Below are positions 1 to 64,000 of a stretch of DNA of 64,000 nucleotides, piece after piece. The stretch spans positions 62,001 through 126,000 of the forward strand of contig BQJK01000003.1 of NCBI GenBank assembly GCA_021604665.1, in the 5' to 3' direction. Each line of letters begins with the position of its first letter. Within the stretch, counting starts at the first letter, position 1. This DNA comes from Rhodomicrobium sp. (GTDB lineage: Bacteria; Pseudomonadota; Alphaproteobacteria; Rhizobiales; HXMU1428-3). A program made the translations under genes and the position numbers. The notes beneath the pieces are model-generated. The model had not been told where the DNA came from. It did not search any database and was given only the letters and a program-made list of their open reading frames with translations.

Positions 1-883
1 GGCATTCATCGCGCTCAAAACTACGGTGCCATCCAAGATAAATTTCAAAGGCAGGCTGCGTGAAGGGGAGCGTTACCTCTGTCACTGCCAAATGCTCAGT
101 TATCGTGGAGGCATGAAGGCGGGGGATGGTCACAAGGGCGCCTGTTTCAAGAGCGAGCAATAAACCGGTTAGTGATGAGGAAACACGGGTGATGAGCCCC
201 TTTGGTAATTTACGTTTTAAGAACTCCTCTTCCACCGGGCCATTTTTCAGGCCTGAGGCCTGTATGATGATATGGGGCGTTGTAGAAAATTCTTTTGGGG
301 TTAGCTTTTTGGTTTCCAAGCCCGAATTACTCACCAACTCATGCGATTTTTTACACAGTGTTACGTAGCTCTCTTTGCGGATCAGCTGCCAGGTGATGTC
401 TGCCACAGTGCTGCCGGGCTCGCCTTCTGAGAGGGCAAAATCAGTGCGGCCAAGGCGCAGATTTTCATAGCCCCCCGGCGCTTCCAGGGGCACACGATCG
501 AGAGTGATGTTCGGTGCTTCGCTTTTTATTTCTCGCCGTAAGGCGGGGAGCAGATACAGCTCTGTTAATTCCGGACCTGCAAAAATAAAGCGGCGCTCTT
601 GGGTGCCCGGGTCGAAGGGTGTGGTGGGCCGCAATAGGCTTTCAAGACCCGAGACAATAATATGGATGGAAGGGGCCAATTCTTTTGCGCGGGCGGTTGG
701 TGCGAGGCGCTGGCCGGCGCGAACAAATAATTCATCACTGAAGATATGGCGCAGATTTGCCAGAGCGTGGCTAACAGCTGATGGGCTGCGGCCCAATCGT
801 TCTGCAGCTTTGGTGACACTCGCATCAATTAACAGCGCATCCAGCACTACGATGAGGTTGGCATCCAGTTCCTTTAAATGCAT
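1..883 (-). CDS. LysR-family transcriptional regulator (3' end beyond window)
   Basis: Reading the minus strand from the ATG at 883 gives an uninterrupted frame of at least 294 residues running off the left edge. The N-terminus carries a LysR winged helix-turn-helix: the segment around residues 18-50 reads TKAAERLGRSPSAVSHALAN followed by LRHIFSDELFVRAGQRLAPT, the normal family pattern. The rest is the substrate-binding domain; the visible end, YLGWHRSFERD, resembles the close of NodD-like LysR proteins, so only a few residues are probably missing. No in-frame ATG, GTG or TTG lies between 883 and the upstream stop at 937. Effector and target are unknown; its usual divergent partner would lie to the right, but the next real gene there is ada, which points the other way. 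Confidence 0.85.
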   Translation of the reverse strand, partial: MHLKELDANLIVVLDALLIDASVTKAAERLGRSPSAVSHALANLRHIFSDELFVRAGQRLAPTARAKELAPSIHIIVSGLESLLRPTTPFDPGTQERRFIFAGPELTELYLLPALRREIKSEAPNITLDRVPLEAPGGYENLRLGRTDFALSEGEPGSTVADITWQLIRKESYVTLCKKSHELVSNSGLETKKLTPKEFSTTPHIIIQASGLKNGPVEEEFLKRKLPKGLITRVSSSLTGLLLALETGALVTIPRLHASTITEHLAVTEVTLPFTQPAFEIYLGWHRSFERDEC

Positions 884-1134
884 GGCATGTTCATTCGGTA
901 TTTGGTCATTTGATCGGGGCTCGCTTGACGCCGCTTAACAATTATTTTGCGCATCTTTTTAAAAGTTGTGCTCTTTGTTCCTCAGCTGCCTTTAAAGAGT
1001 TCAGGGCTGATTAAGTGGCTTAACTTGAGCTCACTATAGGCGAAATTCTGCCTTTAATAACTGCGTTACATGCATGTATTATATTTTATATTATTCATTT
1101 TACTAAATGTTATTTTGGGGGCACTGTCCCTATC

Positions 1135-1170
1135 AATGCTTTCAATTGTCGTTCCAAGATTGAAAGCATT
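1135..1170 (+). ncRNA. Stem-loop, possible 5' part of a small RNA
   Basis: A perfect 12-bp inverted repeat (AATGCTTTCAAT at 1135-1146 and its complement at 1159-1170) surrounds a 12-nt loop. No credible gene covers it. Together with the terminator at 1277-1308 it could bound a small RNA of about 170-190 nt transcribed rightward. That is inference; a DNA-binding operator is an alternative. Confidence 0.35.
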
Positions 1171-1276
1171 CTTTGAATGAATTCATATAGATCAATTGGT
1201 TGGCGGTTTTTTCCTAATTTTCCGCGGTTGATTTTTCTTACCTATGACTTCTCTCACTGTGAAGCAGCAAAACTTT

Positions 1277-1308
1277 ATCGCACCATTTTTATGGTGCGAT
1301 TTTTTTTG
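1277..1308 (+). terminator. Rho-independent terminator with no obvious gene upstream
   Basis: A perfect 10-bp stem (ATCGCACCAT / ATGGTGCGAT) with a TTTT loop is followed directly by a run of T. The orientation terminates rightward transcripts. The nearest gene upstream on the plus strand is absent, so the transcript it ends is either a small RNA or a leader. A weak open frame crossing it (1177-1419) is not convincing. Confidence 0.7.
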
Positions 1309-1475
1309 TATTGGCTTTGGCTACTGCTTCTCGCTGCTGTTCGAGAATTAAAACTCAGAGCGTTGTTGTTTGATGCGAAGAAACGGATTGCAGGGCTTTC
1401 ATGGCTGTGCTTCCCTTAAGTCTGTGCTTCCCTTTATGAACACAACGGCAACTAATTCTTACCAGGCTTATTCAT

Positions 1476-2594
1476 TTGTCTTGCTCACAGAACAGCGCAA
1501 AGGATCAAAAATTTATCCCCGGCCGGCAGCTGACTGCAGCTGAGTGGCAAGCGGTGCTGGAGCGCGATGTGGCATTGGTGGGGCAATTTTACTATGGGGT
1601 TGTGACCACCATGATTTTTTGCCGCCCGACTTGCCCAGCGCGGCGGCCTAAGCAAGGCAATGCTGTTTACTTTGCGAAGCCTGGTGAAGCTATGGCGATG
1701 GGCTTTCGGCCTTGTAAGAGATGCCAGCCGACTGAGACGGGCGCTGTGGGGGGAGCTGGGGCGCCGCATCTGGCTCAGATTATAGCTTTGTGCCATCAGC
1801 TTGAGAGCGCTGAAACTTTCCCGTGCCTTGATGAGATGGCTGTCGGGGCCGGGCTAAGCGCCGCGCAATTTCATCGTTTATTTAAAAGTTACCTGGGCGT
1901 GACGCCGCGCGCTTATTGTGAGGCAGTTCGACAGCGCCGGATTAAAGAGGGCTTGGCGACAAAGGCGCCTATTACCACTGTGATTTATGAGAGCGGCTAT
2001 GGCTCTTCAGCTCGGTTTTATGAGCGGGCTATACAGCATCTTGGAATGACAGCTAGTGGCGTCAGAAAAAAGGGGCGGGGTGTGCAATTAAAATTTGCTA
2101 TTGGCGAAACTTCACTTGGCGCTGTGCTGGTGGCGCTTAGCACCCGGGGGGTTGCAGCGATTGAGCTTGGCGAAGATCCTGAAGCTCTTTTGCAGCAATT
2201 TCAATTACGATTTGCTGACGCTGAACTTGTTGGCGATGACCCGGAGTTTAATGGATTGATAGCTCAGGTAATCGGTTTTATTGAGCGGCCTGGACAAGCA
2301 TTTCCGCTACCGCTTGATATTAGGGGGACGGCTTTTCAGAGGCAGGTATGGGAAGCTCTGATGGCCATTCCCCTCGGTGAGACCACAAGCTATGGGGCTA
2401 TTGCAACGGCTATTGGCAAGCCTCACGCTTACCGGGCAGTGGCTGGGGCATGTGCTGCGAATAAACTTGCTATTGCCATACCTTGCCACCGGGTCGTACG
2501 GCTTGATGGCTCACTCTCTGGCTATCGGTGGGGGGTTGAGACAAAGCGGGCCATATTAGCTTTAGAAAAGTCAGCTTTAGAGCAAGAGGGATGA
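1476..2594 (+). CDS. ada: Bifunctional Ada: methylphosphotriester/O6-methylguanine-DNA methyltransferase and activator
   Basis: 372 residues in the classical Ada order. The N-terminal zinc domain has Cys49, Cys53, Cys80 and Cys83 (FCRPTCPARRP ... FRPCKRCQP); the first Cys accepts methyl groups from phosphotriesters. An AraC-type helix-turn-helix follows (about 100-195), then the ribonuclease-like and catalytic methyltransferase domains with IPCHRV, acceptor Cys337. In the family, methylation of the N-terminal Cys turns the protein into an activator of the adaptive response to alkylation. The start is a TTG at 1476; an in-frame stop at 1437 and no ATG between them leave no better choice, since the next Met is residue 46, just before the first zinc Cys. 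No alkB or other ada-regulon gene is adjacent, so it is probably transcribed alone and ends at the terminator at 2612. Confidence 0.95.
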   Translation: MSCSQNSAKDQKFIPGRQLTAAEWQAVLERDVALVGQFYYGVVTTMIFCRPTCPARRPKQGNAVYFAKPGEAMAMGFRPCKRCQPTETGAVGGAGAPHLAQIIALCHQLESAETFPCLDEMAVGAGLSAAQFHRLFKSYLGVTPRAYCEAVRQRRIKEGLATKAPITTVIYESGYGSSARFYERAIQHLGMTASGVRKKGRGVQLKFAIGETSLGAVLVALSTRGVAAIELGEDPEALLQQFQLRFADAELVGDDPEFNGLIAQVIGFIERPGQAFPLPLDIRGTAFQRQVWEALMAIPLGETTSYGAIATAIGKPHAYRAVAGACAANKLAIAIPCHRVVRLDGSLSGYRWGVETKRAILALEKSALEQEG

Positions 2595-2611
2595 TGACAA
2601 GGATATGTCTA

Positions 2612-2647
2612 TAAAAAACCGCCCGGCATATGTTGCGGGCGGTTTTA
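2612..2647. terminator. Bidirectional terminator between ada and bfr
   Basis: A GC-rich stem (AAAACCGCCCG with CGGGCGGTTTT) is flanked by A-run and T-run, so it can end the converging ada (plus) and bfr (minus) transcripts. Confidence 0.8.
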
Positions 2648-2681
2648 TTCGATGCTTTGCCGGATTAAATGTCTTTGATTG

Positions 2682-3167
2682 TTATTCGCTATCTTCGGCA
2701 CTGCCAGCTTGGAGCAGACCATAATTTTGAATGCCAATATTCTCCAACAGTTCCAGTTGGGTTTCCAACCAATCAATATGGCCTTCTTCATCAGCCAGTA
2801 GCTCTTCGAACAATTTTTGGGTTACATAATCTTTCTTTTCTTCACAGACCTCGTGGGCTTCCTGATAAAGATTGCGGGCGCTATATTCACCGGCTAGATC
2901 ACATTCCAGACATTCTTTAATATCTTCACCGATCCGCAGTGGATCGAGATATTGCATATTGGGGTGGCCTTCAAGCATGAGGATGCGCTCAATCAACTTA
3001 TCAGCATGGCCCATTTCTTCGATGGATTCTTCGCGCAGTTTTTTCGCTAGCTTGGTGTAACCCCAATCTTCCAACAGGCGGTAATGCAACCAATATTGAT
3101 TTACCGCCGTCATTTCATGTTTCAGTGACTTGTTGAGATATTCAATGACGTCTTTATCGCCCTGCAT
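2682..3167 (-). CDS. bfr: Bacterioferritin
   Basis: 161 residues, the standard bacterioferritin length. It stores iron as a ferric mineral inside a 24-subunit cytoplasmic shell. All di-iron ferroxidase ligands are present: Glu18, Glu51, His54, Glu94, Glu127 and His130. Met52 (EEMGHADK) is the axial heme ligand shared by two subunits, which distinguishes it from plain ferritins. The start ATG at 3167 is the only one giving the canonical [16 protein letters not shown]-terminus. bfd lies 165 bp upstream on the same strand, so the storage protein and its release partner may be co-expressed. I found no clear Irr or Fur box directly upstream. Confidence 0.96.
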
Positions 3168-3332
3168 TCCCGGCCTCCAGTTCGTATAATATTTTCAAGA
3201 GTATTGCGTGACCTAATCATCTGGTCAATTTCGTAGTGTACATGATTAAAGTGTCACAAGCGTGCAGCCTGTGCAGGGGGAGGGGTGTTCAGAAATATAT
3301 GGAAGGTGACGGGCAAGATGTTAGATTTTAGC

Positions 3333-3647
3333 TTACCAGCTTCGCAGGCCTTGGCGTGTTTGTTTATTGACTGCCCGCTGGCTAGTGGCATTTTTCTTTT
3401 TATTTCTGATTTTCTCTTGCAATCTTGAGAGGTGAATGACCTGGCAGCCATTATGTGAAGGGTGATCAATTTCGTTAATGATGGTTTCTATTGCGAGTGT
3501 TAGGCAAGTGCCGCATTCAGCGCGGAAACCAAGCTTTTTATATATAAGCCCAGGGGTGAGCAAAGCGTTTGGGTCTTCTTCCAGAAGTTCAGTGACGACT
3601 GCCCGAATTTGTTTATCTGAAATTCGATTGCATGAACATATTATCAT
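3333..3647 (-). CDS. bfd: Bacterioferritin-associated ferredoxin (BFD-like [2Fe-2S])
   Basis: 104 residues with an N-terminal [2Fe-2S] module: Cys4, Cys6, Cys45 and Cys48 in the C-x-C ... C-x2-C arrangement typical of Bfd (MIICSCNRIS ... AECGTC). Bfd donates electrons to bacterioferritin heme to reduce and mobilise stored iron, and the position just upstream of bfr fits that. Residues after about 70 form a Lys/Arg/Asn-rich extension that ordinary Bfd (about 64 residues) lacks; its role is unknown. The true protein might be shortened by a sequence difference here, but I see none. Confidence 0.92.
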   Translation of the reverse strand: MIICSCNRISDKQIRAVVTELLEEDPNALLTPGLIYKKLGFRAECGTCLTLAIETIINEIDHPSHNGCQVIHLSRLQEKIRNKKKNATSQRAVNKQTRQGLRSW

Positions 3648-3700
3648 TTGCCACTCTCCTCATACTCTGACCTACATATTGGCATACGCCGCTGCGGCAC

Positions 3701-4081
3701 TTATTCAGCTTGACCCTTCAAACCGAGTTGTTGTTTCTCATCTTCTGTAAACATACGGGAGCGGGTGAGAAAGCGCATGCCGCGCGGCGCTTCAAGCGAA
3801 AAGCCACTGCCCCGACCTTCAACCACATCAATAATCAAATGCGTATGAGCCCAGGCTTTATATTGTTCTTTGCCGATATAGAATGGGCAGCCTGCAATTT
3901 CGCCGAGATATTTATCGGATGAACCGGTTTTAAATTCACCGCGCACATAGCACATCGGGGCGCTGCCATCACAGCAACCACCTGATTGATGGAACATCAG
4001 ATCACCATGAGCGTCTTGCAAATCTTTGATTAATGTGGCGGCTTCTGCTGTTACTGTTACCAGCGGGATCTCTTCGCTCAT
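3701..4081 (-). CDS. DUF779 family protein paired with aldehyde dehydrogenase
   Basis: 126 residues matching the DUF779 family: a GGCCDGSAPMCY cysteine motif near residues 34-45, an AWAHTHLIIDVVEGRGSGFSLE segment in the middle, and RFLTRSR near the C-terminus. Members are nearly always encoded next to acetaldehyde-type aldehyde dehydrogenases, as here, 81 bp after aldB on the same strand. The biochemical role of the family is not firmly established; the clustered Cys and His suggest metal or redox function, which is inference. Downstream lies bfd, 53 bp away, so aldB-DUF779-bfd-bfr could share a transcript. Confidence 0.85.
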   Translation of the reverse strand: MSEEIPLVTVTAEAATLIKDLQDAHGDLMFHQSGGCCDGSAPMCYVRGEFKTGSSDKYLGEIAGCPFYIGKEQYKAWAHTHLIIDVVEGRGSGFSLEAPRGMRFLTRSRMFTEDEKQQLGLKGQAE

Positions 4082-4110
4082 TATCTTTTAATGTCCTATT
4101 TTCTTGTCAT

Positions 4111-4137
4111 CGGAGGGAGGCCTACTGCCCCCCTCCG
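4111..4137. other. Intercistronic hairpin between aldB and the DUF779 gene
   Basis: CGGAGGG at 4111-4117 is complementary to CCCTCCG at 4131-4137. No T-run follows on the minus strand, so it looks like an mRNA-stability or processing hairpin rather than a terminator. Confidence 0.4.
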
Positions 4138-4162
4138 GTAGAGTAAGTTTGCTTTACAGTTT

Positions 4163-5701
4163 TTAAAAGAAGCCAAGTGCATCAGGGCTGTAGCTGACCA
4201 AAAGGTTTTTGGTTTGCTGATAATGTTCAAGCATCATTTTATGGTTTTCACGGCCAATGCCTGATTGTTTGTAACCACCGAAGGCCGCATGAGCTGGGTA
4301 GAGGTGATAACAATTTGTCCAGACGCGGCCCGCTTCAATATTGCGGCCCATGCGATAGGCCGTTGAGCCATCACGCGACCAAACACCAGCACCAAGACCA
4401 TAGAGAGTGTTGTTCGCAATTTTCAGCGCGTCTTCTTCTGTGTCAAAAGTGCTGACTGAGAGGACGGGTCCGAAAATTTCTTCCTGGAAGATGCGCATAT
4501 TATTATTACCAGCGAAAACGGTTGGCTCAATATAGAAGCCGTTTTCAAGATGACCGCCGAGGGACGCACGATGACCGCCGGTAAGCAGCTGCGCGCCTTC
4601 ATCATTACCGATCTTGATATAGGAGAGGATCTTCTCCATTTGATCGCGTGAGGCCTGGGCCCCTATCATTGTGCTTTCATCAAGCGGGTTGCCCATTTTG
4701 ATTTTTTTAACCCGGTCTACAGCCCGCTCAATGAAGCGGTCATAAATTTGGGATTGCACCAATGCCCGTGATGGGCAGGTGCAGACCTCACCCTGATTGA
4801 GAGCGAATAGAGCAAAACCTTCAAGGGATTTATCGAAGAAGGCGTCGTCTTTGGCCATAACGTCGTTAAAGAAGATATTTGGTGATTTACCGCCAAGCTC
4901 CAACGTTACTGGAATGATGTTCTCTGATGCGTACTGCATAATGAGACGACCGGTTGTTGTTTCGCCGGTAAAAGCAATTTTTGAAATGCGCGGTGAACTA
5001 GCAAGTGGTTTGCCGGCCTCAATGCCAAAACCGTTGACAATGTTCAGTACCCCTGGGGGTAGCAGATCACCGATAAGTTCGACGAGCGCCATGATGCTGA
5101 AAGGGGTTTGCTCAGCTGGTTTCAGGACGATGCAATTGCCCGCGACCAAGGCTGGAGCCAGCTTCCACACAGCCATGAGAATTGGGAAGTTCCATGGAAT
5201 GATTTGCCCAACCACACCCAATGGCTCATGGAAGTGATACGCAACTGTTGTTTCATCGATCTCTGAGATGCCGCCTTCTTGAGCGCGGGCACAGCCAGCG
5301 AAATAACGGAAATGATCAATAGCCAAGGGGATGTCTGCGGCTTTGGTCTCTCTGATCGGCTTACCGTTATCGATTGTTTCTACGGTTGCAATGGCCTCCA
5401 AATGTGCTTCCATCCGGTCAGCGATTTTTAGAAGGCAATTGGCGCGCTCAGTTGGTGAGGTTTTGGCCCACCCCGCTTTCGCTTTATGGGCTGCGTCTAG
5501 CGCTGTTTCAATATCTGCGGCGCTGGAGCGGGCGATTTCACAAATGATCCCGCCATCAATTGGTGATATATTTTCAAAGTATCGACCCTCTGCTGGGGCG
5601 ACCCACTCACCGCCGATATAATTGTCGTAACGCTTGCGAATTTTCAGCTTATCGCTGAGGGCTTCGAGCGCTTGTGTTGGTGTTTTGATAATCTGATCCA
5701 T
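4163..5701 (-). CDS. aldB: NAD-dependent aldehyde dehydrogenase (acetaldehyde type)
   Basis: 512 residues from the ATG at 5701, which has a strong AGGGAG ribosome site; an upstream in-frame ATG at 5755 has none and would add an atypical extension. The enzyme oxidises aldehydes, probably acetaldehyde, to acids in the cytoplasm. Key residues: Asn171 (PWNFP), Glu268 ([10 protein letters not shown]) and catalytic Cys307 ([10 protein letters not shown]). The CTCPS version of the Cys motif and the adjoining DUF779 gene both match AldB/ExaC-like acetaldehyde dehydrogenases. No acoR or other sigma54-type activator is next to it. The upstream neighbour on the same strand (5977-6546) is separated by 275 bp, so aldB probably has its own promoter. 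Confidence 0.93.
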
Positions 5702-5976
5702 CGATTTCTCCCTGAGTATTTTGCACTTATACGTAATTATTGCTGTTTTATGCATTATATTACACTGTAGATTCGTGCTAATTTCTTCAGGTTATTCCTC
5801 TGTTTCAGTGGCTAAAACTTCTTTGTCTGCATGGCAGACATTGTTGAATTTGCATTATTCTACGATAGTCACATGTTTGAGATGGTTGTCTCTGCCTTTT
5901 ATTGTTGGGTGCCAGGGTCTTTGTGGCCGTGACTTTTACCCCCACCCCTTTGGCCTTGCCTCTAATATGAAGTGGC

Positions 5977-6546
5977 CTAGCCTGTCGCCTTCAGAGTCTC
6001 GGGTAGGTTTTGAGGTTCTATTTGCCAGGCTGCAAGACTTGCGGTGCCTTGTAGCGTGAGATCATTTGAGAGCAGATGATGTGCAAATTTATTTGTGGCT
6101 GTGACGACCGGCTCAACGTCATCCCCGCCAATAAGCGCATAAGCGCAAGCGGCGAGAGCTGGGCAAGCACTTTGCTGGCCAGCGGCAATCATGGTGATTG
6201 CCATGCGCTCATTTGAGTTGAAATGATCGCTTTCCCATGGGGCCACTTCGATATCGCGGTCAGCTGACTGATGCACGGTCTGTACCCAAAAGGCCAGATC
6301 TGCGATTGTGCTGCGGGCTGTTTCAACCCCAAGATGACCGGCGAAATAATCCCAGCTGCGTTTCCAGAATTCGATATCTCTGGTGCGGTAACCGGTCATC
6401 CAGAACCGGAAGCCCAGCCCTACCAGTTGCTCTGGTGATTTAAGCGGTGCGGTAAAGCCTGCATTTTTGAGAGCTGGATTCTCTTTATTTATTTTCTCTA
6501 GAATTTCATTGATGATGGCTGTTTCATTGTGCTGGATCTCACTCAT
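5977..6546 (-). CDS. Unrecognised protein, paralog A of the divergent iron-locus pair
   Basis: 189 residues; I do not recognise the family. It is clearly homologous, by eye about a third identical, to the protein at 7670-8293 on the other strand. The shared core runs from LVGLGFRFW (41-49) through T-x-D-I-x-F, a central FWV (86-88) and AITMIAAGQQSACPALAAC (116-134); Cys128 and Cys134 in CPALxAC are conserved in both. No signal peptide or membrane segment is evident, so it is probably a soluble, mostly helical cytoplasmic protein. Translation is probably coupled to the 72-residue ORF upstream: its start codon overlaps that ORF's stop as ATGA, and an AGGGAG site lies 8 nt before the start. Function is unknown; context suggests a role linked to iron. 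Confidence 0.82.
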   Translation of the reverse strand: MSEIQHNETAIINEILEKINKENPALKNAGFTAPLKSPEQLVGLGFRFWMTGYRTRDIEFWKRSWDYFAGHLGVETARSTIADLAFWVQTVHQSADRDIEVAPWESDHFNSNERMAITMIAAGQQSACPALAACAYALIGGDDVEPVVTATNKFAHHLLSNDLTLQGTASLAAWQIEPQNLPETLKATG

Positions 6547-6761
6547 GCGCTTGCTCCCTCTTGGCTGGATAAACAGGCTTTGGGTGAGGGATAGTGGGTT
6601 GGTCCTGCCATAAGGGTTGATAATGTGCTGACCGCTAAAAAGACCGGATCTAAACAGAGTATTTCTGATGTGAGAGGTAGCGGGGTGATCGCGGATGGTG
6701 TGCGGTTTTTGGCTGTCAGTGATGACAAGCCGGACGCGGGGCGCCGTGCATCGTAGTTCAT
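6543..6761 (-). CDS. Small ORF (72 residues) translationally coupled to paralog A
   Basis: The ATG at 6761 follows a GGAG ribosome site that belongs to the 37-nt leader at 6768-6804, and the stop overlaps the next gene's start (ATGA). The peptide is Ser/Pro/Thr/Ala-rich with two Cys (in EILCLDP and KACLSSQ) and no membrane segment. It has no visible similarity to the 55-residue ORF in the matching position on the other side. It may be a leader peptide, a small functional protein or only a translation-coupling device. Confidence rests on the ribosome site and the overlap, not on homology. Confidence 0.5.
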   Translation of the reverse strand: MNYDARRPASGLSSLTAKNRTPSAITPLPLTSEILCLDPVFLAVSTLSTLMAGPTHYPSPKACLSSQEGASA

Positions 6762-6767
6762 TATTCT

Positions 6768-6804
6768 ATCTCCAATAGACGGGATTCAAGGTCCCGTAAT
6801 CAGA
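6768..6804 (-). promoter_or_regulatory. 37-nt conserved mRNA leader with hairpin next to RBS (left copy)
   Basis: On the minus strand this stretch is identical over 37 nt to the plus-strand stretch at 7213-7249. It contains ACGGGA-CCTTGAA-TCCCGT, a 6-bp hairpin with a 7-nt loop, and ends in the GGAG ribosome site of the small ORF starting at 6761. A structure placed about 5 nt before the Shine-Dalgarno suggests a binding site for a translational regulator or a short RNA switch. Confidence 0.75.
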
Positions 6805-7107
6805 TTAATCTTCTGTCTTGCTTACCACAGCCGGCCTCTGAAACTAGCTTGCTGCGCTTCTGTTTATTGCAGCTGAAAAAGCGCTGTTTTGTCAGAGACT
6901 TTATGAGCACTCATGTTGTTTTACTACATGATTTAAATGCTTTATCTGGCTTTGCTGCCGGTTAGGACTTACCTGAAAAGCCTTGTAGATTTAGCGCCAT
7001 TTATCTCTTCATTTTGCGGATAATTTCACTGCAATTTGTAAGCTAGACGAAGGCATGATCAGCCAATGGGTGTGGTTTTGTCAATAATTATTGTGATTGT
7101 CGTTAAA

Positions 7108-7124
7108 TTTAGAATGATTATAAA
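7108..7124 (+). promoter_or_regulatory. Irr-box / iron control element (ICE)-like site
   Basis: TTTAGAATGATTATAAA is a near-palindrome with one mismatched pair between half-sites TTTAGAA and TTATAAA. It closely matches the ICE/Irr-box consensus known from Rhizobiales (TTTAGAA-N3-TTCTAAA). Its centre lies about 35 bp upstream of the -35 element at 7149, a location used for activation by Irr in known cases. The genes it would control, imelysin and partners, fit iron-limited expression. Confidence 0.6.
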
Positions 7125-7148
7125 CTATTGTTTTTATTCATTTTTCTA

Positions 7149-7178
7149 TTGACGAATTTTTTTATCTCAGCTTATTCT
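7149..7178 (+). promoter_or_regulatory. Sigma70-like promoter for the rightward iron operon
   Basis: TTGACG (7149-7154) and TATTCT (7173-7178) are separated by 18 bp. Transcription would begin near 7185 and include the hairpin leader at 7213-7249. Only sequence similarity supports it. Confidence 0.45.
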
Positions 7179-7212
7179 CTCTGAAACCTGCCAGCGACTG
7201 GTGGGTGTTTGG

Positions 7213-7249
7213 TCTGATTACGGGACCTTGAATCCCGTCTATTGGAGAT
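7213..7249 (+). promoter_or_regulatory. 37-nt conserved mRNA leader with hairpin next to RBS (right copy)
   Basis: Exact inverted copy of 6768-6804. The hairpin occupies 7220-7238 (stem ACGGGA/TCCCGT) and the GGAG ribosome site is at 7244-7247, 8 nt before the ATG at 7256. Both divergent transcripts therefore begin translation from the same 5' element, although the sequences on either side differ. Confidence 0.75.
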
Positions 7250-7255
7250 GAGAAA

Positions 7256-7423
7256 ATGACCACTATTCCTTCGCCAGATGGCACGGCGTTTGCCCGTTTA
7301 TATTCTGGCTTTCATACCCTTCCTTTCTATTCATATGAGCCTGTCTCTGATGGGCTTGGCTTCGATGCGAGTGAGCCTCAGCTTGGCAAGGTTTTGCCTC
7401 GCTCAGTGCTGGATTTGATTTAA
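7256..7423 (+). CDS. Small ORF (55 residues) behind the conserved leader
   Basis: ATG at 7256 with a well-spaced GGAG site; 55 codons to the TAA at 7421. The peptide starts MTTIPSPDGTAFARLYSGF, is rich in aromatic residues, Pro and Asp, lacks Cys, and ends VLPRSVLDLI. No signal peptide or membrane helix. The next gene on the strand begins 246 bp later. It may be a small protein, a peptide precursor or a regulatory upstream ORF; I do not recognise it. Real translation is suggested by the ribosome site and by the parallel arrangement at 6543-6761. Confidence 0.5.
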   Translation: MTTIPSPDGTAFARLYSGFHTLPFYSYEPVSDGLGFDASEPQLGKVLPRSVLDLI

Positions 7424-7669
7424 AGCGAGTTGGTTTGGTCAGCGCTTTATGTCAATGCGCGGGCTGTTCCATTTAGGGCAATGATTGCACCAAATTCGGT
7501 TGCATATCTTTTAACAAATTCAGCCCCTGCCTTAACTCAAATAACCTTCGAGCTTTGTCTGGTCACCCTCAGTTTGGGCTGTGATCATTATTATTAGCTA
7601 GCTGGCCCTCTAGAGCTTATTCAAAAGTTTCTCAGGGCTGATAACCAGTGAATAGATTTTCGGATTGAA

Positions 7670-8293
7670 ATGATGAAACTTAAAACACATGCCAGATTTG
7701 GCACTCCGTCTGCGGTGAGCGAAACCCTGATGGACCAGGATGATTTAGATGAAACTTATAACCACGAGCACCGTGAACTAACTGCGCCCTGGAACTATGA
7801 AGACCCTTCGCCGCTGAGTGACCCAGCGCGGCGGGCTGAGAGATTGGTGGGGCTTGGGTTCCGGTGCTGGGTGCGCGGCCTTCAAACCAGCGATACAAGA
7901 TTTTTTGATGTTTGCAGCCGTCAGTATATCCAGAGTTTTGGACTGAAGGATGGGCTGGTGCTCTCGACCCGGCTTGGCTTTTGGGTCAATGCGCTCACTG
8001 ATGTGAGGAAGCGGCCTTTCTCAATTTTTGAAGTTGGCTCACATGGGTTTAGCCATGATGAAGCTGTTGCGATTTCCATGATTGCTGCATCTCAGCATGC
8101 GGAATGCCCAGCGCTTCGGGCTTGTATTTTTGCGATTACAGAAGCGGTAGATACCGACCTGGCACAATTAGCGGCGCAGGATTTTGCGGATGGGCTGATT
8201 GATGCAGGCAAAATTTTACGACCAGGGGCAATTGCCTACCCGTTACAACATATGGCAGCGGGAGACACAGCAAGCGGCGGCCTGGCGCATTGA
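7670..8293 (+). CDS. Unrecognised protein, paralog B of the divergent iron-locus pair
   Basis: 207 residues and homologous to the 5977-6546 product: LVGLGFRCW (59-67), GFWV (103-106), SHDEAVAISMIAASQHAEC (128-146) and CPALRAC (146-152) align with it. The N-terminal 55 residues are acidic and not shared. No signal peptide or membrane helix is seen. The start is uncertain: tandem ATGs at 7670 and 7673 have no strong ribosome site, and Met21 (7730) is an alternative. The imelysin gene follows after 44 bp, making a shared transcript likely. Family and function are unknown; co-location with periplasmic iron genes suggests a regulatory or maturation role in the cytoplasm, which is inference. Confidence 0.82.
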   Translation: MMKLKTHARFGTPSAVSETLMDQDDLDETYNHEHRELTAPWNYEDPSPLSDPARRAERLVGLGFRCWVRGLQTSDTRFFDVCSRQYIQSFGLKDGLVLSTRLGFWVNALTDVRKRPFSIFEVGSHGFSHDEAVAISMIAASQHAECPALRACIFAITEAVDTDLAQLAAQDFADGLIDAGKILRPGAIAYPLQHMAAGDTASGGLAH

Positions 8294-8337
8294 GTGCGTT
8301 TAATTGCGTAGATTTTAAAACGAATAAGGAGAGTTTG

Positions 8338-9630
8338 ATGATCAATAATGTGATGCGGCAGTTTGGTGCCGTTATGACGGTTGGCCTGGCACTTGGTGTC
8401 AGCGGAGGGGCTGCCAGTGCGGCAGAACCGAAGGTAAAGGATATTGTGAATACCTACGCCGATATTGCCCATGCAGGATATGAAGATAGCCTGCTGACGG
8501 CCAAAGCCCTGAAGAGCAAATTGGAAGCTTTGGTACAATCACCTACATCTAAAACACTAGCCGCTGCCCGCAAGGCGTGGATTGCTGCCAGGGTGCCTTA
8601 TCAGCAAACTGAGGCTTTTCGGTTTGGTAATGAGGTGGTTGATAATTGGGAAGGCAAGGTAAATGCCTGGCCGCTTGATGAAGGGTTAATTGATTATGTT
8701 TCTTCTGATTATGGCGACAGCTCAGATGAGAATGATCTTTATACTGCAAATGTCATTGCCAATAAGACCATTACCATTGGCGGTAAAACTGTTGATGCCA
8801 GCACCATTGATAAGAAGCTGATCTCTGAAACTCTGCATGAAGCGGGTGATGTTGAAGCCAATGTTGCAACCGGCTATCACGCGATTGAGTTTCTCCTTTG
8901 GGGTCAGGATTTGAACGGCACTGGCAAAGGGGCTGGCAACAGACCTGCAACTGACTTTGACAAAAAGAATTGCAGCAATGGCAATTGTGACCGCCGGATT
9001 GATTACCTGATGGCAGCGACAGATCTTTTGATTGATGACCTCACAGAGATGACCGGCCATTGGAGTAAAGATGGTTCTGCAAGGAAAACATTGTTGGCGG
9101 CAAGCGACAGCGAAGCTTTAAACGCCATCTTTACCGGGCTTGGCTCGCTTTCTTATGGTGAGCTGGCGGGTGAGCGGATTAAGCTTGGCCTGATGCTGCA
9201 TGACCCGGAAGAAGAGCATGACTGCTTTTCTGACAACACCCACAATTCACATTTCTACGATGCGCTTGGTATCCAGAATGTTTATCTCGGCCGCTATAAG
9301 CGGGTGAATGGTGATGTTGTTTCAGGTGCCTCTATTTCTGATCTGGTGCAGGCGCGTGATGCAAAAGTTGATAGTGAGTTGAGAGCTAGACTTGAAACAA
9401 CTATGACTGCCATGGGCGCTATGGTGAAGCGTGCTGAAACAACTGAGGCCTATGACCAAATGATTGGTGAGGGCAATGATGAAGGCAATGCTGTTGTGCA
9501 AGCTGTTGTTGACGGGCTATCTGGACAAACACAAGCTTTGGAGCGTGCGATAGCAGCGCTTGAATTGAAAGCCATTCAGTTTGAAGGCTCTGACAGCCTT
9601 GATGCGCCTGAAAAAGTCGGCGCTGAATAA
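8338..9630 (+). CDS. Imelysin-family periplasmic iron-acquisition protein (IrpA-like, M75)
   Basis: 430 residues from the ATG at 8338, which follows a clear AAGGAG site; an earlier in-frame start at 8290 has none. The N-terminus is a signal peptide ending near ASAAE (residue 30), so the protein is exported to the periplasm. The imelysin signature GxHxxE appears as GYHAIE (Gly179-Glu184), followed by FLLWGQD. Two Cys lie in KNCSNGNCD. Imelysins are iron-regulated and act in uptake or binding of iron; no peptidase activity is established for the bacterial iron-uptake group. It heads the set imelysin-porin-DHOR-imelysin-DUF1513. Confidence 0.92.
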   Translation: MINNVMRQFGAVMTVGLALGVSGGAASAAEPKVKDIVNTYADIAHAGYEDSLLTAKALKSKLEALVQSPTSKTLAAARKAWIAARVPYQQTEAFRFGNEVVDNWEGKVNAWPLDEGLIDYVSSDYGDSSDENDLYTANVIANKTITIGGKTVDASTIDKKLISETLHEAGDVEANVATGYHAIEFLLWGQDLNGTGKGAGNRPATDFDKKNCSNGNCDRRIDYLMAATDLLIDDLTEMTGHWSKDGSARKTLLAASDSEALNAIFTGLGSLSYGELAGERIKLGLMLHDPEEEHDCFSDNTHNSHFYDALGIQNVYLGRYKRVNGDVVSGASISDLVQARDAKVDSELRARLETTMTAMGAMVKRAETTEAYDQMIGEGNDEGNAVVQAVVDGLSGQTQALERAIAALELKAIQFEGSDSLDAPEKVGAE

Positions 9631-9637
9631 TGGTTTC

Positions 9638-9704
9638 TGTAAACAATTTTGCGGGGCTTTTAGCTGAACTTAACTAATGCCCCCGCAAGATTGTTTGCAA
9701 TTTT
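9638..9704 (+). terminator. Long hairpin between imelysin and porin genes
   Basis: Arms 9638-9656 and 9681-9699 can pair over 19 bp including two G-U pairs, with a 24-nt loop and only a TTTT after the stem. It may partly terminate or stabilise the imelysin transcript. Confidence 0.5.
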
Positions 9705-9960
9705 CGATTATATTGTTACAACATAACGATTGCTATGTTATATCATCACAAAATAATCAGTGGCATTTCGGTAACAGCCAGTATGGGAAATCGATATGTG
9801 ACTGTTTGTGACCTTGCCGGACTAAATTTCTAGCCCTAGGGTCTAACCCAGCTATCTTATTGATTTTATTGTTGTTTTTTAGTTTTACTCAACAATATCT
9901 TTTCGTTTCATGCATCTATTCCCGGGGGTCCGGGAGAGTGACATTTATGGGGGACATTTC

Positions 9961-11256
9961 ATGTCTATTACTTCTTTTAGGGGGATCTCACGTGCGGTGG
10001 TTACCGGCGCATCCCTGTTTGCTTTTGCCTCGATGGGCAATTTTTCTACCGCGCAGGCGGCTGATTTCGGCGGCGATTGCTGCGCTGATCTTGAAGAGCG
10101 GGTTGCCGTTCTTGAATCAACGACAGCTCGCAAGGGCAACCGCAAAGTTTCTCTAACCATTTCTGGTCATGTAAACCAGGCATTGCTGTTGTGGGATGAT
10201 GGCGATGAGAGTGATGTTTATGTTGTTGGCAATGCCAATGATGATCTCAGCATGTTCCGTTTTGAGGGCGACGCTAAAATCGCGCCTGGATGGACAACTG
10301 GTTTCACCATGGAAATTGAAGTGGCGAGCGCTTCGTCTGGTGATGTTTCACAAACAGATGATGATGCCGCGAATGAAATAGGTATCAGCGAAGTCTCTAT
10401 GTACATTGAGAGCGAACGCTATGGTAAAGTTACCTGGGGTTTTGCCGGGCAACCTTCTGATGGTGCCCCTGAGATGGACCTTTCCGGTGCCCATTATGCT
10501 GGCTATGCAGCGATTGCTGATGTTGGTGGTGGCTTCCAGTGGCGCATGAATAATGGCCTTGGTCTTTCAGGTGTTACGCTTGGTGGGGTTTTTGATGATC
10601 TGAATGGTGATACCTTCAACATCATCCGTTATGACACTCCAACAATCGCTGGTTTCACACTTTCTGCTGCCTGGGGTGAAGATGACCTTTGGGACGTGGC
10701 GCTTACATATGAAAAAGAGCTAGGTGCTTTTGAAGTGGCTGCTGCGATTGGCTATACTGAAAACAGAGACAATGATGATGATGGCCCGTTAAATAATGAC
10801 ACGCTGGCAGGCTCTGTTTCTATTCTTCACACACCAACTGGACTTAACCTGACATTTGCTGCAGGTGAACGCCAGTTCAACAACACACCAGGCCGGGCTG
10901 ATGCTGACTTTTATTATGTGAAAGCTGGTATTTTCCGCAGATATAACAGCCTTGGTAAAACAGCTATCTATGGTGAATATGGCCAGTATAATGACATGTT
11001 CTACAATGACGGTGCTGATGGCGCTGATGCTGCCGCCATTTCAAATGCGCTAACAGGTAATGGTGCTGCTGTTATCAATGGTAGTGAAGCCACTGTCTGG
11101 GGTGTTGGTCTTGTTCAATATGTTGACGCCGCCGCTATGCAGCTTTTCCTCGCTTATCGTCATCATGAGCTTGATCTTGATGCTGCCGGTGGTCTTGCTG
11201 TTAATGGGTTAGAAGATTTTGACACTGTTTTAGCTGGTGCTCGGATCGAGTTTTAA
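9961..11256 (+). CDS. Outer-membrane porin (alphaproteobacterial porin_2 type)
   Basis: 431 residues from the ATG at 9961 (GGGGGAC ribosome site); an upstream ATG at 9910 gives no signal peptide at its start. The signal sequence ends near AQAAD (about residue 30). Next comes a short DCCADLEERVAVLES segment, a coiled-coil-like stretch common near the N-terminus of rhizobial porins, followed by many alternating amphipathic segments (for example VSLTISGHVNQALLLW). The C-terminus is LAGARIEF, with the terminal Phe needed for outer-membrane assembly. Many acidic residues (DDGDE, NRDNDDDG) lie in predicted loops. Its place inside the iron cluster suggests it may help iron or iron complexes enter, but general porins cannot be assigned a substrate from sequence. 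Confidence 0.88.
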   Translation: MSITSFRGISRAVVTGASLFAFASMGNFSTAQAADFGGDCCADLEERVAVLESTTARKGNRKVSLTISGHVNQALLLWDDGDESDVYVVGNANDDLSMFRFEGDAKIAPGWTTGFTMEIEVASASSGDVSQTDDDAANEIGISEVSMYIESERYGKVTWGFAGQPSDGAPEMDLSGAHYAGYAAIADVGGGFQWRMNNGLGLSGVTLGGVFDDLNGDTFNIIRYDTPTIAGFTLSAAWGEDDLWDVALTYEKELGAFEVAAAIGYTENRDNDDDGPLNNDTLAGSVSILHTPTGLNLTFAAGERQFNNTPGRADADFYYVKAGIFRRYNSLGKTAIYGEYGQYNDMFYNDGADGADAAAISNALTGNGAAVINGSEATVWGVGLVQYVDAAAMQLFLAYRHHELDLDAAGGLAVNGLEDFDTVLAGARIEF

Positions 11257-11333
11257 TCCTCAGATCCGAAACCCTATTCAACTTTAAAGTTATGATATGA
11301 TTGTTTTACAGATAAGACGATTTATAGAAACGC

Positions 11334-11366
11334 AAGTCCTCACCCACCGGGTGGGGACTTTGTTTT
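11334..11366 (+). terminator. Terminator after the porin gene
   Basis: A 12-bp stem (AAGTCCTCACCC with GGGTGGGGACTT, one G-U pair) and ACC loop are followed by a T-rich tract. It separates the porin transcript from the downstream DHOR gene. Confidence 0.75.
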
Positions 11367-12883
11367 ATTCCAGGTTTTATAGCGGATTTAAATTTCTGCG
11401 CTTGCCCCATAATAGCTTTTTAGGGGCTGGTGTTTTGGGGCTTTGCCTCATTGCATCGGGGTTGGTTTTCTCACTTCCGGCAAAAGCTGAAAACTCTGTT
11501 ACCGCGGTTTTTGAACCTGGTGAAGATTTGCCTGGCGGGGAGGCAACCTATCGCAAGCGGGCGAATAATCGCAATGCTTTTTCCCATTCTTCCGGTAATC
11601 TCAAATTTAAAGATGAGCTGCTTTTTAAAGTCGGCAATGGCTTGTTTCGCAAGCTTTGGGTTTCGTCTCCCTCCTCAACCAAATCATCTGATGGGCTTGG
11701 GCCGTTGTTTAATGCCCGCTCTTGCCAGCGCTGTCATCTGAAAGATGGGCGCGGTCATACGCCGAATGCGAACTGGCCAGACGATAGCCAGGTTTCTATG
11801 TTTCTCAGGCTTGCCGTGCCGCCGCGCTCAGATGAAGAGCGGGCATTGCTCAAGGCTGGCAAAGTTTCAGTTATTCCCGAGCCAACATATGGCACACAAT
11901 TACAAGATCTTTCGGTGCAGGGGCATAAGGGTGAGGGGCATATGTCTATTCACTATTCACCCCGCACTGTCACATTTAAAGATGGCACTGAAGTAGAGCT
12001 GCGGGTGCCGCATTATAAAGTTACTGACCCCGCTTATGGCCCGCTGGCCGATGATGTACGCATTTCTCCGCGGGTCAGCCCGCAGATGATTGGGCTTGGG
12101 CTGCTGGAAGCTATACCTGAAGCTGATATATTAAAGCGGGCTGACCCGCTTGATAAAGATGGTGATGGCATCTCTGGCAAGGCCAACCGGGTGTGGTCAC
12201 TTGCCAATAAGAAATTGATGCTCGGGCGCTTTGGGCTGAAAGCCGGGGCGGTCTCGGTTAAAGAACAATCTGCTATGGCGTTTGCTGGCGACATTGGTAT
12301 CGCAAATAGCCTGGTGCCGCGCCCCTTTGGGGACTGCACCAAAGCTCAAGCCCTTTGCCAAAAGGCCCCGCATGGCGCTGACGATGAGCTTGGTACCATT
12401 GAAATTTCTGACAAAATGCTTGATCTTGTTGCTTTTTATGCCCGCAACCTGGCGGTGCCGAAACGGCGCGGTGCTAGGGATGAAGCCGTATTAAAAGGCA
12501 AGCATCTGTTTCATCAGGCTGGTTGCGCTTCTTGCCACGCGCCGTCTTTTACCACCGGTGCCTCACCGGGCAACCCGCATCTTGAGGGCCAGAAAATCTG
12601 GCCTTATACGGATATGTTGCTGCATGATATGGGTGATGGGCTGGCGGATGAGTTGGTTGAAGCGAAAGCCAGTGGCCGTGAATGGCGGACATCTCCTTTA
12701 TGGGGCGTTGGCCTAACAAAGACTGTGAGCGGCCATGAATTTTTGCTGCATGATGGGCGGGCGCGCTCTGTTGAAGAGGCTATTCTGTGGCATGGCGGAG
12801 AAGCTGAGACGGCGCGCGCTTTTTACATGGCGCTTAATAAAGAGCAGCGTGACTATTTGCTGGCATTTGTTAAGTCACTTTAA
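11360..12883 (+). CDS. Di-heme oxidoreductase (DHOR family), periplasmic
   Basis: About 507 residues. The open frame extends back to an ATG at 11297, but that start would lie upstream of the porin terminator, so a TTG at 11360 or a later alternative start is more likely; the start is uncertain. A signal peptide ends near LPAKAEN. Two c-type heme sites are visible, CQRCH and CASCH (Cys122/Cys125/His126 and Cys389/Cys392/His393 from the TTG). The arrangement matches the DHOR family of di-heme proteins found between two imelysin genes in many proteobacteria, where it is thought to handle iron redox during uptake. An ATP-independent periplasmic role is inferred. Good match in length and order. 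Confidence 0.88.
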   Translation: MFYSRFYSGFKFLRLPHNSFLGAGVLGLCLIASGLVFSLPAKAENSVTAVFEPGEDLPGGEATYRKRANNRNAFSHSSGNLKFKDELLFKVGNGLFRKLWVSSPSSTKSSDGLGPLFNARSCQRCHLKDGRGHTPNANWPDDSQVSMFLRLAVPPRSDEERALLKAGKVSVIPEPTYGTQLQDLSVQGHKGEGHMSIHYSPRTVTFKDGTEVELRVPHYKVTDPAYGPLADDVRISPRVSPQMIGLGLLEAIPEADILKRADPLDKDGDGISGKANRVWSLANKKLMLGRFGLKAGAVSVKEQSAMAFAGDIGIANSLVPRPFGDCTKAQALCQKAPHGADDELGTIEISDKMLDLVAFYARNLAVPKRRGARDEAVLKGKHLFHQAGCASCHAPSFTTGASPGNPHLEGQKIWPYTDMLLHDMGDGLADELVEAKASGREWRTSPLWGVGLTKTVSGHEFLLHDGRARSVEEAILWHGGEAETARAFYMALNKEQRDYLLAFVKSL

Positions 12884-12981
12884 GCTTGGCCTTTTCGGCG
12901 CGGCAGTCTGTAATTAATGCTAAGATTGCTGTGGCGTTTTTGGCTCGCTGCTCGTCTTGTCCTTTTTATGGAGTTTAGATT

Positions 12982-14148
12982 TTGTTCGCTCTCTTCTCTT
13001 GCTTTTTTAGCCGCTATTTACCTCTTTTTGCGGGCTTGGCACTAGCTCTTGGGATGGGGTTTGGCATCCTGGTCGCCTCCCCCTCAGCTCAGGCTGCCAG
13101 TGAAACGGAGGAGATACTTAGCCATTTGGCAGAACGGGTGATAACCGGGCATATTCAACCGCGCTATAAAGATTTGCAGCAAAAGAGCAGTGAGCTGGCT
13201 TTAGGCATGGCGCAGTTTTGCGAAACTGGGGGGTCGCTTCATGCGCCGCGTCAATTATTCACCAAAACGGTCTTAGCCTTTGCGGCCATTGATCATATTC
13301 AATTCGGCCCAGCTTCTGAGGAGTACAGGCTTGAGCGCTTCGCTTATTGGCCGGACCGCAAGGGGCGGGGACTTAGAGCGGTGCGGCGGGTTTTAAAATC
13401 GGGCGATAAAACAGTGTGGAAGGCGGCGGCGCTTTCGCAAAAAAGCGTGGCGGTGCAGGGGCTGACAGCTCTTGAATTTTTGCTCTATGGCAAAGGCTCT
13501 GAAACGCTGGCGACTGTTGATGGTTCTGAAGCCAATGCTGCTGCTAACTTCAGGTGCCGTTATGGGCTTGGTATCGCGCAGAATTTGCAAGCCATTGCAA
13601 CTGAGCTTTCTGATGAATGGCAAGCTGGCGCGCCGATCGTCACGGCGCTGTTAGCGCCCGGGGCAGGCAACAAGCTTTATCGCACACGCAAAGAAGTGAT
13701 CCTCGAATTCTATAAGGTTGTGACGGCGGGGCTTTCGCGCATCCATGACCTTAAAATGAGCCCGCTTATCGGGCGTGATGCTGCCCATGCAAAACCCAGA
13801 CGGGCGGCGTTTTGGAGATCTGGAATGGCGCTTGATGTCATTCGGCAGAACCTCACCGCGATTGAAGATTTGATTACTGTGGGCCGGTTCCGTGAATTAT
13901 TGCCAAAGAAACCAATTGATCTGCCAGCCTATGTCGACAAACTCTTTCAATATCAATACCGGGCGATTGATGGATTTAAAGGCGATAAGCATAGGGGTGA
14001 TATTGCGCTTATTCTGCAAGATGAAAATGGCAGGGCGGCCTTTCAGCAATTAATGAACAAGATCAATCATACTGCTGTTGGCTTTGGCCGCAACCTTGCT
14101 GTCGCGGCGGATTTGCCTATGGGGTTTAATGCATCCGATGGAGATTAG
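12982..14148 (+). CDS. Second imelysin-family protein
   Basis: 388 residues from a TTG at 12982, 8 nt after a GGAG site; no ATG is in frame before the signal peptide. The signal sequence ends near SAQAAS (about residue 39), so it is periplasmic. The motif equivalent to GxHxxE reads GLTALEFLLYG: the His is replaced by Thr, as is common in the second imelysin of these clusters. It probably works with the first imelysin and the DHOR protein. The DUF1513 gene starts inside its last codons, indicating coupled translation. Confidence 0.88.
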   Translation: MFALFSCFFSRYLPLFAGLALALGMGFGILVASPSAQAASETEEILSHLAERVITGHIQPRYKDLQQKSSELALGMAQFCETGGSLHAPRQLFTKTVLAFAAIDHIQFGPASEEYRLERFAYWPDRKGRGLRAVRRVLKSGDKTVWKAAALSQKSVAVQGLTALEFLLYGKGSETLATVDGSEANAAANFRCRYGLGIAQNLQAIATELSDEWQAGAPIVTALLAPGAGNKLYRTRKEVILEFYKVVTAGLSRIHDLKMSPLIGRDAAHAKPRRAAFWRSGMALDVIRQNLTAIEDLITVGRFRELLPKKPIDLPAYVDKLFQYQYRAIDGFKGDKHRGDIALILQDENGRAAFQQLMNKINHTAVGFGRNLAVAADLPMGFNASDGD

Positions 14149-15364
14149 CAGACGACAAATGCTGGCTGTGGGTCTTCATTTGGGCCTAAGTTCCGGCCTT
14201 TCTATGGGTGGGCTATCTGCGCTGATGGGCGAGAAGAACAGTCAGGCTGCTGCGGCCACCAGCACAGAAAATTTAGAGACTGAAGCGCTTTTTGCGGCGG
14301 CTCGGCGGGATGCTGATGGGGATTTTTCAGCGGCGCTGTTCACGATGAAAGGTGACCTCCGCAGCATTCCTTTGCCGGGGCGGGGGCATGATCTTGCAGC
14401 CCGGCCTCATAGTAGAGATGTTGTGGTATTTGCCCGGCGGCCGGGGCGGTTTGCCATTGTCTTTTCACCCAATCTAAAAATAGACCCACTATTGTTTCAC
14501 GCGCAGGCGGGCCGGCATTTTTATGGCCATGGGGTGTTTTCACCTGACGGTCGTTTGTTATTCACGAGTGAGAATGACTATGAGGATGGCGTTGGGAAAA
14601 TTGGGATAAGGGATGCTAGCAAGGGCTATCAGCAGATCGGTGAATTTTCATCATATGGTGTTGGGCCCCATGATCTAGCGTTGCTAATGGATGGGCGAAC
14701 GCTGGTGGTAGCAAATGGTGGGTTAGAGACCAGCCCAACCAGTGGCCGTCAGATTTTGAACCTTGCCACTATGGAACCCTCACTGGTTTATATTGATACC
14801 CAAAGCGGTGACCTTTTGGAAAAACATGTGCTTGCTCGCTCATTGCACCAGCTTTCCATCAGGCATTTGACCATTGCTTCCCATAACCGGGTTGCTTTTG
14901 GCTGCCAATATAAAGGGGCGGCGGGTGATCAACCGGCTTTGGTTGGCTTTCATGATCGGGGCTCTGAGCCACAGCTTTTTCATGCACCGGATGATGTGCA
15001 GCCTGCTTTAAAGAATTATATTGGCTCGGTAGCTGTTGACCCCTTTGGGGATGTGATTGCCGCTTCTGCCCCGCGCGGGAATATGATCACCTTTTGGCGG
15101 GCAGCTGATGGCAAATATTTAGGGCGTGAGATTTTAACTGATGGCTGCGGCGTGGCGCGCGGAGCGGAGCGGCATGGCTTTCTTTTGACCAGTGGGCATG
15201 GTGTTAAGAAATTGGGTCAGCCGGACTTGGAAGGGCCTGCAGATGAGCCAGAGAATAGTGCCGTGAAATCACCTGAGATTAAGTCTGATACGATAAATGC
15301 CTCAGCATTTGAAAGCCAGACAACTAGATTTCAGTGGGATAACCATGCGGTGCGGGTGCGGTGA
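14129..15364 (+). CDS. DUF1513 protein with Tat signal, iron-locus partner
   Basis: 411 residues from the ATG at 14129 (alternative ATG 14138), overlapping the preceding imelysin gene by 20 bp. The N-terminus has a twin-arginine signal, ISRRQMLAVG, then a hydrophobic stretch, so it is exported folded to the periplasm. The body has beta-propeller character with repeated short motifs (HGVFSPDGRLLFTSEND, VGPHDLALLMDGRTLVVANG) characteristic of DUF1513. The family regularly closes imelysin/DHOR clusters; its molecular role is not defined. The last 45 residues are polar and probably disordered. Confidence 0.88.
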   Translation: MHPMEISRRQMLAVGLHLGLSSGLSMGGLSALMGEKNSQAAAATSTENLETEALFAAARRDADGDFSAALFTMKGDLRSIPLPGRGHDLAARPHSRDVVVFARRPGRFAIVFSPNLKIDPLLFHAQAGRHFYGHGVFSPDGRLLFTSENDYEDGVGKIGIRDASKGYQQIGEFSSYGVGPHDLALLMDGRTLVVANGGLETSPTSGRQILNLATMEPSLVYIDTQSGDLLEKHVLARSLHQLSIRHLTIASHNRVAFGCQYKGAAGDQPALVGFHDRGSEPQLFHAPDDVQPALKNYIGSVAVDPFGDVIAASAPRGNMITFWRAADGKYLGREILTDGCGVARGAERHGFLLTSGHGVKKLGQPDLEGPADEPENSAVKSPEIKSDTINASAFESQTTRFQWDNHAVRVR

Positions 15365-15411
15365 AACACAAGCAGTATCGCCTCTTGCTTTCGACCTAGT
15401 GCCAGGCGGGC

Positions 15412-15999
15412 TTAATGGCCGAAATGGCCCATTTTTTTCACTTTGGTATCTTTATATTTTTTATTCTCATGATGGGTCGTCGTGGGCATGGGCTGGCGAT
15501 CAACTTTAATATCGTCAGATGAAAGTGCGACGCATTTTTCAGGGTTATTGGTGATTAAAGTGACATGGTCGATGCCGCGGGTTTTTAGATAGTCAGCCAC
15601 CATTTTATAATCACGCAGATCCGTATCGAAGCCGAGCATATGATTGGCCTCGATGGTGTCATAACCTTGTTCTTGCAGGTTATAACTTTTCATCTTATTC
15701 AACAGGCCAATGCCCCGCCCTTCCTGGCGCAGGTAAAAGACAAAGCCATGATCTGAAGCCCCGATAATATCCAATGATTTTTCCAGCTGCTCACCGCAAT
15801 CACAGCGATGAGAGCCAAAGATGTCGCCGGTCATACATTCTGAGTGGATACGAACCAGGGGCGGCTTAGATTGCTCAACATCTGCTATATGCTCCAGCAC
15901 GACATGTTCCAAACCATCATCAACTGAGATGATGGACATGACAAATGGCCCGTGACGGGTTGGGAGCTGAATGGTTTCTAGAATTTTAAGGTTGTTCAA
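15412..15999 (-). CDS. ribA: GTP cyclohydrolase II
   Basis: 195 residues; the first step of riboflavin synthesis, converting GTP to the diaminopyrimidine phosphate, formate and pyrophosphate. Zinc ligands Cys55, Cys66 and Cys68 (HSECMTGDIFGSHRCDCGE) and the RQEGRGIGL motif (91-99) are intact. It is the stand-alone RibA form without a RibB domain. Converges with the DUF1513 gene 47 bp away. I looked for an FMN riboswitch upstream (16000-16500) and did not find its conserved segments. Confidence 0.96.
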   Translation of the reverse strand: MNNLKILETIQLPTRHGPFVMSIISVDDGLEHVVLEHIADVEQSKPPLVRIHSECMTGDIFGSHRCDCGEQLEKSLDIIGASDHGFVFYLRQEGRGIGLLNKMKSYNLQEQGYDTIEANHMLGFDTDLRDYKMVADYLKTRGIDHVTLITNNPEKCVALSSDDIKVDRQPMPTTTHHENKKYKDTKVKKMGHFGH

Positions 16000-16501
16000 A
16001 TCGGTAACCTGTTGCTAGTGGCGATTTGTTCCGGCACTGGCCGGATTATAGTTACATTATAACATTCGTTTTGTATTCGGGCGAGAGCGATATAATAGTC
16101 TTATGACCCTGTTTCGGCCATAGCTAACTGCAGGAGTTAGTTAAAGTATATTCTGCTGCATCATTTGGCAGCTGGTGGCTTTTCTTAAGTGCGCTGTCAT
16201 TTATTCCCGCATAGGTGACGGAGTTTTTCCATAGATTGGAAGCGCGGTCAAATCTGTTCTGAAATTTAAGGCGGAGCGAGGTAATTAACCTATGTTTTGA
16301 GGGGGTAGACTAACACCCCGAATAGTGGCCATAAATTTAGAAATGCCCTTTTTTTAGGCTTTAAAATCAGTGTGATGAAAATATACCATGGCCTTATAAA
16401 CAAGGGTGATAGATCACAGCTCCTGCTTAAAAGCGTGTGACAACTTCATATCTCTGACATAAGATCATGCCTTAATACGGGATATTGAGAGGAGTTTTAT
16501 T
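16000..16501. other. Intergenic region, no gene seen
   Basis: This divergent region between ribA and a small membrane protein gene should hold both promoters. Nothing specific can be assigned; GTGATAGATCAC near 16408-16419 is a short imperfect palindrome. No RNA gene or RFN element was found. Confidence 0.4.
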
Positions 16502-16762
16502 ATGGATTTTATTGATTGGTCTCAGGTCAACTGGGTAACTGTCATCACTTATTCAGTGTTGGTACTGGTGGCGACATTGGTTGGTAATTTTATCAATGTT
16601 ATTTTTAATGGTAACCCTGTTACCGGCGCAATTATCTCTGCCATCTTATTCGGCATGCTGTTTATCGGCTGGACTTATTATCCGCATGGTGTGGATGTTG
16701 GCCAGATGTATGGCACGACAACGGAAACACCCGTAACAAATACCCCTGCTGACCCGAATTAA
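16502..16762 (+). CDS. Small membrane protein of unknown function
   Basis: 86 residues after a good GAGGAG ribosome site. It has two hydrophobic helices (about 14-32 and 41-60) joined by a short FNGNPVTGA turn, then a polar Thr/Pro tail ending TNTPADPN. An inner-membrane location is likely. I do not recognise the family. It stands alone between a long leader region and the terminator at 16892. Confidence 0.65.
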   Translation: MDFIDWSQVNWVTVITYSVLVLVATLVGNFINVIFNGNPVTGAIISAILFGMLFIGWTYYPHGVDVGQMYGTTTETPVTNTPADPN

Positions 16763-16891
16763 CTCCCCCTCTTTCTGGCGCAATTCCATTGTTATGATCT
16801 GCTAAGACGGCGCTTTTTACATGCGCTGAGCGGTGCTGCCATATGGGTGGTGGCCGCATTTTTCGTTGAGTTACATTTATGGGATTAATAC

Positions 16892-16930
16892 AAAAAGACC
16901 TTCCGGGCGGAAAGCTCAGAAGGTCTTTTT
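16892..16930. terminator. Bidirectional terminator
   Basis: AAAAAGACCTTC and its complement GAAGGTCTTTTT enclose a 15-nt loop. It ends the small membrane protein gene on the plus strand and the VWA gene on the minus strand. Confidence 0.85.
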
Positions 16931-16981
16931 GTTTCGTTCAGTCGTCAGCTAACTAAATAACACTGCCTTAATAAGATGGGC

Positions 16982-18358
16982 TTAATAAGACTGCTGTGTT
17001 TTTTGCTTATATTGCCGGGCCTTCATTTCTTTGCGAGACGCTGTCCAATTGCGGTTATCAAGATTTTTTGAATCTTTCAAATTCTTATCGGCCAGCTCGT
17101 TGAGAGTGGGGGCAAAACTGCCGCCGAGATCCTGGGCATTTTGGCGAAGATAAGCTGCATTATCTTTAAGTACGCGGCGGGCTTCTTCTACCTTGCCTTT
17201 ATCGCGCAGGCTCACGGCGCGCTCATTGCGCTCTGTGGCGATCTGTTCGATGACACTACTCATCACGCGTTTAACCTTGCTCCCCTCGGCGAGGCTGCGG
17301 TCTTTGCTATAGTCTATTTCTGGTGAGGCGCTGACTTTGTGGCGGGTTTTATCGCGCATAGACCTATAGGCCACGGTAACATCTGCCAGCGGCGTGCGGC
17401 CTGGGTCAACGGCTTCTGTGCGCTCAATTTCGATGATCAGATTTTTTTCCTGTGCGGCATAAAGCTGGTTAAGTTTAAGCCGAATACGGCGGCCATCAAT
17501 CTCAGCTTCGCGGCCCAGTACACGTATTGGCCGAAAGCCAATATGGCAATCAATGAAGATATCAACATCCTGCGCGACAACAGAAAGCACATCTCCAAAT
17601 TCTTTATTGAAAATATCCACGAGGTCACGCTCATGGCGGACAAAGGCGTGATTGCCATCGCTGGCATAAGCAAGCTTGGTCATCAGGTCTTCGTTGAAGC
17701 CAAGACCGAGACCGATGGTCGTAATTGAAATGCCTTTCTCAGCCGCTTTGCGGCCCAGCTCTTCCAATTGATCAGGGCTGGAGGGGCCAACATTGGCCAA
17801 ACCATCTGACAACAGGATAACGCGGTTGACGCGGTTTTTATCCAGGTAGCTATCTAGCTCGTTTATGCCTCTTTTTGTGCCCGCATAAAGGGCGGTGCGC
17901 CCGCTTGAGCGGATGGAGCGGATGCGATGGCGAAACTCTGTGAAATTATTAACCCGTGTTGAGGGCAGCAGCACATCTACTGTGTCGCTATAAGCGATGA
18001 TGGAGAGGTAATCATTTTTGCCCAGCCGCTCAACAGCCATGATAGCAGCTTCTTTTGCCTGTTCGATTTTTGCGCCATTCATAGAGCCTGATTTATCAAT
18101 GACAATGGCGATATTAACCGGTGTGCGTTCGGCTTCGCGGTGGCGAATACCTTCAAGGTCAATGCGGAGATAGGTCTTGCCGCCTTGCTCGGTATAATGA
18201 TGTTTTTGGCCAAGCTCAGTGCGGAGCGTAATATCTGAACCAGATTGACCTTCAATATTTTCGGGGGCGGCGTTTAGGGATGGGGTGAAACCGCTTGGGC
18301 TGCTAGCCAAGGCAAGGAGCCCGGCCAGCGCGGCGGCGTATTTACTGATAGCGCGCAT
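16982..18358 (-). CDS. Exported von Willebrand factor A domain protein
   Basis: 458 residues. A signal peptide (MRAISKYAAALAGLLALASS) is followed by a VWA domain from about residue 80 to 260. The MIDAS metal-binding motif DKSGS (88-92) is complete, with a later LLSDGLANVG aspartate. The C-terminal third holds a beta-rich region, then a charged helical stretch (ERNERAVSLRDKGKVEEARR) and a basic tail. VWA proteins of this kind bind partners through a divalent metal; the partner is unknown. No MoxR ATPase gene is adjacent, so it is not part of a standard MoxR-VWA pair in this window. Confidence 0.85.
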   Translation of the reverse strand: MRAISKYAAALAGLLALASSPSGFTPSLNAAPENIEGQSGSDITLRTELGQKHHYTEQGGKTYLRIDLEGIRHREAERTPVNIAIVIDKSGSMNGAKIEQAKEAAIMAVERLGKNDYLSIIAYSDTVDVLLPSTRVNNFTEFRHRIRSIRSSGRTALYAGTKRGINELDSYLDKNRVNRVILLSDGLANVGPSSPDQLEELGRKAAEKGISITTIGLGLGFNEDLMTKLAYASDGNHAFVRHERDLVDIFNKEFGDVLSVVAQDVDIFIDCHIGFRPIRVLGREAEIDGRRIRLKLNQLYAAQEKNLIIEIERTEAVDPGRTPLADVTVAYRSMRDKTRHKVSASPEIDYSKDRSLAEGSKVKRVMSSVIEQIATERNERAVSLRDKGKVEEARRVLKDNAAYLRQNAQDLGGSFAPTLNELADKNLKDSKNLDNRNWTASRKEMKARQYKQKTQQSY

Positions 18359-18478
18359 TGGAATTACCTCAAGGTTATTGCTGTAGCTTTCGCCTTAGCA
18401 AGTGAGGGTGGCATGAGCGCGGCTGAAATTTGTCAAAAAAACGGTGTTCAGTTGTTTTGCATTAAATTTCGTTCAGCT

Positions 18479-19486
18479 TTAAACATTTGTCTTCTTACTG
18501 CGGCTTGTGGGGAACACCCTATCTGGTGGGGCGTGGTGATCGATAAACGCTTTGATATTGATCATGACTTTCTCGCCCATATCTATGCGGCTCTCTAATG
18601 TGGCGGAGCTCATATGCGGTAGGGCGACAACTTTATCATTATGGAGAAGGCGGCTATCAATTTCGGGCTCATGCTCAAATACATCAAGGCCGGCGCCGGC
18701 AATGGCGCCATCTTCAATGGCAGTGGCGAGGGCATTCTCATCTATAATGTCACCGCGGGCGGTGTTAATGATAAAGGCTGTTGGCTTTAACAGTTTGATG
18801 CGGCGAGCCGAAAGCAGGTGATAAGTGGCCGGTGTTGAGGGGCAGTTAACAGAGATGATATCCATCCGTGAAAGCATTTGATCCAGGCTTTCAAAATAGG
18901 ATGCATCCAGCTCTTGCTCTATCTCTTCGGCTATGCGGCGGCGGTTGTGATAACAGATTTTAAGACCGAAGGCGCGGGCACGCCGGGCAACCGCCTGGCC
19001 AATGCGCCCCATGCCGATGATGCCTAGTGATTTACCATATAGCCTGTGACCTAACATCCAGGTGGGAGACCAACCGCCCCAGCTATTTTGCGGGTCATTT
19101 AAAAAGATTGCCCCTTCCAAGAGGCGGCGGGGCACTGCCAGCATCAGGGCCATGGTCATGTCGGCTGTGTCTTCAGTGAGCACGCCGGGCGTGTTGGTGA
19201 CTATAAGGCCTGCATCTTGAGCGGCATCTAGATCAATATTATCCACGCCGGTGCCGAAATTGGCGATCAGCTTTAGATTTGGGCCAGCGGCTTTTATGAG
19301 CTCGGCATCAATTTTATCTGTCACGGTGGGGACGATAATATCTGCCACTTCCAATGCCTGTTGCAATGTGGCTTTATCCATAGGCTGGTCTGTGGGATTC
19401 AAACGAACGTTGAATAGCTCTCCCATGCGGGATTCTATGCTCTCCGGCAGTTTACGCGTGACGATGACTAACGGGTCCTGGTACAT
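18479..19486 (-). CDS. D-2-hydroxyacid dehydrogenase (glyoxylate/hydroxypyruvate reductase-like)
   Basis: 335 residues. NAD(P)-binding motif GMGRIG (158-163) and the catalytic triad of the family, Arg244 (NTARGD), Glu273 (EHEPE) and His291 (LPHMSSAT), are all present. The enzyme interconverts 2-keto and D-2-hydroxy acids in the cytoplasm; close relatives reduce glyoxylate or hydroxypyruvate (GyaR-like), but the substrate cannot be fixed from sequence. An SH3-domain gene lies divergently 279 bp upstream, a pairing seen in other alphaproteobacteria. Confidence 0.92.
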   Translation of the reverse strand: MYQDPLVIVTRKLPESIESRMGELFNVRLNPTDQPMDKATLQQALEVADIIVPTVTDKIDAELIKAAGPNLKLIANFGTGVDNIDLDAAQDAGLIVTNTPGVLTEDTADMTMALMLAVPRRLLEGAIFLNDPQNSWGGWSPTWMLGHRLYGKSLGIIGMGRIGQAVARRARAFGLKICYHNRRRIAEEIEQELDASYFESLDQMLSRMDIISVNCPSTPATYHLLSARRIKLLKPTAFIINTARGDIIDENALATAIEDGAIAGAGLDVFEHEPEIDSRLLHNDKVVALPHMSSATLESRIDMGEKVMINIKAFIDHHAPPDRVFPTSRSKKTNV

Positions 19487-19765
19487 AGATTGCCCCTCTT
19501 TTCATTTATGACCTAACTTCTTTTAACAAATTGAGAGGCCTAGCGGAATGGCATAATCACAGAATAGTGAGAGAGTGCCCAACCGCCTTAATCTCGGAAC
19601 CTGGTCGCAATGATGTCATCTTTTTCAGCTCAATAGACCAAGAGGTGATATGCTTCATATATGGCATAACCGGTGGCGTGCAAAGGGTTGACTTTTACCC
19701 TCTGGCTGTTAGGCATGCGACGGTTTTACCCCATATGTAATAATTCTATATTTTGAGTGGACTTA

Positions 19766-20305
19766 ATGACCAGCGCTGCTTTTTCTAAAATAGCGATCGG
19801 CCTGTTTTTGGCTATTGTGATCGCACCGGTTTCATCGCTCTTGGCAGTTGAGCGGGCGATTGGCCCTAGCGGCGAACCTGTGCCGCGCTTTGAAAGCCTG
19901 AAATCTGACAAAGTCAATGTACGGCGGGGGCCGGGCCGCGATCATAAAATTCTCTGGGTTTTTAAAAAACTTGGCATGCCGGTTAAAATTATTTCTGAAT
20001 ATGAAGACTGGCGCGAGATCGAAGACCAGGCCGGGTCGCGCGGGTGGATATTTTATGGTCTTTTATCACGACGGCGCACGGGTATAACCCGTGACCCGGC
20101 TGATATGGGGTTAAAGTATTTCTCGCTATATGAAGAAGCTTCCAGTGACGATGAAGCCATTGCCCAGCTGGGGCGCGGGGTGATTGTTCATATTGTCAAT
20201 TGCACAGGCAGCTGGTGCCAAATTTCAGTGAATGACAAGCTTAAGGGCTATCTTTCACAGAAACAGTTATGGGGACTTTTTAAAAATGAGCCGACAAAGA
20301 ACTAG
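19766..20305 (+). CDS. Exported protein with bacterial SH3 domains
   Basis: 179 residues from ATG 19766 (an in-frame GTG at 19757 is possible). A signal peptide or N-terminal anchor (SKIAIGLFLAIVIAPVSSLL) precedes two SH3-like units: about 47-105 (VNVRRGPGRDHKILWVFKKLG ... GWIFYGLL) and about 115-172. The VRRGPG motif is typical of SH3_3/SH3_4 domains that bind cell-wall peptides. Probable periplasmic location; exact role unknown. Confidence 0.82.
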   Translation: MTSAAFSKIAIGLFLAIVIAPVSSLLAVERAIGPSGEPVPRFESLKSDKVNVRRGPGRDHKILWVFKKLGMPVKIISEYEDWREIEDQAGSRGWIFYGLLSRRRTGITRDPADMGLKYFSLYEEASSDDEAIAQLGRGVIVHIVNCTGSWCQISVNDKLKGYLSQKQLWGLFKNEPTKN

Positions 20306-20340
20306 CTGAGCCCTGCCGTTTAACCTCGTCTCGATAAATA

Positions 20341-20862
20341 TTAATTTGGGCGCAAGCTTAAATTGGCGTGCTTTATTTCGCGTTTTAAAACAGCGGTGAA
20401 TTCCCGTTTTTCATCATCAGAGAGAAAGCTGCCAAAATACATGCTTTTGCCATGTGAGGTGATCTGCATTTTCGTGGAGCCGCTTGAATGCTCCTCAAGG
20501 CCAATGCTGACCCAAAAGGGGTTAAACTCCCACACTTGCCGGCGACCGGAGGGGTAAACCCGCTCTAGTACCAACTCGTTAGAGGTTAGGTTTATCTGTT
20601 CGAAAATTTTAGCATCACGATAATTGCGCTTGAAGGCCCAGTAGATCAGCGCTACGTCCAGCCCCATAAAGCCCATTACCGGCCAGGCTCCTAAAGCCAT
20701 AAAGACCAAACCCATGCCGAAACAGATGATGCTGATCAAAATCATAAATATGAGGAAGCCGCGCGGGCTCAGTGAGCGATGCGGCGTGAGCAAAGCGGAA
20801 AAGGCAAATTCCTTGTTATTTATGTTGTGCGCGTGCGGTTTATAACCGCTATTTTCTGTCAT
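20341..20862 (-). CDS. DUF2244 integral membrane protein
   Basis: 173 residues with a cytoplasmic N-terminus, two adjacent transmembrane helices (about 36-56 and 60-77, FLIFMILISIICFGMGLVF and the following segment), an FKRNYRDA junction and a soluble C-terminal domain containing WEFNPFWV. These match DUF2244, a conserved alphaproteobacterial inner-membrane family without known function. It is divergent from nth, which starts 103 bp away. Confidence 0.88.
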   Translation of the reverse strand: MTENSGYKPHAHNINNKEFAFSALLTPHRSLSPRGFLIFMILISIICFGMGLVFMALGAWPVMGFMGLDVALIYWAFKRNYRDAKIFEQINLTSNELVLERVYPSGRRQVWEFNPFWVSIGLEEHSSGSTKMQITSHGKSMYFGSFLSDDEKREFTAVLKREIKHANLSLRPN

Positions 20863-20965
20863 CTTGCCAGTATATTCGTCTATTCTTTGCTGGCAAGCGT
20901 GGTTGTTTTTGTTTCTACCTGGCCTGTTTGTAATAATTAATCCCTAGACCCTGAAGCGTTGATAT

Positions 20966-21616
20966 ATGGCAGCCAGACACCTAAAAACTGATGAGATTGA
21001 GACCCTTTTTACTCGCCTTTCAGAAGCGATGCCTGAGCCTAAAACCGAGCTGAATTTTACCAACCCTTATACCTTGGTGGTTGCTGTGGCGCTTTCAGCC
21101 CAGGCAACTGATGTTGGGGTTAATAAAGCAACCACTGAGCTTTTTAAAATTGCTGATACACCGCAAAAAATGTTGCAGCTTGGTGAAGAAAAGCTGATCG
21201 AGCATATTCGCACCATTGGTCTTTTTCGTAATAAAGCCAAGAATGTTATCGCGCTTTCCAAGATGTTGATTGAAGACTTTGAAGGGGAAGTGCCAGCAAC
21301 GCGGGTTGAGCTGGAGCGGCTGCCAGGTGTGGGCCGTAAAACAGCGAATGTTGTAATGAATGTGGCTTATGGCGAGCCGACCATTGCGGTTGATACGCAT
21401 ATTTTCAGGGTATCGAACCGCACCGGGCTTGCCCCTGGCAAAGATGTGCTGGCGGTTGAGTTAAAATTGGAGAAACGGGTGCCTGAAAAATTCCTTCTCC
21501 ATGCCCATCATTGGTTGATTTTACATGGACGCTATATTTGTAAAGCTCGCAAACCAGCTTGTGGACGCTGCCAACTCGCAGATATTTGCCTGTTTAAAGA
21601 AAAAACTATCGATTAG
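20966..21616 (+). CDS. nth: Endonuclease III (base-excision DNA glycosylase/AP lyase)
   Basis: 216 residues. Catalytic Lys125 in the helix-hairpin-helix LPGVGRKTANVV and Asp143 in VDTHIFR are present. The C-terminal [4Fe-4S] ligands are Cys192, Cys199, Cys202 and Cys208 (C-x6-C-x2-C-x5-C). It removes oxidised pyrimidines and cleaves the resulting abasic site. Length and domains are normal. Confidence 0.97.
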   Translation: MAARHLKTDEIETLFTRLSEAMPEPKTELNFTNPYTLVVAVALSAQATDVGVNKATTELFKIADTPQKMLQLGEEKLIEHIRTIGLFRNKAKNVIALSKMLIEDFEGEVPATRVELERLPGVGRKTANVVMNVAYGEPTIAVDTHIFRVSNRTGLAPGKDVLAVELKLEKRVPEKFLLHAHHWLILHGRYICKARKPACGRCQLADICLFKEKTID

Positions 21617-21759
21617 CCGCCGCTCTTTGCACAGACTTTTAGCATTTCGTTTTGTTACCCGGCAAAGCGGTTGACAAGCCGGGTTAAATGACAACAAATC
21701 AGCGCAGCTAAACTCAAATTCTTGAAATATGCCGCATTTTGCGGGGGTAAAGGGGTGTT

Positions 21760-22749
21760 ATGTCCGATCATGATGTTATTGGAATTGGCAATGCAATCGT
21801 AGATATCATTGCCCGGTGTGATGATGATGTGCTGACAAAGCTTAATCTCCCCAAAGGTAATATGCAGCTGATTAGCGCTGAAGAGGCGGACCGCCTCTAT
21901 AATGGTATGGGGCCGGCGGTTGAAATTTCTGGCGGCTCTGCTGCCAATACCTGCGCTGGTATTGCGGCGCTTGGCGGCAAGTCTTCCTTTATCGGCTCAG
22001 TGAAAGACGACCAGTTTGGCAAAGTTTTTCATCATGACCTGAACGCCATTGGCGTAACATTCAATACCGGCTTTGCCACCGGTGACACGCCAACAGCCCG
22101 TTGCCTTGTCTTTGTAACACCTGACGGTGAGCGCACCATGAATACATATCTTGGTGCCTGTGCAGAACTCGGGCCGGAAGATCTTGATGAAGACATGATC
22201 CGCGGTGCGAAAATTTCATATCTTGAGGGGTATCTATTTGATCCGCCCCGCGCCAAAGAAGCTTTCATGAAAACTGCTGCCATTGCGAAACAAGCCGGTA
22301 ACCGGGTTGCGCTGACGCTTTCTGATGCGTTTTGTGTTGAGCGCCACCGGGAAGATTTTCTCAATTTTATCCGCCGGGATGTGGATATTCTTTTCGCCAA
22401 TGAAGATGAGATTAAAGCGCTTTATCAGGTTGATCAGTTTGAAGATGCAGCAGATAACGCCCGCCATGATGTTGAGCTGGCAGCCCTGACACAAGGGATT
22501 GATGGTTCATTCATCATTCACGGTAATGCCGCCACTGCAGTGCCAAGCTTTCGGGTTGAGAGTGTGATGGATACCACCGGTGCTGGCGATTTGTTTGCGG
22601 CCGGTTTCCTTTATGGTTTCACCCAAGGTAAATCGCTGGATATTTGTGGTTCACTTGGCGCTCTGGCGGCAGCTGAGGTGATCTCTCATATCGGGGCGCG
22701 GCCTGAGGCTAATTTGATCGAGATTTCCAAGGCTAATAACTTGCTCTAG
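21760..22749 (+). CDS. PfkB-family carbohydrate/nucleoside kinase (adenosine kinase-like)
   Basis: 329 residues. The first PfkB signature (GGSAANTCAGIAALGGKSSF, residues 66-85) and the second (DTTGAGDLFAAGF near 271-283, with the catalytic Asp in GAGD) are both present. The opening VIGIGNAIVDIIARCDDDVL resembles alphaproteobacterial adenosine-kinase-like enzymes, but fructokinase or ribokinase activity cannot be excluded. It stands alone and converges with coaA. Confidence 0.9.
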   Translation: MSDHDVIGIGNAIVDIIARCDDDVLTKLNLPKGNMQLISAEEADRLYNGMGPAVEISGGSAANTCAGIAALGGKSSFIGSVKDDQFGKVFHHDLNAIGVTFNTGFATGDTPTARCLVFVTPDGERTMNTYLGACAELGPEDLDEDMIRGAKISYLEGYLFDPPRAKEAFMKTAAIAKQAGNRVALTLSDAFCVERHREDFLNFIRRDVDILFANEDEIKALYQVDQFEDAADNARHDVELAALTQGIDGSFIIHGNAATAVPSFRVESVMDTTGAGDLFAAGFLYGFTQGKSLDICGSLGALAAAEVISHIGARPEANLIEISKANNLL

Positions 22750-22813
22750 GCTTGAAACCAATTTTGGTTTTGGTCTCTATATTCTCTCTATTATGGTGAG
22801 GCTTAGATCTGCC

Positions 22814-23767
22814 CTACAGCTTTCTCAGCTTCACCTCTTCAACCGCATGATCTTTGCTCTTCCTCAAAATCAAGTCAGCGCGTTGGCGGGTTGGTAGAAT
22901 ATTTTTTTCCAAATTGCGCAGGTTGATACTTCGCCAAATGTTACGGGCGGTTGCTTCTACCTCTTTATCATCCAATGATGCGTATTTATGGAAGTAAGCC
23001 GCTGGGTCGCGAAAGGCTGTTTCTTTCAAGCGCCAGAAACGTTCGATATACCATTGCTCGATATCTATGGTGGCGGCATCGATATAAACGGACACATCAA
23101 AAAAATCTGAGACAAAGGGCATGGCGCTGCCGCTTTTAGGCATACTGGCTGGTTGCAGCACGTTCAGGCCCTCTACCACCAGAATATCAGGTCGATCTAT
23201 ACTAACATACTGGTTTTCAAGTATATTATAGGCAAAGTGTGAGTAAATGGGCGCCTTTACATTTGGCTCTCCGGATTTTACATCAGCCAGGAACCGCAAC
23301 AGGCGGTTGGTATCAAAACTCTCTGGGAACCCTTTGCGATGCATGATCTTGCGATCTTCAAGCACCTTATTAGGTAACAGGAATCCATCTGTTGAGATGA
23401 GGTCCACATGGGGGTGGCCGGGCCAGCGGGCCAACAGAGCTTTTAGCACCCGGGCGGTTGTGCTTTTGCCGCAAGCAACAGAGCCTGCAATGCCGATAAT
23501 GAAGGGAACTTTTAGCTCCGATTTGCCGAGAAAGCGACTGGTGACCAGGTGCAACTCTTGTGAGGCAGAAACATAGAGGCTGAGCAGACGAGAGAGCGGC
23601 AGGTAAATTTCTTCAACTTCCTTCGTCGATAGCCGCTCAGATAGACCGCCGAGCCGCGCAACATCTTCCGGGCTTAGGGTCATCGGGGTATCACGACGCT
23701 GTGCTGCCCATTCCTCACGTGACATAATCAGGTAAGGCGACTTATGTAACTCTACGGGTTTATCCAT
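22814..23767 (-). CDS. coaA: Pantothenate kinase (type I)
   Basis: 317 residues, the type I (bacterial) length. The P-loop GSVACGKS (95-102) and the [10 protein letters not shown] lead-in are characteristic. It phosphorylates pantothenate, the first and controlled step of coenzyme A synthesis. It follows hisE by 32 bp on the same strand, an arrangement shared with other Hyphomicrobiales, so it is probably the last gene of the his transcript. Confidence 0.96.
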
Positions 23768-23799
23768 CGGGCCGTACCCTTTTTATTGCGTGAGACGGG

Positions 23800-24120
23800 C
23801 TAGTTTTTGCTCCGCCCGGCTTTTTCTTCATGGCCTGAAAGACCCATGCGACTGGCCAAAATGGCTTCTACCTCTGCAAATGAGATGCCTTTGGCCTCTA
23901 GTAAAACAAGAAGATGATAAATCAGGTCTGCCGCTTCGTTTTTCAGAGCATCCTCATCTTCAGCAACCGCCGCTATCACGGTTTCTACCGCTTCTTCGCC
24001 GAGCTTCTTGGCGCATTTTAGCGGGCCCGCTTCGATCAGCGATTTAGTATAGGATTTTTCTGCCGTTGCGTTTTGCCGCTCTTTTATTATGGCGGTAAGC
24101 TGGGTGAGGGTGCTGGTCAT
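23800..24120 (-). CDS. hisE: Phosphoribosyl-ATP pyrophosphohydrolase
   Basis: 106 residues; the MazG-like all-helical fold signature GEEAVETVIAA and DEDALKNEAADLIYHLLVLL carries the Glu and Asp residues that bind magnesium. It catalyses the second step of histidine synthesis. Lies 35 bp after hisF. Confidence 0.95.
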   Translation of the reverse strand: MTSTLTQLTAIIKERQNATAEKSYTKSLIEAGPLKCAKKLGEEAVETVIAAVAEDEDALKNEAADLIYHLLVLLEAKGISFAEVEAILASRMGLSGHEEKAGRSKN

Positions 24121-24155
24121 AAGCTACCTTAGATTTTTGGCGGTGTTCTCTAACA

Positions 24156-24941
24156 TCAGGCGGCGATGCCATCCAACCGCATATTGAGGCCTTTTTCGGC
24201 CATATAACGCTTTGCTTCTCCGATTGTATAGTCACCGAAGTGAAAAATTGAAGCGGCGAGCACAGCGCTGGCCCCGCCTTCTGTCACGCCTTCGACCAGG
24301 TGATCCAAGGTGCCAACACCGCCAGAGGCAATAACCGGCACGCTAACAGCATCTGAAATGGCCCTTGTGAGGGGGAGATTAAAACCGGCTCTGGTGCCAT
24401 CTCTATCCATTGAAGTGAGCAGAATTTCTCCCGCCCCTCTTGCTACGACATCTTTTGCATATTCAACCGCATCAATGCCGGTTCTTGTGCGGCCGCCATG
24501 GGTGAATAGCTCCCAGCGCAGGGGTTCCCCTTCTGCTGAGACAGTTTTGGCATCTATTGCAATAACAATGCATTGCGCGCCGAATTTTTCAGACGCTGCG
24601 TTCACCAGCTCTCTATTGTTCACGGCCGCAGTGTTGATGGAGACCTTATCTGCGCCTGCTTCCAGCAGTTTTCTGATATCGCTGACCTCACGCACGCCGC
24701 CGCCAACAGTGAGCGGCATGAAACAATTTTCTGCGGTGCGCTGTACCACATCGAATATGGTTTCGCGGTTATCTGAAGAGGCGGTGATATCGAGGAAGCA
24801 CAGCTCATCAGCACCCGCGGCATCATAGGCCTTGGCGGCCTCAACGGGATCACCTGCATCGATGAGGTCAACAAAGTTGACGCCCTTGACGACGCGGCCG
24901 TCCTTCACGTCTAGACAGGGAATTACACGGGTTTTAAGCAT
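24156..24941 (-). CDS. hisF: Imidazole glycerol phosphate synthase, cyclase subunit
   Basis: 261 residues, a (beta/alpha)8 barrel. Catalytic Asp11 ([10 protein letters not shown]) and the second Asp of VIAIDAKT are present, plus phosphate-binding glycines (GGGVREV, ASGGVG). With HisH it makes imidazole glycerol phosphate and AICAR. The first 16 codons are repeated, in decayed form, in the intergenic DNA immediately upstream (see 24897-25230). Confidence 0.96.
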
Positions 24942-25230
24942 GGGTGACCCTTCCCTGTATCGGCGTTCGGCCGCTGTTTTTTGATTGCCTGTCCTCGCGC
25001 CGCTGTGGGCAAGGCGGGGCCGTCCTTCACGTCTAGACAGGGAATTACGCGGGTTTTAAGCATAGGTGACCCTTCCCTGTATCAGCGTTCGGCCGCTGTT
25101 TTTTGATTGTCTGTCCTCGTTGCGCTGCGGGCAAGACATCTTTGATTGCCTGTCCTCGCTGCGCTGCGGGCAAGGCGGGGCCGTCCTTTACGTCCAGGCA
25201 GGGAATTACGTGGGTTATAGGCATAGGCGT
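24897..25230. repeat. Tandem partial copies of the hisF 5' end and upstream sequence
   Basis: The sequence TCCTTCACGTCTAGACAGGG of the hisF N-terminal coding region recurs 122 bp further right and a third, diverged copy follows 161 bp later. Copy 2 retains the ATG (at 25063) and the codons for [15 protein letters not shown] on the minus strand, then runs into unrelated sequence; copy 3 is degenerate. A shorter unit, TGTCCTCG-(C/T)-TGCGCTGCGGG, is itself duplicated between copies 2 and 3. Confidence 0.9.
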
Positions 25231-25338
25231 TGCGGCTCGCAGGTTTTTTATTGGTGTTTTACAACCTTTAGCAGAGATTGAGCATGGGTCAAAGTAAGCA
25301 AAGGTGCTGTTTTACCGCATCGCGGTCTGGTTATTGAC

Positions 25339-26064
25339 CTAGCCTTTTAACACGCGCTGGGCTTCTGAAGGGTCTAGGCGGCCATCATAGAGCGCCCGGC
25401 CAGAGATCGCGCCTTCTAGCAAGGCATTTTCTGGCAACATCAGCGCATGGATATCTTCTATCGAGGCAAGGCCGCCGGAGGCGATAACCGGAATGCTCAC
25501 CGCTTTGGCCAGCTCTCTTGTCGCGTCCAGGTTTAACCCGGTTAAAATGCCGTCTCTGGCAATGTCGGTATAGATAATTGAGGCAACGCCGGCATCTTCA
25601 AATTTTTGTGCTAGCTCGATGGCGCTTAAGGTTGAGGTTTCAGCCCAGCCTTCTACAGCGACATAGCCATCCTTGGCATCAATGCCCACGGCTATTTTGC
25701 CGGGGAATTGTTTACAGGCCTCTATCACCAGGTCAGGGTCTTTCACGGCAACTGTGCCAAGTATGACGCGGCTGATGCCTTTCTCTAACCACATGGCTAT
25801 TGTCTCTAAATCGCGGATGCCGCCGCCGAGCTGGGCGGGGATGGTGATGGCGCTTAATATTTCTTCTACCGCGCCAGCATTAACCGGCTCACCTGCGAAG
25901 GCACCATTCAGGTCTACGATATGGAGATATTCAAAGCCCTGCTCTTCAAAGGCTTTGGCCTGATTGGCGGGGCTGTCGTTAAAGACCGTGGCTTTGTCCA
26001 TCTCGCCTTTGATCAGGCGAACACATTTACCGTCTTTGAGATCAATGGCGGGGAAAAGGATCAT
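25339..26064 (-). CDS. hisA: Phosphoribosylformimino-AICAR ribotide isomerase
   Basis: 241 residues, (beta/alpha)8 barrel paralogous to HisF. Catalytic Asp8 ([12 protein letters not shown]) and the second Asp in VGIDAKDG are present. It opens the ribose ring of ProFAR in histidine synthesis. The distance to hisF is 397 bp because of the repeat array between them. Confidence 0.96.
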
Positions 26065-26154
26065 ATTGTCATTTGGCCTATCAGAATGTTTGTATTTGTT
26101 GCGTTTCTATACCCTGTTGGCAGGCAAATGCGCAATGGCCACTTACTGCCGCAG

Positions 26155-26883
26155 TTAAGCGGGCGTCCATTTCAGGAAATTGCTGATCAGTTTCAGGCCT
26201 AATGTCTGGCTTTTTTCAGGGTGGAACTGGGTTCCGATTATGTTGTCTCGCCCGACCATCGCAGTGATTTCGCCGCCATACTCAGTGACCAGCAGGCGGT
26301 GGGCCGGGTTTTCAACCTCGAAATGGTAGCTATGGACAAAATAGGCATGCAGCCCGTTTGGCCCCAGCGGGATGCCTTCCAGCACGGGATGGATTTTATG
26401 AGGATTATTGGAAACCGATGTCGCTTCCTCTATTCTACCACCAGTCAGCGCATCGCTCCCCGTAATATTCACCTTTAAGGTGTTCCAGCCCATGTGGGGG
26501 ATTTTTAGGTGTGGGTCGTTTGGTTTGATTGGCACCACCTTGCCGCCCAACCAGCCCAGCCCTTTGGTGACACCATGTTCATGGCCTTCCGTGCTCATCA
26601 GCTGCATGCCAACACAAATACCAAGGAAGGGGCGCTTTTCCTGCAAGACCATCTCTTCCAGAGTTTCATGCAGGCCCTCGATTGCTTCAAGCCCGCTCAG
26701 GCAATCAGCATAGGCGCCAACGCCCGGGAGGACGATGCGATCTGCTTGGCGGATTTTTTCAGGTGAATTTGTCAGCTCAATGCGCGTGCCATCGCCATTT
26801 TCTCTCGCTGCGCGCTCAAAGGATTTTTGGGCAGAATGCAGATTGCCGGAGCCATAGTCGATGATTACGGTGGTGTTAGACAT
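26155..26883 (-). CDS. hisH: Imidazole glycerol phosphate synthase, glutaminase subunit
   Basis: 242 residues, a class I glutamine amidotransferase. Nucleophile Cys90 (FLGICVGMQ) and the His221/Glu223 pair (QFHPEKS) complete the triad. It feeds ammonia to HisF. Slightly longer than the E. coli enzyme, as usual in alphaproteobacteria. Confidence 0.96.
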
Positions 26884-26908
26884 GGGGACTTAATGATCTC
26901 GCGCTGGG

Positions 26909-27319
26909 TCAGATATCCGCCAAGTTCAGGCGGGTTGGCTCTTCTTTAGCCCGGAAGAAGCGGGCTTCGCAATCCCCTTTTGTTTTGCCGTTCACCACAC
27001 CAATCATCAGGTAGCCTTTGCGACTATAATGAAACCGTTGCAGATCATAGGCAAACAACGCAAATAAAAGATTGGCCATGAAGCTAACATAGCTGATCAC
27101 TGCTGGTACAAATCCTATGGCCCCCAATATGCCAAGAAGGGCAAACAAACCGACAAAATGAATGAAGGCTTCCAGCCACATTTTGTTGGCTAACGACCAG
27201 AACGGACCAAATAGCGCCGCCCAGAAGCTATAGCCTTCTTTCAAAAATACATAGTCCACCGCCCGCTCAGCATAGCTGCGGTCATCTTCTGGTGGGGCCT
27301 GCACTGTGAATGTTTTCAT
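26909..27319 (-). CDS. DUF2628 membrane protein in the his cluster
   Basis: 136 residues with an FFxxEGYSFWAALFGPFWSL-type N-terminal amphipathic region (KEGYSFWAALFGPFWSLANK) and two hydrophobic helices (about 51-72 and 72-95). Members of DUF2628 are routinely found between hisB and hisH in Hyphomicrobiales and have no known function. It lies 25 bp from hisH. Confidence 0.88.
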   Translation of the reverse strand: MKTFTVQAPPEDDRSYAERAVDYVFLKEGYSFWAALFGPFWSLANKMWLEAFIHFVGLFALLGILGAIGFVPAVISYVSFMANLLFALFAYDLQRFHYSRKGYLMIGVVNGKTKGDCEARFFRAKEEPTRLNLADI

Positions 27320-27770
27320 AATTTATATCTCACGGCTATTCCGGTAGTTACACTCCCGGGCCTCCGATGGGGCGGGCCTAAGGCCCGGGCTTACTCGCGT
27401 TCGCCATGTACGCCGCCGAAAGGCGGCTCCCTTCTTCGGACTTGATGGTCCTAATATTATATCTCACGGCTATTCCGGAAGCAGCATGCACTTCAGATGC
27501 CCACTACGCATCCGTGAATTACTCCCGGGCCTCCGATGGGGCGGGTCATTTTTTGCGATCAGCTTATCCGTGCTCGCTTCGCTCCGCTCGGGCTCATCTT
27601 ATGCGCCGGGCTCACTATTGTGGCGCTTCAGGTTGCCCTCATTTCTGTGCTTTAGATTGCCCACTAGCAACCGCAGATTCTTTTTGGTGCTTTAGTTTGC
27701 CCACTAGCAACCGCACTGATACTAACCGCCGAATGGGGCGGGGCCAAGTTGAATTTGGGGCTCTCGTATA
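27320..27770. repeat. Intergenic GC-rich repeat elements between hisB and DUF2628
   Basis: The block TATATCTCACGGCTATTCCG appears near 27324 and again near 27459, each followed downstream by ACTCCCGGGCCTCCGATGGG. A 28-bp unit beginning TGCTTTAG-(A/T)-TTGCCCACTAGC is present at about 27647 and 27688. A GCCGCC-GAAA-GGCGGC hairpin lies near 27412-27427. Open frames crossing it are not credible genes. A related element follows rho at 44600. Confidence 0.85.
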
Positions 27771-27785
27771 GAGGGTTAATGCCCT

Positions 27786-28373
27786 CTACAAGCTGCCCTT
27801 AGTTGAGGGAATGCGGTCAGCCTGGGCATCATCGATGCTCATCGCCTGGCGGAGAGCACGGGCTAACGCTTTAAAACAGGTTTCAGCAATATGATGGTTG
27901 TTTTCGCCGTAATCATTATTCACATGCAGAGTAATGCCGCCATGCTGTGAGAAAGCCTGGAACCATTCACGGAACAGCTCTGTATCCATATCGCCAACTT
28001 TATCGCGGGTGAACTCCACATTCCAGATTAGAAACGGGCGGCCTGAAATATCCAGCGCAACGCGGGTCAACGTTTCATCCATGGCCAAGTCCATGGAGCC
28101 ATAGCGGGTAATGCCTTTTTTATCGCCCAGCGCTTTTGCCAGAGCCTGGCCCATGGCGATGCCGCAATCTTCTGTGGTGTGGTGCTGGTCTATGTGCAAA
28201 TCGCCATCACAGCGCAGAGTAATATCCATCAGAGAGTGCCGGGCCAGCTGCTCTAGCATATGATCGAGAAAGCCAACGCCGGTTTTAATGTCATAAGTAC
28301 CTGTGCCATCCACATTGATTGTGGTGGTGATGTCTGTCTCGTTAGTTTTTCGCTCGATGGTTGCTGAACGCAT
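27786..28373 (-). CDS. hisB: Imidazoleglycerol-phosphate dehydratase
   Basis: 195 residues, monofunctional form. The metal-binding histidine motifs [12 protein letters not shown] and [10 protein letters not shown] in the first half, and a matching [17 protein letters not shown] motif in the second half, coordinate the two manganese sites. It catalyses the sixth histidine step. It is the first gene of the leftward his cluster. Confidence 0.96.
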
Positions 28374-28743
28374 TCGGTTTAACTCTCTGTCATGTGTGCT
28401 ACTGGGCTAAGCGGCCCTAGCTATCTATACCGTGATATATAAGCCTTTTTGCTGTTTATCATAGCTATGAGTGGTGAAAAAAGTCTTTTATTGACGCTGC
28501 AGAGCAGCCCTAACTTGTTCTATAACGCAAATCTATCTACTTAAGTTAGATGCAGGTAAGCCACTTATACCGTTACTTAACCATAGGCATGAAACTCACC
28601 ACACCTTGCCTTGGACAACAGGTGAAACGCCTTAGCCTCTCCCTTTAAAAAGACGTTTCATTTCTCTAATTCGGGTCATCGCCCTTGACCTTGCCGCATT
28701 TCCATCCAATATCTTTACAAAATCAATCGAAGAGGCAGACTTT
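28374..28743. promoter_or_regulatory. Divergent promoter region hisB / hslV, with a probable hslVU promoter
   Basis: CTTGAC (28684-28689) and CAATAT (28707-28712) are 17 bp apart and 32 bp before hslV. The CTTG -35 fits the alphaproteobacterial RpoH pattern, plausible for a heat-shock protease, but sigma70 is not excluded. No gene is seen in the region. Confidence 0.4.
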
Positions 28744-29295
28744 ATGAGTAGAAGTGACCCAACCGGGTGGCGCGGCACAACAATTGTTACCGTGCGCAAA
28801 GGCGATAAAGTGGTCATCGCGGGTGATGGGCAGGTCAGCCTTGGCCAAACAGTCATCAAAGGCAATGCCCGCAAAGTGCGCCCGCTTGGCTCTAGCGGCG
28901 TTATTGCCGGGTTTGCTGGGGCAACCGCCGATGCCTTCACGCTTTTTGAGCGGCTTGAGGGCAAGCTAGAGCAATATCCGGGGCAATTAATGCGCGCTGC
29001 TGTTGAAATGGCCAAAGACTGGCGTACAGATCGCTATCTTCGCCAGCTTGAAGCCATGATGATTGTTGCCGATAAATCTACCACACTGGTGCTCACAGGC
29101 ACTGGTGATGTGTTAGAGCCTGAACATGGCGTAATGGCCATTGGCTCTGGCGGTAACTATGCGCTTGCCGCCGCCATGGCGCTACAAGATCAAGATTTAG
29201 ACGCTGAAGATATCGCCAGGCGCGCCATGAAGATTGCAGCTGAAATCTGTGTTTACACCAATGAAAATGTAATAATTGAGAGCCTGGATGTTTGA
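28744..29295 (+). CDS. hslV: HslV peptidase subunit of the HslUV (ClpQY) protease
   Basis: 183 residues. An 11-residue propeptide ends at Gly11, exposing Thr12 ([19 protein letters not shown]) as the catalytic nucleophile, the proteasome beta-type mechanism. HslV forms a double hexamer capped by HslU. Its partner hslU follows after one membrane protein gene, whose start overlaps the hslV stop by 8 bp. Confidence 0.96.
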
Positions 29296-30406
29296 TAAAT
29301 CACTCCTTTCCCGGGCCGTTGAGAGCGGCATCATCAGCGCTGAACAGCGCGATAAACTGATCGCCTTTGCGGTTTCAGATGGCTCAGTTTCAGCCATGGG
29401 TGAGGGAGCAAGTGCTGTGCGTGATGAAGCGCCACGCTTCTTCCGCAGTTTTAATGACCTATTCATCGGGCTCGGTGTTGCCATACTCGGTTTTGCGCTT
29501 AAATACGGCGCTGAGCTTGTAGCATCCGGTTCGCAGCAGGTTGTATTTTTCGCCCTGCTTGGTTGCGCTGCCCTGTTCTGGCTGCTGGCAGAATGGATCA
29601 CCGGCATACGCCGGATAAATTTCCCTTCTATTGTTATCTTATTGTTCTTTATATATTTTCTTGGTGATGGACTGCGAATTGGCTGGGAGTATTATTTACT
29701 TGATGGCCGCATTATCCAGAACACTGCTGATACACTGCAAGCCAGAGGCGTGGTGCTGATCTCATTTGCGCTTACCGCTGCGATGGCGCTTTATTTCTGG
29801 CGCTTCCGCCTGCCTTTCTCAGTGCTTATGCTGGCTGCCACCATCGCGCTCTCCTTGCTTGCCCTCTTACTTTATGGCTTTGGGCCTGAGGCTTTAATGC
29901 CGTTTATGCGCTGGATAGTGCTGGCGCTCGGGCTGGCGATCTTTGTGGCTGCCATGTATTTTGATACGCAAGACCCGGAGCGCAGCCACCGCACCAGTGA
30001 CCATGGCTTCTGGCTGCATCTGTTAGCGGCGCCAATTATCACTCACTCAATTTTATGGAGCAGCTTGCAGCCCTTGATCTCGAACCAGGCCGACGCAACC
30101 AGCAATGCTAATTTAATGGTGATTGTTGTTCTTGGGCTTTTTGTCGTCTTTTCCATTGTCGCGCTGGTGATTGACCGGCGGGCGCTGCTAATATCTTCAT
30201 TGGGCTATGCGGCGACAGCGCTTGGCTATATTATCTATAAGTTCGATGTTGAGGGCAATGTGGCTTTGGTTATCACTATGCTGTTAATCGCCAGCCTGAT
30301 CCTGACACTTGGCACCGGCTGGTATCGTTTGCGCCGGGGGGTCTTCGCCCTGTTGCCGCCATCTGATTTTTATCAAAAACTTCCCCCTGTGACGCAGAAA
30401 GTCTGA
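29288..30406 (+). CDS. DUF2157-like multi-pass membrane protein between hslV and hslU
   Basis: 372 residues from the ATG at 29288, overlapping the end of hslV. A soluble N-terminus (about 1-55, [20 protein letters not shown]) resembles the DUF2157 N-domain; about ten hydrophobic helices follow. It is inserted between two genes that are normally adjacent or nearly so. Function is unknown. The family call is by general architecture and is moderately sure. Confidence 0.72.
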
Positions 30407-30461
30407 TCAGAGGGACATGAACTAATAAGTCTTAATTTTATAGGGACATCTGTTACCGCTT

Positions 30462-31766
30462 ATGAGTTATTTTTCACCGCGTGAAATTGTTTCCGAACTT
30501 GACCGCCACATTATTGGACAGGCGCAAGCCAAGCGTGCTGTTGCCATCGCGCTGCGTAACCGCTGGCGGCGTAAGCAGCTTGATGAGGATATGCGCGAAG
30601 AAGTGCTGCCGAAGAATATTCTGATGATTGGGCCAACCGGCGTTGGTAAAACAGAAATTTCGCGCCGCCTGGCCAAGCTTGCCAATGCCCCCTTCATTAA
30701 AGTAGAAGCGACCAAATTTACTGAAATTGGTTATGTCGGCCGGGATGTGGACCAGATTGTTCGCGACCTGGTTGAAGCCGGCATTAGCCTGGTGCGTGAT
30801 GAAAAGCGCAAAGAGGTACAAGCCAAAGCGCATGTAAATGCTGAAGAACGGGTGCTTGATGCGCTTGTTGGCAATGATGCCAAGCCTGAAACCAGAGAAA
30901 ATTTCCGACGCAAGCTGCGTGATGGCGAACTGGATGAAAAAGAAATTGACGTGCAGGTGGCGGATACACCCGGCGGCATGCCGTCTTTTGAAATTCCTGG
31001 TATGCCGGGTGCACAGGTTGGCATGATCAATATTGGCGACATGCTTGGCAAAGCCTTCCCGGGGCAGATGAAAACCAAACGCACCAGCGTGCGCGATTCA
31101 TATGAACTGCTGATTGCCGAAGAATCTGACAAGCTGATTGATGATGACCAGATTGTACAGGAGGCCATTCACCTTACTGAAAATGACGGCATTGTCTTCC
31201 TTGATGAGATTGACAAGATCTGCTCGCGGCAAGAGCGCGGCGGCGATGTGAACCGTGAGGGTGTGCAACGGGACCTGTTGCCGCTGATTGAAGGCACCAC
31301 CGTTTCAACCAAATATGGACCTGTGAAATCTGATCATATTCTCTTCATTGCGTCTGGTGCTTTCCACATCGCCAAACCTTCTGACCTGTTGCCGGAACTA
31401 CAGGGCCGTTTGCCGATCCGCGTTGAGCTGCGGGCGCTTGAGCGCAATGACTTCAAACGGATTTTGACGGAACCTAAAGCCAGCCTGATCAAGCAATCTA
31501 CAGCGCTGATGTCCACTGAGGGCTTAACGCTTATTTTCACAGATGACGCTGTTGATGCGCTTGCTGACATTGCCGTTGCTGTGAATGCGAATGTTGAGAA
31601 TATCGGCGCACGGCGCCTGATGACGGTGATGGAGCGGGTTTTGGATGAAATCAGTTTCACCGCCTCTGATATGGACGGCGAAACCGTGACCATTGATGGT
31701 GACTTTGTTCATAAAAACATTGGTGACCTGGCGAAGAACTCTGATCTTTCGAAATTTATTCTCTGA
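30462..31766 (+). CDS. hslU: HslU ATPase subunit of the HslUV protease
   Basis: 434 residues, AAA+ unfoldase. Walker A GPTGVGKT (57-64), Walker B FLDEID, the GYVGRDV pore loop and the C-terminal SKFIL tail that docks into HslV are all present. It unfolds substrates and feeds them to HslV. Confidence 0.97.
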
Positions 31767-32070
31767 TATCGCTCACGGTAAACTCGCGCGAAGCGCGAGT
31801 ACCTCCGCGGGGGCGGTGCTCACACCGGGCGCCGCTAACGCGGGACGCCATGTTCGCCGCCTATAAAGGCGGCTACCTTCATCATAATAGCAGGCAGGAG
31901 TGTAGTTTTCTGATACCGCTCACGGTAAACTCGCGCAAAGCGCGAGTACCTCCGCGGGGGCGGTGCTCACACCGGGCGCCGCTGTCGCGGGACGCCATGT
32001 TCGCCGCCTATAAAGGCGGCTACCTTCATCATAATAGCAAGCAGGAGTGAAGTTTTCTGATATCGCTCAC
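31763..32070. repeat. Two 147-bp tandem repeat units plus partial third, after hslU
   Basis: Units at 31763-31909 and 31910-32056 differ at only a few bases; a third begins at 32057 and stops after about 13 bp. Each contains palindromic blocks: ACTCGCGCGAAGCGCGAGT and a GCCGCC-TATAAA-GGCGGC hairpin. The first unit overlaps the last codon of hslU. The hairpin may also serve to end hslU transcripts. Confidence 0.9.
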
Positions 32071-32110
32071 TAGTGAAATCTAGATGCAGCTAACTGACAT
32101 ATCTCAATTG

Positions 32111-32839
32111 TTATTTTTTCTTACGCCTTAGTCGTACGTAAAGTGCACCGTCGCCGCCGTGTTTTTTATTGGCGGGGCCGTGGCTTTGGACGATGTCGGG
32201 GAGGGCGTTGAGCCAGCCGGGGACTTCGCGGCGGAGGATGCCGGGCTCTGGTGCGCCAAGCTCGAAAGCCCGCTGTTCTGAGGGGCGGCGCTGGCCCTTA
32301 CCGGTGATAACCAATGCCAGGCGTTTATTATCTGCGTAGGCGCGGCTGAGAAATGTTTTTAAGGCCGTTTCAGCTTCACGGGCTGTGAGACCATGTAGGT
32401 CTATCGCGGCTTCAATTACATCTTTACCAGATGAGATATTGCGCGCCTCTCGCTTTTGTAGAGGGGCGACCTGTTTTTTGGAGCTGGGGGCTGGGCTTTT
32501 TGGCCTGTAAGGCAGCGGCTTTGCGCGTGCCCTTATGGGCTTTGCAGCTTTTTGGTCATCTGCTGCGTCTTGTTCTGGCTTTAGCTCTGTGGTTTTTCTG
32601 GCGTTTGGCACGATGTTTAGCGCTGGGGAACTGGCCTCTAACAGGGCGGCAAAATCCTCAGTGGTTGGGGCTTTATGTGCCGGTTTTTCAGGTCTTGATG
32701 GGGCGGCTTTATCGGATGATTTTGGCGCTTTTTCCGCGCGCTTTGCCTCAGCGTTGGGCGTTGCTATGGACTGCTTTACTTTCTCCCATAAAGCCGCATC
32801 CGCTTTTGAGAGCGGTTTATGTTCATCATCATTTGCCAT
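32111..32839 (-). CDS. Smr-domain protein
   Basis: 242 residues from the ATG at 32839 (MANDDEHKPL), a better start than the upstream ATG at 32875. The first 140 residues are Ala/Lys/Pro-rich and probably disordered. The C-terminal Smr domain (about 155-235) has the DLHGLT motif, the VITGKGQRR motif and an LRREVPGWLN segment. Smr domains of MutS2-type proteins can nick DNA or RNA; the role of the stand-alone form is uncertain. It lies 100 bp after mltA on the same strand. Confidence 0.88.
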   Translation of the reverse strand: MANDDEHKPLSKADAALWEKVKQSIATPNAEAKRAEKAPKSSDKAAPSRPEKPAHKAPTTEDFAALLEASSPALNIVPNARKTTELKPEQDAADDQKAAKPIRARAKPLPYRPKSPAPSSKKQVAPLQKREARNISSGKDVIEAAIDLHGLTAREAETALKTFLSRAYADNKRLALVITGKGQRRPSEQRAFELGAPEPGILRREVPGWLNALPDIVQSHGPANKKHGGDGALYVRLRRKKK

Positions 32840-32939
32840 AAGATTTATTATAGCCCCCGGCATTTCAGGGGTCACATAAATTATTAAGCAGGCTTAATAA
32901 GCCTCAGTTGCTCTGATAATGCGGTCTAAATTCTTTGTG

Positions 32940-34247
32940 CTAGCGCGGTAAAAGCAGGGTGAAGTTGCCGCGATGTTTAGTGCCACCTGCAACATCGCCA
33001 GCCACATCACCAGAACCCCAGAAAATATCGCCGCGCACCGGGCCTTTAATAGCTGAGCCAACATCCTGGCCAATCATTAGCTGATGAAAGCCGCGCTCAC
33101 CGTGATGGGTCAGGCTTGGGACTTCTAACCAGATCGGCAGACCAAGCTGATGGTAGCTGCCATCAACCGCCAGGCTGCGGCGAGGTGTGAGGTTCACGCC
33201 TTCTGCGCCGAGGGGGCCGCCTTTTGCTTGCTCTGCGTCCAACTCGCGGAAGAAGATATATGACTTATTGTGCCACATGACTTTGCGGCCAAGCTTATCA
33301 TTTTGGCGGAGCCAATTTTTCACGGCCTCTAACTTCAGCTGTTTGCCGCGAAATTTATAACTATGTTTTAAATGCTGGCCGATGGAGGAATATGGATGAC
33401 CGTTCTTGCCTGCATATCCAATGCGGATAACCGAGCCATCTTGCAGCCTGATGCGAGCGGAGCCTTGTATGTGCATGAAAAACGCATCCACCTGATCTCT
33501 GAGGTAAATAAGCTCTAACCCCTGGCCCTCCAATGCGCCGCGCTCAATGGCTTCTCTTGTTGGGAATGGCTCTAAGCGGCCATTAACCCGGCGCATAAAG
33601 GTGAGCTGGTGGTTTTTTGCGGCACGGTCTTTGTCATTAATCAACGAGACAAGGTCAGCGGGGCGGCGGTAAACAGGGATGTTAAATTCAGCTGTTCTCA
33701 CTCTTGAACCTTCTATCTCTGGTTCATAATAACCGGTGAGCATAGAGGTTGAGGAGAGCACGCGTAGGGGTTTGAAATTTTGTTCGAAGAACAGGCGGGC
33801 TGCCTGCTTATGGTTGATTGGCACACCCAGCGCATATTTGCAGAGGTTGAAGCGCTTACGATCTATGCGAACCGGCTTACGGGTTTTATCATTGAGATAT
33901 TTGCGGCAGCTGATTCGGAAGGCATTAAAGGCTGCGAGGTGATCATCCTGTTTCCAATTGGGGAGATCGTGAAAGCGCACAGGTTTTAGCTTCATGGGTT
34001 TGCTTTTGACTTTGGTGTAAAGGATTTTAGATGAAGGGGTTGGGGGGGTGCTGTGCTCGGGCAGGAACATGAGCATTGATAGAAACCCAATTATAAAGCC
34101 GACTACGCTCACTCGCCCCACCCCTGTTGCTGTTATTTTTGTAAACAGCTCAGTTACATATAGCCACCTTGCAAACAGCCAAGCTTTGATTTGATAAAGC
34201 TGCCCCCGCTGACCCTCTTTAAGGTTTGGGGGGCGGCCATCTCTCAT
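32940..34247 (-). CDS. mltA: Membrane-bound lytic murein transglycosylase A
   Basis: 435 residues. An N-terminal hydrophobic helix (about 44-62, VGRVSVVGFIIGFLSMLMFL) anchors or exports it. The MltA core (LTGYYEPEIEGS, MHIQGSARIRLQDGS) and the C-terminal 3D domain (QDVGSAIKGPVRGDIFWGSG, residues 394-413) with conserved aspartates are intact. It cleaves peptidoglycan to make 1,6-anhydro-muropeptides. The N-terminal 80 residues are longer than usual. Confidence 0.93.
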   Translation of the reverse strand: MRDGRPPNLKEGQRGQLYQIKAWLFARWLYVTELFTKITATGVGRVSVVGFIIGFLSMLMFLPEHSTPPTPSSKILYTKVKSKPMKLKPVRFHDLPNWKQDDHLAAFNAFRISCRKYLNDKTRKPVRIDRKRFNLCKYALGVPINHKQAARLFFEQNFKPLRVLSSTSMLTGYYEPEIEGSRVRTAEFNIPVYRRPADLVSLINDKDRAAKNHQLTFMRRVNGRLEPFPTREAIERGALEGQGLELIYLRDQVDAFFMHIQGSARIRLQDGSVIRIGYAGKNGHPYSSIGQHLKHSYKFRGKQLKLEAVKNWLRQNDKLGRKVMWHNKSYIFFRELDAEQAKGGPLGAEGVNLTPRRSLAVDGSYHQLGLPIWLEVPSLTHHGERGFHQLMIGQDVGSAIKGPVRGDIFWGSGDVAGDVAGGTKHRGNFTLLLPR

Positions 34248-34328
34248 CTCTGTTGGCTCCTTGCCCTAGCCGCATAAATTGATCTTTCAATTCAGGTTTG
34301 ATGGCTATTGGCTGTCTTTAGACTTGTT

Positions 34329-35078
34329 TTATGATTCTGATTCCGTTGAAACCAGCTTCCAGTTTGGATCACGTCCGTTGATATTGTGTGAAAATGTCCA
34401 AATGTCGGTGATTTTATCAATTTGCTTGTCATCACCCTCGATGATTTTATCGTCTCTATCTGTTTGATAGCGGATGAGTGAGCTTTTAAATTTCACTGTG
34501 ATCTCAGCGTTGCGGTCTTCTACGCCAGCTTCCAGCATGGTGATTTTATCAAATCCGACAAGCTGGGTCGTCATTTCGTGGCCTTCGGTCTCTCTGGCAT
34601 CAATGGCTTCAGAGAAGCCTGAGTAAACATCTTTCGCCAGCAGCTTTTTCAGCGTGCGCTTATCACCATCAGAATAGGCCATGATGATCATTTCATAGGC
34701 CCGCTCAGCGCCTTGCATGAACTCTTCCGGGTCAAAATCTTTATCTGCATTGGCAATTTCGCTTAAGCCATCGCTTAAGTCGCTACCATCTTCTGCGTAT
34801 TTTCTGATCTGCACTGAAATATCGGGTTTGGGGCGCTCATACTCACCTTGAGGGCCGGTAGTCTCGCTCTGGCTTCTATCTGGCATAGCGACAACATTGT
34901 CTTGCTCGTTTGAACCTGTGCCCAGCGGGCCTTTTTCATTATTGTCTCTGTTGTAAGGGTCTGATGGCTGCCGTTCATTTCCGGTGCGCGAGCCAAGAAT
35001 GCTACGCAGATAGAGGAAAATGACCACAGCGATCCCTAGAAAAATAACACTGACAATATCTAACCCGTTGCTGTTCAT
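34329..35078 (-). CDS. Tim44-domain membrane-associated protein (TimA)
   Basis: 249 residues. An N-terminal transmembrane helix (DIVSVIFLGIAVVIFLYLRS) is followed by a polar linker and a C-terminal Tim44/MBA1-like domain (about 110-249; FMQGAERAYEMIIMAYSDGD, RDPNWKLVSTESES). Alphaproteobacterial relatives are called TimA and are encoded beside mltA and near secB and fxsA, as here. A role in membrane protein or lipid handling is suggested from family work only. Confidence 0.88.
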   Translation of the reverse strand: MNSNGLDIVSVIFLGIAVVIFLYLRSILGSRTGNERQPSDPYNRDNNEKGPLGTGSNEQDNVVAMPDRSQSETTGPQGEYERPKPDISVQIRKYAEDGSDLSDGLSEIANADKDFDPEEFMQGAERAYEMIIMAYSDGDKRTLKKLLAKDVYSGFSEAIDARETEGHEMTTQLVGFDKITMLEAGVEDRNAEITVKFKSSLIRYQTDRDDKIIEGDDKQIDKITDIWTFSHNINGRDPNWKLVSTESES

Positions 35079-35730
35079 TTTGCCTTATACCGTTTCTTTA
35101 ATTTCTTAATACATTTAAAGGGAATTGAAGGCCGTAGTGCGATGATAGGGGCCTTATTTGTCTCTTTTTAAGTCGTTGTCTCTTTAACTAGTTTACTGCA
35201 CACCGCTAAGATCACAACTGCGACCCTTTATCGTGGTTTCTGTATCGTCGTTTCTGTATCTTGGTATCAATATCGTGTTTTCTGCGGCGTTTGCAATGTG
35301 GTGCCAAACTCTGTTCATCAAGTTAATTAGTTGGCTCTATTAACTGAGGCGCTAAATCAGCAGCCGAGAGTTTGGGGTTTTCCTTTATCTGGTCGGTCTA
35401 TATACAAACTTTATGATTAAATAAGTGCCTAACTAATGAGTATACTATGCCAATTTATGTGAATTGAGGCTTTCATAGCATTATTATTTGGTTTGGCAAA
35501 TCAATGGCTACCCGCTGATGGCTAGCCTGGAGACTAGCATAATTTGTCAGATAATGTGTTTGTTCTCCCTTTCAATATTGGATAACGACCCCATATTTTC
35601 AAGTTATGGGCCACGCTTTATGTATTTTTGGGCGATGCTGACTGGATTGAAAGGTATTTGCGATGCCCAAACAGGGCAAGATGTGAAACTTTCACAGATT
35701 TAAGGCACCTTTTAGTGGTGATGTAGATTT
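35079..35730. other. Intergenic region between timA-type gene and fxsA
   Basis: Divergent region of 650 bp with no convincing gene. Short direct repeats GTTTCTGTATC occur near 35236 and 35251. A 71-codon open frame (35488-35703) has no ribosome site and no family resemblance. Confidence 0.4.
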
Positions 35731-36321
35731 ATGGGTTTTGTTATATTCCTCAGCTTAATGCTGGTGCCGATTATTGAAATCATTGGCTTTATTCAAGTTG
35801 GTTCATTGATTGGCGTTTGGGCGACACTGGCGATTGTTATTTTCACGGCGATCATTGGCTCGCTTTTGCTGCGCTATCAGGGCATGGCTGTGATGTTTCG
35901 CGCGCAAGAGGATATACGCCGCGGGGTAATGCCGGTTGAGCATATGGTCACCGGGATGTTTTTGGCCTTTGCCGGGGCTTTGCTACTCACACCCGGGTTT
36001 TTTACCGATATTTTTGGCCTGCTCCTGTTTCTCCCGCCCTTTCGCAGTTTCCTCACAGCAACCGTATTTAAAGGTTTTATAGCACCGCGCGCCGAGGGGA
36101 TGTTTAAAGAAACATTCCGCGGTGACAGGCCAAACCCACCGCAAGATGACCCGGTTTATGAAGATGGTGATGGGCCGATTATTGATGGCAGTTATAGTGA
36201 AATTAAGCCGGATCAAGCGCGGCTTGATGAAGACGAAGCTGACATGAATAATGGGGCGAATGGACGTAAGCCTGATGGGCCGAAAAAGGGTGATGGCGAG
36301 ACGCCATGGTCGCGCGATTAA
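35731..36321 (+). CDS. fxsA: FxsA family membrane protein
   Basis: 196 residues. The FxsA domain (1-130) has a hydrophobic N-terminus (LMLVPIIEIIGFIQVGSLIG), the LLRYQGMAVM segment and an LLTPGFFTDIFGLLLFLPPF segment. The remaining 65 residues are acidic and polar. In E. coli FxsA overproduction relieves F-exclusion of phage T7; its normal role is unknown. Commonly placed next to secB in alphaproteobacteria. Confidence 0.92.
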   Translation: MGFVIFLSLMLVPIIEIIGFIQVGSLIGVWATLAIVIFTAIIGSLLLRYQGMAVMFRAQEDIRRGVMPVEHMVTGMFLAFAGALLLTPGFFTDIFGLLLFLPPFRSFLTATVFKGFIAPRAEGMFKETFRGDRPNPPQDDPVYEDGDGPIIDGSYSEIKPDQARLDEDEADMNNGANGRKPDGPKKGDGETPWSRD

Positions 36322-36570
36322 AAAGCCCTGGTATTATAATGGTAGCCCGTTTGAAACTATTTCGAAATTGAGACCAGTGCTTGCATAGTTAAATGGGGCT
36401 TGAGCTCTGCCGCTATATCTTGCCATGGGTCACCCTACATGATAGCAGACTGCAATGCGCGCAAAGGGTTTTGAACAATAAGGCTTTGGCCGCAGAGATT
36501 TAATCAGCCCCCGCTTATTATGGGGGTAAATGACGCTTTTAAATTGAGTGAAATTACGAAGGGTAGAGAG

Positions 36571-37062
36571 ATGGCTGAAGAGCAGAACGGGGCGAAGAAT
36601 GGCAATGGGGCACCGCAAGACGGAGCCGAGCCGAGCATTCAGGTGATAGGACAATATCTGAAAGATTTGTCTTTCGAGAGCCCTAAAGCGCCAGGATCTC
36701 TCAAATCCCCGGGAGAGAACCCAAATCTGCAAGTTGATATTAATGTCAATGTGCACAAGCTTGATGAAGATGTTTATGAAAGCGGTATTCAACTGAAAGT
36801 GCATGCCAGCAATGATGACGGCACAATTTATATGCTTGAGGCGTTATATGCCGGCGCGTTTCAGATCAAGAATTTGCCAGATGATGCTTTAGAGCCTGTG
36901 CTTCTGATTAACTGCCCGACCATTCTTTATCCGTTTTTAAGACGGATTATTTCCGAGATGACACAGGAAGGTGGCTTCCCGCCCTTGCTGCTTGATCCTA
37001 TTGATTTTGCAACCCTGTACAAACAACGGAAAACTGCGGGTGAGGTACAAGGCACAGCGTAA
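36571..37062 (+). CDS. secB: Protein-export chaperone SecB
   Basis: 163 residues from the ATG at 36571 preceded by a GTAGAGAG site; an earlier ATG at 36520 is less likely. After an N-terminal Gly/Asn linker, the core (QVIGQYLKDLSFESP, DGTIYMLEALYAGAFQI, NCPTILYPFLRRIISEMTQE) matches SecB closely. It keeps precursor proteins unfolded and passes them to SecA. Ends at the terminator at 37096. Confidence 0.96.
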   Translation: MAEEQNGAKNGNGAPQDGAEPSIQVIGQYLKDLSFESPKAPGSLKSPGENPNLQVDINVNVHKLDEDVYESGIQLKVHASNDDGTIYMLEALYAGAFQIKNLPDDALEPVLLINCPTILYPFLRRIISEMTQEGGFPPLLLDPIDFATLYKQRKTAGEVQGTA

Positions 37063-37095
37063 CCTTGATCGCCTCAGTCTGGCTCATGTTATCTA

Positions 37096-37134
37096 AAAAC
37101 GGGCGCTCTTCATCAGGATGAGCGCCCGCTCTTT
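37096..37134. terminator. Bidirectional terminator between secB and dnaQ
   Basis: CGGGCGCTC (37100-37108) pairs with GAGCGCCCG (37120-37128); A-run and T-rich flanks serve both converging genes. Confidence 0.85.
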
Positions 37135-37147
37135 TATCTTGCCTGTT

Positions 37148-37852
37148 TTATTTGTCCTGATATAGCGACCAGACGCTTACACCTTTGAGGGTGGCTATAA
37201 ATTCTTCATGGGCTGTGGTTTCTTCGGCTGTTCTAATTTGCGGCAAGGGGGTTGAACGACGGCGGGAGTTTATATTGGTGCCTGTCTCCGGGTTTAATTG
37301 TGGGCGGGCTTCAGCTGCCAGCTCTAAATTGGCCTGGCGTTGACCACTTAATTCCAGATAAACATCTGCCAGCAATTCACTATCCAGCAGGGCGCCGTGA
37401 TAAGTGCGGTTTGAGTTGTCTATATTATAACGACGGCAGAGCGCATCAAGACTGTTGGGGCCGGCTGGGTATTTACGGCGCGCCATGGCCAGGGTATCAA
37501 GCACGCGGCCCATTTCAATGATCGGGCGGCGAACGCGCTTTAATTCGGCATTGAGAAAGCCGATATCAAAGCTCGCATTATGAATGATGAGCGTGTCGCC
37601 TTGTATGAACTCCAGAAATCCATCCGCAACTTCACGAAACAGCGGTTTGTCCCTTAGAAAGTCTGTTGTGATGCCGTGGACGTTTTGTGCCTCGATGGGC
37701 ACTTCGCGCTTGGGGTTAATATAGACATGGTAGGTCTCACCGGACGGGATGTAGTTGAGAAGCTCAACGCAGCCTATTTCAATGATGCGGTCATCACCTT
37801 CAGCATTAAAGCCGGTGGTTTCCGTATCCAGCACGATCTCGCGCATGGCCAT
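37148..37852 (-). CDS. dnaQ: DNA polymerase III epsilon subunit (3'-5' proofreading exonuclease)
   Basis: 234 residues. Exonuclease motifs ExoI (VLDTETTGF), ExoII (IIHNASFDIGFLNAEL) and ExoIII (HGALLDSELLADVY) are present with the DEDDh acidic residues and His. The C-terminal 60 residues carry the region that binds the polymerase subunit. It is in the leftward group dnaQ-coaE-aroE-maf-ppsR that leads away from the proposed origin. Confidence 0.96.
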   Translation of the reverse strand: MAMREIVLDTETTGFNAEGDDRIIEIGCVELLNYIPSGETYHVYINPKREVPIEAQNVHGITTDFLRDKPLFREVADGFLEFIQGDTLIIHNASFDIGFLNAELKRVRRPIIEMGRVLDTLAMARRKYPAGPNSLDALCRRYNIDNSNRTYHGALLDSELLADVYLELSGQRQANLELAAEARPQLNPETGTNINSRRRSTPLPQIRTAEETTAHEEFIATLKGVSVWSLYQDK

Positions 37853-37942
37853 TTCCCCTTATCAGTCACAAAACCCCAGCCTTATGAATACCGCGTTTCG
37901 TAGGGGGGTGGAAGGCTGTGTGGGTATGGTTTCAACGGGTTT

Positions 37943-38632
37943 TCATTCGGTGAGATTTGCCATCTCTGCTGCCCAGCGCTGGTAGGCGCTGTCTTTATTA
38001 TCTGGTTTATTTGCCATTTGCTGAGCGCGGCTTTTCATGGCTGTTATGGCGTTTTTAACTTCTTCATCTGTTTCTTCAAGGCTTAGACTTGTGTTGATGA
38101 TGAGGTCGGCCTTTTCCCTTTTAATATGGTCGGGTAACTGCTTTTTTAGGATTAAGTCCAGCTTTTCCTCTGTCATGCCGGGGCGGGCAAGGGCGCGGCG
38201 GCGTTGATCTTCACTGGTTGCGCTGGCAAGGATGACCATATCCATGAGAGCTTCGGCGCCGGTTTCAAATAACAGCGGAATTTCTATTAAGATTAGTTCA
38301 GCGCCTAAGTTTTTTTGCTTTTCTATGAAGGCCCATTCTTCCTTTCTGACCAAAGGGTGGATAATGGCCTCAAGCTTCTTAAACAACTCTGGTTGACCAT
38401 TTAGGGATTTCATCAGAGCTTGGCGATCGACACTCAGCTTATGATCACCTGAGCTGTCATTTGGTTTTGTGCTGCCAGGGAAGGCGGCTTCTATGTCTGC
38501 TGCGATAGGGCCGTCATATAGATCATGGACAATTTGATCAGCGCTGATCATGGGGATGCCGTTAGCTGCAATCATATCGGCAACTGTCGATTTCCCCATA
38601 GCGATGGAGCCTGTTAATCCGGCGATCAGCAT
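37943..38632 (-). CDS. coaE: Dephospho-CoA kinase
   Basis: 229 residues. P-loop GLTGSIAMGKST at the N-terminus and the ISADQIVHDLY segment identify CoaE, the last step of coenzyme A synthesis. Longer than the usual 200 residues by a linker near 55-65 and a C-terminal tail. Closely follows aroE (26 bp). Confidence 0.95.
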   Translation of the reverse strand: MLIAGLTGSIAMGKSTVADMIAANGIPMISADQIVHDLYDGPIAADIEAAFPGSTKPNDSSGDHKLSVDRQALMKSLNGQPELFKKLEAIIHPLVRKEEWAFIEKQKNLGAELILIEIPLLFETGAEALMDMVILASATSEDQRRRALARPGMTEEKLDLILKKQLPDHIKREKADLIINTSLSLEETDEEVKNAITAMKSRAQQMANKPDNKDSAYQRWAAEMANLTE

Positions 38633-38658
38633 ATTAATTTGGCCTTTCGGGGTTTGGG

Positions 38659-39540
38659 TTAGGCGAGATCATCTATCACATGCTGGGTCAGCTCTGTTGT
38701 TACCTCGGGAAATTTACCGAACCATTTTTCAAAACCTGGGGCGGCCTGATGGATAAGCATGCCGAGGCCATCTACCCCGATGAGACCCCTTTGGCGGGCT
38801 GATTTCAAAAGATCAGTTTCCAAAGGCGCGTAGACGATATCATAGCAAATTGAATGGGGGGGTAGGGGCGCGGTATCCAACTCAAGCGGGGGGTTGCCCG
38901 CCATGCCGAGGCTCGTTGTGTTCACAAGCAGGTTGACCCGGCTTAAGGCTGCATCCTTTTCTTCCCAGTCTATCACTTTGATCGGATGATGGTCTTTATC
39001 TGAGAGATCCTGCTGTTTCAGTAGATTTTCGGCTAACGCTTCGGCGCGGCTGCGGGTGCGATTGGTGAGAATAATTTCTGGCACGCCTTCACGCATGAGC
39101 GCATATATAATGGCACGGGCAGCGCCGCCTGCACCAATGACCATGGCTGGTTCATCTGCCGACCAGCTGGGGGCGCTTTTTTTCAAATGGGTGATGAAAC
39201 CATAACCATCTGTGTTGCCAGCGATTAACTCCTCCCCCTCAAACCAGAGGGTATTGGCAGCGCCAATGGCGCGAGCCTCTGCTGTGGTTTTGTCAGCCAG
39301 TTTTAACACATTCTCTTTGTGCGGGATGGTGACATTGATACCGCTGAACCCGGCCGCTCTCATTCCACTGATAAAAGTCTCTAAATTTTCTGGTGCCACT
39401 GGGATTTTATCGTAGCTACCCGCTAGCTGATATTTATTGAGCCAAAACCCATGAATGAGCGGCGAGCGGGAATGGGTGATGGGCCAGCCAATAACACCTG
39501 CTTTCGGCGCCATTGTTGGTGTGGTTGTTTTGTTTGTCAT
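38659..39540 (-). CDS. aroE: Shikimate dehydrogenase
   Basis: 293 residues. The substrate motif GVIGWPITHSRSPLIHGFWL and catalytic Lys in NVTIPHKENV, plus the NADP-binding GAGGAARAI and NRTRSRAE motif, are present. Reduces 3-dehydroshikimate in aromatic amino acid synthesis. It overlaps the end of maf by 4 bp. Confidence 0.96.
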   Translation of the reverse strand: MTNKTTTPTMAPKAGVIGWPITHSRSPLIHGFWLNKYQLAGSYDKIPVAPENLETFISGMRAAGFSGINVTIPHKENVLKLADKTTAEARAIGAANTLWFEGEELIAGNTDGYGFITHLKKSAPSWSADEPAMVIGAGGAARAIIYALMREGVPEIILTNRTRSRAEALAENLLKQQDLSDKDHHPIKVIDWEEKDAALSRVNLLVNTTSLGMAGNPPLELDTAPLPPHSICYDIVYAPLETDLLKSARQRGLIGVDGLGMLIHQAAPGFEKWFGKFPEVTTELTQHVIDDLA

Positions 39541-40148
39541 GAGCGTATTAAATTTTCCTGACGGAGATAGCCAAGTAATGGCAGCAGAGGGAAGCCGAGA
39601 ATAGTGAAATAATCACCTTTTATCTCTTCAAACAGATGAATGCCAAAATTTTCTATTTGGTATGAACCGGGAGATTTATAAATGGTATCCCCGCTATGGG
39701 CCAGATATTCACCGAGAAATTCTGGTGAGAAATCTCGCATGGTCAACTCGGCCGTGTCGCTATGGCGCCAGATGACATTATTGTTTTTTACAATAACAAC
39801 CGCTGAAATGAGCTTATGAGTTTTGCCCCGCAATTTGAAAAGGCTGGCATGAGCTTCGTCTTTATTGGTTGGTTTCTCGATAATCTCATCACCAAGCGCG
39901 AGGATTTGATCTGAGCCGATGATGATCTGATCTGCTCTTGATTTGGAGATATCCATGGCTTTGGCTTCTGCCAGAATTTCAGCGATGTCAGCCGGGTCCG
40001 TGTCTTCCGCTTCAAATACTTTTCTTATTGAAGGTTCGTCGATATGCGGCGGGTCAATTTCAAATGAAAGGCCGGTTTTTTCTAAAAGTGTGGCTCTGGT
40101 ATGACTACCAGAGGCCAGCACCAACCGGGATTTTTCTGACTTAAACAT
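39537..40148 (-). CDS. maf: Maf-family nucleotide pyrophosphatase
   Basis: 203 residues. Maf signatures: LASGSHTRATLLEKTGL at the N-terminus, the DEPSIR segment and IIGSDQIL with the catalytic Asp. Members hydrolyse non-canonical or modified nucleoside triphosphates. Its stop overlaps the aroE start (ATGA). Confidence 0.94.
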   Translation of the reverse strand: MFKSEKSRLVLASGSHTRATLLEKTGLSFEIDPPHIDEPSIRKVFEAEDTDPADIAEILAEAKAMDISKSRADQIIIGSDQILALGDEIIEKPTNKDEAHASLFKLRGKTHKLISAVVIVKNNNVIWRHSDTAELTMRDFSPEFLGEYLAHSGDTIYKSPGSYQIENFGIHLFEEIKGDYFTILGFPLLPLLGYLRQENLIRS

Positions 40149-40185
40149 TGAATGAATGCCTTATATTACAGCGGTTATTTCATCT

Positions 40186-41019
40186 TTAATGGGGTTTTCT
40201 TTTGCGCTCATTATATAGGTTTAATATGGCGGCGGCGGTTTCTTCAATTGAGCGACGCGAGACATCTATGATTGGCCAGTTATGACGGCCGCATAAGCGC
40301 CTTGTGAAAGCAATTTCGCGCGAGATGGTGTCGCGATCGACATAATCTTTCAAATCTCTGTCTGCCATTTCCATCACCCGGTTGCGGCGAACCTGAGCAA
40401 TTCTATCTGCGCTGGCGATGAGGCCAACTATAAAGCATTTGGTTGGCTCTGTTAAAATGGGAGGTAGGGGTAGATCTGGCACAAGGGGCAGGTTGGCAGT
40501 TTTAAAGCCGCGATTGGCCAGATAAATGCTGGTTGGTGTTTTAGAGGTGCGGCTGATGCCGATGATGAGTATGTCAGCCTTATCTAAATCATCCGGTAGC
40601 TGGCCGTCATCATGCATCATCGTAAAATTAAGCGCATCTATGCGGCTGAAATATTTACTATCCAGGCTGTGTTGGCCGCCAACTGTTGGTTTGAAGGGGG
40701 AGCCGAGATAGCTATCGAATATTTGCAAAATCGGGTTGAGTATCCCCAGGCATGGGAGGTTTAGCTCTGTGCAGTAATGCTCTAATTCCTCTACCAACTC
40801 AGGATTAACAATGGTGTGCATGACGATGCCGGGCTGGCTTTGTATCAACTGGCAAACACGGTGCATGTGGCGTTTGGTTCGGACAAGCGGGTGGATATGC
40901 TCGATGGCGCGGATGCTTGGATATTGCACAGTTACGGCTTTGGCCATGGTCGTCAAGGTTTCACCGGTGGCATCTGAGATAAGATGGAGGTGGAAAAACT
41001 TTGGATTGGTTGTGGCCAT
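40186..41019 (-). CDS. ppsR: Pyruvate phosphate dikinase / PEP synthase regulatory protein
   Basis: 277 residues from ATG 41019 (MATTNPKFFHLHLISDATGE); an upstream ATG at 41052 adds 11 residues overlapping a DnaA-box-like site. The P-loop GISRTSKTPTS identifies the DUF299 bifunctional kinase/pyrophosphorylase family, which switches PPDK or PEP synthase on and off by Thr phosphorylation. This gene is the homolog of Rickettsia RP001, which borders the replication origin with hemE in alphaproteobacteria. Confidence 0.94.
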   Translation of the reverse strand: MATTNPKFFHLHLISDATGETLTTMAKAVTVQYPSIRAIEHIHPLVRTKRHMHRVCQLIQSQPGIVMHTIVNPELVEELEHYCTELNLPCLGILNPILQIFDSYLGSPFKPTVGGQHSLDSKYFSRIDALNFTMMHDDGQLPDDLDKADILIIGISRTSKTPTSIYLANRGFKTANLPLVPDLPLPPILTEPTKCFIVGLIASADRIAQVRRNRVMEMADRDLKDYVDRDTISREIAFTRRLCGRHNWPIIDVSRRSIEETAAAILNLYNERKRKPH

Positions 41020-41463
41020 GTGTTGATAAGTCTTCCGGTTATACACAGCCATGGCGCACTATTTGAAATTAGTCCCCACTGTTCAGATTTGGGGGGCTGA
41101 GATTTCCACACAGTTTCGTTCGGGGATAAGATCTGTGCTGTTTGTTCAGGACTGTTGATTGGTGTTTTTCTACTCAGTTTGCTCCCCTAGTTTTGCACAT
41201 AGTTTCCTAGCGATCATTCACTTTTATCAAATTTGCTAATCCCCCTGAAATTTTTAACTTTATTGTTTCGTAAAGTGAGTTGTTGCTGGGAATTGATGAG
41301 GTTTGATTTTAGGGGAGCTTTGATATTTGAAAAGCTGTGAGTTGGGGGGTGGCTTTTGATAATTCAAGGAATCCACTGCTTAACAATAACCACCACAACC
41401 TAAATAAAACTTTTCTTTTATTTTTTTATTGAAAAGGGAGAAACCGAACCGCATAAAAGGCTT
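41020..41463. other. oriC: Probable chromosomal replication origin (oriC)
   Basis: The gap lies between ppsR and hemE, the border at which the Caulobacter and Rickettsia origins sit. Visible elements: TTATACACA (41039-41047) matching the DnaA-box pattern TTATNCACA; TGTTGATAA (41021-41029), one mismatch on the complement; ATTTCCACA (41102-41110), a weaker match; TCCCCA (41073-41078), like the Caulobacter W-box; and an AT-rich tract at about 41400-41438 that could be the unwinding element. Genes diverge on both sides. No clear CtrA double site (TTAA-N7-TTAA) was found. Confidence 0.65.
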
Positions 41464-42489
41464 ATGGAAGATAAGATATTTTTAAAAGTTTTGCAGGGGG
41501 AGGTTTTACCTAAACCTCCTATTTGGTTGATGCGTCAAGCAGGGCGGTATCTTGATGAGTACCGTATGGTCAGAGACCAGGCTGGCAGCTTTCTCAATTT
41601 ATGTTACGCGCCAAAGATGGCGGCAGAAGTAACGTTGCAGCCGATAAGACGGTTTGGTTTTGATGCTTCTATTTTGTTTGCAGATATTCTGGTGGTGCCG
41701 GATGCTTTGGGGCAAGAGGTAAGGTTTGAGACCGGGGAAGGCCCTCGGCTAAACCCGATTGAAACTGCTGAGGCTTTGGCTAAGCTTAGTGCGTCTAAGG
41801 TGGATGAAAAATTTGATAGTGTTGCAGAAACTGTCAGCCTTATTCGAGACGGGTTGCCAAGTGAGACAACGTTAATAGGTTTTTGCGGGGCGCCCTGGAC
41901 TGTGGCCACCTATATGGTGGCTGGGCAAGGCACGGTTAACCAGCAGCCGGCGCGAGAATTGGCATATAAAGACCCTGAATTGTTCCAAGAGATGATTGAT
42001 CTTTTGGTTGAGGTTTCGGTTGATTATCTCTCTCGCCAGGTGAAAGCTGGCGCTGAGGTGCTACAGATTTTTGATAGCTGGGCGGGCAGTTTGCCAGAGG
42101 CTGAATTTGAGCGCTGGGTGATTAAACCAACACAAAAAATGGTGTCTCAATTACGCGCTTTGTTTCCGCATGTGCCAGTGATTGGCTTTCCGCGCGGCGC
42201 GGGGCCGCTTTATGAGCGCTATGTTTCTGAGATTGATATTCAAGGGGTGAGCGTTGATGAAACCATGCCGCTTGAATGGGTGAAGATGCATTTGCAATCT
42301 AAGGTGACGGTACAGGGAAATGTGGATGCGTTTGCCCTTGTGGCCGGCGGCGCGGCGCTTGATGAGGCGGTTGACCGGGTGATTAACTGTTGGTCAGATG
42401 GGCCGTTTGTTTTTAACCTTGGTCATGGTATCAACCAGTTTACCCCGGTGGCTCATGTTGAGCAGATGATTGCCCGCGTGCGCGGATAG
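41464..42489 (+). CDS. hemE: Uroporphyrinogen decarboxylase
   Basis: 341 residues. Substrate-binding Arg and Asp motifs LMRQAGRYLDEYR and FADILVVPDALG are intact, along with GFCGAPWTVATYM. It makes coproporphyrinogen III in heme synthesis. It is the first gene to the right of the proposed origin. Confidence 0.97.
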   Translation: MEDKIFLKVLQGEVLPKPPIWLMRQAGRYLDEYRMVRDQAGSFLNLCYAPKMAAEVTLQPIRRFGFDASILFADILVVPDALGQEVRFETGEGPRLNPIETAEALAKLSASKVDEKFDSVAETVSLIRDGLPSETTLIGFCGAPWTVATYMVAGQGTVNQQPARELAYKDPELFQEMIDLLVEVSVDYLSRQVKAGAEVLQIFDSWAGSLPEAEFERWVIKPTQKMVSQLRALFPHVPVIGFPRGAGPLYERYVSEIDIQGVSVDETMPLEWVKMHLQSKVTVQGNVDAFALVAGGAALDEAVDRVINCWSDGPFVFNLGHGINQFTPVAHVEQMIARVRG

Positions 42490-42583
42490 TCAGTTAAATT
42501 ATTACTCATGTACGCTCATTATTGAGCAGAGATCTTACCGGCTAAGTTCTGAATTTTTAGATGTTAAAATGAGGGTGCTTTGA

Positions 42584-43012
42584 ATGGATTTTGGTCTCTG
42601 GTTTAAGGCGCTTCATATTATTTCCATTATCGCCTGGATGGCGGGCTTGCTTTATCTACCGCGGCTTTATGTTTATCACGCTGGGGCTAAGACTGGCTCG
42701 GAACTTTCAGAAACTTTGAAGGTTATGGAGCGACGTTTGCTGCGGTTTATTATGAACCCGGCGATGATAGCGGCCTGGATTTTTGGCTTGCTCACCGCGT
42801 ATTTTCAAGGGCAGTTTAGTGATGCCTGGCTGCATGGCAAATTGCTGTTTGTTGTTGCACTTTCTGTCGTGCATATGATGCTGGCGCGTTATCGGCGTGA
42901 ATTTGAGGCAGATCAGCGGCAGCGCAGCGCTAAGTTTTTCCGCGTGATAAATGAAGTGCCGACCGTATTGATGATTGTAATTGTCTTTCTGGTTGTATTA
43001 AAACCTTTTTAA
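42584..43012 (+). CDS. hemJ: Protoporphyrinogen oxidase HemJ
   Basis: 142 residues, four transmembrane helices, with the HemJ hallmark KALHIISIIAWMAGLLYLPR containing the conserved His and the RFEADQR-like stretch (RREFEADQRQRSAKFFR). It forms protoporphyrin IX in the membrane. Placement between hemE and rho is usual in alphaproteobacteria. Confidence 0.94.
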   Translation: MDFGLWFKALHIISIIAWMAGLLYLPRLYVYHAGAKTGSELSETLKVMERRLLRFIMNPAMIAAWIFGLLTAYFQGQFSDAWLHGKLLFVVALSVVHMMLARYRREFEADQRQRSAKFFRVINEVPTVLMIVIVFLVVLKPF

Positions 43013-43331
43013 TCTCTGCACCGCATGGTGTTGTTGAGCATTTTTCACTATAATTGAAGAATCATCACTTTTATGCCTATATTGTTTTTGATATAGTTGG
43101 TGTGAGTTATATTTTAGGTTTATTCTAGTTTTTCCGTTCCGGCTTGTTCTTGCTGATATTTCATATCGGTATTTTTTGAACCAGCGTTTTAAGCGATAAA
43201 CTATAATATTAACAACAACTTACATTTATTATTGCTTACCATTCAGATATCCCCGAGCCGAGTTTTCATCCCCCCTTGTCATAAATTCCCTTCTTGACAG
43301 CTCGCCTCTTCCCTCTTTTCGGAGCCCCTCC
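43013..43331 (+). other. Leader region upstream of rho, no gene
   Basis: AT-rich 319-bp interval, likely containing the rho promoter and untranslated leader. rho genes are often autoregulated by termination in the leader, but I see no decisive structure here. Confidence 0.4.
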
Positions 43332-44597
43332 ATGGAACAAATGAAACTCCAGGAACTAAAATCTAAAAACCCGGTCGAATTGCTTGCCTTTGCTGAAGAA
43401 GTTGAGGTTGAGAATGCCAGCTCGATGCGCAAACAAGAACTTATGTTTGCTATTTTGAAGCGGCTTGCGGCCAATAATATTGAAATTATTGGCACCGGCG
43501 TTGTTGAAGTTTTGCAGGATGGGTTTGGGTTCTTGCGCTCACCAGATGCGAATTACCTTCCTGGTCCGGATGATATTTACGTTAGCCCCAGCCAGATCCG
43601 GCGGTTTGGTTTGCGAACTGGCGATACAATTGATGGGCAGATCCGTAGCCCGAAAGAAGGCGAACGTTATTTCGCACTTCTTAAAGTCAATCAGATCAAT
43701 TTTGAAGAGCCTGACAAAGGCAAACATAAAATCAATTTTGATAACCTGACACCGCTTTATCCTGATGAGTGGCTTTCAATGGAAATTGAAGACCCAACGG
43801 TTGAGGATATGTCTGCCCGGGTTATTGATATTGTTGCGCCAATGGGTAAAGGCCAGCGCGCCCTGATTGTGGCGCCGCCGCGCACCGGTAAAACCGTGTT
43901 GCTGCAAAATATTGCTCATTCTATCACCACGAACCATCCTGAATGTTATCTCATTGTGCTGCTGATTGATGAACGGCCTGAAGAGGTGACGGATATGCAG
44001 CGCTCTGTGCAAGGGGAAGTTGTTTCTTCAACCTTTGATGAGCCGCCGACCCGCCATGTGCAGGTTTCTGAAATGGTGATTGAGAAAGCCAAACGGCTTG
44101 TTGAACATAAACGTGATGTTGTCATTCTTCTTGATTCTATCACTCGCCTTGGCCGTGCTTACAACACTGTTGTGCCGTCTTCTGGTAAAGTTCTAACTGG
44201 TGGTGTTGACTCTAACGCGCTGCAACGGCCCAAGCGCTTTTTTGGTGCCGCCCGGAATATTGAAGAAGGTGGGTCCCTGACCATTATCGCAACCGCCTTG
44301 ATTGATACTGGCAGCCGCATGGATGAAGTGATCTTTGAAGAATTTAAAGGCACTGGTAACTCTGAGGTTGTGCTTGATCGTAAAGTGGCAGACAAGCGCG
44401 TGTTCCCAGCTATCGATATTGCCAAATCTGGTACGCGGAAAGAAGAATTGCTGGTCGCTGATGAACAGCTTAAGAAAATGTATGTGCTGCGGCGTATTCT
44501 TAATCCAATGGGGCCAATGGATGGCATTGAGTTCCTGATTGATAAGTTGAAGAATACCAAAGGTAATGATGATTTCTTCGACAGTATGAATACCTAG
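43332..44597 (+). CDS. rho: Transcription termination factor Rho
   Basis: 421 residues. N-terminal RNA-binding domain ([19 protein letters not shown], about 57-76), Walker A APPRTGKT (181-188) and the ring-closing ATPase with [10 protein letters not shown] are intact. It forms a hexamer that stops untranslated transcripts. The gene is monocistronic here and followed by a repeat element. Confidence 0.97.
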
Positions 44598-44599
44598 GT

Positions 44600-44760
44600 T
44601 TTGTCTCACGGGCTATTCCGCGGCGGCGTGGCCGCGCGGGCCCTCCGATTGGGCGCGCAATATTTTTTGCGCCGTTTCTCGTGCCTTAGATTGCCACATA
44701 GCATCCGGTGTGGGCGCAAAATGCGCGGGCGCCGGCTGGCGCAATCCGCCGTTGGATCGT
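44600..44760. repeat. Dispersed GC-rich intergenic repeat after rho
   Basis: Contains TCTCACGGGCTATTCCG (about 44604-44620), CGGGCCCTCCGATTGGGC (44637 onward), ATTTTTTGCG and CTTAGATTGCC in the same order as the hisB-side element (27324-27680), with small gaps. No gene was seen in it. Confidence 0.75.
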
Positions 44761-44950
44761 GGACTGTGATTTTTAAATTAGTTCCCTTATGTTCGGGTCC
44801 TTAAACTTATATTGCCTAGCCAGATCGGAAAATCTCTCGTTTATGTGATTATTGAATGGTTTGGGATTTATGTCGTGGGCTTTGCGATGGGGTGTCAACT
44901 AGCTCAACTTGCTTATGTATCATTGAGTTTTAGAAGTGGGATTTTATAGA

Positions 44951-44986
44951 AAAGAGCGAAGCCATTGCTGGCCTCGCTCTTTTTTG
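44951..44986. terminator. Bidirectional terminator before the repeat-domain secreted protein
   Basis: AAAGAGCGA and TCGCTCTTT enclose a partly paired region; a T-run follows. It ends the leftward gene at 45005 and could end rightward read-through from rho. Confidence 0.8.
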
Positions 44987-45004
44987 TTTGGGGCGTATAT
45001 TCGT

Positions 45005-45535
45005 TTAGTTACAAGGCCGGGCGATGGCGAGGCAGCGCCAGGTGTTATTGTCTTGTTTTTTACATTTATAATGTTTTTTCTTGGCGCTGTTCCAGAAGCT
45101 GTATTTGACACCATGATTAATGGCGGCTTGTTTTTCCCAGCGGCCTTTGGCGCTGTCTTTGGCTTTTTGTTTGTTGAAATAGTACATGCCATGTTTTTTC
45201 AGAACCGGCTTACAGCTGGTTTTAATTTGGCAGGGTGTGCCGATGGCAAAACAGCGATAGGTGTTGTTAGCTTGTTTCTTACAAATGTTGCTGCGAACTT
45301 TCGCATTGTTCCAAAAGCTCAGACCAATGCCATGCTTGATGGCGACCTTCTTTTCCCAGCGGCCAATAGCTGAACTTTTGGCTTTCGCTTTCTTGTAATA
45401 ATACATGCCATATTCGCCCGTGGGCTGTTTGCATATTTTGCCAGCTTTCGCGCCTGCTGTTAGCGAGAGGCTAATGATGAGTGCTGTGAAGAGTGTGGTT
45501 GCGATTAATCTGGCAGGTCTTAGTGATGCAGTCAT
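45005..45535 (-). CDS. Secreted Cys-rich protein made of two internal repeats
   Basis: 176 residues. The signal peptide ends near GAKAGK (about residue 31). The mature protein is two about 60-residue copies beginning GMYYYKKAKAKSSAIGRWEK and GMYYFNKQKAKDSAKGRWEK, each ending CKKQ-x-NNT-(Y/W)-RC-(F/L)-AI-x-x-PC. Cys residues are conserved between the copies and probably form disulfides in the periplasm. Strongly basic. I do not recognise the family. Confidence 0.75.
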   Translation of the reverse strand: MTASLRPARLIATTLFTALIISLSLTAGAKAGKICKQPTGEYGMYYYKKAKAKSSAIGRWEKKVAIKHGIGLSFWNNAKVRSNICKKQANNTYRCFAIGTPCQIKTSCKPVLKKHGMYYFNKQKAKDSAKGRWEKQAAINHGVKYSFWNSAKKKHYKCKKQDNNTWRCLAIARPCN

Positions 45536-45713
45536 GATTGAGATCTCCTGATAGGCGATTATGGTTACTGAATTTGTATCGCTACAGATCTGTCGTCATG
45601 AGTATGGGAGAGGTTCAAAGAAGGGGAATATTTTATACCGTTTTTTGTGTTTATTCTCTGTGAGGGAAGGAAGAGCGGCTTGGGCCTTTACTCTTCCTTC
45701 TCGTCACCAGTGG

Positions 45714-46313
45714 CTAATATAATTTGTTAGCTTTGCGGCTCATATCGACGGCAGCATCTGGAATGATTTCTTCAATGTTATAGTTGCTTGCGATCAGTTG
45801 TTTTGCCGTTTCATCATTTTGAGCGGCTGATTTTTGAATTAAGATACGACCGGCTTTTATATCTTGTTCGACGCCCTGGCCTGTTAGCAAGGCGATGCCA
45901 TAATAGAGCTGGCCAGTGCTAAACCCGCGATCGCTGGATTTTTTTAGCCACATGGCAGCTTGTTTAAAATCTTGTTTGACGCCGCTACCGGTTTCATAAA
46001 TTTTAGCCAGTTCAAGCATTGAAATATCATGGCCTTCTTCGGCGCAGCGGATCAGTATTGGTAAGCCTTGTTCATGCATTCCGGCTTTTTCAATTTCATG
46101 TGCTTTCCAGCAAAGAATTGTCAGGGTACCATTTGTGCGACCAACCCGCATCTTATCTAATTGATATTCTATGCTTTCTTCAACCGGATTGGTAAAACCA
46201 TCTTCTGTTATTATGGATTCTGCCTTACTTAGAGCGGGGGCAATTAAAGTTAAGCTGATGAGGGCTAAGCTCTTAATAGATAATTTATGGCGGCCTATAA
46301 TATGTTTGAGCAT
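45714..46313 (-). CDS. Exported Sel1-repeat protein
   Basis: 199 residues. A signal peptide (SLALISLTLIAPALSKAES) is followed by Sel1-like tetratricopeptide repeats: MLELAKIYETGSGVKQDFKQ and GQLYYGIALLTGQGVEQDIK, then a partial unit. Such repeats are protein-binding scaffolds. Specific function unknown; single-gene transcript. Confidence 0.82.
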   Translation of the reverse strand: MLKHIIGRHKLSIKSLALISLTLIAPALSKAESIITEDGFTNPVEESIEYQLDKMRVGRTNGTLTILCWKAHEIEKAGMHEQGLPILIRCAEEGHDISMLELAKIYETGSGVKQDFKQAAMWLKKSSDRGFSTGQLYYGIALLTGQGVEQDIKAGRILIQKSAAQNDETAKQLIASNYNIEEIIPDAAVDMSRKANKLY

Positions 46314-46432
46314 TGTCCAACTCCTTTGTGATTTCTATTCACTTTAGAGTAAGGGCATATGGGTCAATGTCTCAGTCAGACATTTGTTACCTTAGTAAGT
46401 TTATTCTCAGCTCTTCAGAAAGTTGTCATGCA

Positions 46433-46891
46433 ATGACATTTACATATGGTGTTCTTTTATTTTTCTTTGGTTTGGTACTGTTGGCAGCCCTCACTGGGAT
46501 GATGTTTCGCCCTGGGGTTTGGTATGCCTCGCTCAATAAACCAGCATGGACGCCGCCGAACTGGATGTTCCCTGTGGTATGGACAGTGCTTTATGTCATG
46601 ATAGCGATTGCTGGGTGGCTGGTTTGGTCGGCGGTGGGGTTTGGCCCGCTTTTGTGGCTTTGGTTTGCTCAGCTGGCTTTAAATATGGCCTGGTCATGGA
46701 TCTTTTTTGGCCGCAAGAATATGGCGCTTGGATTTGTTGATATTTTACTGCTGATGGCGCTGATTATAGCTTTCATCATCATTTCAGCCATTGTGGTGCC
46801 TATGGCTTCTTTCTTGTTTATGCCTTATCTTGCATGGGTGATGCTGGCGGCCGCCTTGAACTTCTCTATCTGGCGGTTAAACACGGGATAG
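46433..46891 (+). CDS. tspO: TspO/MBR family tryptophan-rich sensory protein
   Basis: 152 residues from the ATG at 46433, giving the normal family length; a longer frame from 46313 adds 40 atypical residues. Five transmembrane helices, with the motifs WYASLNKPAWTPPNWMFPVV and ALNMAWSWIFFGRKNMALG. TspO binds porphyrins and, in photosynthetic alphaproteobacteria, modulates tetrapyrrole gene expression. Confidence 0.94.
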   Translation: MTFTYGVLLFFFGLVLLAALTGMMFRPGVWYASLNKPAWTPPNWMFPVVWTVLYVMIAIAGWLVWSAVGFGPLLWLWFAQLALNMAWSWIFFGRKNMALGFVDILLLMALIIAFIIISAIVVPMASFLFMPYLAWVMLAAALNFSIWRLNTG

Positions 46892-46931
46892 GCCCTGTAA
46901 TGTATTTACAAGGCTTGTGGCTAGGGGTTGC

Positions 46932-47651
46932 CTAATTTACCTGGCACTCGCCTTCATATTGCATGCAGGCTTTGTTGACACCTCTTTTGCATAGGCGGTT
47001 TAATTCTTTGCATTGTGGTTTTAACCAGGGCGCTATTTCAAAGCCGTTTTTGTCTGTTTTCCAAACGCATTTGCCATTGATATAGTCATGATTTTTGCCG
47101 CAGAAGCGTTTGTTTATCACCTTCTTTGCAACGCAGCCTCTAGGGCTATTTTGGAACCCCTTATTGCAATGACAGTCACCTTCTACATTGCGGAAGGCAT
47201 TGGCCCCGCAATTTTGGCGCAACACGCAATTGCCTTTTACCAGCTTGTAATTTTTCCCGCATTTTAGGGGTGGGTTCTGGTTGTTGGTTTCTCTTATCAC
47301 ATTTGTGATGTTGTAGAGTTTTCTGAATTGTTCGCCTTTGTGAGAATAGAGAATTTCATTATCTGCAATGATCAAAGAGATATGCACCTGCCGTGACGGG
47401 TCAAATAGGAGAATGGCTGTGTCAGTTATATTCTGCTGTTGAAAATAAAAGGCGGTTTGGCCATTTTTTCGTTTCTCAACCCATGAAAGCTCCCCCGAGC
47501 GCTCATAGGAGCCAGAGCTGAAATAAACAATCTGGACCTTTTTTGTCAGGTTTTTAGCTTGCAATTTGTTTGAACCTAGCGCCCCCAAACTGAAAATTAC
47601 CAAGGTAACCATGCAGCTGAGCCAAAATGATTTTAAGGTGATGTTGGTCAT
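46932..47651 (-). CDS. Secreted Cys-rich protein, unrecognised
   Basis: 239 residues from ATG 47651 (an ATG at 47669 is also possible). A signal peptide (CMVTLVIFSLGALGSNKLQA) leads to a beta-rich N-terminal half and a C-terminal half with about fourteen Cys in short units such as CGKNYKLVKGNCV, CGANAFRNVEGDCHC and CGKNHDYINGKCV, resembling small disulfide modules. No family assigned. Probably periplasmic or surface-exposed. Confidence 0.7.
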   Translation of the reverse strand: MTNITLKSFWLSCMVTLVIFSLGALGSNKLQAKNLTKKVQIVYFSSGSYERSGELSWVEKRKNGQTAFYFQQQNITDTAILLFDPSRQVHISLIIADNEILYSHKGEQFRKLYNITNVIRETNNQNPPLKCGKNYKLVKGNCVLRQNCGANAFRNVEGDCHCNKGFQNSPRGCVAKKVINKRFCGKNHDYINGKCVWKTDKNGFEIAPWLKPQCKELNRLCKRGVNKACMQYEGECQVN

Positions 47652-47787
47652 TGTTCGGGTCTCATTCATCAGGTTATAAAATTTTGCGCGCTGGTTATTA
47701 TGGCTAGTACCATCTATTCAACTTAAGGCAGCTTAGATTTATCTCGCAGTATAAACAACTTAACATTTCTTCATCTTCATATCAGCG

Positions 47788-48504
47788 CTAGAAAAACCAG
47801 TTCCAGATAAGTGGTAACAAGATTGCGGTTGCTAAAGCATTGAGCCCTATGGCGAGGCCAGCAAATGCGCCGGCTGTTTTGTTCACCTGAAAGGCTCTGG
47901 CGGTGCCGATACCATGGCTTGCTGTGCCCATGGCTAAGCCTCTGGCGGGTTTATCTGTCACCCTTATAAGGTTTAGGCAAATTGGGCCGAGCATAGCGCC
48001 GCAAATGCCTGTCAGTATGACAAGAATGGCTGTGAGGGAGGGGAGACCACCTAACTGCTCTGAGATGCCCATGGCCACAGGTGTGGTGACCGATTTAGGA
48101 GCAACAGATAAGAGTGTTATCTTAGAGCCATCTAACAAATAGCCGATGGTGAGCGCTGTGATGATAGCGGTTAGTGACCCGGCCACAATACTGATGAGAA
48201 TGGCAAAGGCTGATTTTTTAACCTGCTCATATTGCAGGTAGAGGGGAATGGCCAGTGCCACAGTTGCCGGGCCTAAGAGAAAGTGGACAAACTGCGCACC
48301 TTCAAAATAATCGGCATATGATGTCCCTGTAAAATATAGACCGCTGACCACAAAAATCACAGCAATCATCACCGGGTTTAATAAAGGATGCATGCCGCCC
48401 TTTTTATAGATCCATGATCCGGCTTGATAAGCCAGTAGGGTTAGGGTGAGATGGGTGAGCGGGCTGGTGTTTAAGTAGGTCCAGATATCTTCATAGGTTT
48501 GCAT
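47788..48504 (-). CDS. lrgB: LrgB/CidB family membrane protein
   Basis: 238 residues with several transmembrane helices and the LrgB landmarks LLGPATVALAIPLY, LSVAPKSVTTPVAM and ASHGIGTARAF. LrgAB relatives modulate murein hydrolase export or act as metabolite transporters. Its start lies within the last codons of lrgA (14-bp overlap), so the pair is coupled. Confidence 0.94.
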   Translation of the reverse strand: MQTYEDIWTYLNTSPLTHLTLTLLAYQAGSWIYKKGGMHPLLNPVMIAVIFVVSGLYFTGTSYADYFEGAQFVHFLLGPATVALAIPLYLQYEQVKKSAFAILISIVAGSLTAIITALTIGYLLDGSKITLLSVAPKSVTTPVAMGISEQLGGLPSLTAILVILTGICGAMLGPICLNLIRVTDKPARGLAMGTASHGIGTARAFQVNKTAGAFAGLAIGLNALATAILLPLIWNWFF

Positions 48505-48886
48505 CTGGGCTCTCCATGCTCGCTTTGGGGGTGAGGTGAGATTTTTCAGCTGGTGGTTTGCTGAGCCATTGCATCAGGACGCCGGTCACTATGATGGTGG
48601 CGATTGTGCTGCCGATGAGTGCCATTGTGATTGGCAGCCAATCAGTTGAGAGCCGATCAAAATGCAACATGACGCCGACACCGGCTGGCACGAAGAGCAG
48701 AGACAGATTATCAAGCAGTTGATTGGCTGTGGTCTCTAGATCCTTATTCAGCTTGCCGCGCCATAAGAGCAGACAAAGCAGATAGACCATGCCGATCACT
48801 GGGCCGGGCGCCGGAAGATTGAAGAATTTAGAAGTGAGTTCGCCAGCTAAGTGGCAACAGAGAATGAGCGTGATTTGATTGAGCAT
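48491..48886 (-). CDS. lrgA: LrgA/CidA family membrane protein
   Basis: 131 residues, four transmembrane helices, holin-like. LPAPGPVIGMVYLLCLL and LLFVPAGVGVMLH are characteristic. First gene of the lrgAB pair. Confidence 0.93.
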   Translation of the reverse strand: MLNQITLILCCHLAGELTSKFFNLPAPGPVIGMVYLLCLLLWRGKLNKDLETTANQLLDNLSLLFVPAGVGVMLHFDRLSTDWLPITMALIGSTIATIIVTGVLMQWLSKPPAEKSHLTPKASMESPDANL

Positions 48887-49001
48887 GGGTTCCTATAAGC
48901 TCTCTCGGTGATGTGATGCCCCATTTTGTTCAGGTTAGCATAGTTCTTTTTTGCTTGTAGCAAAGAATCTCAGCACGCGCCTTCTGAGCCTTTTCATGAA
49001 T

Positions 49002-49029
49002 AAACCCGGCAGGGTGACCTGCCGGGTTT
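49002..49029 (-). terminator. Terminator after the M15-like peptidase gene
   Basis: A perfect 12-bp stem (AAACCCGGCAGG / CCTGCCGGGTTT) with a 4-nt loop, 38 bp after the stop of the 49067 gene on the minus strand. Confidence 0.85.
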
Positions 49030-49066
49030 ATCTCAGGGGCTAGCATCTGGTTAGCCTTCCTAAGGC

Positions 49067-49663
49067 TTAATAATAAATGGAGTAGGTTTTTTTATAAACA
49101 CTCCGGGTATTCGAGCTATAAGACTTAGGGGCTTTGGCACCTAGAGCATATGGCTTGTTGTAGGATTTTTTATACGCGTAGTTTTTCTTTTTATGGGATT
49201 TATATTTTTTCTTGGCGTAATGGCGTTTTTTGCGGCCTTTTCTGATAGGAGTGCCAACCTTATTTACGCAATGGTGGAAGCGAACTCTTGGCCCATTATC
49301 CAGATGGATGTGGTGCATGCCGCAGCTGTAACTGCCAACGCCGCCCTTATGATTTTTCTTCAACCAGGAAAGCACGGCGCGGTACTTACCTTTTGGTGGA
49401 TGAAAATCTACAGCGCGGCATGAGGCGTGGTAGCTGCGTTTGCCAGAACCGGCGATGCGCGCGCCTGGGCGATGAGTAGAGATTACCCGAACCTTGCCGA
49501 ATTTTTTACGAATTTGGTTGAGCCGCGTTTTAACACTGGCTGGTAAACAACCTGTTCCCGCGGCTTGTGCTGATGTTGTTAGATTATGAGTTGTTGGAAT
49601 GACAGATAGCATTACAAACAACGCAGCACTGACAATCCCTGTCAGGAATGTTTTCTTGTACAT
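49067..49663 (-). CDS. Exported M15-type peptidase-like protein with basic Lys/Tyr-rich tail
   Basis: 198 residues. A signal peptide is followed by a domain of the D-Ala-D-Ala carboxypeptidase M15_3 type (about 38-130): SYHASCRAVDFHP supplies a zinc-binding His and Asp, and MHHIHLD the second His pair. The last 60 residues are Lys/Tyr/Ser repeats (KKRHYAKKKYKSHKKKNYAY) likely to bind cell wall or nucleic acid. Peptidoglycan is the probable target, not proven. Confidence 0.82.
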   Translation of the reverse strand: MYKKTFLTGIVSAALFVMLSVIPTTHNLTTSAQAAGTGCLPASVKTRLNQIRKKFGKVRVISTHRPGARIAGSGKRSYHASCRAVDFHPPKGKYRAVLSWLKKNHKGGVGSYSCGMHHIHLDNGPRVRFHHCVNKVGTPIRKGRKKRHYAKKKYKSHKKKNYAYKKSYNKPYALGAKAPKSYSSNTRSVYKKTYSIYY

Positions 49664-49865
49664 TAATAGCTCTTTTGAAATTATTTCAGATACGTCGGAA
49701 GTGTATTTTCTATAAAAATACTTTGCTGCCCCTAACCCGCAGATTGGTATTTAATAGCCAGGTCATTGGGGCGAAGAGTGCTGAAATAACCGCTTGAATG
49801 GGGCAAAGTCACGGCATTTTTTCTGCCAAACTGTCGCATAGAATAAAGTATTAGAAAGGTTTCAA

Positions 49866-50330
49866 ATGGCTGACAGCTCTGCGAGAAAACTATTTAGTTA
49901 CCTTGATTCTATTGAAAATACTGGCTGGAATGGACAGCGGCCGCTGATCGTTTTTGATGGTGTGTGTGTGCTTTGTTCTCACTTTGTTAAGTGGGTCGTG
50001 CGTCATGATTCTGAGGAAAAGTTCCAATTTACGATGGCTCAATCTCCGCTTGGCCAGTCTCTTTATGATCATTTTGGTCTCAACAGTCAGGAGTTCGAGA
50101 CTAATTTGGTGATCATTGACGGGCAACTGTTTGAAAAGCTTGATGCCATGATAGCGGTGTTTGAAATGGTCGGTGGACCCTGGCGGCTGTTGTCTGTTTT
50201 TAAACCCTTACCTAGAGGTTTAAAAAATTGGATTTATGAGCGTATTGCCCGCAATCGCTATGCCTTATTTGGTCAGCTTGATAGCTGCATGGTGCCTGAT
50301 GAGAATTTTTCAAAACGGATGGTTGGTTGA
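49866..50330 (+). CDS. DCC-family thiol-disulfide protein (DUF393)
   Basis: 154 residues with the family-defining DGVCVLCSHFVKW motif (Asp-x-x-Cys-x-x-Cys) near residue 30-43. Predicted thioredoxin-like cytoplasmic redox function. The next gene starts 6 bp after its TGA, so the two form an operon. Confidence 0.88.
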   Translation: MADSSARKLFSYLDSIENTGWNGQRPLIVFDGVCVLCSHFVKWVVRHDSEEKFQFTMAQSPLGQSLYDHFGLNSQEFETNLVIIDGQLFEKLDAMIAVFEMVGGPWRLLSVFKPLPRGLKNWIYERIARNRYALFGQLDSCMVPDENFSKRMVG

Positions 50331-50335
50331 CCAAT

Positions 50336-50944
50336 ATGTCTAATGACACTGATACTAATGGCGTTTCTGATGAGGCGCCTACTCGCTCGCTTTTCGGAGC
50401 AGTGTTTGGGGCGACTTTTGAAACTCTGCCGGAGAGCTGGCAAAGATTACATCTTGTGACCGATCACCATGTTTATCGGGGTGGGGTTGAGGTCAGCCGG
50501 GGGGAGGGCCTTGTGGCTGGCTTACTATGCTGGATGATGGGCTTGCCGAAAAGCGGCACTGCTGAAATGAAGCTGGTGATCAAGAAACTGCCAGATGAGA
50601 CCGGGCATTCTGAGCGCTGGGAGCGTCATTTTGGTGCTTCTGAGTTTTCGACCGTTCTTACCTTACCTAAAGTGAATCGCTCTTCGCCTTTAAGTGATGG
50701 TTATAGTCTTCATGAGCGGTTTGGACCGATTAGATTTATTGTTGGGCTAGAGATTGACGGGGCGAGAGTGAAATGGCGGCTTTTGGGATGGCGTTTTTTA
50801 TCTGTGCCATTACCGGCTTTTTTGGTTCCGCGTAGTGAGACTGTTGAATTTGTTGATGAGGCGGGGCGTTATTGGTTTGACATTGACCTTAGCCTAATCG
50901 GGTTTGGTCGTCTGATTGCTTATCGCGGGTGGTTGGTAACCTGA
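50336..50944 (+). CDS. DUF4166 domain protein
   Basis: 202 residues. The pattern RGEGLVAGLLCWMMGLPKSG, then ERWERHFG and a VKWRLLGWRFLSVPLPAFLVPR segment match DUF4166, which is commonly paired with DCC-family genes, as here. Function unknown. The frame also has a TTG 9 bp earlier overlapping the upstream stop. Confidence 0.85.
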   Translation: MSNDTDTNGVSDEAPTRSLFGAVFGATFETLPESWQRLHLVTDHHVYRGGVEVSRGEGLVAGLLCWMMGLPKSGTAEMKLVIKKLPDETGHSERWERHFGASEFSTVLTLPKVNRSSPLSDGYSLHERFGPIRFIVGLEIDGARVKWRLLGWRFLSVPLPAFLVPRSETVEFVDEAGRYWFDIDLSLIGFGRLIAYRGWLVT

Positions 50945-50958
50945 TGGACGTTTTTGTG

Positions 50959-52425
50959 TTAGTGCACTACAAAATTCAGGAATGTGAATATCAGACCTGA
51001 GAGAATGGCCGTAGCTGGAACTGTAATAATCCAAGCGGTGATGATCACCATGAAATGTGAGCGGCGGACAAGCAGCCGTCTTCGTTGCTCCTGGGCAATC
51101 AGTTTGGCATCTTCAGGAGTGGCTTTAGGTTTTTTTACCTTGATATAATCCTTTCGTCTCTGACTTCTGGATACATAAAATTCCCTGAAAAATCCGACAC
51201 CAAAGACCGCGCCTACAGTTATATGTGTCGAGCTAACCGGCAGGCCGAAAGCTGAGGCCAATATGACGGTTATTGCTGCTGCTAGCGCAACGCAAAAGGC
51301 GCGCATGGGGTTCATTTTGGTGATTTTTTCGCCAACTGTGCGAATTAATTTCGGGCCATATAAAAACAGACCAAGGCTGATGCCAAAGCCGCCAATTAGC
51401 ATAACCCATGTCGGGATTTCCACTTTCACTGAGATGTCGCCAGATTCTACAGCGTGGATTATTGCAGCTAACGGTCCAACGGCATTCGCGACATCGTTCG
51501 CGCCATGAGCAAAGGATAGCAGGGCTGCTGAGCAGATGAGCGGTATGTGAAATAAGCGGCGCAAAGACTGGTTTCGATTTTCCAAGCCTTTTGATTGATA
51601 TTTGATCACTGGCCGCATTATGGCAAAGGTTGCAATAAAGATGATCACCGATAGAGAGACGACCAGCTCTACCTCAGGTCGCCAAATTTTCTTAAGCCCT
51701 TTTAGCATCAGATAGGCAGAAAAGGCCGAAAACATAATGGCAACCAGCAATGGCACCCAGCGTCGCGCGGCTGATAATTTATCTTGCTGGTAGATGATGA
51801 AGATTTTTATGAATGCCAAAAATAGAGCTGCGATAATGCCGCCAAGCAGGGGGGAGATGACCCAGCTTGCTGCAATAGCTGACATGGTGACCCAGTTAAC
51901 CGCGCTAAAACCGACAGCTGCTATGCCTCCACCAAGGACGCCGCCAACAACAGAATGGGTGGTTGAGACGGGTGCACCTATATATGTCGCCAGATTGACC
52001 CATAGGGCAGAGGAAAGCAGAGCTGCCATCATCGCCCAGATGAAGATTTTGGAATTGGGGACTAACGCTGGATCAATAATGCCTTTTGCGATGGTTTTTA
52101 CTACATCACCGCCAGCTAGCAGCGCGCCAGCACATTCAAATATAGCTGCGATGGCCAGGGCGCCCAGCATGGTAAGGGCTTTTGAGCCAACTGCCGGGCC
52201 AACATTATTGGCCACATCATTCGCGCCAATATTCAAAGCCATGTATCCGCCTATGACGGAGGCTACGATGATGATCATCACATTTGGCTGATTACCGAAA
52301 ATGGCCGCCGCGACGATGCCTGCCAGGGCTAGAAACAGCAGTGACAAACCTGGTGCGATGAGATTAGTGGATGCTGCCCTTGTTGCATCTTCTAATCTGC
52401 CAAGCTTATTCAGGTCTTTATCCAA
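50959..52425 (-). CDS. pit: PiT-family inorganic phosphate transporter
   Basis: 488 residues from the TTG at 52425. About twelve transmembrane helices with the duplicated PiT signature GANDVANNVGPAVGSKA and GANDVANAVGPLAA. It imports phosphate (with divalent metal) using the proton or sodium gradient. The start is doubtful: the frame remains open 5' past a strong GGGGAG site near 52495, but only non-standard codons (ATT or ATA) lie at the right distance, so either the TTG or a rare start is used. Confidence 0.93.
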   Translation of the reverse strand: MDKDLNKLGRLEDATRAASTNLIAPGLSLLFLALAGIVAAAIFGNQPNVMIIIVASVIGGYMALNIGANDVANNVGPAVGSKALTMLGALAIAAIFECAGALLAGGDVVKTIAKGIIDPALVPNSKIFIWAMMAALLSSALWVNLATYIGAPVSTTHSVVGGVLGGGIAAVGFSAVNWVTMSAIAASWVISPLLGGIIAALFLAFIKIFIIYQQDKLSAARRWVPLLVAIMFSAFSAYLMLKGLKKIWRPEVELVVSLSVIIFIATFAIMRPVIKYQSKGLENRNQSLRRLFHIPLICSAALLSFAHGANDVANAVGPLAAIIHAVESGDISVKVEIPTWVMLIGGFGISLGLFLYGPKLIRTVGEKITKMNPMRAFCVALAAAITVILASAFGLPVSSTHITVGAVFGVGFFREFYVSRSQRRKDYIKVKKPKATPEDAKLIAQEQRRRLLVRRSHFMVIITAWIITVPATAILSGLIFTFLNFVVH

Positions 52426-52596
52426 CGTGGTTTTGCTGGTGCCTGGTGCTGTGGTGGGCGGTATTTGTCGTTTTTCTGAAATTACTATGTCTCCCCGTTA
52501 ACGACTTTGTTTTTCGCCAGTCTTAAAGGGAGATTGGTAAATAAGCAAACTTGCAGAAAGTTTATTTGCTGAGGGGGAGAGGGGGCTGCTGTACAT

Positions 52597-53025
52597 TTAT
52601 GAAGCGCGTGCGCTGTGGTGTTTAAAATCAAATTCTTTCAGAATTAACTGAAGCTCTGGCTCATCAACCAATGTAGCGGCTTCTTCTTTTGTAAACCAAC
52701 GGCGATTTCTCTCATTTTTCTCTCGCCAGTCTGTTAGCTCCCCGGTGACGAGGAAGGCATATACATCAACTTCACAGGTGATGGAGGCAAATGTATGCAG
52801 CTTTTTGGTATAGTGATAGTTGCCGATTTGAGGAATAAGGCAGGTGCCGGTTAGTCCCGCTTCTTCCCTGGCTTCTGAAGCTGCCATTTCAAAATTATCA
52901 ATGCCGGCTTTGGCCCAGCCTTTTGGCAGGATCCATCTTCCTGTTTCTCGGGATGTTATGAGACATATGCTGCACTCTGGACCTTCTTTAAAGGGGAGAG
53001 CGGCAACTTGATTATATAGTTTCAT
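52597..53025 (-). CDS. NUDIX hydrolase
   Basis: 142 residues from ATG 53025 (a longer frame begins at 53091). The NUDIX box GWAKAGIDNFEMAASEAREE AG has the conserved Gly, Glu and the REXXEE-type helix; substrate may be a diphosphoinositol-like or other nucleoside diphosphate. Resembles DIPP-type NUDIX proteins with LPKGW before the box. Confidence 0.9.
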   Translation of the reverse strand: MKLYNQVAALPFKEGPECSICLITSRETGRWILPKGWAKAGIDNFEMAASEAREEAGLTGTCLIPQIGNYHYTKKLHTFASITCEVDVYAFLVTGELTDWREKNERNRRWFTKEEAATLVDEPELQLILKEFDFKHHSARAS

Positions 53026-53181
53026 GAGTGGACACAGAAAAAGAGTCTTGGTGATTGACCAAACTGGTTGCGATTGAAGTTGATGTTTCAACTTTAGGAT
53101 GAAAATTTACAGAACACAAGCTGATAGCGTCGGTCGGTTTTTGGGCTGAGGATAGGTTGGTTCTAACCGACAATTATGCGA

Positions 53182-55230
53182 TCAAACTTGTACAGCCTCT
53201 TTTAGCGCTGGCAACAAGGCCATCTGGTTGGTAATAGGCGGTGAGCAGCTTTCACCTGAACAGAGATAGGCTGTTGTTTTCTCATCTACTCGTTTCATGC
53301 CTTTGGCCGGCGAGCCTTCTGGTAAGCTGTCACTCTGGCTTATGATTTCAATCACCAGTCCTGGGGCGGCGACTGTTGATGCCAGCTCTTTCATCTGCTT
53401 GGCGATTTCTTCTTCTTGATCAGCTGTGAGAATAACAAGATGGATGGGGTTAATTATATCTATGCCAGCTGTGATCAGGCCGATATGTGAGAATATATTT
53501 TTTGCGATCATATTGCCAAAGCATTGCACTGTTTTTATCGCTTTTTCCCGGTGGTCCATATCGCCGGTGATCAGATGAAGGGCCATTAGATTAGAGACCA
53601 TAACAGCATTGCCATTTGGGGTGGCTTCATCTGCACCAGATTTGCCGCGGATGATAACATCTGACCGGCTAGCTGCGGTTGTGAAATAGCCACCATATTC
53701 AGTGCACCAGAATTCTTTGTTGAGATGATCAAGCCAGGTTAGCGCTTGGTCTATAAAGGCCCTTTCGCTGGTGACCTTATATAGGGTGAGGCTGGCACGG
53801 ATCATTTGGGCATAGTCACTGGTAACTGCCGGGCTTGAAATTTTCCCGAGCCGGTATGAATGATGTAACCCGTCTGTTGTATTCATATTGCTCTGGATGA
53901 ATCGATAGGCGGTTTTGGCCATCTCTATCCAATCGGGCTGATTGAAGCATTCACCGGCCATTGTAAGACTGGTGATCATCATGCCGTTCCAGTCTGCCAG
54001 GACTTTATCATCGAGGTCTGGGCGTATGCGTTTGCCGCGCGTTTTAAGGAGTTTTTCCCGGCAGGTTTTTAAGCGGGCTTCATCTTCAGGGCTTTTCAGC
54101 TCTGGATCTTTCAGGCGGTTGAGAATGGTTTTGCCTTCCCAGTTGCCTGTCTCAGTGACGTTATATGCCGCTTCGAAAAATTCATAGTCATCACCGAGCA
54201 AGGATTTAATTTCCTCTGCTGACCAGATATAGAATTTGCCCTCTTCGCCTTCGCTATCTGCATCAAGTGAGGCTGCGAAAGTGCCGCCTTCTGCCATCAT
54301 CTCTTGCTTTAACCAAGCAACAATTTCCTCAACACGGGTGCGGAGTAGGGGGTTTTTATTGTCTTTATAAACATTCACCGCCAATTCCATCATGAGGGCA
54401 TTGTCATAGAGCATTTTTTCAAAATGCGGCGCGAGCCAATACTCATCGACGGAATAGCGGGCAAGGCCGCCAGCCAGATGATCATAAATGCCGCCCTGGA
54501 AAACAGCGCGGAGTAACGTTTCAACAGAGGCTTTTGATGTTGGCTGGTCAAAACGTAAGCCAACGCGCCAGAGAAAATTAAAAATCGGATATTGTGGAAA
54601 TTTGGGCGCACCGCGCAGGCCGCCATGGCGGCGGTCCATCATGTCTCCCATGCGCTGGGCCAGGTTGCGGAGAATATCATCTGAGATTTCAGGGCCCATC
54701 ATTTTTGGTTTTTGCGGGGCGATAAGTTGGGTGAGGCTATTGGCGTTATGCTCCACGGCCTCATTATCTTCTCTATATAATTTCTCAGCATATTCAAGGG
54801 CTTGACCGAATGAAGGGCGGCCAAAGCTTGGCTCTGGCGGGAAGTAAGTGCCGCCCCAATAGGGCTTACCCTCTGGTGTTAGGAACATGGTGAGCGGCCA
54901 ACCGCCCTGTTGGCCAAGATGATGCAGGGCGCTCATATAGATATTATCAATATCAGGCCGTTCTTCCCGGTCGACTTTGATATTGATGTATTTTTCATTC
55001 ATTAACGCTGCTGTTGTTTTATCCTCAAAGCTTTCATGGGCCATAACGTGGCACCAGTGGCAGGCGGCGTAACCGATAGAGATAAGAATTGGTTTGTTCT
55101 GTTCGCGGGCGGCTGTTAGCGCCGCTTCGCCCCAGGGCCACCAGGCCACCGGATTATCCTTATGCTGGAGAAGATAGGGGCTGGTTTCTTCGGCGAGCTT
55201 ATTCTCATGGTCAGGATTGTCTACAGGCAT
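53182..55230 (-). CDS. Thioredoxin-domain protein (DUF255/YyaL family)
   Basis: 682 residues. An N-terminal thioredoxin-like domain with the [14 protein letters not shown] motif (Cys-His-Trp-Cys) and a following six-hairpin glycosidase-like domain ([15 protein letters not shown]-type: [15 protein letters not shown]) define the YyaL/SSP411 family. Cytoplasmic, redox or unknown. Located upstream of the NUDIX gene. Confidence 0.93.
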
Positions 55231-55420
55231 GGTGGTGGGTTCTATCTCTTATCTTATGAGTTTTTATAGGGCAGTTATTTTATAGTCTTGGTGGCTTGCG
55301 GCTTAATGTGGACCTTAAGCTGCTTGATTTCAAGCGGACGGACGGGCCCCCTGTTGCCGCGGCGCCTCTTCGTGGCTAGCTATCTTTGCAGGGGTCGCAT
55401 GCGGTTTCAGTTGACAGATG

Positions 55421-55445
55421 AGCGGGCAGGTGAATGATGCCCGCT
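55421..55445 (+). other. Hairpin before mnmE
   Basis: AGCGGGCA pairs with TGCCCGCT around a 9-nt loop. No T-run follows. May be part of the mnmE leader. Confidence 0.4.
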
Positions 55446-55500
55446 TCTGATTGTCCGTTATGCGGGTGAGTAATGGTATAGGACTTTGGTGACTGGTTTG

Positions 55501-56835
55501 ATGCAAGCAACAACAATTTACGCTCTTTCTACTGGCGCTGCGCCAACTGGTGTGGCGATCATCCGGGTTTCTGGCCCGGCGGTGGAGGCTATATTTAAGT
55601 CTTTATGTGGGTTTGTGCCGAAGCCGCGCCGTGCCGCCCTATCCGCGTTACATGACCCTGAAACGAAAGCACTGATAGATGAAGCGCTGGTGCTTTATTT
55701 CAAAGGGCCTGCCAGCTTTACCGGTGAGGATGTTGCTGAATTTCACATTCATGGCGGCCGGGCGGTGATTGCGGCATTGCTTGAGACGCTCTCTCATTTC
55801 CCAAATTGCCAGATGGCTGAGCGCGGTGAGTTTTCTCGCCGTGGTTTTTTTAACGGCAAGCTTGACCTGATGGAAGTTGAGGGGCTGGCAGATTTGATAG
55901 CGGCCGAAACGGATGCGCAAAGACGCCAGGCTTTAACCCAGATGCAGGGGGCGCAATCTCAGTTTTTTGAAACGCTGCGAGAGAAGATCATTCACGCTAT
56001 CGCGATGGTGGATTCAGCGCTTGATTTTTCTGATGAGGCTGATGTGCCTGAAGAGATTGCAGGCGCTGCCCGCCCCTTAGCTTCTGACTTGTTATCCGAG
56101 ATTGAGAGATATCTTGATGATGGCAACCGAGGTGAGATTTTGCGGGAGGGGTTTCATGTTGTTTTAGCGGGTTTACCAAATGCTGGTAAGTCGCGTTTGT
56201 TGAACGCGTTGGCGGCCCGTGATGTTGCTATTGTTTCTGAGGAAGCCGGGACGACGCGAGATATGATTGAGGTACGGCTTGATATTGATGGGGTTCCGGT
56301 GCGGGTGACAGATACAGCCGGGCTGCGTGAGACAGAGAGCCTTGTTGAGAAAGAGGGCATTCGCCGGAGTTTTGCCCAGCTTGAGATTAGTGAATTAGCG
56401 ATCTGGATTATTGATGGCACGGCGCCCCAGCTTGTGCCTGAAGAGGTGGTTGAGCGCTGTGGCGGCAAAGTGATGACCGTGTGGAACAAGGTGGATGTTT
56501 CACCTGTGCCTATGGCTTTTGTTGATGAGATTGATTTTAAAATTTCAGCTGAAACCGGTCTTGGGTTAGAGGCGCTATTATCAGCTATTGGGGCGCGGGC
56601 GCTTGAGCGTGTTGGCCAGGGAGAGGGCGCTATCGTAACACGGGCCCGTCACCGGGATTTACTAGAACTGGCGGCAGCGCAATTACGTGAGTTTCTTGAT
56701 GGTGACCTTAGTGACACTGAGTTGCGGGCGGAAGATTTGCGCCGGGCGGCCTTTGCGATTGGGCGGCTGACCGGCAAGGTTGATGTTGAGGATGTGCTTG
56801 ATAAAATCTTTCTCGAATTTTGTATCGGTAAGTGA
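55501..56835 (+). CDS. mnmE: tRNA modification GTPase MnmE
   Basis: 444 residues from the ATG at 55501. N-terminal folate-binding domain, then a G domain: G1 GLPNAGKS, DTAGLRE and NKVD. The C-terminal CIGK with catalytic Cys is intact. With MnmG it adds the carboxymethylaminomethyl group at U34 of several tRNAs. Confidence 0.97.
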   Translation: MQATTIYALSTGAAPTGVAIIRVSGPAVEAIFKSLCGFVPKPRRAALSALHDPETKALIDEALVLYFKGPASFTGEDVAEFHIHGGRAVIAALLETLSHFPNCQMAERGEFSRRGFFNGKLDLMEVEGLADLIAAETDAQRRQALTQMQGAQSQFFETLREKIIHAIAMVDSALDFSDEADVPEEIAGAARPLASDLLSEIERYLDDGNRGEILREGFHVVLAGLPNAGKSRLLNALAARDVAIVSEEAGTTRDMIEVRLDIDGVPVRVTDTAGLRETESLVEKEGIRRSFAQLEISELAIWIIDGTAPQLVPEEVVERCGGKVMTVWNKVDVSPVPMAFVDEIDFKISAETGLGLEALLSAIGARALERVGQGEGAIVTRARHRDLLELAAAQLREFLDGDLSDTELRAEDLRRAAFAIGRLTGKVDVEDVLDKIFLEFCIGK

Positions 56836-56978
56836 GACGTGGCTGCTTTGGCTTTTTCACACCAGGCCTACACGGCGAGATTTAGGACAAATTAGTCTCA
56901 GCTTTTGGAAATATGCCTCCTGAGTTGAGGTGAAATATCTTTTGGCAGTGAGCGCCATTCTGCTCTTCTTCTTTGTTT

Positions 56979-56994
56979 TGTTTCACGTGAGTCA
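56979..56994. promoter_or_regulatory. parS: parS-like site 1
   Basis: TGTTTCACGTGAGTCA, 14 of 16 to the consensus TGTTTCACGTGAAACA bound by ParB. Confidence 0.5.
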
Positions 56995-57937
56995 GGGAAG
57001 GTTTCAAAAACGGGGAGGGATTTTTTGCAAATTTAGAGTCAAGATTGGCATCATCCCCACAAAAACGGCCTCCCTCCCCACTATTATCACCTCCCTCCCC
57101 ACCTGCACGATGAAAAATTTTCTTTTTCCGCAGCGTTTTTTTGAGCACTGATTTTCATTTTTTCAGGGGCTGGCTTTCGCTGAGTGTACTGGCTCACCCT
57201 TGTCTATGGGCTTGAGGTCAACCTCAAAAAATTTAGCTGATGTGAAATAGCTGCCATGATTAAAGGTCATGTGTCACTAAACCTAATCTCAGGTTTGACA
57301 GCCAGATGTTTGCTCATCGGTAGGGTGTTGAGATTTCGTGAGTGTGGGAGTGCAAATGGCTGTTCCAAATGCTGCCCTTGGTTCTATGGAGTTGGCAGTT
57401 AGTTGTGAGCCGCAGGTTTGATAGTGATTTATGAATTCACCATATGAGCTCAGCGTCGCAGTAAGTCTTCGACTGCAGCGCTTGTTTCATGTCTGGGTTT
57501 TGGCATTTGAGAATTGATATATGGAATGCGGGTGAAGATTTATGATTTGCCTGGCGTTGGAGTTAGAGTTTGATTGCTCACGGGAACGGGGGGTTTACCT
57601 GGCAGTGAGCGGGGATGATGTGGTTGTGGGTGTAGAGGCTGAGACTCGTTTAAGTTGAATCCCCCGCATAGTGCTACTCAATGGCTGGCTAATAGTTCAG
57701 CTCTACCCACCCCAACCTGGTGAGGTTTTGTTAACAATGGTTGATAGAGATTAACCAAGGTTAGCAAAGAGTTAATGTGGCCGCGTTGGGATGATTGTAG
57801 TGATGGCAGGAGTTGCTTAAATGACTCACCTCATGGCTACCCCTCAGGTCTTTAATCTCTTTGGGTGAAGCTGGTTCTTGTTTTAGCTGCGCATTATGCC
57901 GACATGCTGATGGCGTGGCTAGTAAAGTGATCAACAA

Positions 57938-57953
57938 TGTTTCACGTGAAACA
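57938..57953. promoter_or_regulatory. parS: parS site 2 (perfect palindrome)
   Basis: TGTTTCACGTGAAACA, exact 16-mer of the widespread parS consensus. Confidence 0.9.
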
Positions 57954-58211
57954 TCATGGTGATTATAAAGGTACTATATTACCCTCTAGTTTTTCTCTTG
58001 TTGGTCTTAGCTGCGGCTTCCATGTGATGCGGGTAATCACTAAGTCTTATCTATCCCTATCTCGGTCTCGCCTTTTATACTTAGCGGCCTTGGGTGTGTT
58101 TTTATACCCGCTCCTAATCCTTATCCTTACTCCTCTCTTTCTCTAGGGGTGTTTCATCCAAAGCTTTTCTGTCTTTCTCAACCTTCTGCTGAGCACGAAG
58201 CTTGGATTTAA

Positions 58212-58227
58212 TGACTCACGTGAAACA
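58212..58227. promoter_or_regulatory. parS: parS-like site 3
   Basis: TGACTCACGTGAAACA, 14 of 16 to the parS consensus. Confidence 0.6.
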
Positions 58228-58469
58228 TTGGGGGGGCTTTCAGAGGCCTGGTTTTGATGATTTGTCATTTACAGCATCTCTCTCGCCTTCTGTGAATAGA
58301 CAAGCTCATGAGCGGAGGTGATCTGGGATTATCATACCGCCGGGTTGTTGAGAGCAAAGATTAGAGAAAGGTGGTCTTAACACCAGATGAGCCGGCGCCA
58401 CTGATCACAGGCTTAGATATGTCATCAGAGTGAATAGTGTTTGTGGGTTTAATGGAAGTGATCTCAAAT

Positions 58470-58485
58470 GATTCACGTGAAACAG
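58470..58485. promoter_or_regulatory. parS: parS-like site 4
   Basis: TGATTCACGTGAAACA, 15 of 16 to the parS consensus. Confidence 0.75.
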
Positions 58486-58488
58486 ATG

Positions 58489-58504
58489 GATTCACGTGAA
58501 ACAA
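58489..58504. promoter_or_regulatory. parS: parS-like site 5, adjacent to site 4
   Basis: GGATTCACGTGAAACA, 14 of 16. It lies 3 bp after site 4; centres are 19 bp apart. Confidence 0.65.
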
Positions 58505-59035
58505 AACATACTCTGTGCTGTGCTGGCTTTCTGCCATGTATGATAGAGCCATCTGATCGTTCCTGCCATCTGGTATATAGTCTCCAGGATTTTATAAACC
58601 GACCAATGGCCGTGCAATATCCTCAAAGCTCTACCTATGAGGGGGTGATTTATCGCAGGGTATTATAAACAGTGTTCAATTAACGATTTGCACTCATACC
58701 TATGCTTAACTTACTTATGACATGCTGAAATGGCTGATAATGCTCCCTATATATATGATGATGATTTAGAATATTTTGGACATAGGCAGAGCATTCCCTT
58801 ATTGGAAGGGTTGCAATGTGGTTTTACTGCGCTGGAAAGTCTGTGTTCAGGTTGATTAGCTGCAGATGCAGGTTTATTTTGTGGGGCCTTCCAGGCAGCT
58901 TCACTCAAGAATGTTACCCCAGCTATGATAAGCGGGGTGCCTTTAGCTTTATATGGCTGGCAGAAAGTTGCCGGCACTAAATTTCTGGCAGTAGAATAGC
59001 TGCGCTTGATTTCATTTTCTTTCAAGGACTGAGAC

Positions 59036-60910
59036 ATGACCGATACACGGTTTGATGTGATTGTAGTGGGTGGAGGCCATGCTGGTACTGAAGCTGCGGC
59101 TGCGGCTGCCCGGATGGGTGCTAAAACGGCGTTGGTAACCCATAAATTTGCAACCATCGGTGAAATGTCGTGCAATCCGGCGATTGGTGGCCTTGGTAAG
59201 GGGCATCTGGTTCGTGAAATTGATGCTCTTGATGGGCTGATGGGCCGGGTGGCCGATGCTGGCGGCATTCAGTTTCGGGTTTTGAACCGCTCTAAAGGCC
59301 CTGCGGTGCAAGGGCCGCGGTGCCAGGCTGACCGTAAGTTATACCGCGCGGCTATGCAGGCTGAGATTATTGCACAGGATAACCTTACCGTGGTTTCTAA
59401 GCCTGTGGATGATCTGATTATTGAAAATGGAGATTGCGCCGGGGTAATTACGGAAGATGGAGAGCGCTACGTGGCGGGGGCGGTTGTTTTAACAACAGGG
59501 ACATTCCTGCGGGGGATCATCCACCGGGGGTCGGAGCGAACGCCAGCCGGACGTATAGGAGAGAAACCAGCGGTTAAACTGGCTGAACGGCTTTATAATA
59601 CCGGGTTGCGTATGGGACGGCTGAAAACCGGGACGCCGGCACGGCTGCGCAAAGAGAGTATCAACTGGGATATATTACAGGAACAGCCCGGAGATGACCC
59701 GGCTGAGCCTTTCTCATTCATGAATAGTGCTATCACCACTGAGCAGATTTCTTGCCATATTACGCATACGAATGAGCGCACGCATGCGGTGATTGAGCAG
59801 AATCTTGACCAAGCGCCAATGTATACAGGACAGATAGAAAGTGTTGGGCCGCGCTATTGCCCCTCAATTGAAGATAAGGTTGTACGCTTTAAAGAGCGGG
59901 AGGCCCATCAGGTGTTTTTGGAACCTGAAGGGCTGGATAGTGATCTTATCTACCCCAATGGGCTTTCCACTTCCCTGCCAGCAGATGTGCAGCTTGCATT
60001 TTTGCAAACCATGAAAGGGCTGGAAGATGTTGTTGTGGCCCAGCCAGGTTATGCCATTGAGTATGATTATGTTGACCCGCGCGAGCTCAACCAAACTCTT
60101 GAAGTGCAACAAATTCCGGGACTTTTCCTGGCCGGGCAAATAAATGGCACGACCGGTTATGAAGAAGCTGGGGCGCAAGGGCTGTTGGCTGGCGTCAATG
60201 CAGCGCTGAAAGCTGGCGGGAAAGAGGCTGATTTTGTCATTAGCCGGGCCGATGGCTATCTAGGTGTGATGGTCGATGATCTGGTGACGCGCGGTGTTAC
60301 CGAGCCTTACCGGATGTTTACATCGCGTGCTGAATATCGCCTTCGGTTGCGGGCCGATAATGCTGATCAGAGGCTAACCGGCATTGGCATAGCTTATGGC
60401 TTGGTTGGGGCAGAGCGCGCCAAGATGTTTCACGTGAAACAAGCTGCATTGACAGCAGGGGTTGAGACTTTGCAGGCCTTAAACCTGACGCCGAATGAAG
60501 CAGAGGCGCATGGCATTACCATTAAGAAGGATGGCCGACGGCGCAGTGCATTTGAGATCTTGTCATTTAAGGAAGTTAGCTTTGACGGTTTGGTACGTAT
60601 TTGGCCTGAGCTGGCAGATGTAGATGAGAAAACGGCACGGCAGATTGAGATTGAAGCCCGCTATGCGGTTTATCTCGAACGGCAGCAAGCAGATATTGAC
60701 GCGTTGCACAAAGATGAAGCGCTGAAAATTCCTGTCGGCTTTGATTATAGTGTGATCTCTGGGCTATCTACCGAGCTTCGTAGCAAGTTGGAGCGGCATG
60801 CCCCTGAAACCTTAGCCCAGGCTGGACGTATTGATGGTATGACGCCAGCAGCTTTGATGCTGCTTTTGGCTCATATCAAAAGAGCATCACAGCAGCGCCG
60901 GGCGGTTTAG
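59036..60910 (+). CDS. mnmG: tRNA uridine-5-carboxymethylaminomethyl modification enzyme MnmG
   Basis: 624 residues. FAD-binding [19 protein letters not shown], the [20 protein letters not shown] motif and the C-terminal helical region that binds MnmE are present. Partner of MnmE. The coding sequence contains a perfect parS at 60426-60441, translated as MFHVKQ. Confidence 0.97.
60426..60441. promoter_or_regulatory. parS: parS site 6 inside mnmG
   Basis: TGTTTCACGTGAAACA, exact consensus, in the mnmG reading frame. Confidence 0.88.
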
Positions 60911-60941
60911 TCTCAGCATGTGTCTGATATGTTGATGGTCG

Positions 60942-60957
60942 TGATTCACGTGAAACA
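60942..60957. promoter_or_regulatory. parS: parS-like site 7
   Basis: TGATTCACGTGAAACA, 15 of 16, between mnmG and rsmG. Confidence 0.75.
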
Positions 60958-61022
60958 GATGTCTTTAACGAGCTGAAAGTTCAGGGCGGCTGTCTATTTG
61001 CTAAATCTATCAGTGGGGGGTT

Positions 61023-61709
61023 ATGAAAGACAGAGACCAACAGGCCGAGCAGGGGGCTGTTCAAACAGCGGCGGCCTTTCAACAAGAGTTTAAGGTTTCA
61101 CGTGAAACGATTGAGCGGCTTCAGATCTATCATGACCTTCTTTTAAAATGGCAGAAGGTGCAGAATTTGGTTGCCCCTAACACGCTTTCAGATGTGTGGT
61201 CGCGCCATTTTACTGATAGCGCGCAGATCTATTCGCTGTTGCCGTTTAAAGTCAAAAAACCGCTAACGGTGATTGATATGGGGGCCGGTGCTGGCTTTCC
61301 AGGCTTGGTGTTAGCGATTTTGGCAGCTGAAACCACTCCTAATCCCCTAAATATGCACCTGATAGAGGCAAATGGGCGCAAATGCGCGTTTTTGCGGGAT
61401 GTTGCCCGGCAAACTGGTGTGCATGTGGATATACATAATTGCAGAATTGAAACTTTTGCGATTGAGAGTACCATTCCCCCTATTGATGTGGTAACGGCGC
61501 GTGCGCTCAAACCCCTTTCTATTTTGCTATCACTTGGAGAGTTCGCCTTCAGTAATGAGGCCATGGGGTTGTTCCTTAAAGGGCAATCGCTAGATGGTGA
61601 GTTAGCAGATGCGGAAAAGGCGTGGAGCTTTGAGGCTGTGGTCTCAAAGAGTATGACGGATCCTTCAGGGCGCATCGTCAGCTTGTCAAAAATCAAACAA
61701 AGGTCGTGA
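61023..61709 (+). CDS. rsmG: 16S rRNA (guanine527-N7)-methyltransferase RsmG
   Basis: 228 residues. SAM-binding VIDMGAGAGFPGLVLAIL and the WSRHFTDSAQIYSLLP segment identify RsmG, which methylates G527 of 16S rRNA. The parS-like site at 61094 is translated as VSRETI near its N-terminus. It is 31 bp before parA. Confidence 0.96.
   Translation: MKDRDQQAEQGAVQTAAAFQQEFKVSRETIERLQIYHDLLLKWQKVQNLVAPNTLSDVWSRHFTDSAQIYSLLPFKVKKPLTVIDMGAGAGFPGLVLAILAAETTPNPLNMHLIEANGRKCAFLRDVARQTGVHVDIHNCRIETFAIESTIPPIDVVTARALKPLSILLSLGEFAFSNEAMGLFLKGQSLDGELADAEKAWSFEAVVSKSMTDPSGRIVSLSKIKQRS
61094..61109. promoter_or_regulatory. parS: parS-like site 8 inside rsmG
   Basis: GGTTTCACGTGAAACG, 14 of 16 but still a perfect 16-bp palindrome, within the rsmG coding sequence. 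Confidence 0.65.
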
Positions 61710-61740
61710 TGTACGGCCTCTTTATGAAGGAGCCGAAGGG

Positions 61741-62586
61741 GTGAGCGGAGAATTTACGACACCAGATGGGGCACCGCAATCTGTGCGGGTTATGGCGCTG
61801 GCGAACCAAAAGGGCGGTGTTGGTAAAACAACAACTGCTATTAATCTCGGGACGGCGCTGGCCGCTGTTGGCGAGCGGGTGATCATTATTGATATTGACC
61901 CGCAGGGAAATGCGAGCACGGGCCTTGGGGTTGATGAAGATCAGCGGTCCGTTTCGATATGTGACGTGTTGCGCCGTGAAGCGCTTTTGGGTCAGGCAAC
62001 AGTTCAAACCAGAGTGCCGGGGCTTTATGTCGTCCCTTCAACTCAGGATCTGGCCGGGCTTGAAGCTGAGCTTGCCTCGGTTACCGACAGGGCCTTTCGA
62101 TTGAGGGAGGCAATTCAGCGGTTTCAAGTGGCTGAGGCTGCCAAGCCGAAAGAAGAGCGCATCAGCTATGTGCTGATTGATTGCCCCCCGAGCCTGAACA
62201 TTCTGACAATGAATAGCATGGCGGCGGCGCAGTCTATTTTGGTGCCGGTACAGTGTGAGTTTTTTGCACTTGAAGGGATTGTGCAGCTTGCGCGCTCGAT
62301 TGAAGAGGTGCGGGCTAAAATTAACCCAAGCCTTTACATTCAAGGTGTTGTGCTGACCATGCATGATGGGCGCACGAACCTTTCTAATGAGGTGGCGAGC
62401 GAGGTTCGCAACTTCTTCGGTGATAAGGTTTATAACTCTGTTATTCCGCGCAATATTCGTATTGCTGAAGCGCCGAGCTTTGGACAACCGATTTTGCTTT
62501 ACGATCACAAATCCTCTGGTGCGCATTCTTATATCAAGCTTGCCTCCGAGATTATTGAACGTGAAAAAAAGTATATGGCAGCATAA
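61741..62586 (+). CDS. parA: Chromosome partitioning ATPase ParA
   Basis: 281 residues from a GTG start at 61741 with an AAGGAG site upstream. Deviant Walker A NQKGGVGKTTTAINLG and the IDCPPSLNILTMNSM motif are typical. It moves ParB-parS complexes across the nucleoid. Operon with rsmG and parB. Confidence 0.97.
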   Translation: MSGEFTTPDGAPQSVRVMALANQKGGVGKTTTAINLGTALAAVGERVIIIDIDPQGNASTGLGVDEDQRSVSICDVLRREALLGQATVQTRVPGLYVVPSTQDLAGLEAELASVTDRAFRLREAIQRFQVAEAAKPKEERISYVLIDCPPSLNILTMNSMAAAQSILVPVQCEFFALEGIVQLARSIEEVRAKINPSLYIQGVVLTMHDGRTNLSNEVASEVRNFFGDKVYNSVIPRNIRIAEAPSFGQPILLYDHKSSGAHSYIKLASEIIEREKKYMAA

Positions 62587-62650
62587 ATGCCCACCCTAAA
62601 AAACAAGAGCCAAAATTAACGTGAGGCTGAGACAGAAAGGTCAGAGATTT

Positions 62651-63538
62651 ATGTCTGCGAATGTGCCAAAAAATCGTCTGGGTCGGGGCATTGCCTCATT
62701 AATCGGAGATAGCGGCCCGGCTGAAGGGGCTGCGTTGCCGATGGAAGGCGAACAGCGGATTGTGCCGATTGAAGAGGTGCGCCCCTCCCCGCTTAATCCA
62801 CGAAAAGACTTTCGGGATGAGGATCTTGAGGATCTTGCGAATTCTATTCGGACCAAAGGGCTGGTTCAGCCTTTAATTGTGCGCCCATCGGGTGCCCTTG
62901 AAAAAGGGTTTGAGATTGTTGCTGGTGAACGGCGCTGGCGGGCGGCGCAGCTTGCTGAGTTGAGCCGTATTCCGGTGATTGTTCGTGATCTTACTGATCG
63001 GCAATTGCTTGAAATTGCGATTATTGAGAATGTGCAGCGGGCTGATTTAAATGCGGTTGAAGAAGCGCTTGGCTATCAGGAGCTTGTTGACCGGTTTAAT
63101 TATACTCAGGATGAGCTGTCATCTGTTATCGGCAAATCTCGTAGTCATGTTGCAAACATGCTGCGGCTGTTGAAGCTACCGAGTGAGATCCAATCTTTTG
63201 TACGCTCTGGTGATATTTCTGCCGGTCATGCGCGGGCGCTGGTTGGCATTGAGAATGCTGAAGAATATGTGCGCGAAATTATAGCCAAGGGCTTGAGCGT
63301 TCGGGATATTGAGGCGCTTGTACAAAGCGGGCAGAAGCCTGGCAGTGTTAGTGCTACCGCGAAGCGGGAGAAGGATGCTGATACCAGGGCTTTTGAAGAA
63401 GAGCTAACCGAAGCGTTGGGCTTGAAAGTTCAGATTAAACTTGGCTCTGGAGAGAATGGCGAATTGCGCATTCGTTATACGAATTTTGATCAGCTTGATG
63501 AAATTCGTAACCGGCTATTGAAGAAGGGGCTTGCCTAG
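62651..63538 (+). CDS. parB: Chromosome partitioning protein ParB
   Basis: 295 residues from the ATG at 62651 (a GTG at 62621 is in frame). N-terminal CTPase motif with NPRKDF and GERRWRA, ENVQRADLNAVEEA, and the helix-turn-helix IGKSRSHVANMLRLLKLP for parS binding. It spreads from the parS sites listed above. Confidence 0.97.
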   Translation: MSANVPKNRLGRGIASLIGDSGPAEGAALPMEGEQRIVPIEEVRPSPLNPRKDFRDEDLEDLANSIRTKGLVQPLIVRPSGALEKGFEIVAGERRWRAAQLAELSRIPVIVRDLTDRQLLEIAIIENVQRADLNAVEEALGYQELVDRFNYTQDELSSVIGKSRSHVANMLRLLKLPSEIQSFVRSGDISAGHARALVGIENAEEYVREIIAKGLSVRDIEALVQSGQKPGSVSATAKREKDADTRAFEEELTEALGLKVQIKLGSGENGELRIRYTNFDQLDEIRNRLLKKGLA

Positions 63539-63612
63539 AGATCGCTAGCCTAAGCAAGATACGCTAATGTGGCCATAATGGCTTAACCATACGTTTTGGA
63601 TTTTTAAAACTT

Positions 63613-63652
63613 AAAACCCTGCCCGTTGTAATGACGGTGCAGGGTTTTTATT
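63613..63652 (+). terminator. Terminator after parB
   Basis: AAAACCCTGC pairs with GCAGGGTTTT, loop of 16 nt, followed by T-run. It ends the mnmG-rsmG-parA-parB transcript. Confidence 0.85.
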
Positions 63653-63939
63653 TGCAGCCTGCATATAATTGACTTGGATTAAACCCGAGCGGGAAGATAT
63701 TATTGTATAATAATGCAAATGATTATTAGTAGCGATTAGAGTTTGTAACGGGCTTTGAGCAGGGATGTCATGTCGAGACTTTGAAATAGATAAAAACAGC
63801 TAAAAACACACCATGGGGGCTGTTCTTCAACCGTTTTTATTAAGTTGCTCATTTTATCGGTTAAACTGGCAAAACTGATTGAGTGATTTTGAGGGAAAAT
63901 TTGCATCGCTATTCATACCAATTAGAGGAGATGAAACTA

Positions 63940-64000
63940 ATGCAAAATGATTTTTTCCAATCACTTCAGCTTAGTGATTATATAACAATGATGATGGGCA
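63940..64000 (+). CDS. Start of a gene running off the right edge
   Basis: ATG at 63940 is preceded 9 nt earlier by AGAGGAG. The visible 20 residues start MQNDFFQSLQLSDYITMMMG. An in-frame ATG at 63931 sits directly on the ribosome site and is less likely. Product cannot be named. Confidence 0.5.
   Translation, partial: MQNDFFQSLQLSDYITMMMG

Follow-up and report, generated by a model that had tools for sequence, protein, structure and literature searches.

The twin leaders carried by a 64,000-nucleotide stretch of Rhodomicrobium sp. DNA (the window) are copies of a short RNA hairpin that recurs ahead of iron genes in the order Hyphomicrobiales. We consider it probable, at roughly 80%, that this leader is a cis-acting RNA element defining a post-transcriptional iron regulon in that order, with transcription set through an Irr box and translation set by a gate that is read at the hairpin loop. 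The element resembles an undescribed on/off switch that would act on the translation of iron genes. The first-pass annotation had put forward an iron-responsive pair of proteins controlled together after transcription. This suggestion survives in its iron context and in the hairpin sequestering the Shine-Dalgarno (SD) sequence, which is common to both arms of the locus and to the iron operons of other genera; the important unit, however, is the RNA leader with its regulon and not the protein pair. The more specific proposal of a regulator/effector pair is not borne out; in other genomes the protein is mostly single-copy, within fbp or imelysin operons.

Twin leaders in the window

The proteins A189 (5977–6546, minus strand; 189 aa) and B207 (7670–8293, plus strand; 207 aa) are encoded on opposite strands and are paralogues (32% identity over 140 aa, E = 6e-23), as had been recognized from the sequence alone. 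The leaders lie at 6767–6805 on the minus strand and at 7212–7250 on the plus strand and are supported by folding and by two covariance models, which score them at 60.2 and 58.8 bits (R1) and at 56.5 and 54.6 bits (R2), respectively. They form a 47-nt inverted repeat that is 91% complementary, in agreement with their earlier description as a pair, and share an identical 33-nt core, of which 0 such cases are expected by chance. The same genome holds a third, weaker copy immediately 5′ of fbpA (G000:C3:153594-153632).

Each leader also supplies the ribosome site of a short ORF, as was previously noted, with the ORF starting a few bases 3′ of the leader GGAG. The left upstream ORF (6543–6761, minus strand; 72 aa) initiates from the leader SD, and its stop codon overlaps the start of A189 by 4 nt (ATGA). 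The right upstream ORF (7256–7423, plus strand; 55 aa) likewise initiates from the leader SD and ends 246 nt 5′ of B207. The box resembling the iron control element (ICE) that had been reported between the leaders is found at 7108–7124, between the divergent promoters, as an Irr-box-like palindrome, TTTAGAATGATTATAAA; an ICE palindrome at the promoter is a feature of the Irr/ICE regulon.

On the right arm, B207 is the first full-length gene of an imelysin operon whose gene order is the same in relatives. It is followed on the plus strand by genes for imelysin (8338–9630; PF09375, E = 4e-86), a porin-like protein (9910–11256), the di-haem oxidoreductase DHOR (11297–12883; PF06537, E = 5e-102), a second imelysin (12982–14148; PF09375, E = 7e-35), and a DUF1513 protein (14078–15364; PF07433, E = 3e-104). 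Pfam bears out the imelysin, DHOR, second imelysin, and DUF1513 labels given to this arm in the first-pass annotation, but the porin label has no Pfam match; the position of the porin-like gene is conserved in relatives. A low-scoring Rfam match to mir-242 at 9640–9697, 3′ of imelysin, resembles an intrinsic-terminator hairpin (GCGGGGC...GCCCCCGC) and may mark a site of termination or attenuation that separates imelysin from the porin-like gene. A few kilobases to the left of the twin leaders (2682–3647, minus strand) lie bacterioferritin-like and Bfd-like genes, which carry no leader here; bfd-bfr in other genomes has one.

Anatomy, conservation, and distribution of the hairpin

In both window copies the leader is a ~36-nt RNA hairpin composed of an inner and an outer stem, an anatomy that is strongly supported. 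The aligned element reads UCYGAU-NN-CGGGG-CCUUGAA-CCCCG-NNN-AUUGGAG and is followed by the start codon. RNA folding shows that the outer stem, UCYGAU/AUUGGA, takes in the GGA of the SD sequence, and both window copies fold in this way at about −11.6 kcal/mol. Single-sequence folds beat shuffled sequences only modestly (z = −0.4 to −2.0). In an alignment of 82 distinct leaders, pairing holds in 94% of cells, and 8 of the 11 pairs have changed on both sides. With 16, 44, or 82 sequences aligned, covariation scores higher, and compensatory-change cells are more numerous, than in any of 500 shuffles or any slid control.

Conservation ends sharply, with sequence information falling to ~0 just beyond the hairpin edges. 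Of the 94 annotated copies, a set that leaves out about 20 of the weakest R2 matches (E ≤ 0.1), 62 have CCTTGAA as their 7-nt loop and the rest have near variants; the near-invariant loop is common to unrelated genes within one genome. At the same leader-enriched loci, a hairpin followed by an SD was found 115 times with CCTTGAA and 0 times with 12 shuffled loop words. Pairing of the loop with flanking mRNA in a pseudoknot was considered and rejected, as loop complements within 150 nt are not clearly enriched.

Homologous leaders were first seen within the genus and then, unexpectedly, directly 5′ of fbpA in other genera. Applied to 199 genomes of the window’s order, Hyphomicrobiales, which includes the rhizobia and Brucella, the first covariance model, R1, detects the element in 35 at E ≤ 0.001. 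Its training set was chosen near fbpA loci and loci of the A189/B207 family and over-represents both kinds of target; the Bfd, FTR1, SufA, FeoA, HmuTUV, and TonB receptor contexts were unselected. The second model, R2, was used at a loose cut-off of E ≤ 0.1, at which the weakest matches may be chance, and detects the element in 68 of the 199 genomes, about one third. Outside the order, R1 has no match among about 380 genomes, and R2 has three weak matches among about 330 genomes, with no SD, start codon, or iron gene; these few matches in other parts of the class appear to be chance. No leader was found in the plasmid-borne fbpA/imelysin loci of Sinorhizobium, Rhizobium, Shinella, Methylobacterium, Paracoccus, and Azospirillum, and viral contigs contain no exact match to the leader pattern. 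Among the genomes searched, the leader is order-specific and confined to Hyphomicrobiales.

Promoters, target genes, and the A189/B207 family

A listed iron gene lies downstream of 93 of the 94 annotated copies, the remaining copy preceding an FeoA-domain protein, and the gene starts within 600 nt of the leader in 90 of them. The downstream genes are fbpA (39 copies), an A189/B207 family gene (35), imelysin (7), bfd (5), HmoA-like (2), SufA-like (2), and, with one copy each, cupredoxin-FTR1, a TonB receptor, the hmu permease (hmuTUV), and the FeoA-domain protein. In most genomes the leader directly starts a full-length gene, in some of them the family gene itself. At three loci (L178, L182, and L187) the leader serves a start codon that shares the imelysin reading frame, adding an extension of ~40 residues before the apparent signal peptide; this may be an upstream ORF fused to imelysin, or imelysin may start internally. 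At three others (L117, L118, and L198; leaders at 7329–7367, 7615–7653, and 347–386), an ORF of ~60 aa separates the leader from a distant family member. This ORF is recognizably conserved across the three genomes, with a ..WDLATGHA..-like core, has no Pfam or NCBIfam match where tested, and is followed by HmuTUV in L118 and L198; unlike the short ORFs of the window, it may encode a real small protein.

Irr is a low-iron/haem regulator, and the ICE motif is the iron control element that it binds. Irr-box-like palindromes are significant in 70 of 93 regions upstream of leaders, at a median distance of 88 nt, so transcription is probably set by Irr, and translation would be set by the hairpin. 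In the window’s genome, the palindrome at 7108–7124 is the best match and the only site within one mismatch of TTTAGAANNNTTCTAAA. When two mismatches are allowed, sites are no more numerous than for a reversed control pattern, and only 7108–7124 is therefore meaningful in this genome. An Irr-box-like palindrome with two mismatches (L229:1502-1518; G000:C3:190827) lies just 5′ of an nfuA-like Fe-S scaffold gene; the CCTTGAA beside it was rejected as a candidate, as it sits within the nfuA-like coding sequence.

Profile searches with A189 and B207 returned no characterized family, as the first reading of the locus had supposed. The proteins have no match in Pfam, NCBIfam, PHROGs, or PDB sequences, and profile searches gave only a TAL-effector repeat match at E = 0.11, below the cut-off. 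An AlphaFold2 model of A189 built from six sequences is all-helical (pLDDT 77, pTM 0.76); none of its structural matches reaches significance, the best being at a Foldseek E of 0.79 and a VIA-align Z of 5.5 (Rap2a). R47 and E113 are invariant in the family, as is Q124 barring one masked residue. Many members carry a CRDEC motif, of which both window paralogues have kept just the glutamate; lacking the cysteines retained by most members, the pair in this genus may be functionally divergent.

Within the order, 69 of 199 genomes have homologues; beyond these genomes, an alignment query recovered them from 26 of another 288. The survey confirms that the family associates with the leader and with iron genes: at 32 of 40 loci mapped in the order the family gene is accompanied by fbpA/fbpB, imelysin, DHOR, or bfd/bfr, usually as direct neighbours, and the common layouts are fbpA-family-fbpB and family-imelysin-DHOR-imelysin2-DUF1513. 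We infer that the family protein is a cytosolic accessory of the iron regulon. It was also considered as an obligate leader-binding factor. It is absent, however, from seven leader-bearing genomes searched with a profile that matched the family in genomes outside the order, in a run without a positive control of its own, and it occurs outside the order with no leader detected. With these seven lacking it, the family protein does not qualify as an obligate reader.

Proposed mode of action and comparison with known systems

In the mechanism that we propose, transcription would begin at promoters carrying the Irr box, and the 5′ end of the mRNA would fold into the two-part hairpin, whose outer stem (UCYGAU with AUUGGA) would hide the SD and whose inner stem would display the CCUUGAA loop. 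This loop, the internal loop, or both would then be read by a factor or ligand common to the regulon, which would alter exposure of the SD and so coordinate the translation of fbpA, imelysin, bfd-bfr, and further iron genes. What we infer is regulation at the step of translation, iron status as its signal, and recognition of the loop by a trans factor in preference to a directly bound ligand. In its fullest form, to which we would give not quite even odds, the system would be a Hyphomicrobiales functional analogue of the animal IRE/IRP system, in which the CCUUGAA hairpin is recognized by one dedicated trans factor, either a protein or a small RNA, that adjusts translation of the iron regulon to iron status in addition to control by Irr. 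A search of the window’s genome for an Irr-box-linked small RNA carrying UUCAAGG found no convincing candidate. A link to RirA was also discarded, as the leader occurs in 12 of 36 RirA-bearing genomes and in 56 of 163 others, with no association.

The hairpin could instead be a small riboswitch that binds a ligand reporting iron status (haem, Fe2+, citrate, or similar) through its conserved loop and internal loop. Such a compact cis element with a conserved loop and a sequestered SD would be in keeping with this, and a regulon spanning uptake, storage, and Fe-S genes would fit a common ligand; at just 36 nt and one hairpin, however, it is smaller than ligand-binding folds usually need to be, and we regard this alternative as rather unlikely. 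We think it quite unlikely that the hairpin is a constitutive damper, which would lower translation of strongly Irr-activated mRNAs and respond to nothing. SD sequestration would suit such a device, and the searches turned up no regulator, but a damper needs no conserved 7-nt loop, and the element is confined to iron genes; the near-invariance of the loop across unrelated genes favours a shared reader or ligand over a passive brake. An RNA thermometer, ROSE-like or other, would also sequester an SD close to start codons, and ROSE-like thermometers do precede ABC transporters (PMC11342760). It would have no use for an invariant loop, the targets here are iron genes rather than one class of transporter, Rfam gives no match, and the strand opposite the SD is UCYGAU and not the ROSE motif U(U/C)GCU, all of which makes a thermometer very improbable.

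Returning to the proposed loop-read gate, the window would hold one copy on each divergent arm, with the gated SD starting a short ORF whose peptide is irrelevant and, on the left arm, with that ORF handing ribosomes to A189 through ATGA coupling. The 4-nt overlap of the left ORF with A189 is kept in all six genus members (6/6), although the peptide is not conserved, and the same overlap joins a short ORF to the family gene in L066 and L199, to bfd in L204, and to imelysin in L206. As the overlaps are kept and the peptides vary, the short ORFs look like coupling devices that pass hairpin control to the next gene. The right ORF, which shows no sign of coding selection in relatives, is not explained by ATGA coupling, given its distance from B207; our guess is that its translation protects the mRNA from Rho or RNases. 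That the peptides themselves are the point, as regulatory or antimicrobial-type products handled by A189/B207, is the least probable reading: a short ORF and then a family protein do follow both leaders, but the ORFs differ between close relatives across all codon positions, which speaks against the earlier idea of a peptide plus handling protein, no conserved precursor peptide of the kind expected for a RiPP precursor with its modifying protein was found, and most genomes have a full-length gene, the family gene included, started directly from the leader.

The first-pass annotation knew of no described system with this layout, and the element was not found in the searchable literature, in which subscription journals are largely outside coverage, so an earlier description is not fully excluded. 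No family in Rfam 15 covers the window leaders at E ≤ 1, and the other leader loci gave a lone P10 match (L106, E = 0.1), below the gathering score. Translational riboswitches resemble the leader in placing the SD within a conserved structured 5′ element, and the basal stem of the msiK motif contains the ribosome site (PMC2864571). The leader differs from these SD-sequestering elements in its many unlinked iron targets, the lack of an Rfam match, and the lack of a known ligand. ROSE-like thermometers are SD-sequestering hairpins, some of them before ABC transporter genes, in which U(U/C)GCU pairs with the SD (PMC11342760); the leader lacks this motif and has a conserved loop and iron-only targets. 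In Pelagibacter, a putative structured RNA lies upstream of the sfu iron operon, for which RNA control was suggested (PMC2864753). In both cases RNA-level control is proposed for an iron ABC operon of an alphaproteobacterium, but class-wide searches gave no convincing copy of the hairpin beyond the order.

A close regulatory context is the Irr/iron control element regulon (Rudolph et al. 2006, cited in PMC4842269), with which the leader shares an ICE-like palindrome 5′ of most copies and the same gene classes. Irr acts on DNA, whereas the hairpin would constitute a second, RNA-level layer. In the searchable literature, iron control in Hyphomicrobiales runs almost solely via DNA-binding regulators (Irr, RirA). 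If our reading is correct, one hairpin before uptake, storage, haem, and Fe-S genes adds a whole layer of control, provides a defined bait for its reader, and explains an unknown protein family as part of a regulon. Animal IRE hairpins are read by aconitase-type proteins. Like the leader, the IRE is a single small hairpin whose conserved loop recurs across many iron mRNAs, and the leader is likewise predicted to act on translation. The IRE has a CAGUGN hexaloop and a bulged C, whereas the leader, in its 94 copies, displays CCUUGAA or near variants, directly overlaps the SD, and is found in a single bacterial order.

Follow-up and report, generated by a model that had tools for sequence, protein, structure and literature searches.

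Comparison of sequences across the order Hyphomicrobiales suggests that a short hairpin placed beside the Shine-Dalgarno (SD) sequence is an unrecognised mRNA-level switch for iron genes. The hairpin occurs as a pair of leaders in the 64-kb window (the whole stretch of DNA that was analysed, 64,000 nucleotides) and, by the genome searches reported here, is far more widespread than that pair and restricted to one order, in which the genes that follow it mark out an iron regulon.

The two leaders of the window are inverted with respect to each other and identical at 37 of 37 nucleotides, GGAG included, and their flanks are unrelated (13/60 nucleotides alike before the two leaders, 18/50 after them), as the first-pass annotation of this DNA had described; a repeat search stretches the pair to 47 nucleotides at 91% identity (6758-6804 and 7213-7259). 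Both contain a hairpin with a 6-bp stem, ACGGGA/TCCCGT, and a 7-nt loop, CCTTGAA, and the GGAG begins exactly 5 nt past the end of the stem in each, a placement that was also borne out. The predicted fold of each leader has an energy of -11.6 kcal/mol with both helices formed. The 19-nt hairpin matches twice in the window and 0.00 times across 100 dinucleotide shuffles, so that chance is ruled out for the two matches. An ATG follows each leader, at 7256 (plus) and 6761 (minus), and the surrounding features are collected in Table 1. The stop of the 72-aa ORF and the ATG of the next gene share a 4-nt ATGA overlap, which recurs in two congeners (G004 and G006). The 55-aa ORF has no match in Pfam or NCBIfam and no relative among viral contigs. 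Bacterioferritin-like and Bfd-like genes lie in the same window (2682-3167 and 3333-3647, both minus), with no leader element detected.

Table 1. Features around the two leaders, in coordinates of the 64-kb window
Feature	Position	Strand	Remarks
189-aa helical protein, unnamed family (LVGxGFR...)	5977..6546	-	First full-length gene of the minus unit
Short ORF, 72 aa	6543..6761	-	Started by the SD of the minus leader
Leader, minus copy	6768..6804	-	TCTGATT; stem ACGGGA 6797-6792; loop CCTTGAA 6791-6785; stem TCCCGT 6784-6779; spacer CTATT; GGAG 6773-6770
Irr-box (ICE)-like site TTTAGAATGATTATAAA	7108..7124		Between both leaders; 1 mismatch to TTTAGAANNNTTCTAAA, which we take to be the consensus
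Leader, plus copy	7213..7249	+	TCTGATT 7213-7219; stem 7220-7225 / 7233-7238; loop CCTTGAA 7226-7232; spacer CTATT; GGAG 7244-7247
Short ORF, 55 aa	7256..7423	+	Started by the SD of the plus leader
207-aa paralogue of the 5977-6546 protein	7670..8293	+	By protein alignment
Imelysin (Peptidase_M75)	8338..9630	+	Next gene of the plus unit; PF09375, E=4e-86
Further genes of the plus unit, together	9910..14148	+	The three features below
Porin-like ORF	9910-11256	+	'Porin-like' by inspection alone
Di-haem oxidoreductase	11297-12883	+	PF06537
Second imelysin	12982-14148	+	PF09375

The exact preservation of the leaders had been taken to imply either selection or very recent copying, and of these the argument from selection finds no support and copying gains. 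When the leaders of the paralogous genes are compared with each other in six congeners (G002-G007), 24-31 of the 37 positions are identical per genome, and full identity is unique to the source genome among the seven compared. Because the two leaders differ from each other in all six congeners, the 37-nt identity is not itself a sign of selection; it is probably a local event, recent copying or conversion in the source lineage. On the comparative evidence the sign of selection is what the leaders of the congeners keep constant, namely stem pairing, loop and ATTGGAG, all present in both leaders of the six, with one G005 copy carrying CCTTGAC.

At up to three mismatches the source genome has no copies besides the two leaders. 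A covariance model (R1) built from 12 copies scores 57.4 bits for each of them and finds a third, diverged copy beyond the window (contig C3:153595-153632, 30.9 bits), with an FbpA-like ORF downstream. At E<=0.05 the same model has matches in 123 of the 397 genomes from the order, spread over 56 of 141 genera (about 93 genomes at E<=0.001), so that the conservation outside this genome on which the first-pass annotation had staked a functional element is in fact extensive. Named records identify the order as Hyphomicrobiales. A class-wide draw of 385 genomes returned the source genome only at E<=0.001 (0/384 others), the four matches in a phylum-wide draw of 299 genomes all belong to the same order, and viral contigs contained no element. 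An exact degenerate pattern run over named genomes found at least 118 stretches. Hyphomicrobiales names or unspecific MAG names account for the 80 matches listed, except for one labelled Bacillus subtilis. That record (JAHREI010000001.1, L186), entered as Bacillus subtilis SK6B4, has the element and also encodes a near-identical counterpart of the Pseudochrobactrum protein (L196); it is probably mislabelled. A repeated 19-mer in other genomes, ACGGGATTTTGAATCCCGC, was dropped as antisense to tRNA-Leu, and most other inspected matches at three mismatches lie inside coding frames or are without the loop. Rfam 15 has no match over the element, either in window positions 5500-8700 or in 13 element-bearing loci, and a scan for intrinsic terminators (stem, then T run) did not report it.

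The link to iron raised by the first-pass annotation is borne out by the genes downstream. With each context defined by the first recognised gene that follows on the element's own strand, 115 of 116 contexts belong to some dozen gene families, most of them related to iron or Fe-S, with the proviso that 'recognised' is partly circular, since the classifying queries came from the same loci. FbpA-type binding proteins head the list with 50 contexts, followed by an unnamed helical family (29), imelysin (13), Bfd (8), cupredoxin (5), DUF2325 (3) and IscA-type proteins (2); a TonB receptor, FeoB, SufB, an ABM monooxygenase and a siderophore-type binding protein occur once each, and one context is without a family. 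Family names are from Pfam, the Bfd match falling under its curated cut-off, and the FbpA naming and the iron role of cupredoxin are in part our assumption. Among the 80 named copies in the matches listed, imelysin follows 31, the unnamed family 26, FbpA 13 and Bfd 8, and two stand at contig ends. The place of the element beside the SD is fixed: GGAG lies 4-9 nt from the start codon in 175 of 185 copies and 5-8 nt in 159, which fits translational control on this positional evidence. A mechanical rule assigned the SD directly to the iron gene in 97 of 196 copies and to a short ORF in 85, leaving 14 unclassed; the short-ORF cases chiefly precede the unnamed family and imelysin. Upstream of imelysin in Mesorhizobium (L162, L167, L172) such ORFs share a similar start (MSFFRxxR...) and a fast-changing remainder, and these may be leader peptides.

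Compensatory changes in the stem, proposed at the outset as the mark of an RNA element, were found. The 119 model matches and 80 named copies were reduced to 111 distinct ungapped sequences, and to 75 after removal of those with fewer than three differences, and 528 column pairs were ranked by an APC-corrected G statistic. In the 75-sequence set ranks 1-4 are stem pairs 10-24, 13-21, 9-25 and 11-23; in the 111-sequence set these rank 1, 2, 4 and 5, with pair 7-28 third. Pair 12-22 is nearly invariant and the outermost, 8-26, pairs in only 42-45% of sequences. Columns 7 and 28, which flank the stem, covary strongly (rank 3-5 of 528) in non-canonical combinations (G-G, A-T, T-T) that might come from a contact within the internal loop or from an effect of lineage. 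The loop, columns 14-20 with consensus CCTTGA[A/C], is near-fixed among the 111 sequences (C14 in 110, T16 in 111, T17 in 111, G18 in 99, A19 in 108, A20 in 97), so that CCUUGAA and the adjoining AUUGGAG are nearly invariant. In alignment A2, which was itself fitted to the model, a caveat on its pair counts, 89.4% of cells are paired against 84.5% after shuffling, double-change cells number 64 against 21.0, and slid structures score far lower.

Two features looked for in a cis-regulatory RNA, covarying base pairs and a sense-strand wobble asymmetry, are present. Over the five inner pairs there are 35 G-U and 7 A-C combinations, where independence expects 66.5 and 37.7, and the reduced set has 21 and 5. 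G-U and A-C are equivalent in a DNA palindrome, so the large excess of G-U places the base pairing, as judged from these counts, on the sense-strand RNA. Many Mesorhizobium and Brucella copies retain only GGG/CCC and some weak pairs in the stem, and for these the case for a structure is genuinely weaker. An outer helix is possible as well: the consensus YCCGAT 5' of the stem can pair with the ATTGG of the SD and does so in the minimum-energy folds of both window leaders, with a pairing potential of 85-97% per position over five pairs. Covariation in this helix is not above independence, and for 13 variant 3' arms the cognate 5' arm offers no better pairing than the 5' arms of other copies (50 against 50.4 expected); since folding favours the helix and covariation does not, it is kept as a possibility.

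Of 115 contexts, 80 have an ICE-like site, defined as within three mismatches of what we take to be the Irr-box consensus, in the 250 nt upstream; dinucleotide shuffling yields 3.1, and in a distal control window only 1 of 111 has one. Irr boxes are described in PMC3413700. A site of this kind upstream puts the element downstream of the promoter region, and this suggests that the hairpin is situated in the 5' untranslated region of Irr-linked transcripts.

Parallels with known systems are instructive. The element resembles MS2-type operators of phage coat and ribosomal proteins in being a small SD-proximal hairpin at which binding would block initiation, but it is common to a regulon of unrelated genes and, as far as seen, is not autogenous. 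The eukaryotic IRE has a CAGUGN loop and a bulged C; the likeness to the IRE/IRP system lies in a single short hairpin with conserved loop and covarying stem near the start of several unrelated iron genes, whereas the present element is bacterial and SD-proximal, has no C bulge, and its loop, CCUUGAA, does not match CAGUGN. The HmuP-responsive element (HPRE), in the 5' untranslated region of haem-receptor genes of rhizobia, has likewise been proposed to act in post-transcriptional control by iron or haem (PMC9131926); its sequence is GCCAGCCAG-like, and the targets of our element are mostly not haem receptors. An HmuP/HPRE reading was rejected on the difference in sequence and on the lack of any match to the hemP/HmuP family (PF10636) in the source genome. 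The RirA box, the Irr box (ICE) and the Iron-Rhodo-box serve the same gene classes in the same or related lineages as DNA operators at promoters (PMC8822346, PMC3413700 and PMC4618611); the element differs in sitting at the SD, in its sequence and in its sense-strand RNA signature. The Iron-Rhodo-box/IscR candidate was set aside as a promoter palindrome that resembles the RirA box. No description of the element was found in the open-access papers searched, where Rodionov 2006 is represented through later papers only, and the main text of a review of rhizobial riboregulation (PMC7143759) has no word starting with 'iron'.

The position at the SD, the pairing on the sense strand and the near-invariant loop together argue for control of translation by an agent that recognises the loop. 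On balance it seems somewhat probable that the leader acts in cis as an RNA hairpin within the 5' untranslated region of iron-acquisition transcripts, where a trans factor, most likely a protein, blocks translation when iron suffices. The GC-rich stem of 5-6 bp would display the loop CCUUGA(A/C), with the SD AUUGGAG no more than 2-3 nt beyond the stem, and at that distance a binder of the hairpin would cover or expose the ribosome landing site. The candidate factor would hold loop and stem in iron sufficiency and depart under scarcity; we favour repression in iron-replete cells because most of the targets are genes that serve the cell under iron limitation. Pairing of the flank YCCGAU with AUUGG may contribute to closing the SD site. 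In the window both short ORFs would be controlled, the next gene on the minus strand being coupled through the ATGA overlap.

Other readings of the hairpin deserve consideration. It could be a very small riboswitch that binds an iron complex, haem or an Fe-S metabolite directly with no protein, as a near-invariant loop, a covarying closing stem by the SD and a regulon serving one nutrient would allow, but roughly 34 nt and a single irregular helix leave little room for a ligand pocket, and some members of the order have a stem of just GGG/CCC, which makes this unlikely. If anything slightly less probable is a conserved small RNA that pairs with CCUUGAA in the fashion of RyhB: the conserved loop, the varying stems and a site adjoining the SD speak for it, yet a target consisting of the loop alone needs no covarying stem, and the stem covaries strongly. 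A constitutive, signal-free hairpin that enhances translation or stabilises the mRNA would account for the good SD and spacing of nearly every copy; a generic stabiliser has no need of mostly iron genes or of a near-invariant loop, and we rate this as quite improbable.

An operator in double-stranded DNA, with the inverted repeat as the binding site of an iron-responsive transcription factor, gains from the palindromes bound by known iron regulators of the group (RirA at TGA-N9-TCA, PMC8822346) and is improbable, if a shade less so than the constitutive hairpin. On inspection the 37-nt leader contains no TGA-N9-TCA, the orientation of the loop is fixed, as is the SD spacing, the disparity between G-U and A-C is unexpected for DNA, and a separate ICE-like site lies upstream. 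Recent duplication with no function, to which the confinement of the 37-nt identity to one genome would point, is contradicted by order-wide conservation and covariation and is very nearly untenable.

For the reading as a hairpin bound by a trans factor, no such factor was found. The unnamed all-helical family (about 170 aa, LVGxGFR...FCRDECLAIS...) has two members in the window, neither matched by any Pfam or NCBIfam model; an AlphaFold2 model of the 189-aa protein has a mean pLDDT of 82.7, and a fold search of the PDB gave nothing at E<=0.001. Of 394 genomes from the order, 128 encode the family; 81 genomes have both element and family, 42 the element only, 47 the family only and 224 neither, and no convincing element was seen in 20 of the 47 family-only loci examined (best 11.4 bits, E 0.31). 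The family is thus associated with the element yet not obligatory as its factor, given the 42 element-bearing genomes that lack it.

Iron control in the Hyphomicrobiales has so far been described through DNA-binding regulators (Irr, RirA, Fur/Mur). We would propose, tentatively, that members of the order, Brucella, Mesorhizobium, Phyllobacterium and Hyphomicrobium among them, possess a regulon for iron that works post-transcriptionally, atop transcriptional control by Irr, in which an IRE-like hairpin on FbpA, imelysin, Bfd, FeoB, Suf and receptor mRNAs is served by a candidate iron-sensing RNA-binding reader. If this is true, the reader of the hairpin becomes searchable by pull-down, and a translational layer would be added to iron control in plant symbionts, relatives of animal pathogens and free-living bacteria.
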